A stretch of 34,120 nt of DNA. Origin: Planctomycetota bacterium. GTDB taxonomy: Bacteria > Planctomycetota > Phycisphaerae > Phycisphaerales > SM1A02. How positions within the stretch are numbered: the stretch's first letter is position 1; each line of letters opens with the position of its first letter. Of the stretch, positions 1 to 34,120 are shown in pieces. The position numbers and the translations under genes are program-made. The stretch spans positions 1 to 34,120 of the forward strand of contig JADFNO010000019.1 in the NCBI GenBank assembly GCA_022563315.1, in the 5' to 3' direction. The notes beneath the pieces are model-generated. The model saw only the letters and a program-made list of their open reading frames with translations. It was not told the DNA's origin and searched no databases.

Positions 1-1629
1 GCCCCGCGACCGCACCTCTTCGATATTCGAAACGATCTTTTCGTACTGACTGTTTCGCGTGGCGACGACCACCACCGGCATGCCGTTGTCGATCAACGCA
101 ATCGGCCCGTGCTTCATTTCCGCGGCGGGCATCCCCTCGGCATGGATGTAGCTGATCTCTTTGAGCTTGAGCGCGCCTTCCAGTGCGACGGGGTAGTTGT
201 AACCGCGCCCCAGAAACAGCCAATTCTCCCGATCCGCATACTTGGCGGTGACGTCGTGAATCTGATCGCTGAGCTGGGTGACCTTCTCCACACAATCGGG
301 AATCGTCTCGAGCTCGTCGAGCAAGCTGGAGACGTAATCGGCAGCAAGGAAGCGACGCCGACCGATGAAGGTGGCCAGCATTGTTGCGACCATCAATTGG
401 CCGAGGAAGGCCTTGGTCGACGCGACGCCGATCTCGGGACCGACGCGCAGATACACGCCGGCGTCGGTCTCGCGGCTAATCGTGGACCCGACCACGTTGA
501 CGAGGCCGAGCGTCAGCGCGCCGCGCTGCTTGCCTTCTTGTAGGGCGGCGATGGTGTCGGCGGTCTCGCCGGATTGGCTGATCGCGATGAGCACGGTGCC
601 GTCTTGGATGATCGGGTTGCGATATCGGAATTCGCTGGAGTATTCGACCTCGGTGGGAATTTTGGCGAGGTCTTCCATGAGGTATTCGCTGACCATCGCC
701 GCATGAAAAGCCGTCCCCTGGCCGACGAAGATGATGCGCTTGGCTTTGACGAGCTCGCGCGCGAACTCGGTGATGCCGCCGAGCACGACCTGGCCGTCAC
801 GGGGGTTGATTCGGCCTTTGAGGCAGAGGCGCAGGGCCTGCGGTTGCTCGAAGATCTCCTTGAGCATGTAGTGCTCGTAGTCGCCCAGATCGATCTGACC
901 GAGATCAAACTCCAATTCCTTGATCTGCGGGCTGATGGGAACGTTGTCGATGGTGGTGGTGCGGAAAGCATCGCGGGTGAGACGGGCCACCGTGTAGTCT
1001 TCGAGATGAAAGGCTTGTGTGGTGTGAGCGACGATGGCGCTGGAGTCGGAAGCGACGATGTATTCGTCCTTGCCTACGCCGACCATCAGCGGGGAACCCT
1101 TGCGAGCGACGACCAGGACATCCGGCTCGTTCTCACAGATGACAGCGATGGCGTATGCGCCGGTGACTTCGCGCAGAGCTGCCTGCACAGCGGCCTCGAG
1201 GTCGCCGTCATACAGCTCGCCGATGAGGTGGGCCAGGACTTCGGTGTCGGTTTCGGATTGGAAGGTGTGGCCGCGGTCTTGGAGGTACTTGCGCAGGACG
1301 GTGTAGTTTTCGATGATTCCGTTGTGGATGAGGACGATGCCGTGGCCGTTGGTTTCGTCGTCGCGGTGGGGGTGGGCGTTTCGTTCACTGGGCTCGCCGT
1401 GGGTGGCCCAGCGGGTGTGGGCGATGCCGAGCGTGCCGTCGAATCCCTCGTGCTGCTTGAGCATCTCCTCGAGGACGCGCACCCGGCCGACCGTCCTGGC
1501 GACATGAATGTTCGCATTCATCACCGCCAAGCCCGCCGAGTCATACCCGCGATACTCCAGCCGTTTCAATCCTTCTAAAAGGATCGGTTTAGCCGATTTG
1601 TGTCCGATGTAAGCAACTATCCCGCACAC
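1..1629 (-). CDS. glmS: Glutamine--fructose-6-phosphate aminotransferase (isomerizing), 3' end cut by the window
   Basis: GlmS makes glucosamine-6-phosphate from fructose-6-phosphate and glutamine in the cytoplasm, the entry step to peptidoglycan and LPS amino sugars. The reading frame starts at a GTG (1629-1627), giving (M)CGIVAYIGHKSAKPIL; Cys2 would be the N-terminal nucleophile of the class II glutamine amidotransferase domain (about residues 2-220). The first SIS sugar-binding domain holds SQSGETADT near residue 347 and ASTKAF near 399, close to the usual spacing in the family. The second SIS domain begins around 465. The frame stays open to base 1 (543 codons), so about 65 C-terminal residues are missing compared with a usual length near 610. 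An AGGAGAGG ribosome-binding site lies 9 nt upstream of the GTG. It is divergent from rarA. Identity is certain; the GTG start is well supported by the Cys2 position. Confidence 0.97.
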   Translation of the reverse strand, partial: MCGIVAYIGHKSAKPILLEGLKRLEYRGYDSAGLAVMNANIHVARTVGRVRVLEEMLKQHEGFDGTLGIAHTRWATHGEPSERNAHPHRDDETNGHGIVLIHNGIIENYTVLRKYLQDRGHTFQSETDTEVLAHLIGELYDGDLEAAVQAALREVTGAYAIAVICENEPDVLVVARKGSPLMVGVGKDEYIVASDSSAIVAHTTQAFHLEDYTVARLTRDAFRTTTIDNVPISPQIKELEFDLGQIDLGDYEHYMLKEIFEQPQALRLCLKGRINPRDGQVVLGGITEFARELVKAKRIIFVGQGTAFHAAMVSEYLMEDLAKIPTEVEYSSEFRYRNPIIQDGTVLIAISQSGETADTIAALQEGKQRGALTLGLVNVVGSTISRETDAGVYLRVGPEIGVASTKAFLGQLMVATMLATFIGRRRFLAADYVSSLLDELETIPDCVEKVTQLSDQIHDVTAKYADRENWLFLGRGYNYPVALEGALKLKEISYIHAEGMPAAEMKHGPIALIDNGMPVVVVATRNSQYEKIVSNIEEVRSRG

Positions 1630-1638
1630 AGTTATGCA

Positions 1639-1658
1639 CCTCTCCTGGTCACACCAGG
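1639..1658 (-). promoter_or_regulatory. glmS ribosome-binding site overlapped by a small hairpin
   Basis: On the minus strand AGGAGAGG (complement of 1639-1646) lies 9 nt before the glmS GTG. A perfect 6-bp inverted repeat, CCTGGT-CAC-ACCAGG on plus (1644-1658), overlaps the first AGG of this site, so the mRNA could fold and partly hide it. The pairing is visible; control of translation is inference. The sequence does not resemble the glmS ribozyme. Confidence 0.5.
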
Positions 1659-1805
1659 GGTTCTACGAGACGATCGCCTCTGAGGATCGACATTATCACC
1701 AACTGAGCAGGAACGCGCGCCGAAATCCCCCCAATCGCCGATGGCGAAGGTCTCCAGCCCGGCCCAGGGCCAGCCCAGGACCGGAAGGCCACCGCCCGAA
1801 CCACC

Positions 1806-1811
1806 TACAAT
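1806..1811 (+). promoter_or_regulatory. -10-like TACAAT six bases before rarA ATG
   Basis: TACAAT ends exactly 6 nt before the ATG of rarA at 1818, and no Shine-Dalgarno sequence precedes that ATG. A transcript begun at the normal distance would start at or next to the A of ATG, giving a leaderless mRNA. The same arrangement recurs before four other genes in this window. No good TTGACA-like -35 is visible. Confidence 0.5.
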
Positions 1812-1817
1812 TGATCG

Positions 1818-3179
1818 ATGGGAACACTTTGGGAAGAGAAGTCCCGGAAAAACCTGGCGGCGGTTGAGCCGCTGGCGGCGAGAATGCAGCCGCGGAACCT
1901 GGCGGAGTTTGTCGGTCAGGAGCATTTCCTGGGCGATGGCAAGCTTCTGCGCCGGATGCTCGACGCCGACCGCCTGACCTCGGTGATCTTCTGGGGCCCG
2001 CCCGGAACCGGGAAGACCGCCTTGGCCGAGGTCATCGCTGGTCACACCGGGCGGGCGTTCGAGCGGGCCCAGGCGGCGTCGATCGGCGTCAAGGAGATTC
2101 GCCGGATACTCGAGGAAAGCGAGGCGAGGCTCGAAACCACCGGCCGGCGAACGATCCTGTTCCTGGACGAGATCCACCGCTTCGCCCGCAACCAGCAGGA
2201 CGTGCTGCTGTCGGACGTGGAGCGGGGCGTGATTACATTGATTGGGGCCACGACGGAAAACCCCTATTTCGCGGTCAATAGCGCGCTGAACAGCCGATCC
2301 AGCATCTTCCGCTTCGAGCCGTTGGCCCAGGAGCACATTGCGATCCTCATCCATCGGGCGATTCGTGACGAACGAGGATTCGCCACGCTGAGGATCGAGA
2401 TCGAGGAGGAAGCGATCGCGCACTGGGCGCGAATCTGCGATGGCGACGCTCGACGGGCGCTGAACGCATTGGAAGTGGCGGTCCTCAGCCAAGGCGGCGA
2501 GTCGGTCCCTGAACCAATCATCATCGATCTGAACTGCGCCGAGGAATCGATCCAGGCCAAGGCGCTGGTCTACGACGGAACGGGCGATGAGCACTACGAC
2601 GTGGTAAGCGCGTTCATCAAGTCAATGCGGGGCAGCGATCCCGATGCGGCGGTGTATTGGCTGGCGCGAATGTTAGAAGCAGGTGAGGATCCGCGGTTCA
2701 TTGCCCGGCGGATTGCGATCTTGGCCAGCGAAGACATCGGCAACGCCGATCCACAGGCGATTCAGATTGCCGTAGCCGCATGGGAGCTGACGGAGCGGTT
2801 GGGACGGCCGGAGTGTCAATTCGCGCTGGCACAAGCGGTCGTGTACATGGCGACGGCGCCGAAATCCAACGCATCCGCCAAGGCGATCTGGGCTGCGGCC
2901 AAGGACGTGCGCGAAGCGCGCACCGTCACGGTGCCCAAGCATCTGCGCGATTCGAGTTATCGCGGCGCAAAAGATCTTGGGCACGGACAAAACTACTTGT
3001 ACCCGCACGACTCGGCCGATGGGTATGTACTTCAGGAATACCTCGGCGTCGATCGGGTCTATTACATCCCGACGAATCGCGGATTCGAAGCTGAATTACA
3101 GCGTCGACTGAAGAACCTCGAAGCGCGGGGGCCGCAAGGGGACAAGGACCAAACCCCATCGAACCCCGATCATGAATGA
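1818..3179 (+). CDS. rarA: Replication-associated recombination protein A (RarA/MgsA AAA+ ATPase)
   Basis: RarA is a clamp-loader-like AAA+ ATPase that acts at stalled replication forks. The 453-residue product has the family layout: an N-terminal PLAARMQPRNLAEFVGQ segment, Walker A GPPGTGKT (about 60-67), Walker B LFLDEIHRF (about 114-122), sensor 1 GATTENP, then the helical tetramerisation region with GSDPDAAVYWLARML and the C-terminal GYVLQEYLGVDRVYYIP motif. The length is typical. The ATG at 1818 places the conserved N-terminal box at residue 18 as in relatives; it lacks a Shine-Dalgarno site but has TACAAT 6 nt upstream. Its last 8 bases overlap the next gene, so the two are probably co-transcribed and translationally coupled. 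Confidence 0.96.
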   Translation: MGTLWEEKSRKNLAAVEPLAARMQPRNLAEFVGQEHFLGDGKLLRRMLDADRLTSVIFWGPPGTGKTALAEVIAGHTGRAFERAQAASIGVKEIRRILEESEARLETTGRRTILFLDEIHRFARNQQDVLLSDVERGVITLIGATTENPYFAVNSALNSRSSIFRFEPLAQEHIAILIHRAIRDERGFATLRIEIEEEAIAHWARICDGDARRALNALEVAVLSQGGESVPEPIIIDLNCAEESIQAKALVYDGTGDEHYDVVSAFIKSMRGSDPDAAVYWLARMLEAGEDPRFIARRIAILASEDIGNADPQAIQIAVAAWELTERLGRPECQFALAQAVVYMATAPKSNASAKAIWAAAKDVREARTVTVPKHLRDSSYRGAKDLGHGQNYLYPHDSADGYVLQEYLGVDRVYYIPTNRGFEAELQRRLKNLEARGPQGDKDQTPSNPDHE

Positions 3180-3777
3180 ACAAAACAGCCAACAAAAGGC
3201 GGAAATCCGTCGCGCAGTCTTGGCGAAGCTTGCCGCGATGGGCGATGAACAACGGCACGAAGGGTCGGTGGCCGCCTGCTCACGACTCACGGCGTTGGAG
3301 GTCTTTCAGCACGCCTCGGTCGTGATGCTCTATATGCCTCTGGCGTCCGAGGTCGATCTCACCCCGGTCGCAATCCGCTGTTTTCAAACGGGCAAGACCG
3401 TCTGCGTACCACTTGTGGATTGGAAACGCCGGGACATGGAGCCGGTGGAAGTCACGTCATTCGACGATCACGTTATGGAAGTGGATGAGCACGGCCTGCG
3501 CATGCCGCGCGGCGGCGCGCCGATCCCACCCGATCTGCTGGACCTGGTAGTGGTGCCGGGCCTGGCCTTCGATGCCCACGGGCACCGGTTGGGACGGGGC
3601 GGGGGATACTACGACCGGTTCCTCGGCCGGCTGCGGCGCACCGCCGCCACGGTCGGGCTCGGGTTCGACGTTCAGATCACGGACGAGGTTCCTGTGAACG
3701 ATGGCGACGTCTCCGTGGACATCGTGGTCACGGATCGACGCGTCACCCACGCCCGCGGATCCCGGACCAGAGGATAG
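3172..3777 (+). CDS. 5-formyltetrahydrofolate cyclo-ligase
   Basis: This enzyme (MTHFS; YgfA/FAU1 family) uses ATP to convert 5-formyl-THF to 5,10-methenyl-THF, returning a dead-end folate to one-carbon metabolism. The 201-residue protein has the family features: an N-terminal basic helix (QKAEIRRAVLAKL), the YMPLASEVDLTP segment, and the phosphate-binding glycine-rich motif GRGGGYYDRFL in the C-terminal half, preceded by LVVVPGLAFD. The length matches the family. The start overlaps the rarA stop by 8 bp and has no clear Shine-Dalgarno site, so coupling to rarA translation is likely. The last ten or so residues are basic and look non-conserved. Common symbols (fthC, ygfA, mthfs) vary, so none is assigned. 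Confidence 0.95.
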   Translation: MNEQNSQQKAEIRRAVLAKLAAMGDEQRHEGSVAACSRLTALEVFQHASVVMLYMPLASEVDLTPVAIRCFQTGKTVCVPLVDWKRRDMEPVEVTSFDDHVMEVDEHGLRMPRGGAPIPPDLLDLVVVPGLAFDAHGHRLGRGGGYYDRFLGRLRRTAATVGLGFDVQITDEVPVNDGDVSVDIVVTDRRVTHARGSRTRG

Positions 3778-3893
3778 ATTCGAGCCAGCCGGTCGACCGG
3801 ACACGCGGTGCAAGTCCAGCCCGATTCCGGTTTTGCCCGAGCGCTCAAATATCCGATAAAAGGAAGTGCCGATCCCGGTCTCAGGAGGATGGC

Positions 3894-5147
3894 GTGGTAC
3901 TACAAAGCCAATCGAGACGGCCGCTGGCGCGCTCAAGACACATGTATCGCCGAGGTCGCAGTAGGAAACTCTGGCCGACGGCGGTAGCGGTCATCGTTCT
4001 GGCGGTGGCCGGGCTCGGGCTCGTGAAGCTCTGGCCTCATCAGACGTCGACGGAGGCGCCCGCTCCTCTTGAAGAGACCGCGGGTGATGGGGTGATGCGA
4101 GAAGAATCCCGTGTTGCGCGCGAAACGCCGCCGGTGTCACCCGAAACGGTCAAGATCGCCCAAGGGGGGCGGGGCGATCGGGCGAACGCAACCGCCGAGG
4201 CCAGAGCCAGGATCGAACCTCCGGCGGCGATTGCGAATGAGGCTGACCGCGAGCGCGGCGACACGCCCGTTCAGACCGCGCTCGGCACCGACGGATCGGA
4301 TCGCTCGGTGGTCCGAGCCGAATCCCCGATGCCGCCGGTGGCGAAATCGAATCCGCCACCGGGCCCCGACCGGACGCGGGCCCAACAACGGGTCGAGTCT
4401 GGTCTTGATCTGCTGGCCCGAAACAAACCGTTAGAGGCTCGCCGCGCGCTGAGCCGCGCGCTCCTGTCAGGCTCACTCGATGAATTTGAGTCTGATCGCA
4501 CGCGCGAGCAGCTCCGCGCCCTCAACGAACGGCTCGTGTTCAGCCCGGAGATCGTCGAGAACGATCCGTATACCCAAGCCTACATCGTCCAGCCCAACGA
4601 ATTTCTCTCCACGATCGTCAAGGATCAAGGACTGGCCGTCGATTGGCGGTTCATCTTGCGAATCAACGGTATACGGGAGGCCCGCAACGTCCGAGCCGGG
4701 CAGCGCTTGAAATTGATCAGCGGGCCGTTCCACGCCGTGATTGACAAGTCCGCGTACCGGCTTGATCTGTATCTCGGCCGCGCGCCGAATCTCGTTTACG
4801 TGGCCAGTTACCCGGTCGGACTGGGTGAGTTCAACTCGACCCCGACGGGCCTGTTTCAGGTGCGGGTGAACTCCAAGCTGATCGATCCGGGTTGGACGAA
4901 CCCTCGTACACGACAGTATTACGCAAGCAAAGATCCGGAGAATCCGATCGGGGAGCGCTGGATCGGCCTGCAAGGCGTGGACGAGCACAATCGCGATCTG
5001 GTGGGGTATGGAATCCACGGCACGATCCAACCGGAGTCGATTGGTCGCCAATCCTCAATGGGTTGCATCAGAATGTTGCCGGAGGACGTGGAGATCGTCT
5101 TCGAGGTGCTAGTGGAGGGCGCCAGTACGATCGAAATTCGCCCGTAG
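3894..5147 (+). CDS. Membrane-anchored LysM and L,D-transpeptidase (YkuD) protein
   Basis: This is a predicted cell-wall cross-linking enzyme that forms 3-3 peptide links or attaches proteins to peptidoglycan. The 417 residues comprise a basic N-terminus, one membrane segment (about 27-45), a low-complexity Pro/Glu/Arg linker (50-165), a short TPR-like helical stretch (166-215), a LysM domain (about 229-275) and a YkuD domain (about 281-416). The active-site pattern is visible: IHGT with His375 and SSMGCIRM with Cys391. The GTG start at 3894 is chosen because AGGAGG (3883-3888) lies 5 nt before it; an in-frame ATG at 3942 would also keep the membrane anchor. The gene stands 116 bp after the folate gene and is convergent with the first porin. 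The substrate is inferred from the family. Confidence 0.9.
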   Translation: MVLQSQSRRPLARSRHMYRRGRSRKLWPTAVAVIVLAVAGLGLVKLWPHQTSTEAPAPLEETAGDGVMREESRVARETPPVSPETVKIAQGGRGDRANATAEARARIEPPAAIANEADRERGDTPVQTALGTDGSDRSVVRAESPMPPVAKSNPPPGPDRTRAQQRVESGLDLLARNKPLEARRALSRALLSGSLDEFESDRTREQLRALNERLVFSPEIVENDPYTQAYIVQPNEFLSTIVKDQGLAVDWRFILRINGIREARNVRAGQRLKLISGPFHAVIDKSAYRLDLYLGRAPNLVYVASYPVGLGEFNSTPTGLFQVRVNSKLIDPGWTNPRTRQYYASKDPENPIGERWIGLQGVDEHNRDLVGYGIHGTIQPESIGRQSSMGCIRMLPEDVEIVFEVLVEGASTIEIRP

Positions 5148-5205
5148 TAGAGACGGTGCTCAACGCTCGGCCCTCGCCGCGTCCAGCTCAGATCGCGCCG
5201 TTCGT

Positions 5206-6627
5206 TCAGAACAGCAACTGGAACTGGGTTCGGATCACGACTTGCGGCTCCGCTGAGTTGCCGTCGGTGCGCCACCCGGCAAGATCACTGTCCCAGGGTG
5301 ATTCAACCGCGTAAATTCCGACCCCGATATCGGCGCTGAGCTTGATGTCATGCCCGTCGAAGTAGTAGTTGCCGCCGAACGTGATGAGATACAGATCGTG
5401 GAAATCGGCCACGCTAAGATTGAATGTCCCCCATTCGAAGCGGGTAAAGATCTCGAACTTCGGCGTGAGATAGGTACCCGCCTGGCCGACCACGCCGTAG
5501 ACGTTGACCGCACCGAATGACGGGTCATCGATGTAGTGATGAGAAAAGGAGGCAAAGGCGTTGGCGCCGCCCCACTCGGCCGAGACGTCGACCGTCCAGG
5601 CGAACCATCGCTCCTCATTTCGCCCGAACGAAAACGCTCCCGTGAACTCGTCCTGCTGATAGTGCGCGCCGACGCCGAGCAGCAGGCCGAACTCTTCATC
5701 GACGGGACTCGTGAAGTCATCGAACTGCCCCCAGCTCCCCGCGGCCAGGTATTCATACCGAGTGGTGACGGCGTACTCTGTGTCCTCGGCGAGTGCCCGC
5801 GAGTTCTGCCCATCCGTTCCGACGAGGTTGAAGCCTCCCACCTGGTCCTGGCCCGCATCAGAAAAGGCGAGACTTAACCGATTGGCCTCATCGGCGTAGG
5901 CAAACTCGATCCCCTGTGATCGACCCAGGTTCAGCGATTCATTGACCAAGGATCGCTCGACGGCAAGCTGCTTGGCCGGTGAAACCAGCTCCTCGCGATT
6001 GAACGGCAGCTTGAACTGTCCGAACCGCACATTCCATTCATTGGTCAGGTGATACCGCACCCACGCATCCTCGAGCCCGAAGTCGCCGCCGCTTCGCGCG
6101 AAGTTCCCGCGAATGAGATACGTGAGATCCCGGCTGATCACGTGGCCGCGCAACGTGATCTTCGTGCGGGTGTTCTCAAAGCCGCCCCGGTACTTGTCGG
6201 CCTGATCGTGGAAGTTCCAGATATAGCGAAACTGCTGAAGACCGGAGACCTGCAGCTTGAACCGCCCGTCTCCAGAGGCGAGGAAAAACTGCTCGCTCCA
6301 CCCGGCCGTCATCCCATCCTGCATGAGCGTGCTTCGGGTGTCGGCGTCGGCCAGCACGTCGCTCACAAGATTGCGAATCTCCTCGGCCCGCCGTTCGGTC
6401 AGCCAGTTGTCACCGACCTGCTGGCGAAGCTCGTCGATCTCCTGCTGCTGATGTTCGAGATCGCGCTGCCGGCGGCCGCCCGTCTCTTCAAGCTCACGGA
6501 TTCGTCGCAGAAGCTCGTCAATCGACGACGGCGGCGAGGCGCCAATCGTGTCATCCGCCCAGGCAGGTTCAGCCGCCAGCAACAGGCCGACTCCGACTAG
6601 CATTGAGACTCGCGCAATACGACGCAT
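5206..6627 (-). CDS. Outer-membrane porin with N-terminal coiled coil (OprO/OprP-like)
   Basis: This is a predicted outer-membrane beta-barrel channel. The 473-residue precursor has a signal peptide (1-24, cleavage after AWA), a Glu/Gln/Arg-rich coiled coil (about 35-70), a conserved neck that starts DNWLTERRAEEIRNLV (about 73-105), and then a barrel of alternating-hydrophobic strands of the phosphate-selective porin O/P type ending in FQLLF; a terminal Phe is typical for barrel assembly. AAGGAG lies 9 nt before the ATG. It is a clear paralogue of the porin at 6973-8316: the neck, the NTRTKITLRGHV segment, the REELV...QLAVERS segment and the LITFG...YYFDGHD strand all match. The gene is separated from that paralogue by a terminator, so it probably has its own promoter. 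The solute is unknown; phosphate selectivity should not be assumed. Confidence 0.88.
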   Translation of the reverse strand: MRRIARVSMLVGVGLLLAAEPAWADDTIGASPPSSIDELLRRIRELEETGGRRQRDLEHQQQEIDELRQQVGDNWLTERRAEEIRNLVSDVLADADTRSTLMQDGMTAGWSEQFFLASGDGRFKLQVSGLQQFRYIWNFHDQADKYRGGFENTRTKITLRGHVISRDLTYLIRGNFARSGGDFGLEDAWVRYHLTNEWNVRFGQFKLPFNREELVSPAKQLAVERSLVNESLNLGRSQGIEFAYADEANRLSLAFSDAGQDQVGGFNLVGTDGQNSRALAEDTEYAVTTRYEYLAAGSWGQFDDFTSPVDEEFGLLLGVGAHYQQDEFTGAFSFGRNEERWFAWTVDVSAEWGGANAFASFSHHYIDDPSFGAVNVYGVVGQAGTYLTPKFEIFTRFEWGTFNLSVADFHDLYLITFGGNYYFDGHDIKLSADIGVGIYAVESPWDSDLAGWRTDGNSAEPQVVIRTQFQLLF

Positions 6628-6878
6628 GTGCTCAGACTCCTTTATCAGTCTCCGGCCGCGCCGGTCACGAGCGATCTACCCCAGCCTGCCGGTCGCTTTC
6701 AACCACCCCTGCCCCCGCGGCGCCATTCCGAGGAGACGTCGCGGTGAGGGCCATTGACCGGTCGGATTCGCAGTTCTTTAGAATGCGGATCATACCCAGA
6801 GACCGGAAACCATCAAGCGGCGAGCCGAGAAGGGAGGCGGCCGCCTCGGAAGGACTTGGGCCGAACGTCCACGCCACG
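6628..6878. other. Intergenic region upstream of the first porin
   Basis: Together with the terminator this makes a 345-bp gap between the two porins. It should carry the promoter for the downstream (minus-strand) porin. On minus there is a TATGAT-like hexamer (complement near 6790-6795), but no matching -35 is evident, so I do not call a promoter. I see no credible ORF or structured RNA here. Confidence 0.4.
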
Positions 6879-6913
6879 AAAAAAACCGACCGGTCTTAGG
6901 AAGACCGGTCGGT
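6879..6913 (-). terminator. Intrinsic terminator of the second porin
   Basis: A perfect 13-bp inverted repeat (ACCGACCGGTCTT at 6885-6897 and its complement at 6901-6913) with a 3-nt loop is followed, on the minus strand, by a run of seven T (complement of 6879-6885). It lies 60 nt past the stop of the porin that ends at 6973. This is the best rho-independent terminator in the window and should separate the two porin transcripts. Confidence 0.9.
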
Positions 6914-6972
6914 GGTTCGTCATGTGGTCGCCCCGTTGGTCCGGAGCTTTTCTCAGATCGATCGCAGTCCGC

Positions 6973-8316
6973 TCAGAAGACAAGCTGGATCTGGCTGCGG
7001 ATCACGATCTGGCCATCCTCGCCTGGTACATCCGTGCGCAGACCCGTGATCGCGGGAGCATTCGCCACCTCTTCGAGGCCGATGCCAATATCGGTCGTCC
7101 ACTTGGCGTTGTGTCCCGCGAAGTAGCGCGTCACCCCGAAGGTGATGAGGCTAAGATCCTCGACCCCAATAGTATCGAAGTCGCTGAACTCGTAGCGAGC
7201 GAAGGCTTCCCAGTCGTCGCTGAAGGCGACGCCGCCTTGGACGAGGAAGCCGACCTGATCGAGGTCCGACACCCCGGCGGTGTCGATGTTGCGATAGATG
7301 AACGCCCCGTAGAGGTTCGCGCCGCCGAACTCAGCTGAAATGTCAGCGGTTAGAACCGTCACGTCGACGTCCGCGAGACCGGCATCGGTTTCGGCCTCCT
7401 GATAGTGGAGCGCGCCACCGATCATGATGCCCTGCTCGTCGCCGGCGGGGCTGGTGAAGTCCTTGAACTGATCCCACGTGCCGGAGGCTAGGAACTCAAT
7501 CCGGCCGGTGAACGCAAAATCCGTGTCCGCCGTGCCCCAGACCGTTTGGCCGGTGTTCGCACCGTCGGTGAACGCACCGGTGACGTGGAACTGATCGCCC
7601 ATCCAGTCGACGGCGATGCCATCAACACGGCCGCCCGTGTAGATGTAATTGAGCGCCGAACGCTCGACGGCCAACTGATAGCGGCTGTCCACGAGCTCTT
7701 CGCGGAGCAACGGCGCCTTCATCGTGCCGAACAGGACCGTCATCCCATCGCCATACTTGTAGCCAAGATACGCATCGCCGGTTCCGGCGCGACCGTCGCC
7801 CGCCTGGAACGCAGCAGAAGGTGAACCTACATTGATCTCGACCTTGTAGATCCAGTCCTGGTTGACGACGTTACCAGTGAGGATGAATTTCGTTCGCGTG
7901 TTCTCAAACCCGTAACGATCCTCATCGATTGCGCCTGCGACGGCACCTTCATCCTGGTCGTTCCAAACGAACCGCTGTTGCATGTGAATGTTGGTGCGCA
8001 ACGACCAGTTCCCATCAGCACTTGAGATCACTGCCCCATTGTCGTACCCAGCGGTGACGCCTTGGGCCAGAAGACTTGCGCGGGTGTCGGCATCGGCCAA
8101 CACATCTTGCACGAGTTCTCTGATCTCGCCGGCGCGTTGCTCGGTGAGCCAGTTGTCGTTCTGCTTGGCCTCGAGCTGATCAATTCTTGCCAAGGCGCTG
8201 TCGAGCTTCGCCTTGAGATCCGTATTTGCCTCGGGAGTGGTGTCGGCAAAGCTGCCGCCGGTTAGCGCCAGCGCAGCCGCACCCACAACGAGGCCGACTT
8301 GCTTCGTCAGATTCAT
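6973..8316 (-). CDS. Outer-membrane porin with N-terminal coiled coil (paralogue)
   Basis: This is the second of two adjacent paralogous porins, 447 residues. It has a signal peptide MNLTKQVGLVVGAAALAL... (cleavage near residue 25, after SFA), a shorter coiled coil (about 32-52), the neck beginning DNWLTEQRAGEIRELV, then about 16 predicted beta strands and the C-terminal IRSQIQLVF with the final Phe expected of an outer-membrane barrel. AGGAG lies 9 nt upstream of the ATG, and an intrinsic terminator follows the stop, so the mRNA is probably monocistronic. The barrel is rich in acidic and Gly/Thr/Ala residues. Its transport substrate cannot be read from the sequence; it belongs with OprO/OprP-type proteins of Planctomycetota. 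Confidence 0.88.
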   Translation of the reverse strand: MNLTKQVGLVVGAAALALTGGSFADTTPEANTDLKAKLDSALARIDQLEAKQNDNWLTEQRAGEIRELVQDVLADADTRASLLAQGVTAGYDNGAVISSADGNWSLRTNIHMQQRFVWNDQDEGAVAGAIDEDRYGFENTRTKFILTGNVVNQDWIYKVEINVGSPSAAFQAGDGRAGTGDAYLGYKYGDGMTVLFGTMKAPLLREELVDSRYQLAVERSALNYIYTGGRVDGIAVDWMGDQFHVTGAFTDGANTGQTVWGTADTDFAFTGRIEFLASGTWDQFKDFTSPAGDEQGIMIGGALHYQEAETDAGLADVDVTVLTADISAEFGGANLYGAFIYRNIDTAGVSDLDQVGFLVQGGVAFSDDWEAFARYEFSDFDTIGVEDLSLITFGVTRYFAGHNAKWTTDIGIGLEEVANAPAITGLRTDVPGEDGQIVIRSQIQLVF

Positions 8317-8799
8317 GCGAAGAATCTCCTATCTGACGGACACGCAGGCCGACACTGAGCCCGGCGTCCAAGTTCATCCACCCGTCCGGAATCGTCCGAG
8401 CCAACAAGGCTTGGACCGCGGACGTGATTGCCACCATATCGACCGAGTATGGCCGATTCATTGAAAGCGAAGATGATAGTGACTTGGCCGAATGTCGCCA
8501 CCTCAGATGTGAATTTGGGGAAAAAAGTGGGTAACCAGAGGGCCTCAGACGCCACTTCGAGATATAACCTGCTTTCTCGCAACGACTTACATTGTTCAAC
8601 TCACGCCCGCGAATCAGCCGCAGGCCGTCTCACCGCCCGGTCTGCCACCAAAGCTCTTTTTTGCCAAAAGCGCCCTTGGCGCAACGGTTGCGCGATCGAT
8701 CAGGGAACGGCGTGGCGGGCCGCTCCCTCGAGCCTTTGTCAACCCCAGCCGTGATGAGATGTAACTCCATGAACTAAAGCGGTTTACGATCAATTCCGC
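8317..8799. other. 483-bp intergenic region upstream of the second porin
   Basis: This region separates the porin start from the end of radA, both on minus. It must hold the porin promoter and any radA terminator. A TTATAT hexamer is present on minus near 8562-8568, without a convincing -35. A 6-bp stem GCGCAA-CGG-TTGCGC lies at 8679-8693, and a six-T run lies at 8657-8662 on plus, but neither forms a textbook terminator for radA. Short open frames here have no start signal or recognisable composition. I see nothing else. Confidence 0.35.
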
Positions 8800-10209
8800 C
8801 TAGGTGAGCATGCTAAGCGCTTCGCCGATGGTGGACACCGAGGAGCACTCCACGCCTACCGCGGCGCCCTCGGCGGGCTGTTTGGCCCCGATTACGGTCC
8901 GATACCCTTGCCGCTGGGCCTGACGGAGCCTCGGGCCGAGTTGCTGCACCGAACGAATTTCGCCCCCGAGCCCGATCTCGCCGATCGCAGCCGTTCCTGC
9001 TTCCAGCGTTCGCCCGTAATGCGCCCCGGCTATGGCCAACGCCAGCGCAAGATCTGCGGCCGGCTCGACGACGCGCAGACCCCCAACCGCCGAGGCAAAC
9101 ACATCCTGGTCGGCCAATCGCAACCCGCCATGTTTTTCCAACACGGCGATGAGCATGGCGAGCCGATTGGCGTCGACGCCGGAGGCGCGGCGCTTCGCGG
9201 CGCCGAGGAATCCCGTCGCCGTCAGCGCCTGAACCTCCGCCAGCAGGCAGCGCGTGCCGAACATGGCCGGGCACACCACCGAGCCCGGCCGCGGCGGCGA
9301 GTTGGGGTCCAGCACGTCCGTCACCTCGGTCACCTCCATCAGTCCCGCCTCGGTCATCTCAAACAGACCGATCTCGAGCGTGGTGCCGAAGCGATTCTTC
9401 AGACCTCGGACGATCCGCCGTCCGTGGTGCTGATCGCCCTCAAACGACAGCACCACGTCGACGAGATGCTCCAGCAGCTTGGGTCCGGCTAACTGCCCAT
9501 CCTTTGTAACGTGACCGACCAGAATGATCGTCATGCCCGAGACCTTGGCCAGGTACACCAGTTCGGTGCAGCAGCGCCGAAGCTGCGCGACCGAGCCGGG
9601 CGATGCTTCGAGGTCCGGCTGATAGACCATCTGAATCGAATCGATAATCATCACCGCCGGCTGGGTCTTGCGGGCCTGCTCCACGATCCGCGCGAGACTC
9701 GTGTCGGCAAGAACGAACAGATCACCCAGCGTGTCAAGATCAGTGTCGCGGCCGATGAGGCGTTCCGCACGGAGCCGCGTCTGGTACGCCGATTCCTCGC
9801 TCGTGGCATACAGCACACGACAATGGTCACGCGCCAAGCATCCAGCCACTTGCAGCAGGAGCGTTGACTTTCCGATCCCCGGCTCACCGCCCAACATGGT
9901 GACCGAGCCCGGAACGAACCCGCCGCCGAGGACGCGATCGAACTCCGCGATGCCGGTTGACTGCCGTTGGATGTGGTCCGCTTCAATCTGCGGCAGAGGC
10001 GTTGCCGTCGGCGACGGAGGCGCATCATCCCCGGTCCACAGCTGAACCAAACCGCTCGGCGCGCCGTCTTTGGGGGCGGAAGCCGGGGTGAACGACTCGA
10101 GGCCGTCCCATGTTCCGCAATCCGGGCATTTGCCCATCCATCGCGATTGCACCCCGCCGCAGGAACGACACACAAACTGCGGTTTGCGTTTGGTCTTGGT
10201 GCCAGCCAT
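8800..10209 (-). CDS. radA: DNA repair protein RadA (Sms)
   Basis: RadA is a RecA-like hexameric ATPase that promotes branch migration of recombination intermediates. The product from the chosen ATG is 469 residues: an N-terminal zinc finger (Cys14, Cys17, Cys28, Cys31), Walker A GGEPGIGKST (about 107-116), the RadA signature KNRFG, and a C-terminal Lon-protease-like domain. The frame is open upstream to a GTG at 10296, but the ATG at 10209 puts the zinc finger at the usual distance from the N-terminus, and TACACT lies exactly 6 nt before it, arguing for a leaderless transcript beginning there. The gene follows a methyltransferase on the same strand after 189 bp of non-coding DNA. All expected motifs are present. 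Confidence 0.96.
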   Translation of the reverse strand: MAGTKTKRKPQFVCRSCGGVQSRWMGKCPDCGTWDGLESFTPASAPKDGAPSGLVQLWTGDDAPPSPTATPLPQIEADHIQRQSTGIAEFDRVLGGGFVPGSVTMLGGEPGIGKSTLLLQVAGCLARDHCRVLYATSEESAYQTRLRAERLIGRDTDLDTLGDLFVLADTSLARIVEQARKTQPAVMIIDSIQMVYQPDLEASPGSVAQLRRCCTELVYLAKVSGMTIILVGHVTKDGQLAGPKLLEHLVDVVLSFEGDQHHGRRIVRGLKNRFGTTLEIGLFEMTEAGLMEVTEVTDVLDPNSPPRPGSVVCPAMFGTRCLLAEVQALTATGFLGAAKRRASGVDANRLAMLIAVLEKHGGLRLADQDVFASAVGGLRVVEPAADLALALAIAGAHYGRTLEAGTAAIGEIGLGGEIRSVQQLGPRLRQAQRQGYRTVIGAKQPAEGAAVGVECSSVSTIGEALSMLT

Positions 10210-10215
10210 AGCGTC

Positions 10216-10221
10216 AGTGTA
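10216..10221 (-). promoter_or_regulatory. -10-like TACACT six bases before radA ATG
   Basis: On the minus strand TACACT (complement of 10216-10221) is followed by 6 nt and then the radA ATG at 10209. No Shine-Dalgarno sequence precedes that ATG. This matches the leaderless pattern of rarA, ruvA, the methyltransferase and the RAYT gene, and it helps choose this start over the upstream GTG. Confidence 0.5.
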
Positions 10222-10241
10222 CTGCGCAGGTACAGTCGTCG

Positions 10242-10297
10242 GGTGCCACGCACAGCGAGGCCGTCCCGGCGCGCCGGGGGTCGGTGTCGGTGGCACC
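10242..10297. repeat. Nested GC-rich inverted repeat
   Basis: GGTGCCAC at 10242-10249 pairs with GTGGCACC at 10290-10297, enclosing a perfect 14-nt palindrome CCCGGCGCGCCGGG at 10265-10278. It lies between the methyltransferase stop and radA, both on minus. There is no T run, so it is not a classic terminator. It could be a rho-type or structural terminator, or a dispersed palindrome; the function is unknown. Confidence 0.45.
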
Positions 10298-10398
10298 TCG
10301 AACGCGTGGCGTTGTTGCGCTGAGGAGCGCCTGTTGACGATCGGCCCGCCGGGGGCGGCGGGGCTTTAACGGGTAGTATTGCAAGCCGGCGGCCAAGA

Positions 10399-11181
10399 TC
10401 AGCGTCGTCGAAGGATCAGCACGGTGTCGAGTTGCGTCCCGTCAAAGGCGATCGGGCAATCAATGTCGTGACTGAAATCGTATGTGGCGACGTGCTGCAA
10501 CTGCGGCACGCTGCGCAACAGTGACTTGAGCTGGCTGAGGTTGTAGCTACGGAAAGTCCAATGCGTCTCGTAGCGTCGCACGTCGTTATTACACCTGACG
10601 ATCAAGCGCGAGCGAACGTGCTCGGTCCGCGCGCGCCGATCGGCTGGCCAACTTTGGATGTTGCAGATCACTCGTGTCCGGCCGCGCGACCCGAGCCATC
10701 GCTCCCGTCTGCGGGCCCGGTCGCTGTAGTCGGTCAGGTGCAGTCCCAGCACATACACGCCGCCCGGATTGAGCGCGTCTGCGATGCGTTGCAGGTGCGA
10801 CCGAGCGGCCTTTTCGCTCAACAAATACTTGAACGTACTGACCAGACAATGTGCGATGTCGAACTTCACGGCAAACGAAAATGACTCGAGTCGAGCCTCC
10901 ACAAGGCGAGCTTTGAGATGCTTCCGGCGCAGACGCTGCCGAGCGAACTGCAGCATGGCCTGACTGAGATCAAACCCGGTGACGTTGAACCCGCGCCGGG
11001 TCATGGCCGCCACGAGCCGCCCGCTCCCGCACGCCGGTTCGAGCATCCGCCGGCCGCGCGTCTGCACATGACGTTCATACACCGCCTCGACAAACGACGC
11101 CTCGGTCTCGGTATCGACATCGAAGATGACGTCGTAGTACAGCGGGTTCTCGTACCAGTCGAAGACCTCGTAGCGCGGCAT
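10399..11181 (-). CDS. Class I SAM-dependent methyltransferase, substrate unknown
   Basis: The 260-residue protein has a class I methyltransferase fold. Motif I reads LEPACGSGRLV (about 46-56), the post-I acidic strand follows as VTGFDLS, FDIAHCLVSTFKYLL is motif IV-like, and ALNPGGVYVLGLHL is the motif VI strand and turn. The start MPRYEVFDWYENPLYYDVIF is typical of the small Planctomycetota/Myxococcota methyltransferases that act on unidentified small molecules. The C-terminal half is Arg-rich. TACACT lies exactly 6 nt before the ATG and there is no Shine-Dalgarno site, so the mRNA may be leaderless. The neighbours, threonine synthase upstream and radA downstream, do not suggest a substrate. 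Confidence 0.85.
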   Translation of the reverse strand: MPRYEVFDWYENPLYYDVIFDVDTETEASFVEAVYERHVQTRGRRMLEPACGSGRLVAAMTRRGFNVTGFDLSQAMLQFARQRLRRKHLKARLVEARLESFSFAVKFDIAHCLVSTFKYLLSEKAARSHLQRIADALNPGGVYVLGLHLTDYSDRARRRERWLGSRGRTRVICNIQSWPADRRARTEHVRSRLIVRCNNDVRRYETHWTFRSYNLSQLKSLLRSVPQLQHVATYDFSHDIDCPIAFDGTQLDTVLILRRR

Positions 11182-11187
11182 GGGGCA

Positions 11188-11193
11188 AGTGTA
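11188..11193 (-). promoter_or_regulatory. -10-like TACACT six bases before the methyltransferase ATG
   Basis: The complement of 11188-11193 is TACACT, followed by 6 nt (TGCCCC) and the ATG at 11181. There is no ribosome-binding site. This is an exact repeat of the radA and RAYT arrangement, consistent with leaderless initiation. Confidence 0.5.
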
Positions 11194-11252
11194 GGTCGTC
11201 GCTCATCGCACGCTTCGCCCGAGGACGGGTCGAAGCGTGGCGCCCCCGGAAG

Positions 11253-12482
11253 TTAGAGAGCCGTCCAATCAATCGGTTTGGTGTGATCGATCATGGGCAG
11301 ATCAACCTTCATCACCTCGACGTACTTTTGGGCGGCGCCGGTGTTGAAGATCACGATCGTCTCGTTGGGCTTGATCTCGCCTTCAGCAAGGGCACGTTGC
11401 AACACGCCGATGCAGGCAGCCGACTCCGGGCACAGTGAGATGCCTTCCAACTCACACGCATCGCTCATCCATTCCTTCAGTCGTGACTCGTCGGCGGCCA
11501 TCGCCTTCCCGCCTGAGGCGCGCACCGCATCGAGAATCATGAAATCACCCACCGCCCCCGGCACGCGCAGACCGGCGGCGATCGTGCGCGCGTCTGTCAC
11601 CGGCTCGGCGAACCGCTCGCCGGCCTCAAACGCATTGACGATCGGCGGGCAACCGCTGGACTGACAGGCGTACATCCGCGGCCGGTTGTCCGTCTCAAGC
11701 CAGCCGAGTGTGGCCAGCTCGTCGAACGCCTTGCACATGCCGATCAATCCCGTGCCCCCGCCGGTCGGATACAGAATCACATCAGGAAGTCGCCAGTGCA
11801 TTTGCTCGGCGAGTTCCAGGCCCATCGTTTTCTTGCCTTCGATTCGATAGGGCTCCTTGAGCGTGGACATGTCGAACCAGCCCATCGGCTCCTTACCCTC
11901 GCGAACAATTCGGCCGCAGTCGTTGATCAGACCATCGATCAGAAAGACCTTGGCCCCGTGCAGCGCGGCTTCGTATTGATTGACGATCGGCGTATCGGCG
12001 GGCATGAACAGGTAACACTCGATCCCGGCCCGGGCGGCATAGGCGGCGAGGGCTCCCCCGGCGTTGCCGGCGGTGGGGGCGGCGACCCGTTGGATCCCGA
12101 ACTGCTTGGCCATGGAAACGGCGATCGCCATGCCGCGGGCCTTGAACGAACCGGTGGGTAGCCGCGACTCGTCTTTGATATACAGATTGCTCGCGCCGAG
12201 CTGTTGGCCGAGTCGATCGCACTTCAGCACCGGCGTCATCGTCTCGCCGAGGGAAACGATGTGCTCATCTGATTCGACCGGCAGCAGCTCGCGGTACCGC
12301 CACATGCCCGCGGTCCGATCGGCCAAGGCATCGCGGGTGACATTTTTCCGTAGGGCGGCAAGGTCGTATCGCACCCACAGCGGCCGATCGTTGTGCATCG
12401 TCTGCACGACCCCGGCCGGAAGCTCCGTGCCGTCCAAGGCCGATTCGAGATGGGTGATGTAGCTGTCTTGGTTATCGGTCAT
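11253..12482 (-). CDS. thrC: Threonine synthase
   Basis: ThrC is a PLP enzyme that converts O-phosphohomoserine to threonine in the cytoplasm. The 409 residues show a PLP fold-type II enzyme of the longer threonine synthase class: IVSLGETMTPVLKCDRL, the lysine-bearing KDESRLPTGSFKARG box in which the SFKARG Lys binds PLP, the APTAGNAGGALAAYAARAG stretch, the YPTGGGTGLIGM phosphate-binding loop, and NTGAAQKY near the C-terminus. The start is placed at ATG 12482 (MTDNQDSYITHLESALDG). An in-frame ATG at 12530 exists, but it lies only 3 nt after a TATATA -10-like element, so transcription probably begins downstream of it. The gene has no homoserine-pathway neighbours here; a small basic protein lies upstream on the same strand. 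Confidence 0.94.
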   Translation of the reverse strand: MTDNQDSYITHLESALDGTELPAGVVQTMHNDRPLWVRYDLAALRKNVTRDALADRTAGMWRYRELLPVESDEHIVSLGETMTPVLKCDRLGQQLGASNLYIKDESRLPTGSFKARGMAIAVSMAKQFGIQRVAAPTAGNAGGALAAYAARAGIECYLFMPADTPIVNQYEAALHGAKVFLIDGLINDCGRIVREGKEPMGWFDMSTLKEPYRIEGKKTMGLELAEQMHWRLPDVILYPTGGGTGLIGMCKAFDELATLGWLETDNRPRMYACQSSGCPPIVNAFEAGERFAEPVTDARTIAAGLRVPGAVGDFMILDAVRASGGKAMAADESRLKEWMSDACELEGISLCPESAACIGVLQRALAEGEIKPNETIVIFNTGAAQKYVEVMKVDLPMIDHTKPIDWTAL

Positions 12483-12530
12483 CGGGGTTTGCACCGCGCA
12501 AGGGCGGGCGCCGCCTCGATCCCGGAGCAT

Positions 12531-12540
12531 CTATATATAA
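12531..12540 (-). promoter_or_regulatory. AT-rich -10 candidate for thrC
   Basis: The complement of 12531-12540 reads TTATATATAG, the most AT-rich decamer in a GC-rich neighbourhood, about 50 nt before the thrC ATG at 12482. With normal spacing transcription would start near 12527, giving a 5' leader of about 45 nt. No strong -35 is apparent. Confidence 0.4.
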
Positions 12541-12580
12541 GGATGCCGGGACGAGCGTCGCTCATCGGACGGACCGCAGA

Positions 12581-12790
12581 TTACCGGAGCCTCTTCATGC
12601 GGTACACCCACCGGCCGTACGCGAGAATTGCGCGGAGGCGTTGCCGGCGCGAGGGGCGCAGGGCCGGATCGCAGCCAAAGACGGTTTCCTGCCGCCACCG
12701 CCAGTATGCCCCGCGAAGCCGAAACCGCGTTTTCACGCCCAGCCAGCCCAGCTCCCATAGCCCACCCAACGTTTCTCCGATGTTGCGCAT
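12581..12790 (-). CDS. Small basic, aromatic-rich protein of unknown function
   Basis: This is a 69-residue ORF on minus, just upstream of thrC, starting MRNIGETLGGLWELGW at ATG 12790 (an adjacent GTG at 12793 is also possible). It is unusually rich in Arg, Trp and Tyr, with WELGWLGVKTRFRLRGAYW, WRWRQETVFG and a C-terminal ILAYGRWVYRMKRLR. Composition and spacing look like a small conserved helical protein rather than antisense noise, and no known gene overlaps it. A weak GGGAAG sits 5 nt upstream. The amphipathic Trp/Arg helices suggest membrane-surface or nucleic-acid contact, but that is speculation. I recognise no named family. Confidence 0.55.
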   Translation of the reverse strand: MRNIGETLGGLWELGWLGVKTRFRLRGAYWRWRQETVFGCDPALRPSRRQRLRAILAYGRWVYRMKRLR

Positions 12791-12881
12791 CACAGCTTCC
12801 CAGGCCAGCGGAATAAGGATCGTCGTCGACGGAGTTGTCCGACTACCATAATCATCGCAAAATCACCAAAGAGCGTCTAAC

Positions 12882-13862
12882 GTGAACTACCACTCAACCG
12901 TGCAGGAAGTGTACCGTCAAGCGGCCCGACAGCCGGCCCGCTCGCTGTGCTGTGTGCCGCAAAAACCGATGTTCCTGCCCGGGCTTCACATCCCCTCGAT
13001 CATGCACGAGATGAACTACGGCTGCGGCAGCACGGTTCATCTCCAGGACATGACGGACGGGCAACGGGTGCTCTATGTCGGCGTCGGCGGCGGACTCGAG
13101 GCATTACAGCTGGCGTACTTCACACGGCGTCCCGGCGAGGTGATTGCTGTTGATCCCGTTCAGGAGATGCGCGAAGCCGCGAAGCGGAATCTCCAGGAGG
13201 CGGCCAAGACCAACGACTGGTTTGATCCGTCGTTTGTTGACATTCGGGATGGCGACGCTTTGGAACTGCCGGTCGAGGACGAGACGATCGACCTGGCGGC
13301 GCAGAACTGCCTGTTCAACATTTTCACCACGCAGGAAGACGGCGGGGACTTGGAGCGAGCCCTGAGCGAGATGCACCGGGTGCTTCGCCCCAGCGGGCGG
13401 TTATCGATGTCCGATCCCATCACGCCCCGCCCGATGCCCAAGCATCTTCGCAACGACCCGAATCTGAGGGCGCAGTGCATTTCCGGATGCCTGACCTACG
13501 ACCGGTACATCGGGACGATGGTCGAGGCGGGCTTCGGCAGCATCGAGGTTCGGTCGCGCCGGCCGTACCGGATGCTGGACCGCCTGCGTTACGAACTGGA
13601 CGAGGATCTGCTGCTGGAAAGCGTTGAGGTCTGTGCGTACAAGGTGGCGACGCCGAGCGACGGGCCCTGCGTCTTCACCGGTCGAACCGTTATTTATACC
13701 GGCCCAGACGAATCGTTTGACGACGACCGGGGCCATGTGATGCCGCGCGACATTCCGCTTGGTGTGTGCGACAAGACGGCCGAGGCACTGGCGGCGCTGG
13801 GGCGGGACGACCTGACCGTCACCGAGTCCACGTGGCATTACGCGGGCGGCGGGTGTTGCTGA
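12882..13862 (+). CDS. arsM: Arsenosugar-type arsenite S-adenosylmethionine methyltransferase
   Basis: ArsM methylates As(III) stepwise with SAM; in arsenosugar clusters it supplies dimethylarsenite to ArsS. The 326-residue protein has SAM motif I LYVGVGGGLEAL (about 64-75) followed by the acidic VIAVDP strand, and Cys residues suited to thiolate arsenic binding: SLCCVPQ (Cys23, Cys24), NYGCGS (Cys48), QNCLFNIF, the pair in QCISGC, and a terminal GGGCC. The long C-terminal part (FTGRTVIYTGPDE...RDIPLGVCDKTAEALA) and the CC end are typical of the ArsM form found beside arsS rather than of stand-alone ArsM. The start is GTG 12882, with a CATAAT -10-like hexamer at 12847-12852. ArsS follows after 62 bp on the same strand, so the two probably form one operon. 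No ArsR, ArsB or ArsC is adjacent. Confidence 0.88.
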   Translation: MNYHSTVQEVYRQAARQPARSLCCVPQKPMFLPGLHIPSIMHEMNYGCGSTVHLQDMTDGQRVLYVGVGGGLEALQLAYFTRRPGEVIAVDPVQEMREAAKRNLQEAAKTNDWFDPSFVDIRDGDALELPVEDETIDLAAQNCLFNIFTTQEDGGDLERALSEMHRVLRPSGRLSMSDPITPRPMPKHLRNDPNLRAQCISGCLTYDRYIGTMVEAGFGSIEVRSRRPYRMLDRLRYELDEDLLLESVEVCAYKVATPSDGPCVFTGRTVIYTGPDESFDDDRGHVMPRDIPLGVCDKTAEALAALGRDDLTVTESTWHYAGGGCC

Positions 13863-13881
13863 TCTTGTTCGTCGTCAAGAA

Positions 13882-13905
13882 GCGCTCGCCTTTGGCTCGC
13901 GGCTA
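13882..13905. repeat. Imperfect palindrome in the arsM-arsS gap
   Basis: The stretch CGCTCGCCTTTGGCTCGCG (from 13883) is an imperfect palindrome between arsM and arsS. It resembles the short intergenic GCTCGCC/GGCTCGCGG elements that recur in Planctomycetota genomes. That resemblance is from memory; only one copy is in this window. It could act as an mRNA stem between the two genes. Confidence 0.35.
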
Positions 13906-13924
13906 AACGGGGCGGAATCTGATC

Positions 13925-14929
13925 GTGTCCACGCTCCAACTTCCCATTCTCAACGGCACGCATTTCAAGGCCCACTTCGAGGCTGAGCTCCGCGCCGCGG
14001 GAACGATCACCACGTTGCAGATCAACATCGGCTACGTCTGCAATCTCGCCTGCCACCACTGCCATGTCGAATCGTCCCCAGCTCGAACCGACCCGCAGGA
14101 CAACATGGACGAGGCAACTGCGGCGCGAGTGATTGACTGGACGCTCAAGCAGCCGACATTGAAGACCGTAGACTTCACCGGCGGCAGCCCCGAGATGAAC
14201 CCCCACTTCCGGCTGATGGTCGAGACATTTCGGGGGCAGGGCCTGCATGTCATAGACCGCTGCAACCCCACGATCATCGGGTTCGTCGACAAGAAGACGG
14301 GTGAAGACTATTCGTGGGTTCCTCAGTTTCTCGCCGCGAACCAGGTCGAGGTCGTTGCGTCCATGCCTTGTTACTCGCAGGAGAACGTCGACGCCCAGCG
14401 GGGGCGCGGCGCGTATGACGACTCGGTCGCCGGCCTGCTGAAGCTCAATGGGGTGGGCTACGGGATCGAGCCGTCGCTGCCGCTGAACCTCGTGTACAAC
14501 CCGGTCGGGCCGCATCTTCCGCCGGCCCAGGACGTTCTGGAAGTCCAGTACAAGCGCGAGCTGCAGCAGCGTTTCGGGTTGGTCTTCAATGAACTGTGGA
14601 CGATCACCAACATGCCGATCAAGCGCTGGCGGCATCAGTTGGAGCGCCAAGGCCAGCTTGAGCCGTACATGAGCCTGCTGATCGACAACTACAATCCGGA
14701 CACGATCGACGGCCTGATGTGCCGGCGCCAGATCAGCATTGACCCGCAAGGACGCCTCTACGACTGTGATTTCAATCAAGCGTTGGGCATGCACACGCCG
14801 GGCCTGGAAGCGGCATATATCTGGGAAGAAACAGCCGATGCGCTGGCTGAGCGCGTGATCGCAACTGGCGACCACTGCTATGGTTGCACGGCTGGATGCG
14901 GTAGCAGTTGCGGCGGCGCGATCACCTGA
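13925..14929 (+). CDS. arsS: Arsenosugar biosynthesis radical SAM protein ArsS
   Basis: ArsS is a radical SAM enzyme that adds a 5'-deoxyadenosyl group to dimethylarsenite, giving the precursor of arsenosugars. The 334-residue protein carries the 4Fe-4S motif CNLACHHCHVES (Cys39, Cys43, Cys46), the glycine-rich DFTGGSPEMNPHF strand, the family segment VASMPCYSQENVDAQRG, LPLNLVYNPVGPHLPP, and a C-terminal Cys-rich tail CYGCTAGCGSSCGG (Cys318, 321, 325, 329). Some relatives are selenoproteins; here these positions are ordinary Cys codons and no in-frame TGA interrupts the gene. It starts at GTG 13925. It lies 62 bp after arsM and is convergent with nuoH. The family assignment is firm; the in vivo product in this organism is inferred. 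Confidence 0.9.
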   Translation: MSTLQLPILNGTHFKAHFEAELRAAGTITTLQINIGYVCNLACHHCHVESSPARTDPQDNMDEATAARVIDWTLKQPTLKTVDFTGGSPEMNPHFRLMVETFRGQGLHVIDRCNPTIIGFVDKKTGEDYSWVPQFLAANQVEVVASMPCYSQENVDAQRGRGAYDDSVAGLLKLNGVGYGIEPSLPLNLVYNPVGPHLPPAQDVLEVQYKRELQQRFGLVFNELWTITNMPIKRWRHQLERQGQLEPYMSLLIDNYNPDTIDGLMCRRQISIDPQGRLYDCDFNQALGMHTPGLEAAYIWEETADALAERVIATGDHCYGCTAGCGSSCGGAIT

Positions 14930-15306
14930 GCGCGCTCGCTCAAACCCGCCGATGCGCAGCTCCGCAGCAACGCAAATCGACGTAGTGCAACCGCCGCGCC
15001 AAACTGCCGCGCCGATGCTTGGCGCACCGGTGTCGATAAGGGCTCGTTTACCATTTGCAAACTGTTTTTGGAATTGACTTGTGCGAGGGGGGGGTTGTTC
15101 CCTAAAGTATGTTGGGACGACCTTGGCAGGAACCCCCGACAAGGCAACGCGAATTCCACAGGCGCCGGTCGGAGCTCCGACACGATCGGCGCCTGTTCAT
15201 TTGAGATGGCGTCGTGACAAGGTTTAGCCGACGGGCTTGACCCGGTGCTCTTCGTATCGATGTGCGTCTTGCGCAGGAACAAGCTTCGCTATCGCACAGC
15301 CCCGGC
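14930..15306. other. 377-bp convergent intergenic region with structured core
   Basis: Lying between arsS (plus) and nuoH (minus), this gap should hold two terminators, but no T-tract hairpin is present. It contains a run of eight or more G (15087-15094), TTGACT at 15074-15079, TAAAGT at 15103-15108 (spacing 23 nt, too long for a standard promoter), and a strong hairpin at 15158-15196. GTTCC near 15097 can pair with GGAAC at 15129-15133. No credible ORF is visible. It could be a small structured RNA or only 3'-end structure. Confidence 0.35.
15158..15196. repeat. Strong two-part hairpin
   Basis: ACAGGCGCCG (15158-15167) pairs perfectly with CGGCGCCTGT (15187-15196). Inside is a perfect 14-nt palindrome GTCGGAGCTCCGAC (15168-15181) followed by ACGAT. 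No T run follows on either strand. It may serve as a bidirectional stop between the convergent genes arsS and nuoH, or be part of a structured RNA. Confidence 0.5.
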
Positions 15307-16539
15307 TCAATCATCCACACCGCGTGGCTCAACAGGCGAGCTGAGCAGGGCCTCGTGCGTCTTGGGGCTGAACCGGCTGCCCAGCAGCGGAAGGCGGCGG
15401 TTCGGATTAGCTTGTTGCGGCAGCAAGGGACGTACGAGCCAGATGACAAACACAGTGATCAGCGAGGCGAGCCACATCATCGGCAGCCATCCCATGAACA
15501 CGACGAAGCTCGTGACCAGCAACACCAACAACGCGGTCGGAATCATCCCCTCCCACGCCAGCCGCATGAGCTGATCGTATCGAAACCGCGGCAACGTCCA
15601 GCGGAGAGCCATGGTCAGGCAGATCATGGCGAAGACCTTGGTCATCACGATGCCGAACTGCAGCAGGATCATGCCGATGCCGCCCGCCATCGGAAGATCA
15701 AGCCCCCATAGCGGATTGATCGACCAACCGCCGAGGAACAGCACCGTGAAGAACGCGCTGCCGACGATCATGTGCCCGTACTCCGCCAGGAAGAACAACA
15801 CCCACTTCATCGAGGAATACTCGGTGTGGAATCCGCCGACGAGCTCGGTCTCCGCCTCCGCCAGATCAAAGGGGAGCCGGTTGGTCTCCGCGAGCATGCA
15901 GATATAAAACAGCAACGCCGCGATCGGCTGGTGAATCAAGAACCACTGCCCCTGAAGCTGCTGCTCGATCATCTCGTCGGGGCGAACGGTGCCGGCGGTG
16001 AGGATCAAGGTCAGGATGGCGAGGCCCATCGGTATCTCGTAGCTGACCATCTGCGCCGAGGCGCGGAGGCCGCCGAAGAACGAGTACTTGTTGTTCGACG
16101 ACCAGCCGGCCAGGGCCAGGCCGTATACCCCCAGCGACGTGATCGCCACGAGGTAGACGACGCCGATGTTGACGTTGGCGACCGTGATCTCGACTGTCTC
16201 GGAGCCGATCTGGAGCGTGCCCGCCCACGGGATGATCGCGAAACTGATCAGGGCGGGGATGAGCGCGAACGCCGGGGCCAGGATGAACAACACGCGGTCA
16301 GCCCGAGTGGGAATGAAATCCTCCTTGACAATCAACTTGATCGCATCGGCGATGGGTTGCAGCAGGCCCAGCGGCCCCACGCGATTGGGTCCGCACCGAT
16401 CCTGCATCCACGCGGAGAGCTTGCGCTCCAGCAGCACCAGGTACAGTGCTCCCACCGCGATGAGATGGATGATCACGAGGATCACCCCCACGGAGACGAT
16501 CAACTGAAGCGTGATGAACTCAGGGAGCCAGTCGGGCAT
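15307..16539 (-). CDS. nuoH: NADH-quinone oxidoreductase subunit H (complex I)
   Basis: NuoH is the membrane subunit of complex I that lines the quinone site next to the peripheral arm. The 410-residue protein is strongly hydrophobic with about eight or nine membrane helices, and has both family signatures: LLERKLSAWMQDRCGPNRVG with LLQPIADAIKLIVKED (about 36-75), and LAETNRLPFDLAEAETELVG with GFHTEYSS (about 218-245). It is longer than the roughly 325 residues of the E. coli protein, mainly through a hydrophilic C-terminal tail after WLVRPLLPQQ. No other nuo gene is in the window; its neighbours are carB upstream and arsS downstream. TACACT lies 9 nt before the ATG, so the leader would be only a few bases. 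A detached nuoH means the other complex I subunits must be encoded elsewhere. Confidence 0.96.
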   Translation of the reverse strand: MPDWLPEFITLQLIVSVGVILVIIHLIAVGALYLVLLERKLSAWMQDRCGPNRVGPLGLLQPIADAIKLIVKEDFIPTRADRVLFILAPAFALIPALISFAIIPWAGTLQIGSETVEITVANVNIGVVYLVAITSLGVYGLALAGWSSNNKYSFFGGLRASAQMVSYEIPMGLAILTLILTAGTVRPDEMIEQQLQGQWFLIHQPIAALLFYICMLAETNRLPFDLAEAETELVGGFHTEYSSMKWVLFFLAEYGHMIVGSAFFTVLFLGGWSINPLWGLDLPMAGGIGMILLQFGIVMTKVFAMICLTMALRWTLPRFRYDQLMRLAWEGMIPTALLVLLVTSFVVFMGWLPMMWLASLITVFVIWLVRPLLPQQANPNRRLPLLGSRFSPKTHEALLSSPVEPRGVDD

Positions 16540-16548
16540 GGGGCGGGC

Positions 16549-16554
16549 AGTGTA
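16549..16554 (-). promoter_or_regulatory. -10-like TACACT nine bases before nuoH ATG
   Basis: The complement of 16549-16554 is TACACT inside GATACACT, ending 9 nt before the nuoH ATG (16539). No ribosome-binding site is visible. The expected transcript would have a 5' leader of about 0-3 nt. It also shows that nuoH need not be read from carB, which lies 93 bp upstream. Confidence 0.4.
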
Positions 16555-16632
16555 TCAGCTTGGTTCAAGTTGGTCCGGACGTCGAAACCGCTCTGGCCCC
16601 GTCCTGAAACGGCACGCGGCGCAACGCCACGG

Positions 16633-19600
16633 TCATCGGTTCTTCGCCGCCTCTTGTGCAGATCCCGCTTGTGCCTGGACCGTCTGGATATCGAGCGCGT
16701 CTTGGGAGCGGCCGGGCTCGTGGCTTGGAAAGTAATCCTGCAGCGCAGCCACCGACCACGCCCCCGCCCGCAGAGCCACGATCGCCTTGACCACCGCGTT
16801 AGCGCCCGTGATGGTGGTGATCATCGGCACCCCAGCTCGAACCGCGGTGGCTCGAATCTTCCCCTCGTCGGTGTGAGCGCCCTTTCGCGTCGGCGTGTTG
16901 ATGATGAGGTGAATCTCGCGGTTGGCGATCTTGTCCAGAATGTTCGGACGCGCCCCCTCCGAGATCTTCCGCAGCAGGACTGTGTCCACCGAGTATTCAT
17001 GCAGAAGCTCGTGCGTGCCCTTGGTCGTGAAGACTGTGAACCCCAGCGACACCAACGTCCGCGTGAACTGTACGCAATGCGATTTGTCGGAATCTCGCAC
17101 CGATAGAAAGACGTTGCCCTGCGTCGGCAGCTCGATTCCGGCCCCCATCTGCGCCTTCGCCAGGGCGATGTGAAGTGATCGATCCATGCCCATTACTTCC
17201 CCGGTCGAGCGCATCTCAGGGCCGAGGATCACATCCACCCCCGGAAATCGCGCGAAGGGAAAGACCGACTCTTTCACCGAGAAGAACCCCGCATCCGGGA
17301 TTTCCTTCACGCCAAGCTCCGTCAGCGACGCGCCCATCATCACCTTCGCCGCGACGCGGGCCCACGACTGGCCTTTGGCTTTCGAGACGAACGGCACCGT
17401 GCGCGAGGCCCGTGGGTTCACTTCCAGGATATAGACCTCGTCGTTCTTGACCGCCATCTGCACGTTCATCAAGCCGCGGACCTTGAGGCGCTCCGCCAAG
17501 CGACGCGCAATGTCCTTGATCTGATCGACCACTACCGGTCGAAGCGAGTAGGGCGGGATCGTGCACGCCGAGTCGCCGGAGTGAATCCCCGCTTCCTCGA
17601 TGTGCTCCATCACCCCGCAGATCAGCGCTCGTGGCTCGTACTCCGACCCCTCCGTGCCTTCGTGCCTCCGTGCCTCTGTGCCTTCCCCAAAATCCCCCAC
17701 CACATCGACATCGACTTCGATCGCTTCCGAGAGGAACCGGTCGATGAGCACCGGCGCATCGGCCAGGTCGGACACATCGACGGCGGTGCGCATGTATCGC
17801 CGCAGTGACACTTCGTCGAAGCAGGTTTCCATCCCGCGCCCACCCAGGACATAGCTCGGGCGAACCAGCACCGGATACCCGATTCGAGTCGCCACACTGA
17901 CCGCCTCGTCCAGCGAATAGGCGATGCCGTTGTACGGCTGGGTCATCCCCAGTTCTTCAAGCATCACCTTGAACCGATCTCGATCCTCCGCCAAGTCGAT
18001 CGAATCCAGGGCCGTGCCGATGAGGGGAACACCCGCGGCCACGAGGCCGTGCGCGAGGTTCAGCGGCGTCTGCCCGCCGAACTGCACAATGCAGCCCGCC
18101 ACCTTGCCGCTTCGATCCGGGACGTCGATCCCCCCGCCGTTGAGCCGCTCGACCACGTTCAGCGTATCTTCCAGCGTCAACGGCTCGAAGAACAGGAGGT
18201 CCGATGTGTCGTAATCCGTGCTCACCGTCTCCGGATTCGAGTTGATCATCACCGACTCGAATCCCATTTCCCGGCAGGCGAACGCAGCCTGGCAGCAGCA
18301 GTAGTCAAACTCGATGCCCTGGCCGATGCGGTTCGGCCCGCCCCCGAGGATGATGATCTTGCGGCGATCGGTGACGCGGATTTCATCCTCGCAGACAACG
18401 CCGGGCAAGCCCGGGGCTATATATGGTGTTTCGTACGTCGAGTAGTAGTACGGCGTCAGGGCTTCGAACTCGGCGGCGCAGGTGTCCACCAGCTTGTACA
18501 CCGGCTCGATCTTGAGACGCTTGCGGTGATCGCGGACTTGCAGAATCGTGTCCGTCGAAATCCCATCGAGATACACATACGCCAACTGCGGATCGGAATA
18601 GCCCAACTGCTTGGCTTTGAACAAGACGTCGCGGGGCAGATCGTCGAGTCGCTCATATAAGAAAAGCTCGTCCTCGAACTCGACGAGTTGCTGGATCTGA
18701 TCCAAGAACCACGGGTCGATGTGCGTCAAGGCCGCGATGCGGTCGATCGACCATCCCATCTTCATCGCGTAGCGGACGAAGTAGAGCCGGCCCTGGCTCG
18801 GGACGCTGAGCTTGCGCATCAGCGTTTCCTCGGGAATGGGCCAGACGACTCTGGAACCATCGGCGGCGACGAGGGGATCGGATTCAGTCGGCCCAACCCG
18901 GGCGGCGGCTCGTTTGGCCAAGAGCCAATGATCGTTGCGATCCAGCCCCAACCCGAAGCGCTTTACCTCCATGGACCGGATCGCCTTTTGCAGGCTCTCC
19001 TTGAATGTTCGGCCGATGCTCATCGCCTCGCCGACCGATTTCATCTGCGTGGTAAGGGTCTCGTCGGCTTCGGGGAACTTCTCGAAGGTCCAGCGCGGCA
19101 TCTTGGTGACGACGTAGTCGATCGACGGCTCAAAGCACGCGCTGGTCGTGCCCGTGACATCGTTCCGCAGCTCGTCCAGCGTGTACCCCACCGCGAGCTT
19201 GGCCGCGATGCGGGCGATGGGGAACCCCGTGGCCTTGGACGCCAGGGCGGAGCTGCGCGACACGCGCGGATTCATCTCGACGACGACCATCTCGCCGTCG
19301 CGCGGGTTGACGGCAAACTGGACGTTGGAGCCGCCCGTATCGACGCCGATCGCTCGCATGATGGCGATCGCCGCGTCTCGCATTCGTTGGTATTCCTTGT
19401 CCGTCAACGTCTGGATTGGGGCCACGGTGATCGAGTCGCCCGTATGGACGCCCATCGCGTCGATATTCTCGATGCCGCAGACAATCACACAGTTGTCCTT
19501 GCGGTCGCGAACGACTTCCAGCTCGAACTCCTTCCACCCGATGACGGACTGATCGATCTCGATCTGGCCGATCATGGAGGCGTCGATCCCACGCTGGACC

Positions 19601-20187
19601 AGGTCCTCAAATTCGTCGCGGTTGTAGGCGATGCCGCCGCCGGCCCCCCCCATCGTGAACGCGGGGCGGAGGATCACGGGCAGACCGATCTCGTCAAGAA
19701 ACCGCCAGGCTTCGTCCAGATTGGTCACCGTCAGCGCCCGTGGCAGCCGCAGGCCGATCGACTTGATCACCGCGATGAACTTCTCGCGATTCTCGGCCCG
19801 GTCGATCGCCTCCCGCGTGGCCCCGATCATCTCGATCCCGAACTTCGCCAAGGTCCCGTCGTCATACAACGCACAAGCGGTGTTCAAGGCGATCTGGCCG
19901 CCCAGGGTCGGCAGCAGGGCATCGATCGGTGTGCCGTTGGCCTTCTCCTTGGCGATGATCTTGGTGACCGCTTCGAGCGTGATCGGCTCGATGTACGTGC
20001 GGTCGGAGAACTCCGGGTCGGTCATGATCGTCGCTGGGTTGGAGTTGACCAGCACGATGCGGTAGCCGTCCTCCCGCAAGGCCTTGCACGCCTGGGTCCC
20101 TGAATAGTCAAACTCACAGGCCTGGCCAATGATAATCGGCCCGGAACCCAGGATCAGAATCGTGCTGATGTCATCGCGTCGGGGCAT
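16633..20187 (-). CDS. carB: Carbamoyl-phosphate synthase large subunit
   Basis: CarB makes carbamoyl phosphate from bicarbonate, two ATP and ammonia passed from CarA, for arginine and pyrimidine synthesis. The 1184-residue protein has the duplicated layout: a first synthetase half starting [19 protein letters not shown] with the ATP-grasp box [12 protein letters not shown], a central oligomerisation region, a second half starting [19 protein letters not shown] with ATP-grasp box [11 protein letters not shown], and a C-terminal MGS-like allosteric domain (about 1030-1170). It is about 110 residues longer than the E. coli protein. Part of the excess is an insertion near residues 834-851 of the second ATP-grasp domain ([18 protein letters not shown]), encoded by a tandem 8-bp repeat where E. 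coli has only a few residues. All main motifs are intact. carA is not in the window. TATTGT lies about 30 nt before the ATG. Confidence 0.97.
17649..17680. repeat. Four tandem 8-bp units inserted in frame in carB
   Basis: On plus the sequence is four units of CCTYYGTG in a row (CCTCCGTG, CCTTCGTG, CCTCCGTG, CCTCTGTG); on the coding strand the unit is CACRRAGG. Because 8 is not a multiple of 3, the units are read in different frames, giving the low-complexity peptide EARRHEGTE. Aligned from memory with E. coli CarB, the surrounding protein is conserved on both sides (DVDVVGD before, ALICGVMEH after), so the repeat sits in a surface loop of the second ATP-grasp domain. Confidence 0.8.
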
Positions 20188-20292
20188 GGTGCGTCAGCGC
20201 AAACTCCGTGACAATAGCCCTCATCCCGCGATCACTCCACGGTCTTTTGACTTTGTTGGAAGGTACGAGCGGATAGGCTCTGCCTGATGAAA

Positions 20293-20357
20293 AGTGGGAC
20301 GGGCATCTCGCCCGTCTGCAAGAGCAAAAAAACGACGGGCTGGAAGCCCGTCCCACT
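20293..20357. repeat. REP-like palindromic element with two identical hairpins
   Basis: The ends are a perfect 12-bp inverted repeat, AGTGGGACGGGC (20293-20304) and GCCCGTCCCACT (20346-20357). Inside are two hairpins with the same 7-bp stem, GACGGGC/GCCCGTC, and 5-nt loops (20298-20316 and 20334-20352), joined by an A-rich linker with seven A. The element can fold as one long arm or two hairpins. This is the organisation of bacterial interspersed mosaic or REP elements and suggests a dispersed, RAYT-mobilised repeat. Only one copy is seen here. Confidence 0.7.
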
Positions 20358-20398
20358 AAGATCGAAGGGCACTCTTTTGATCCATCAGACAGAACCTA

Positions 20399-20445
20399 GG
20401 CCCTCTGCCACGAGCGTGGGCGAGGTTCCGGCCCCTTAGAGGGCC
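20399..20445. repeat. 8-bp inverted repeat upstream of plsC
   Basis: GGCCCTCT (20399-20406) pairs with AGAGGGCC (20438-20445), with a 31-nt loop. It lies about 50 nt before the plsC start. It may be transcript structure or chance; no function is assigned. Confidence 0.3.
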
Positions 20446-20491
20446 CGGTGTTTGACAACGCACCTCCACCGCCGGACGGTACCACCGCGTC

Positions 20492-21286
20492 ATGACCCCG
20501 CTGCTGATCGTCATTTTCGCCGTTACCGGCTGGATCGCCCTGACCCTCGGTCTGAAGTGGGCCGGGGTATGGCTTTTTTCCCATGGACCGGGGGGCGATT
20601 CGGTGACGGGGCTGATGGCTTTAGCGACCCAGGTGTACAGCCGTCTGATGCATCGGGCCCAGTACGAGGGACTCAAACACGTACCGCAAACGAATCAACC
20701 GGGAGGCCTGATTGTGGTTTCCAATCACGGAAGCCCGATCGATCCGGTGCTGATCCAGTCCGCCTGCGGCTTCGTGGTCCGCTGGATGATGGCGGGCGAC
20801 ATGATGATCCCCCAATTGGGCTGGCTGTGGCGTCACCAACGAATGATCCCGGTGGCCCGAGATGGCCGCGACCTCGGCCCGGCGCGGGAGGCGATCCGGC
20901 ATGTCCAGGCTGGGGGTGTCCTGGGGGTTTTTCCCGAAGGGGCGCTCGTTCGACCGCGCGAACAGATCCGCCCCTTCCTTCCCGGGGTCGGCTTCATGAT
21001 CGCCAAGACCCGCGCGCCGGTGCTGCTATTGTGGCTAAGCGGCACGCCGGAGGCGACCCATCTGGGGTCGGCCCTCACCACCCGCAGCCACGCCCGAGTC
21101 AGGTTCATCGACCGTCTGGAGTTTGGCGACGAGCGCGATCCGGCCGCGATCACCCAGACGCTTCGTCGCCTGATGGCTGAAGCGACCGGCTGGCCGCTGT
21201 GCGACGAGCCGCTGGCGCCGGCTCCGGTTGAGGTAGTCGATCCGTTTGGCGCGCCTCAGCCCCCAGATTCTGACGCCGTTTCTTGA
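20492..21286 (+). CDS. PlsC-family 1-acyl-sn-glycerol-3-phosphate acyltransferase
   Basis: This enzyme acylates lysophosphatidic acid or a related lysophospholipid at the inner membrane, the second step of phospholipid synthesis. The 264-residue protein has an N-terminal hydrophobic segment (about 4-30) and the acyltransferase blocks: VVSNHGSPIDP, which fits the catalytic HX4D motif, RHQRMIPVARDG as block II, and GVFPEGALV (the usual FPEG) as block III, followed by PGVGFMIAKTRAPVLLLWL as block IV. The C-terminal 40 residues are Pro/acidic and not conserved in type. TACCAC, an imperfect form of the TACNNT motif, lies 6 nt before the ATG; there is no Shine-Dalgarno sequence. Downstream on the same strand is ruvA. 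The acyl acceptor is inferred from the family. Confidence 0.88.
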   Translation: MTPLLIVIFAVTGWIALTLGLKWAGVWLFSHGPGGDSVTGLMALATQVYSRLMHRAQYEGLKHVPQTNQPGGLIVVSNHGSPIDPVLIQSACGFVVRWMMAGDMMIPQLGWLWRHQRMIPVARDGRDLGPAREAIRHVQAGGVLGVFPEGALVRPREQIRPFLPGVGFMIAKTRAPVLLLWLSGTPEATHLGSALTTRSHARVRFIDRLEFGDERDPAAITQTLRRLMAEATGWPLCDEPLAPAPVEVVDPFGAPQPPDSDAVS

Positions 21287-21346
21287 GATTGGTCGGCGAC
21301 CGAGCGAAACCGGCCAGGCCCCACTGTCACGGTGCAGACCATCCGG

Positions 21347-21352
21347 TACGAT
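21347..21352 (+). promoter_or_regulatory. -10-like TACGAT six bases before ruvA ATG
   Basis: TACGAT ends exactly 6 nt before the ATG at 21359, and no ribosome-binding site precedes it. This fits the leaderless arrangement of rarA, radA, the methyltransferase and the RAYT gene, and supports the ATG at 21359 over an in-frame GTG at 21332. Confidence 0.45.
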
Positions 21353-21358
21353 GCCGTG

Positions 21359-22000
21359 ATGATCTGCCGCATCGAGGGTGAACTGGTGGCGGCTCAGGAC
21401 GGCCGTGTCGAGCTTGCCTGTGGGGCGCTGACGTATGAACTGATGGTGCCCGCCGTCGAGCAGCAACCGCTCAGCGGATCGCTCGGCACCCGGATCGAGT
21501 TTTACACCCTGCACGTGCTGGAGAGCCAGGGCCAAGGCGCGGTGTATGTGCCCCGGCTCTTTGGGTTTCGATCGGCCCAGCAGCGGGCCTTTTTCGAGCT
21601 GCTGACCACCGTCAAGGGACTGGGTTCGCGCAAGGCCCTACGAGCGATGCGCTTGCCCCATCAGGTCATCGCCCAGGCGATCGCGGCCAAGGACGTTCAA
21701 CTCCTCACCTCCTTGCCGGAGATCGGCAAACGCAGAAGCGAAACGATCGTGGCCCAGCTCCACGGCAAAGTGGAGGGCTTTCTTGAGCTCAAACCGTCGG
21801 CGAGCTCGACCGATCCGAATTCGTCGGCCGAGCCGAGCACCAGTGCGATGATCAGTGACGCGCTGGCCGCGCTGTGCCAACTCGGTGAATCGAACCTCGA
21901 AGCCCACGGGCTCATCGAACGAGCCTTGGCCGTCGATCCCGGCCTGGATTCCGCCGACGCCCTGGTAACGGCCGCCTACCGTCTCAAGGAGCCGGCGTGA
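21359..22000 (+). CDS. ruvA: Holliday junction branch migration protein RuvA
   Basis: RuvA binds Holliday junctions as a tetramer and loads the RuvB motor. The 213-residue product begins MICRIEGELVAAQDGRVEL, the N-terminal OB fold of the family. Domain II has the two helix-hairpin-helix motifs: TVKGLGSRKALRAM and LTSLPEIGKRRSETIVAQL. A Ser/Pro-rich linker (about 145-165) leads to the small domain III that contacts RuvB (ISDALAALCQLGESNLEA...). The length is typical. The second hairpin has RRSETIV where many RuvA have KKTAERIV, a mild divergence. It is not next to ruvB or ruvC; ruvX lies 1.2 kb downstream after manC. Confidence 0.93.
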   Translation: MICRIEGELVAAQDGRVELACGALTYELMVPAVEQQPLSGSLGTRIEFYTLHVLESQGQGAVYVPRLFGFRSAQQRAFFELLTTVKGLGSRKALRAMRLPHQVIAQAIAAKDVQLLTSLPEIGKRRSETIVAQLHGKVEGFLELKPSASSTDPNSSAEPSTSAMISDALAALCQLGESNLEAHGLIERALAVDPGLDSADALVTAAYRLKEPA

Positions 22001-22031
22001 CGCTGCCTGCGGTTTCGGACACAATGCGGGT

Positions 22032-22055
22032 AATCGTCCGCCCGGCGGGACGATT
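22032..22055 (+). other. Hairpin between ruvA and manC
   Basis: AATCGTCC (22032-22039) pairs perfectly with GGACGATT (22048-22055) around an 8-nt GC loop. It lies after the ruvA stop and 12 nt before the manC ATG. It lacks a T tract, so it is either a weak terminator for ruvA or a stem in the manC leader. Confidence 0.4.
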
Positions 22056-22067
22056 TGAGAACCGACC

Positions 22068-23147
22068 ATGCGCTATGCGATGATCATGGCGGGGGGCGCA
22101 GGCACACGACTCTGGCCGATGAGTCGGCGCGATCGGCCCAAGCAGTTGATTCCGCTGATCGATGGCCGATCACTGCTGAGCCTGGCCGTCGACCGCCTCG
22201 AGGGTGTCGTAGAGCCCGACCGCCGGCTGCTGTGTACGAGTGAGGCGCATCGCGCGCTCATTCACGAGGTGCTGCCGGGTTTCACCGATGAGCAGATTCT
22301 CGGCGAGCCGATGGGGCGCGACACCGTCAACGCCATCGGCTTCACGGCCGCGGTGCTCGCCAAGCAAGACCCCGACGCTGTGTTCGCCGTGCTGACCGCG
22401 GACCACATCATCGAACCGCAAGACGAGTTCCGGCGAAAAGTCATCCTGGGCTTTGAGCTGGTGGAACAAGATCCGACGCGCTTTGTGACCTTTTCCATCA
22501 TGGCCACGCATCCCTCCACCGCCTACGGCTATGTGGAGCGCGGCGCTGCCATCCCCGGGTTCCAGGCTGCTTACATCGCCAAGCGCTTTGTCGAGAAGCC
22601 GGATGCCAAGACCGCACAGCAGTATCTCGACGCGGGAACGTTCGGATGGAACGGCGGCATGTTCGTCTTTGCGGCCAAGCAGTTCCTCGAAGCGCTGCAA
22701 TGGTTCAAGGGCGCCTCGTACGAAGGCGTCAACCGCATCGGTGAGGCTTGGGGCACGCCCAGACAGCAGGCTGTGCTCGAAGAGGTGTACCCCAAGCTGC
22801 CCAAGATCAGCGTTGACTACGCGGTCATGGAGCGAGCCGCACAGGACGAGCGCATCACGGTCTGCACCGTCGCGATGGGCGTGTGGTGGATGGACGTCGG
22901 CTCGTGGCCAAGCTTCGGTGAAACGCTGACCGAAGATCAGCACGGCAACCGAACCAACGCACGCACCACGCACCTGGACTCGCGCCGCGTCCTGGCTGTC
23001 TCCGACGATCCGAATCACACCATTACAACCGTCGGCTGCACCGATCTGGTCATCATCCACACCAAGGACGCGACGCTGGTCTGCCCGCTCTCACAAACCC
23101 AGCGCGTCAAGGAGCTCGCCCAAGAAGTGGACGAGTCGTTGCGGTGA
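22068..23147 (+). CDS. manC: Mannose-1-phosphate guanylyltransferase
   Basis: This enzyme makes GDP-mannose from mannose-1-phosphate and GTP for surface polysaccharide or glycoprotein synthesis. The 359-residue protein begins with the nucleotidyltransferase signature AGGAGTRLWPMSR followed by RPKQLIPL (about 8-30), and has the LGEPMGRDTVNAIG segment, the VLTADHII metal-binding region, and the sugar-phosphate motif FVEKPD (about 188-193) with GWNGGMFVF. It lacks the C-terminal isomerase domain of bifunctional ManC/AlgA, so it is the short single-function form. The neighbours ruvA and ruvX are unrelated in function. The ATG has no clear Shine-Dalgarno site; a hairpin lies just upstream. Confidence 0.94.
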   Translation: MRYAMIMAGGAGTRLWPMSRRDRPKQLIPLIDGRSLLSLAVDRLEGVVEPDRRLLCTSEAHRALIHEVLPGFTDEQILGEPMGRDTVNAIGFTAAVLAKQDPDAVFAVLTADHIIEPQDEFRRKVILGFELVEQDPTRFVTFSIMATHPSTAYGYVERGAAIPGFQAAYIAKRFVEKPDAKTAQQYLDAGTFGWNGGMFVFAAKQFLEALQWFKGASYEGVNRIGEAWGTPRQQAVLEEVYPKLPKISVDYAVMERAAQDERITVCTVAMGVWWMDVGSWPSFGETLTEDQHGNRTNARTTHLDSRRVLAVSDDPNHTITTVGCTDLVIIHTKDATLVCPLSQTQRVKELAQEVDESLR

Positions 23148-23150
23148 GGA

Positions 23151-23190
23151 AGGTGGTGGTTCGTTGTTGGTGGTTAGTTATTGGTGGTTG
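23151..23190. repeat. GT-rich direct repeats between manC and ruvX
   Basis: TTGGTGGTT occurs at 23167-23175 and again at 23181-23189, a 14-nt period, preceded by a degenerate copy (GGTGGTTCGTTG, 23155-23166). The strand asymmetry (G and T only, apart from a few bases) is striking against the GC-rich surroundings. It lies in the 60-bp gap before ruvX. Such TTGGTGGTTAGTTA arrays look like dispersed intergenic repeats; the function is unknown. Confidence 0.55.
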
Positions 23191-23207
23191 AATTGGGGAA
23201 GGTGTGC

Positions 23208-23618
23208 ATGCGCTTCTTGGCGATCGATCTTGGGGACAAACGAACGGGACTGGCGATCGGCGACGACGAGACGAAAATCGCCTCGCCCTTGACGGTGATC
23301 GAAATCGTGCGCGGTGATGCGCTGATCGACGCGATCGGAAATTCGATCAAAGACCATGCGCCCGACGCGATCGTCCTCGGCCTTCCGCTGAATATGGACG
23401 GCACCGAGGGCCCGCAAGCGAAGCTGGTCCGTGAGTTCGGCGAGCAGTTGCACAAGTGCTGCGGGCTCGAAGTTCATTACCACGATGAACGGCTGACGAG
23501 CTTCGCCGCCGATCAACAGATGGCCCGCACCGGCCGGACCCACAAACAGAAGAAGCGATTGCGCGACGCCCTCGCCGCCGCCGAAATCCTGCGGGATTTC
23601 TTGAGCGACCGTGATTGA
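23208..23618 (+). CDS. ruvX: RuvX/YqgF-family Holliday junction resolvase-like nuclease
   Basis: The YqgF family has an RNase H fold and is tied to Holliday junction resolution and to 5' maturation of pre-16S rRNA. The 136-residue product starts MRFLAIDLGDKRTGLAIGD, containing the first catalytic Asp in DLGxKRTG. It continues with AIVLGLPLNMDG, the HDERLTS motif with the acidic residue, and a C-terminal KRLRDALAAAEIL helix carrying the last Asp. The ATG at 23208 is chosen because the protein starts at the first strand as in relatives and GGGGAAGG precedes it by 6 nt; in-frame upstream codons lie in the GT repeat. Its last 8 bases overlap the start of a membrane-protein gene, so the two are probably translated together. 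Confidence 0.93.
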   Translation: MRFLAIDLGDKRTGLAIGDDETKIASPLTVIEIVRGDALIDAIGNSIKDHAPDAIVLGLPLNMDGTEGPQAKLVREFGEQLHKCCGLEVHYHDERLTSFAADQQMARTGRTHKQKKRLRDALAAAEILRDFLSDRD

Positions 23619-24792
23619 AGAGAACCTCGAACAAGACGAACACGTTCTTGACGGAACACTGATTAGCGGCAACAGATCGCTGATCATTTCCATCGCCTGC
23701 CTGTTAGTCCTGATTTGGCTTGCTGCGACCGGCTTCACTACTCTGGCCGCGGGCCTGCTGATAGTTTTTGTCCTCCTTGTCGCGTACAGGATGATGCGCC
23801 CGCTGGGCGGCGGATGGCATGAGCGGGTCCAGCTGGTGATCACGAAAGCGGGGCTGACAATCATTCGCGCTAACGGTCGGTCGTACCTCACAGACTGGAG
23901 CACGTTTGAATCGGTTCGGCTCGAGGAACTCTCCTTCGGCCTGCCTCACTCGCCTGACACCAGGCAGTTCAAGCTCACGTTCAGCAACGCGTACAAGCCG
24001 ACGATCAGCGCCTTCATTCATACACGCACGGCTGAGAAAGCCATCTTTCTCATGCCTGTCGAGTTTGCATTCGAGGCTCCACTGCAGGAAGCGACGATGC
24101 TTCGCGACGCGCTGGTTGCGTTGATCCAGTCGCGCGAGGAACCTCTTCGTGGGGTCAAACGCGAATCGCCTGACCCGGACGTGCTATTCCGCCTGAATCA
24201 CTGCATGCAATGTCTGTATTCTCTGACAGGGCTCAGCCGTGATGGCGCGTGCCCTGAGTGCGGCTGGACCTTTGATCGCAGCATGTTCCTACTCGACGGG
24301 CAAGTACACTCACGGAGCAAGGCGACCGCCGCGACACAGATTCTTGGCATCGTCACGGCCCTCGGATCCGTCATGGCATCAATGAGTTCGCCAACTGTAG
24401 GGATGTTGTGGTTCGTTGTCGGCATAACAGTCTTAGCGATCATTATTCCCGCAGTGCTTGGACGCAGAGGAGCGCTCCAGTTTCTCGCCACCTCGCGCGG
24501 GATCGAGGAATGGCGAGGCATGCGCTGTACGACTTCCCACGCATGGAACGATCTTGGCACATTGCACACGACCGAAGATGAATTCGCCCGGTCTCGCTTT
24601 GTATTGTGGTATGACGTCAAGGATCGAATACGATTAAGTCGGCTATTCAAAGTCTGGATCACATCACCCGCGGGCAAGCCCGTCGTCGACATTCTCCTGC
24701 GAGCGACGCCCGAGGCGGGACGGATGATCTGTCACGAAATAGACCGCCGGTGGGCGGATGGCCAGAAGCGGGCAAGCGGGGAACGCACATAG
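23611..24792 (+). CDS. Membrane protein with central zinc ribbon, function unknown
   Basis: I do not recognise a named family. The 393-residue protein starts at a GTG overlapping the ruvX stop by 8 bp. It has two membrane helices (about 22-40 and 43-60), a soluble PH-like stretch that reads WHERVQLVITKAGLTII, a zinc ribbon (CMQC at 198-201 and CPECG at 214-218), two more membrane helices (about 243-280), and a second soluble region to the end. The CxxC(Y)xLTGL...CPECG ribbon is a common module in Planctomycetota membrane proteins of unknown role (from memory). With four helices, the two soluble parts would face the same side, likely the cytoplasm. The codon overlap with ruvX suggests co-expression, but no functional link is known. 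It is convergent with the DUF1569 gene after 30 bp. Confidence 0.75.
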   Translation: MIEENLEQDEHVLDGTLISGNRSLIISIACLLVLIWLAATGFTTLAAGLLIVFVLLVAYRMMRPLGGGWHERVQLVITKAGLTIIRANGRSYLTDWSTFESVRLEELSFGLPHSPDTRQFKLTFSNAYKPTISAFIHTRTAEKAIFLMPVEFAFEAPLQEATMLRDALVALIQSREEPLRGVKRESPDPDVLFRLNHCMQCLYSLTGLSRDGACPECGWTFDRSMFLLDGQVHSRSKATAATQILGIVTALGSVMASMSSPTVGMLWFVVGITVLAIIIPAVLGRRGALQFLATSRGIEEWRGMRCTTSHAWNDLGTLHTTEDEFARSRFVLWYDVKDRIRLSRLFKVWITSPAGKPVVDILLRATPEAGRMICHEIDRRWADGQKRASGERT

Positions 24793-24822
24793 CGTGCGTC
24801 TTGGGATGCACCGTCGCGCGGG

Positions 24823-25332
24823 CTAGCGCGCCGGATGCATGAAACTAAGGTGCATCTCCGCGTGGCGGCAATGCATCTTCACCCAATCTTCGTGCGTCAT
24901 CGCTCCAAGCAAGGGACTTGGCTGCGTCATGCGCTCCCCGCTGTCGATTCGCCCCACGGCATCGCGTAGAGCCGAAACCGCGTCTTCCCATGTCGTTTCC
25001 GGATCAGGCAGCACCACATTCATTCGGGCCGGCAACTTGATCCCAGGCTTCATCGGTTTCGTCAAGATACGCTTCTTGAAAGGTCGAGCGAGCACTCGAA
25101 ACGGAAGCGGCGCCGTGAAACTAAATCCGTCGATCGCACCGTCAATGAAGAACGTCACGTGCTGAACGATCTGCGCCGGCGTCCAGTTGCCATCGGCGCA
25201 AAGGGACTCGCCGGTCTCGGACGTGACCGCCCCAAGCTGCTCCACATCACGCAAGATCTCGTGCAGCGTGTGGAATCGAAGTTTCCGGCGCGGCGCCACC
25301 TTCCGAGTATCAATCGCCGTATCACTCGGCAT
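24823..25332 (-). CDS. DUF1569 (DinB-like) protein
   Basis: The protein of about 169 residues matches the DUF1569 type of the DinB/YfiT-like four-helix bundle superfamily: LHEILRDVEQL, NWTPAQIVQHVTFFIDGAIDGF with the first His, LPDPETTWEDAVSALRDAV, and near the end MTHEDWVKMHCRHAEMHLSFM with further His residues. Such bundles use three His to bind a metal and often act as thiol-dependent transferases; the substrate here is unknown. ATG 25332 or GTG 25338 may be the start. Either way the gene begins inside the 3' end of pgl (overlap 11-17 bp), so the two are coupled. Confidence 0.82.
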   Translation of the reverse strand: MPSDTAIDTRKVAPRRKLRFHTLHEILRDVEQLGAVTSETGESLCADGNWTPAQIVQHVTFFIDGAIDGFSFTAPLPFRVLARPFKKRILTKPMKPGIKLPARMNVVLPDPETTWEDAVSALRDAVGRIDSGERMTQPSPLLGAMTHEDWVKMHCRHAEMHLSFMHPAR

Positions 25333-26137
25333 GTCCACACGCCTGAGCGTCCAGGAACCACTTCAACTCGCCCTGAGCCGGCAACACCCCCTTGATCGGC
25401 AGCTCGTCCAACGATTCGTGACCACTGGCCAACCGTTCGATCATCGGCGCCTTGGCCGAGCCGGTCACGAGCACGGCGATCATTCGCGCCGCGTTGATCA
25501 GCGGGAAAGTCATCGTCACGCGCTTCGGCGGATCGGCCTGCTTCGCCTCCACCCGCCGGATGAGGTGTATGCGTTCGTGCAGAACCTCCAAGCCGGGAAA
25601 CAGACTCGCGGTATGCCCGTCCAGCCCCATCCCCAAAAGGACGAAGTCCAGCCGGTCCTCCCCTGGTTGGCGACGTTGCAGCACTTCACGCAACTGCGAC
25701 TCGTAGTCGGAATCAGCCGTTTCCGACATCGCGGGGATGGCGTGAACATGATCCGCAGGAATCCCCGAGTGCACCACGATCGTCTCGTTGATCATTCGGA
25801 AGTTTGAGCGTTCATCATCAAGCCCAACGCAACGCTCATCGACGAGCCACAGGTGCGTGTGCGCCCACGGCAGTTGGCGGCAGTTTGGATCGTACATCAG
25901 CCGTTCGTACAAGGGCTGGGGCGTGCGGCCGCCGGACAACGCGAGATGGAAGTCGCCGAACTGTCGGACGCAGGTCACCGCCCGGGCGACGATCTCCGCC
26001 GCCAGAAGATCGACGAGCTGATCCGTCTGGGCGACAACCACCTCGCCGGGCAGCGGCGGTCCCACCAAGGTCGACTCGTCCAAGTCGTACGTTTTCGCGT
26101 CGTCCGGGCGCTGAAGTTTTGGCCGGGGCTGGATCAT
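25322..26137 (-). CDS. pgl: 6-phosphogluconolactonase
   Basis: Pgl hydrolyses 6-phosphogluconolactone in the oxidative pentose phosphate pathway. The 271-residue protein has the DevB-type sugar-isomerase fold: FHLALSGGRTPQPLYERL (about 63-80), HLWLVDERCVGLDDERSN (about 94-111) with the catalytic-region acidic residues, and LDFVLLGMGLDGHTASLFPG (about 163-182) with the conserved DGHTASLFP box. The first 25 residues are an extra, mostly polar N-terminal extension. The 3' end overlaps the DUF1569 gene. TATGAT lies 8 nt before the ATG and a GAGG lies 4 nt before it. zwf and gnd are not in the window. The RAYT gene is divergent, about 106 bp away. Confidence 0.94.
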   Translation of the reverse strand: MIQPRPKLQRPDDAKTYDLDESTLVGPPLPGEVVVAQTDQLVDLLAAEIVARAVTCVRQFGDFHLALSGGRTPQPLYERLMYDPNCRQLPWAHTHLWLVDERCVGLDDERSNFRMINETIVVHSGIPADHVHAIPAMSETADSDYESQLREVLQRRQPGEDRLDFVLLGMGLDGHTASLFPGLEVLHERIHLIRRVEAKQADPPKRVTMTFPLINAARMIAVLVTGSAKAPMIERLASGHESLDELPIKGVLPAQGELKWFLDAQACGHAE

Positions 26138-26145
26138 CGATCCTC

Positions 26146-26151
26146 ATCATA
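26146..26151 (-). promoter_or_regulatory. -10-like TATGAT before pgl
   Basis: The complement of 26146-26151 is TATGAT, ending 8 nt before the pgl ATG (26137). The expected transcript would start within 2 nt of the ATG. A GAGG sits 4 nt before the ATG, so the leader would be too short to use it fully. It is treated as a weaker case of the leaderless pattern. Confidence 0.35.
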
Positions 26152-26231
26152 ATGACCTCACGGGGGTCGCTTGACCAGTGCCCGGGCCCGCAATCTTTGC
26201 GACCAGCCGTGGCCGTGCCGAGGACGCCTTC

Positions 26232-26237
26232 TACACT
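26232..26237 (+). promoter_or_regulatory. -10-like TACACT six bases before the RAYT ATG
   Basis: TACACT is followed by 6 nt (TTGAGC) and the ATG at 26244. The hexamer and spacing are the same as for radA and the methyltransferase. It supports the ATG at 26244 over upstream in-frame codons and suggests the transposase is expressed from its own promoter. Confidence 0.45.
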
Positions 26238-26243
26238 TTGAGC

Positions 26244-26795
26244 ATGGTTGGACTGCTCACGTGGCCCACGTACGGAACGTGGTTCCCCGGTCAAGGCAGA
26301 GGTCGCATCGACCTTGAACCGGATCAGCCCGTCCGCTCGGTGCCCGAGCCGGTCCCCCTTGACGCCGCCCGTCGGCCGCGCGATGCCCCCTGGCCACCGG
26401 TTCGACTCGATGATCACCAGCGGCGGGCCGTGGCGAAGGACCTGATGCGCATCGCCGAGCTGCGCGAATTCAAGCTGCACCTGGTCATCGTCGCCGAAGA
26501 TCACGTGCACGTGCTTCTCTCGGGCGAACCCCAGGACGACATCCCTCGGCTCGTGCAGTTGATCAAGGGGGCGCTGAGCCGCAAGCTCACCGTCGTCGCC
26601 GGTGATTCGCCGCCGCGCTCATCGTCCGGCCGGGCGCTACCCCACCACAAGTGGTGGACCCGGCAATACGCCTTCCTCACCGTTGACAACCGAGCCGCGC
26701 TCGATCATATCTGGCCGGAACTTCTTGCTCATGCCCAGCAGGACGACGTGCTGTGCGAGGTGTTCAGCGACCGCCCGTCCATCCCGGTGGATTGA
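26244..26795 (+). CDS. REP-associated tyrosine transposase-like protein (Y1_Tnp, RAYT)
   Basis: RAYTs are single-copy, domesticated relatives of IS200/IS605 transposases that bind and cut REP hairpins in single-stranded DNA. The 183-residue protein starts MVGLLTWPTYGTWFPGQGRG, the family's LxTWxTYGTWLPG box, and has the HUH metal-binding motif in VAEDHVHVLLSG (His-Val-His, about residue 90). A later helix WWTRQYAFLTVDN holds a Tyr, though I cannot tell which Tyr is catalytic. There are no IS ends or target duplications around it, which fits a RAYT rather than an IS. A REP-like element lies about 6 kb upstream (20293) and another palindrome 1.5 kb downstream (28247). Whether it is active is unknown. 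Confidence 0.8.
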   Translation: MVGLLTWPTYGTWFPGQGRGRIDLEPDQPVRSVPEPVPLDAARRPRDAPWPPVRLDDHQRRAVAKDLMRIAELREFKLHLVIVAEDHVHVLLSGEPQDDIPRLVQLIKGALSRKLTVVAGDSPPRSSSGRALPHHKWWTRQYAFLTVDNRAALDHIWPELLAHAQQDDVLCEVFSDRPSIPVD

Positions 26796-26863
26796 GGCGA
26801 TCGTGGTGGTGCGGCGCTATCATTTCCCGTATTGATACGACCCATCCCACGGAATTGACGATC

Positions 26864-28222
26864 ATGGTTGGACGGCAATTTGCAACGCTCGCTCTGTTAG
26901 CTGCTTCGGCGCTCGGCCTCGTTGCGGCGCAACAAGATACGGCCGATCGTCCGAGTGGCGAAGTGTACCAGCCGCCGACGCAGCCGCTCGATCCGCGCAT
27001 CGATCCGAGCAAGCTCACCGAGTATGACCCGCCGCCGCTGCCGCAGCAGTTGATCCTGCCCATGCCGCCGCAGTTTCGCATCGCGCAGCAGCCTGAGCAG
27101 GTTCCCATCAGCGGCGAGCATTGGGATAAAGCCCACCAAGCGCTCGCCCGCGGTCTGGCCTATCTCCGCTCTGCGCAGAACCAGGACGGCGGCTGGTTGA
27201 CCGATACGCAAGCCGCTCCGACCGATGAGCCGGACAAGCCGGCGCCGATCGCGGTGGCGGTGACCGCGCTCGCCGCGAAAGCGATCATCCAGGCGCAGCC
27301 GCAGGCCCTGAACGACGCCGCGTTCCACCGAGCGATCCGTTTCATGCGCTCAGCCCAAAACGACGACGGCTCATTCGAAGGCGGCGCGCTGACCAACTAT
27401 GTCACGTCGGTGGTGGTCATGGCCCTGGCCGGCGCCGACGAACAGGATTTCCACGATGAGATCCACGACGCCACGCACTGGCTGGTCATCAAGCAGTGGG
27501 ACCAGACCGAAGGACTGACCGCCAAGCAGGACTGGTTCGGCGGGGCGGGCTACGGCAACCGGGGTCGACCCGATGTTTCCAACACCCAGACGATGCTCGA
27601 TGCGCTGTACGAGGCCGGGATGAGTCCCGACGAACCGGCCGTTCAACGGGCGCTTGCATTCATCTCACGCGCACAAAACCTTCAGGCGACGAACAAAGCG
27701 GAGTGGTCGGGCAACGACGGCGGATTCGTGTATACCCCGGCCAACGGTGGTGAGTCATTCGCCAGCCAGGCCGCGGGCGAAGGTCGGTATGGTGAGATCG
27801 TCCCCGCCGGTCAACAGCGCAGTCTGCGCAGCTATGGCTCGATGACCTACGCCGGTTTCAAGAGCATGTTGTATGCGGGGCTTTCACCCGATGATGTGCG
27901 TGTCCGCGCCGCCTTCGATTGGATCCGCAACCACTGGACATTCGATGAGAACCCCGGTTTGGGTCAACAGGGGCTGTACTACTACTACCACACGATGTCG
28001 CGCGCCCTTCGCGTCGCCCAGCAGGACACGATCACCGACGTCGATGACGTGGCCCACAACTGGCGTGAGGAGCTCATTGATGCGATCGCAACACGCCAGC
28101 GCGAGGATGGCAGTTGGCGGAACACCGCTGACCGCTGGCTCGAAGGCGAGCCGGTGATGGCGACGGTGTACGCGCTACTGGCCCTGGAAGAGGCGCTCAA
28201 GCCGACGCTCCAAACAGAATAG
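26864..28222 (+). CDS. Secreted prenyltransferase/squalene-cyclase-fold repeat protein
   Basis: The 452-residue protein has a signal peptide (MVGRQFATLALLAASALGL..., cleavage near VAA-QQ), a Pro/Gln-rich segment (about 30-85), and an alpha-toroid made of repeats that end in QW-like motifs: RSAQNQDGGW, RSAQNDDGSF and TRQREDGSW. The segment LGQQGLYYYYHTMSRAL is typical of secreted Planctomycetota members. The fold is that of squalene-hopene cyclase and related toroids, but the protein is exported and short, and it lacks the usual DXDDTA acid motif in its proper place, so terpene cyclisation is unlikely. A role in binding polymers, or as a scaffold, is only a guess. The start is ATG 26864 with a weak GGAA upstream. 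The esterase gene follows on the same strand. Confidence 0.82.
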   Translation: MVGRQFATLALLAASALGLVAAQQDTADRPSGEVYQPPTQPLDPRIDPSKLTEYDPPPLPQQLILPMPPQFRIAQQPEQVPISGEHWDKAHQALARGLAYLRSAQNQDGGWLTDTQAAPTDEPDKPAPIAVAVTALAAKAIIQAQPQALNDAAFHRAIRFMRSAQNDDGSFEGGALTNYVTSVVVMALAGADEQDFHDEIHDATHWLVIKQWDQTEGLTAKQDWFGGAGYGNRGRPDVSNTQTMLDALYEAGMSPDEPAVQRALAFISRAQNLQATNKAEWSGNDGGFVYTPANGGESFASQAAGEGRYGEIVPAGQQRSLRSYGSMTYAGFKSMLYAGLSPDDVRVRAAFDWIRNHWTFDENPGLGQQGLYYYYHTMSRALRVAQQDTITDVDDVAHNWREELIDAIATRQREDGSWRNTADRWLEGEPVMATVYALLALEEALKPTLQTE

Positions 28223-28246
28223 ACCGCGAAGCCGCAAGCGGATGCA

Positions 28247-28294
28247 GACGCCCATGGAGTGCAATCCCGACGCCCATGGATTGCAATCCATGGG
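28247..28294. repeat. Direct 21-bp repeat merging into a perfect 22-bp palindrome
   Basis: GACGCCCATGGAGTGCAATCC (in two parts: GACGCCCATGGA, GTGCAATCC) at 28247-28267 is repeated with one change (G to T) at 28269-28289. The second copy extends into a perfect 22-bp palindrome at 28273-28294 with half-site CCCATGGATTG. It is then followed by GTTGAAACGCC. It lies in the 116-bp gap between the toroid protein and the esterase, 45 nt before the esterase ATG. It looks like a dispersed intergenic palindrome with a partial duplication; it could also attenuate transcription. Confidence 0.65.
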
Positions 28295-28338
28295 TTGAAA
28301 CGCCTACGATCGGGTTCATCGTCACTCAAGGGAACATC

Positions 28339-29868
28339 ATGCGTTTTCACCGATTCAAGATCCGGTTGGTCGCCGCATTGTTTTTCGTTGTCACACCCGC
28401 AACCGCACAGGAACCGGCGCCGCTTCAATTTGCGGTCACCTATGACGCGGCGATCACCGACTCGTTCTCCGGGCGCGTATACGTCATGCTCGGCAGCGGC
28501 AGGATCGAGCCACGATTCGGGCCTAATTGGTTCAATACGCAACCCTTCTTTGCCATGGACGTGCAAGAGTGGAAACCAAACACGCCGCTCGTCTTCGACG
28601 ACTCGGCGCTGAGTTTCCCAGACCCGATCCAGCAACTGGCTGAGGGGAATTACTCGATCCAAGCGGTCATGCGGCTGAATCTCGATTCGCCTTCGATCGG
28701 TCGTGGACCCGGCACCGCGTATAGCAAAGCCTCAGTGCAACAACTCGACGGCGCCTCGACCGGCGAGATGCGATTGTTCATCGATCAAGTTGTACAACCG
28801 TCGTTGCGAAGGGATGTTGATACCGATCAGCGCAAACTCGTTCGTCTTCGAAGCGAATTGCTCAGTGCCTTCTACGGCCGTGACATTTTTATGGAGGCAG
28901 CGGTCGCGCTGCCGCAGGGATATCACGACAATCCTTCGCGGCGCTATCCAGCTTTGTACGTCATTCCCGGGTTCGGTGGGAATCATCGAGGCGCGCTGGC
29001 ATGGGGTCGGCGGTTGGTTCGCTCTGATGTAGATGGAATTGTGACGATCGGGCTGAACCCGCGATGCCTCACGGGTCATCACGTCTTCGCAGACTCAGCC
29101 AACAACGGACCGCGCGGCCAGGCGCTCATCGAGGAGATGATTCCCCATCTTGAACGCGAGTTCCGCATCGTGGCGCAACCGACCGGTCGGTTTCTCACTG
29201 GCGCATCATCGGGCGGTTGGTCGAGTCTGTGGTTGCAGGTGACGTATGCCGACGTTTTCGGCGGCGTGTGGTCGATTGTGCCCGACCCCGTTGATTTTCG
29301 CGATTTCCAGCGCATCAACCTCTACCAGACCGGCGAGAACATGTACGTGGACGAGACCGGAAACCGCAGGGCGATTGCGCGCCGCGGCGACGAGCCGATG
29401 CTTTGGTATGACGACTTCGCGAAGATGGAAGTCGTGCAAGGCCCCGGTGGACAGTTGTATTCCTTTGAGGCCGTGTTCAGTCCGCGCGGACCCGATGGCA
29501 AACCAATGCCACTGTACGGCCGAGAGACTGGCGAAGTGAATACGGACGTTGCGAATGCCTGGAGGAAATACGACATCGGTCTCGTACTCAAAGAGAATTG
29601 GCCCACGCTTGAATCGAAACTCACGGGCAAGCTGCGTATCTTTGCCGGCGAGAAAGATACGTTCTATCTGGAAGGCGCGGTTCGGTTACTCAAACAAACG
29701 CTTGATGAGCTCGGAAGCGATGCTGTGGTCGAGATTCTTCAAGGGCGCAATCACGGGAACGTCGCAGACCGGGCGCTGGGGCAGCGTATTCACCAGGAGC
29801 TGCGCGCGGTGTTCGACACGCATCACCCCCAGTACGCGACATCCACGCCCCAGGACGCAGCGCCTTGA
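28339..29868 (+). CDS. Secreted alpha/beta-hydrolase, putative esterase family
   Basis: The 509-residue protein has a signal peptide (MRFHRFKIRLVAALFFVVTPATA, cleavage near residue 23), an N-terminal beta-rich domain (about 25-150), and an alpha/beta-hydrolase domain of the enterochelin-esterase/esterase D type (about 165-490): YPALYVIPGFGGN, the nucleophile elbow LTGASSGGWSS with Ser290 in GxSxG, and a late RNHGNVAD segment that likely supplies the catalytic His. The acid residue is probably the Asp in FAGEKDTFY. The enzyme should act in the periplasm or outside, but its ester substrate is unknown. The start is ATG 28339 with CAAGGGAA upstream; in-frame upstream codons lie in the palindromic repeat. 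It is convergent with the membrane-protein gene after 23 bp. Confidence 0.85.
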   Translation: MRFHRFKIRLVAALFFVVTPATAQEPAPLQFAVTYDAAITDSFSGRVYVMLGSGRIEPRFGPNWFNTQPFFAMDVQEWKPNTPLVFDDSALSFPDPIQQLAEGNYSIQAVMRLNLDSPSIGRGPGTAYSKASVQQLDGASTGEMRLFIDQVVQPSLRRDVDTDQRKLVRLRSELLSAFYGRDIFMEAAVALPQGYHDNPSRRYPALYVIPGFGGNHRGALAWGRRLVRSDVDGIVTIGLNPRCLTGHHVFADSANNGPRGQALIEEMIPHLEREFRIVAQPTGRFLTGASSGGWSSLWLQVTYADVFGGVWSIVPDPVDFRDFQRINLYQTGENMYVDETGNRRAIARRGDEPMLWYDDFAKMEVVQGPGGQLYSFEAVFSPRGPDGKPMPLYGRETGEVNTDVANAWRKYDIGLVLKENWPTLESKLTGKLRIFAGEKDTFYLEGAVRLLKQTLDELGSDAVVEILQGRNHGNVADRALGQRIHQELRAVFDTHHPQYATSTPQDAAP

Positions 29869-29891
29869 CACAACCTGAGCCGGCGTCCGGC

Positions 29892-31016
29892 TTACTGTGG
29901 CCGCTGCCCCGCTCCGGCCGCATCGTCCTCCTGCGGCGCCGCCCCCGCCCAATCGCGTCGCCCTTTGGTCGCTGAATCGCCGGCATTCCGAACACGGGCG
30001 ATGGAGCGCGGGCACACGATATCGATGTGACGGGTCCGCTGCAGATGAAGCGTCACCGATTCGCCGCGCGGTCGAGTCAGCCGAACGGAACTGCCGCCGA
30101 CCAAGACAATCGCCAGATCCGTGGTCGCCGAGTCGCTCTTCATGCTGCGGACGACGATCGTGTCCCCGCCCGTTGCGGTGACAACGATCTTGTCATCCAG
30201 CACGTCGAGCTTCACGCCTTCACGCTGCACGGATTCGGTCAACTGCAGTTGGAACTCTTCCAGCGGTTCATGGTCCACGTTGAAGACGGCCACGAAACGT
30301 TCGGAGTAATCCACGAGAAAACCCGGGATTTCACACACGGCGCCGGCCTCCGAACCGAGTCCGACCAATTCGAGAATCACCGGCCGACCGATGTGGCGTT
30401 CGAGCATGGGCTCATAGGCGTTGCCCGCCGCGCCGACCAGCGTCTTACTGAGGTCATCGATCTTTGTGCGTTGGGTCTTGACCACGCCGCCGACCATACC
30501 GCCCTTGCCCACTTTCCCGGCAAACATGCCCATGACCTGGGTCAGCGCGTCGCGCAGGGTATTGACCACATTACGAACCCATCGCCATGACCGCCGCCAC
30601 GGCCCGGGGTTGAAGCTGCGACGAATCTGACGCCTCCGAACACGGCGCTCGTTGGGGGTCAGCGCCTCTTCAATCCTGCACAGCGCCAGACATTGGCCCA
30701 GCTCATCATCGAACAGCATGGCGCTGGTCTTGGTCAACCCCCGCTGGGTTTGGTACGGTGCGTCGAAGCGCACCTCGAGTCCCTGACTGTAAACGACCAG
30801 ATCACCCCAAAGTACCTGACCGCCTGTGGTCAAAAGCGTCACGTGATGATCGTTCAGCAGCTTCAGGCATTTGTCACGCTGTCGTCGACGAATAACGGCC
30901 CCAAGCATTGACGCGACAATGACGACAAGGACGGTCCACAAGAACAGATTGTCCAGACCCAGCCCGGACCCCGATGAGGCAGCGTCGCTTTGCGCCAGAA
31001 TCGTCGCCGCGATCAT
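29892..31016 (-). CDS. Single-pass membrane protein of unknown function, coupled to ctaA
   Basis: I do not recognise a family. The 374-residue protein has an N-terminal membrane segment (about 22-42; LFLWTVLVVIVASMLGAVI) followed by RRRQRDKC, so most of it should be cytoplasmic. The soluble part has a TTGGQVLWGDLVVYSQGLEV strand pair, a helical Arg/Trp-rich stretch (about 120-165), a Gly/Lys segment (GKVGKGGMVGGVV), and beta-rich C-terminal parts with GFLVDYSERFVAVFNVDHEP. The C-terminal 40 residues are disordered and Gln/Asp-rich. It starts 3 bp after the ctaA stop with GGAGG inside ctaA as ribosome-binding site, so it is translated from the heme A synthase mRNA. Its job may relate to respiratory membrane function, but that is inference from position only. 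Confidence 0.7.
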   Translation of the reverse strand: MIAATILAQSDAASSGSGLGLDNLFLWTVLVVIVASMLGAVIRRRQRDKCLKLLNDHHVTLLTTGGQVLWGDLVVYSQGLEVRFDAPYQTQRGLTKTSAMLFDDELGQCLALCRIEEALTPNERRVRRRQIRRSFNPGPWRRSWRWVRNVVNTLRDALTQVMGMFAGKVGKGGMVGGVVKTQRTKIDDLSKTLVGAAGNAYEPMLERHIGRPVILELVGLGSEAGAVCEIPGFLVDYSERFVAVFNVDHEPLEEFQLQLTESVQREGVKLDVLDDKIVVTATGGDTIVVRSMKSDSATTDLAIVLVGGSSVRLTRPRGESVTLHLQRTRHIDIVCPRSIARVRNAGDSATKGRRDWAGAAPQEDDAAGAGQRPQ

Positions 31017-31019
31017 CGC

Positions 31020-32321
31020 TCACGCCTCCGTCAACAGTCGCCGCACCCAAACGGCGTACATCACGGCCATCGCCAGGAGTATGGCCCCGACCGCCTGGTG
31101 AGCTGTCGTCACCACAACTTCCAGCGTGGGGATCGCCTCGCCTTGCGGGCGCGCCTCAGTAGGCACGATGATGAACGAGGCAATGCCAAGCAACACTTGC
31201 AATCCGACGGTGTGAACCATCCCCTTTCCAACCCGCTTAATGGTTCGTTGGTTCGCATACAACCCCCAGGCGCGCACGCCGCAAAAGAGAACCAGCGCCA
31301 GGACCAACAACGAGCCAACAAAAGAATGGCCGTGCAGCAAGCCCATCCGCAGACCGGGCGGAATGTCCGGTAGCGGTTGAATATGACGAAACCACGTACC
31401 GAGTGTGAGCTGCAACACGATCGCCGCGACCAACACGGCGCTGATGGTTCGATCCGTCTTGGCGGTCTTGGCTACGAAAGGTTCCTCGCCGCTGAGCCAC
31501 GTTTTCGACGTCGCCATCGCGATCACGATGAGCAACGCGAAAAATGCTTGTGCGACTACGCCATGCACGACGCCAAGGAACACGCTGCTTTCAGTGACGC
31601 GTGTGCCGCCAAGCACGCCCTGAATGATCACAACCGCCACGGCGCCAATGACAAGCCACCGAAGCCAACGACGACGATCGACACGCCATACCTGGATCGC
31701 CAACACGATCGTGGTGAGTCCAACCAGCAGACCCCACAGCCGATGCGTGTGCTCTGCAAACGAGCCGATGTCGCGTTGCATCATTGTCAGTGGAAAGAGA
31801 ACCATCGGATAACCGTTGGAGGTGAGCCAGCCTTCGACGGCCATGCCGGCCTCAAGTCCGGTCACGATCCCGCCAGCGATCATCAGCAGCAGTGTCGTCA
31901 CGGCCGTGAGCAGGGCAAACCGCATCGTCCAGTTGATTTGGGCCGGTTCAGCCGGCGCTGAGCGCGAACCCGCGGCTGCGCCGAGCGTGCACAGCCCAAC
32001 GGCCGCGGCCAGAAACCCGCCGATCCACCACAGCCCGGCAACGACGACCTCGCCCGGCTCCCTGCCTCCGAGCATGCTCAGGAGGATCAGCAGGTTCAGG
32101 CTGGTCACGAGTAGCCCCAGCCATACGCCGCCCCGCCAATCGCGACCCGTTTTCCGTGCCAGCCCATACCCAGCCGCGAACAACCACCCGGCCAGCACAA
32201 CTGCCGCCAGCCACATCGGGACAAGACCCAGGGGCATGGCCGCGACATACAGGATCACCCACATCACGACGGTCGTGCTGAAGCCGATCGTCAGAATGTC
32301 GCCGCCACGCTTGTTGGCCAT
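31020..32321 (-). CDS. ctaA: Heme A synthase (COX15/CtaA family)
   Basis: This membrane enzyme oxidises the methyl group of heme O to give heme A for cytochrome oxidase. The 433-residue product has the COX15 core from about residue 135: AGGIVTGLEAGMAVEGW, the EHTHRLWG box with paired His, VVHGVVAQ, LLHGHSFVG and TTAHQAVGA, which together give the four heme-ligand His positions of the two half-domains. Before the core are four extra hydrophobic helices (about 10-125) not found in the Bacillus-type enzyme. ATG 32321 (MANKRGGDILTIGFS) is chosen since the open frame upstream is Ser/Arg-rich and crosses the promoter region and the divergent ctaB. A small membrane-protein gene follows in the same operon. 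CtaB, which makes its substrate, lies divergently 94 bp away. Confidence 0.92.
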   Translation of the reverse strand: MANKRGGDILTIGFSTTVVMWVILYVAAMPLGLVPMWLAAVVLAGWLFAAGYGLARKTGRDWRGGVWLGLLVTSLNLLILLSMLGGREPGEVVVAGLWWIGGFLAAAVGLCTLGAAAGSRSAPAEPAQINWTMRFALLTAVTTLLLMIAGGIVTGLEAGMAVEGWLTSNGYPMVLFPLTMMQRDIGSFAEHTHRLWGLLVGLTTIVLAIQVWRVDRRRWLRWLVIGAVAVVIIQGVLGGTRVTESSVFLGVVHGVVAQAFFALLIVIAMATSKTWLSGEEPFVAKTAKTDRTISAVLVAAIVLQLTLGTWFRHIQPLPDIPPGLRMGLLHGHSFVGSLLVLALVLFCGVRAWGLYANQRTIKRVGKGMVHTVGLQVLLGIASFIIVPTEARPQGEAIPTLEVVVTTAHQAVGAILLAMAVMYAVWVRRLLTEA

Positions 32322-32379
32322 GTTTTCGCCTGCCGCCGGCCGTTTGGCCCGATTGATCCCGTTCATCCGATTGGAGCGA

Positions 32380-32385
32380 TATACT
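32380..32385 (+). promoter_or_regulatory. -10 candidate TATACT upstream of ctaB
   Basis: TATACT lies 30 nt before the ctaB GTG (32416). On the opposite strand the complement of 32381-32386 reads TAGTAT, a -10 candidate for ctaA. Both would be covered or flanked by the CRP-like palindrome at 32387-32402. No strong -35 is seen for either direction. Confidence 0.4.
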
Positions 32386-32386
32386 A

Positions 32387-32402
32387 TGTGACGAAAATCA
32401 CA
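32387..32402. promoter_or_regulatory. Perfect CRP-type palindrome TGTGA-N6-TCACA between ctaA and ctaB
   Basis: The 16-bp site TGTGACGAAAATCACA matches the CRP/FNR-superfamily consensus TGTGA-N6-TCACA at all ten defined positions. It lies between divergent heme A and heme O synthase genes, 14 bp before the ctaB GTG and next to overlapping -10 candidates for both directions. In that position a bound protein would more likely repress than activate. The regulator is not in the window. Confidence 0.6.
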
Positions 32403-32415
32403 AACACCACCGCCC

Positions 32416-33435
32416 GTGCCTGCTTCTATCCTCCAATCTTCATTCCCCGACGCCCTGCTCGCTGACGACCCGCGGCCGAGCGGTGTACGTTCGCTGGCTC
32501 GCCGGCTACCCGCACTGTACATGCAGCTTACCAAGGCCCGGCTCAGCGCGCTGGTCGTGGTCACGACCGCGGTCGGTTTCATCATGGCCTCGGCGGGATC
32601 AATCGACTGGCTGAGATTGCTGTGGACGGTGTTGGGGACAACCCTCGCCGCCGGCGGCGCCAGTGCGTTCAATCAACTGGCGGAGGTTCGACGTGACGGC
32701 TTGATGTCGCGCACCTGCAACCGACCGCTTCCCTCGGGCGCGATGAGTCTCACGCACAGCTTCGTCTTCGCCATGCTCCTGGCATTTGGCGGAATAGCCG
32801 GCCTGATGGTGATGGTAAATCTTGCAGCGGCCGGCTTGGCGCTGCTGACATTACTCATTTACCTCTTCGCCTATACGCCGCTGAAGACCCGCACCAGTCT
32901 GAACACGCTTGTGGGCGCGATCTGCGGGGCTATCCCGCCGATGATCGGCTGGGTCGCTGCCACCGGTAGGCTGGACTATGGCGCTTGGATCCTCGCCCTG
33001 TTGCTATTCGTGTGGCAGATTCCGCATTTCCTTGCCCTGGCCTGGCTGTATCGCAAGGACTACGAGCGCGGCGGGTTTGTCATGCTTCCGGTGATCGATC
33101 CCTCAGGGCGGCTCACCGGGCGTGTGGTTGTGCTCATGACGCTTGTGCTGCTTCCCTTGGGAGTCGCGGCCGCACTGTCGGGCTTGGCGGGCTGGCTCTA
33201 TACGTTCGGCTCCGTCGCCCTGGGATTGTGGATGCTTCGGCTGGGACTACGCCTGAACGCACAACGTTCCGATTCCAATGCGCGTCGCGTGTTTGTGGCC
33301 AGCCTCGTCTATCTACCCGCTTTGCTGTGCCTGATGGTCATCGACCGCGGACCGGCCGCCACCGGGGACGACGTTCCACACCTTGGGGTCCTTGCCGCGG
33401 TCACGAGCGACCTCGACGACATCGCAGGGCAATGA
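32416..33435 (+). CDS. ctaB: Protoheme IX farnesyltransferase (heme O synthase)
   Basis: CtaB attaches a farnesyl group to protoheme to make heme O, the substrate of heme A synthase. The 339-residue protein is a UbiA-superfamily membrane prenyltransferase with about eight or nine helices. The first prenyl-diphosphate motif is NQLAEVRRDGLMSRTCNRPL, in which the usual Asp is Glu (NxxxE...D), a form also seen in the mitochondrial COX10 type; the second motif region is YRKDYERGGFVMLPV. The GTG start at 32416 gives a 30-residue hydrophilic N-terminus before the first conserved block LYMQLTKARLSALV. It is divergent from ctaA with a shared CRP-like site. Its stop overlaps the ATG of the next gene by 4 bp (ATGA), so they are coupled. 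Confidence 0.93.
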   Translation: MPASILQSSFPDALLADDPRPSGVRSLARRLPALYMQLTKARLSALVVVTTAVGFIMASAGSIDWLRLLWTVLGTTLAAGGASAFNQLAEVRRDGLMSRTCNRPLPSGAMSLTHSFVFAMLLAFGGIAGLMVMVNLAAAGLALLTLLIYLFAYTPLKTRTSLNTLVGAICGAIPPMIGWVAATGRLDYGAWILALLLFVWQIPHFLALAWLYRKDYERGGFVMLPVIDPSGRLTGRVVVLMTLVLLPLGVAAALSGLAGWLYTFGSVALGLWMLRLGLRLNAQRSDSNARRVFVASLVYLPALLCLMVIDRGPAATGDDVPHLGVLAAVTSDLDDIAGQ

Positions 33436-34120
33436 CACCCCGCCCAACACACCAGCCGCGCCTGTTGACCATCCGCAGCGGCGGATGGGTGCTCCTGGCG
33501 GCCGGCGCGTGCACGCTAGCGATACTCATCTTGGTGGTCATCGAGATTCGTCCCCCGCTCATCGGCAAGCCCGGCGACCTGGCCAGCTATGGATTTGACC
33601 TCACGACGTGCCTCATACCGCAGGATCAGATTGTCGCCGGCCGTCTGCGCAAGGACGCGCAGCAGGCCCTCGTCGATCCGGCTGTCATCGACGGCGACGA
33701 GATTACCGATCTCAACGCCCAGCTCTATGGCAAGTATCTCGTTTCGTCCGATCGCGTGATCGGCGTCGAGATCAACGGTGAATCGCGCGCCTACCCGCTT
33801 CTGGTTCTGAACTGTCACGAAATCGTCAACGACACGCTCGGCGGCGTGGCGATTGCCGTCACCTACAACCCGCTCTGCGACAGCACCGTCGTGTTCGAAC
33901 GAACGGTGGCCGGCGAGACGCTCGAGTTCGGTGTCAGTGGACTGCTCTATAACTCGAACCTGATGATGTTCGATCGCCGGCCCGACGCTCAGGGCGAGAG
34001 CCTGTGGAGCCAACTGTTGGGTCGTGCGATCGCCGGGCCTGCCGCTGAATCCGGACGTGAACTAGCGGCTGTACCTGCCTCGGTGACACGCTGGGCGGAA
34101 TGGCTGGCGTTACATCCGCA
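33432..34120 (+). CDS. DUF3179 domain protein, 3' end cut by the window
   Basis: The frame starts at ATG 33432 in an ATGA overlap with the ctaB stop and stays open to the window end (about 229 codons). There is one N-terminal membrane segment (about 18-38; GGWVLLAAGACTLAILILVV), so the rest should be periplasmic. The DUF3179 signatures are clear: VIGVEINGESRAYPLLVL, NCHEIVNDTLGG, TYNPLCDSTVVFER and FGVSGLLYNSNLMMFDR. The conserved Cys in NPLCDS and His in NCHE suggest a metal or redox site, but the family has no established function. Translational coupling to heme O synthase hints at a part in cytochrome oxidase biogenesis (inference). No signal cleavage site is evident, so it is probably an anchored protein. 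Confidence 0.88.
   Translation, partial: MTPRPTHQPRLLTIRSGGWVLLAAGACTLAILILVVIEIRPPLIGKPGDLASYGFDLTTCLIPQDQIVAGRLRKDAQQALVDPAVIDGDEITDLNAQLYGKYLVSSDRVIGVEINGESRAYPLLVLNCHEIVNDTLGGVAIAVTYNPLCDSTVVFERTVAGETLEFGVSGLLYNSNLMMFDRRPDAQGESLWSQLLGRAIAGPAAESGRELAAVPASVTRWAEWLALHP

Follow-up and report, generated by a model that had tools for sequence, protein, structure and literature searches.

A perfect CRP-type palindrome between divergent heme A and heme O synthase genes of a Planctomycetota bacterium is probably a Rex operator

Rex is a repressor that senses cellular NADH, and its classical operator is TTGTGAA-N4-TTCACAA. In Firmicutes and Thermotogales, Rex mainly controls fermentation and anaerobic respiration; the main comparative study of the family is reportedly that of Ravcheev et al. 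2012. The literature that we searched, whose coverage misses many journals, yielded no paper on Rex in Planctomycetota (Planctomycetes). The Streptomyces Rex regulon includes cydABCD, nuo, atp, and rex-hemACD, and in Streptomyces avermitilis Rex footprints cover ATGTGAACGCGTTCACAA at cydA1, TTGTGACCTGCTTCACAT at nuoA1, and TTGTGATACGGTTCACGA at atpI (PMC5355995). In the DNA-bound structure of Thermotoga maritima Rex (7WB3), Arg48 and Lys49 make base contacts within the half-site, and Tyr100 forms a stacking interaction with the nicotinamide (PMC8836258). In bacterial promoters, a -10 element shared by the two strands can drive transcription in both directions (PMC12825309).

The stretch of DNA analyzed here (34,120 nucleotides; hereafter, the window) belongs to a member of the Phycisphaerae (genome G000) and carries two divergent genes of heme biosynthesis. 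The COX15-type heme A synthase gene ctaA occupies positions 31020–32321 of the minus strand (PF02628, E = 2e-11), and the heme O synthase gene ctaB, which encodes a UbiA protein, occupies positions 32416–33435 of the plus strand, starting with GTG at 32416 (TIGR01473, 282 bits against a cut-off of 210). We place the ctaA start at the ATG at 32321, because a second in-frame candidate, the ATG at 32366, is missing from a close relative (L014). The intergenic gap is therefore 94 bp long, and both its length and the identity of its neighbors agree with an earlier reading made from the sequence alone (the sequence-only reading). Elsewhere in the window, carB (16633–20187), the gene of the large carbamoyl-phosphate synthase subunit, contains a short, repeat-derived in-frame insertion on the minus strand (17647–17685) that encodes 13 residues and looks like an intragenic dispersed repeat.

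Within the ctaA–ctaB gap, TGTGACGAAAATCACA (32387–32402) matches TGTGAN6TCACA at all ten consensus bases, as the sequence-only reading had noted, and TATACTATG (32380–32388) abuts it directly upstream. No other match with up to one mismatch occurs in the window; shuffled windows contain 0.75 such matches on average. The longer ATGTGACGAAAATCACAA (32386–32403, without strand assignment), our putative Rex operator, agrees with TTGTGA-N6-TCACAA at eleven of twelve positions and with TTGTGAA-N4-TTCACAA, whose spacing is identical, at 11 of 14; the bases flanking its center are C...A, where the classical Rex consensus has A...T. A position weight matrix (PWM) trained on sites at other promoters gives it a score of 19.4, compared to 4.9 for the next best site in the window. 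Under an order-1 model, 0.024 perfect TGTGAN6TCACA matches are expected per window (close to the 0.03 estimated earlier) and 7e-5 in the 94-bp gap. The same model predicts about 2.7 matches in the 3.76-Mb genome, in which three are observed; TTGTGAN6TCACAA occurs twice against 0.11 expected. The genome-wide count of TGTGAN6TCACA is thus weak evidence and the position of the site is strong evidence, and because about 2.7 chance matches are expected per genome, our main argument is conservation.

To compare gaps, 80 loci encoding relatives of CtaB were fetched. Nine of them (L013, L014, L017, L018, L020, L021, L022, L033, and L034), each from a different genome, have a perfect TGTGAN6TCACA at the same place in a divergent ctaA–ctaB gap, and in every case it is directly preceded by TA[CG]TA, giving the block TA[CG]TATGTGA-N6-TCACAA. 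CtaB of L013 and L014 is 97 per cent identical to that of the window; in the other seven loci the identity is 57–67 per cent, and the DNA flanking the operator has diverged. PWM scores are bimodal (16–22 in the nine operator loci and below 4 in the other ctaB upstream regions examined), and across the conserved operators the half-sites are invariant and the spacer is variable. The comparison of gaps, which the sequence-only reading had proposed, confirms at the level of sequence conservation that the palindrome is a real operator. The divergent arrangement itself is much more widespread than the operator, which is missing from the divergent gaps of three genomes that do encode Rex (L015, L036, and L078). 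Among 298 genomes of the class, TASTATGTGAN6TCACA was found only in G000 and in G261; the latter genome is Rex-negative, and its match lies away from ctaB and is probably due to chance.

The sequence-only reading had also pointed to -10 candidates abutting the site, and these are present. On the plus strand, TATACT (32380–32385) or TACTAT (32382–32387) may serve ctaB and belongs to the conserved TA[CG]TATG; on the minus strand, the overlapping TAGTAT (32381–32386) may serve ctaA. The underlying motif ATASTAT is its own reverse complement, which suggests a symmetric, bidirectional -10 element common to both genes. In a promoter scan, no -35/-10 pair passed and no matching -35 was found. TASTATG is kept upstream of ctaB in four relatives without the palindrome (L015, L023, L036, and L078), with 0.009 occurrences of TA[CG]TATG expected per 350 bp of background. 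Because it persists without the operator, TASTATG resembles the promoter itself, and the palindrome an operator added to it. The described bidirectional promoters likewise have overlapping -10 elements on both strands of a divergent gap (PMC12825309); the locus studied here differs from them in the adjacent putative Rex site, whose regulatory role we infer from sequence.

These observations bear on two explanations that dispense with a DNA-binding regulator. A functionless chance match would accord with the three genomic occurrences against about 2.7 expected, but it would have to fall by accident into a gap where 7e-5 are expected and to recur at the same place in genomes whose ctaB is only 57–67 per cent identical; we regard this as next to negligible. 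It is also very improbable, though less so, that the conserved block is a core promoter or RNA element, with a palindrome that is incidental or forms a hairpin in the leader RNA of ctaB. The retention of TASTATG without the palindrome would fit such an element, and a 5-bp stem is possible in the transcript. However, invariant half-sites around a variable spacer, with no compensatory changes, are the pattern of a protein-binding site, and the same palindrome precedes unrelated respiratory operons that lack TASTATG.

If a protein reads the site, the question is which one. The sequence-only reading had named a CRP/FNR-family regulator (CRP, an HcpR-like protein, or similar), and the half-sites and spacing are indeed identical to those of Escherichia coli CRP sites. 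We nevertheless consider such a regulator improbable, because a profile search of G000 finds no match to the CRP helix PF00325, the helix-turn-helix (HTH) of its only Crp-like protein (L009) scores below threshold (16 bits against a cut-off of 27), and eight operator-bearing genomes (G255, G302, G303, G321, G322, G325, G331, and G332) have no PF00027 protein. L009, whose helix reads ...YLGIAPETLSRIR, does not have the CRP-like RETxxR helix and was not seen in two genomes of the same genus that keep the operator (85 and 66 per cent complete). Canonical CRP is thus absent from G000 and from relatives carrying the site, and what the sequence-only reading had named as refuting it, a genome with no CRP-type regulator, is largely what we observe. 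The only other PF00027 protein of G000 is a cyclic-nucleotide/4Fe-4S (ferredoxin) fusion without an HTH. The search of G000 and its relatives with PF00325, PF13545, and PF00027 led us to reject CRP/FNR as the reader. The discarded candidates include a PF13545 match on contig C56 (L004), which lacks a cyclic-nucleotide domain and looks like another kind of winged-helix protein, and a 600-aa protein with multiple cNMP domains that co-occurs with the sites and is a cNMP/4Fe-4S fusion with no HTH. Fusions of this kind, in which two to three cyclic-nucleotide-binding domains are joined to a DmsB-like 4Fe-4S domain and an HTH is again lacking, neighbor multihaem cytochrome or membrane genes on contig C222 of G000 (L010) and, as homologs, in L128, L130, L135, L137, and L138.

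Rex fits better. G000 encodes a Rex protein of 219 aa on contig C46 (L143; PF06971, E = 1e-18) that exceeds the cut-offs of two NCBIfam models (NF003995, 263 bits against 126; NF003993, 252 bits against 217) and aligns over its full length with solved Rex structures (5zz5 and 7wb3). In this alignment, the equivalents of Arg48, Lys49, the wing glycines (Gly61), and Tyr100 are kept, as is the GxGNxG loop (GAGNIG); Lys43, Ser52, and Arg60 differ, the latter two being variable in the family. Among 41 relatives, perfect TTGTGAN6TCACAA sites occur in 11 of 28 genomes with Rex and in none of 13 without it (Fisher P-value = 0.007, with genomes counted as independent of phylogeny), and a reversed control pattern gives a single site in the 41 genomes. 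Rex is present in G000 and in eight of the nine metagenome-assembled genomes (MAGs) with the ctaA–ctaB operator; in the ninth, the 2.5-Mb MAG of L034, no Rex match was found. We dropped an apparent co-loss of Rex and the atpD site within one genus (G172 versus G107 and G315) as an argument, because G172, Rex-negative by HMM, keeps a site with one mismatch at atpD.

Sites with at most one mismatch to the Rex-like pattern also lie at other promoters. Specifically, they are found upstream of nuoG (L211, in G000), nuoB (L111, G060), ATP synthase genes (L221, G167), and atpD (L103 and L104, G107 and G315), between nuoI and ATP synthase genes (L220, G331), and upstream of an ActA/ActB-like pair (L105, G060) of cytochrome c and TAT-variant molybdopterin oxidoreductase genes, which by sequence resembles alternative complex III. 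A search for further sites near nuo and cox genes, as the sequence-only reading had proposed, thus succeeds for nuo; for a cox operon of G000, and likewise for its rex gene, no site was seen in the 96 per cent complete draft of 298 contigs. ResB behind a site at L095 received no confirmation from Pfam or NCBIfam and was set aside. A porin gene has a site in G000 and G298, and a perfect TTGTGAN6TCACAA (G000, contig C234, 33225–33242; L108) lies between ndk and an RpoD-like (sigma-70 family) gene, inside an inverted repeat with 11-bp arms (CAAGATTGTGA..TCACAATCTTG). The ndk/sigma-factor site recurs in L096, L201, L227, and L109 and is conserved across several genera; sigma-factor and porin targets are not obviously related to respiration or redox. 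Two genera share a Rex-like site with the same neighbors (G000, contig C246, position 2950, L213; G307, contig C21, position 133310, L107), a lipoprotein gene before it and a gene for an uncharacterized secreted protein (..DWS..WESARQGD) after it.

This putative regulon has the operator spacing and half-sites of the Streptomyces one, along with respiratory and heme targets and an operator overlapping core promoters, and both the functional classes and a one-sided T-to-A variant match the footprinted S. avermitilis sites (PMC5355995). Unlike in Streptomyces, the putative targets include ctaA and ctaB (heme A and O) and the alternative-complex-III-like locus, in Planctomycetota, and no rex autoregulation site is seen. 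With Firmicutes and Thermotogales the system has in common an operator of the TTGTGAA-N4-TTCACAA type and an NAD(H)-binding Rex with an Arg/Lys helix, but the putative targets here are components of the aerobic chain.

Operator spacing, an encoded Rex with conserved contact residues, co-occurrence of sites with Rex, and respiratory targets are all as expected of a Rex regulon, so that the regulator family should probably be changed from CRP/FNR to Rex. Our preferred reading, to which we give a probability of roughly 85 per cent, is that the palindrome is an NADH-responsive Rex operator that co-represses ctaA and ctaB. It is a prediction from sequence that Rex binds the site, that it represses both promoters, that these share a -10 element, and that the system responds to NADH. 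At a low NADH/NAD+ ratio, a Rex dimer would bind the palindrome and, because the operator adjoins -10 elements that overlap and could serve either direction, would block RNA polymerase for both genes; the geometry proposed earlier for two-way repression thus stands, with the repression itself predicted. By the established behavior of Rex, this joint repression would be relieved as NADH rises: build-up under limitation of oxygen or another electron acceptor would release Rex, and heme A synthesis would increase together with other respiratory operons (nuo, atp, and possibly alternative complex III). The idea of a switch on oxidase cofactor supply is likewise retained, given conservation in the same ctaA–ctaB arrangement, as putative control.

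More tentatively, at somewhat below even odds, one Rex operator with a symmetric -10 may co-switch the heme A and heme O synthases in Phycisphaerae-like Planctomycetota, where Rex may govern the aerobic chain in general (complex I, alternative complex III, and ATP synthase) as well as a sigma factor gene. The Rex reading would give Planctomycetota a concrete NADH-responsive circuit for respiration and would carry an established type of respiratory control into a phylum that has received little study. It would also mean that Rex can be the reader of a perfect CRP box and that annotation by consensus alone may misassign the regulator, because CRP and Rex sites have their half-sites and spacing in common.
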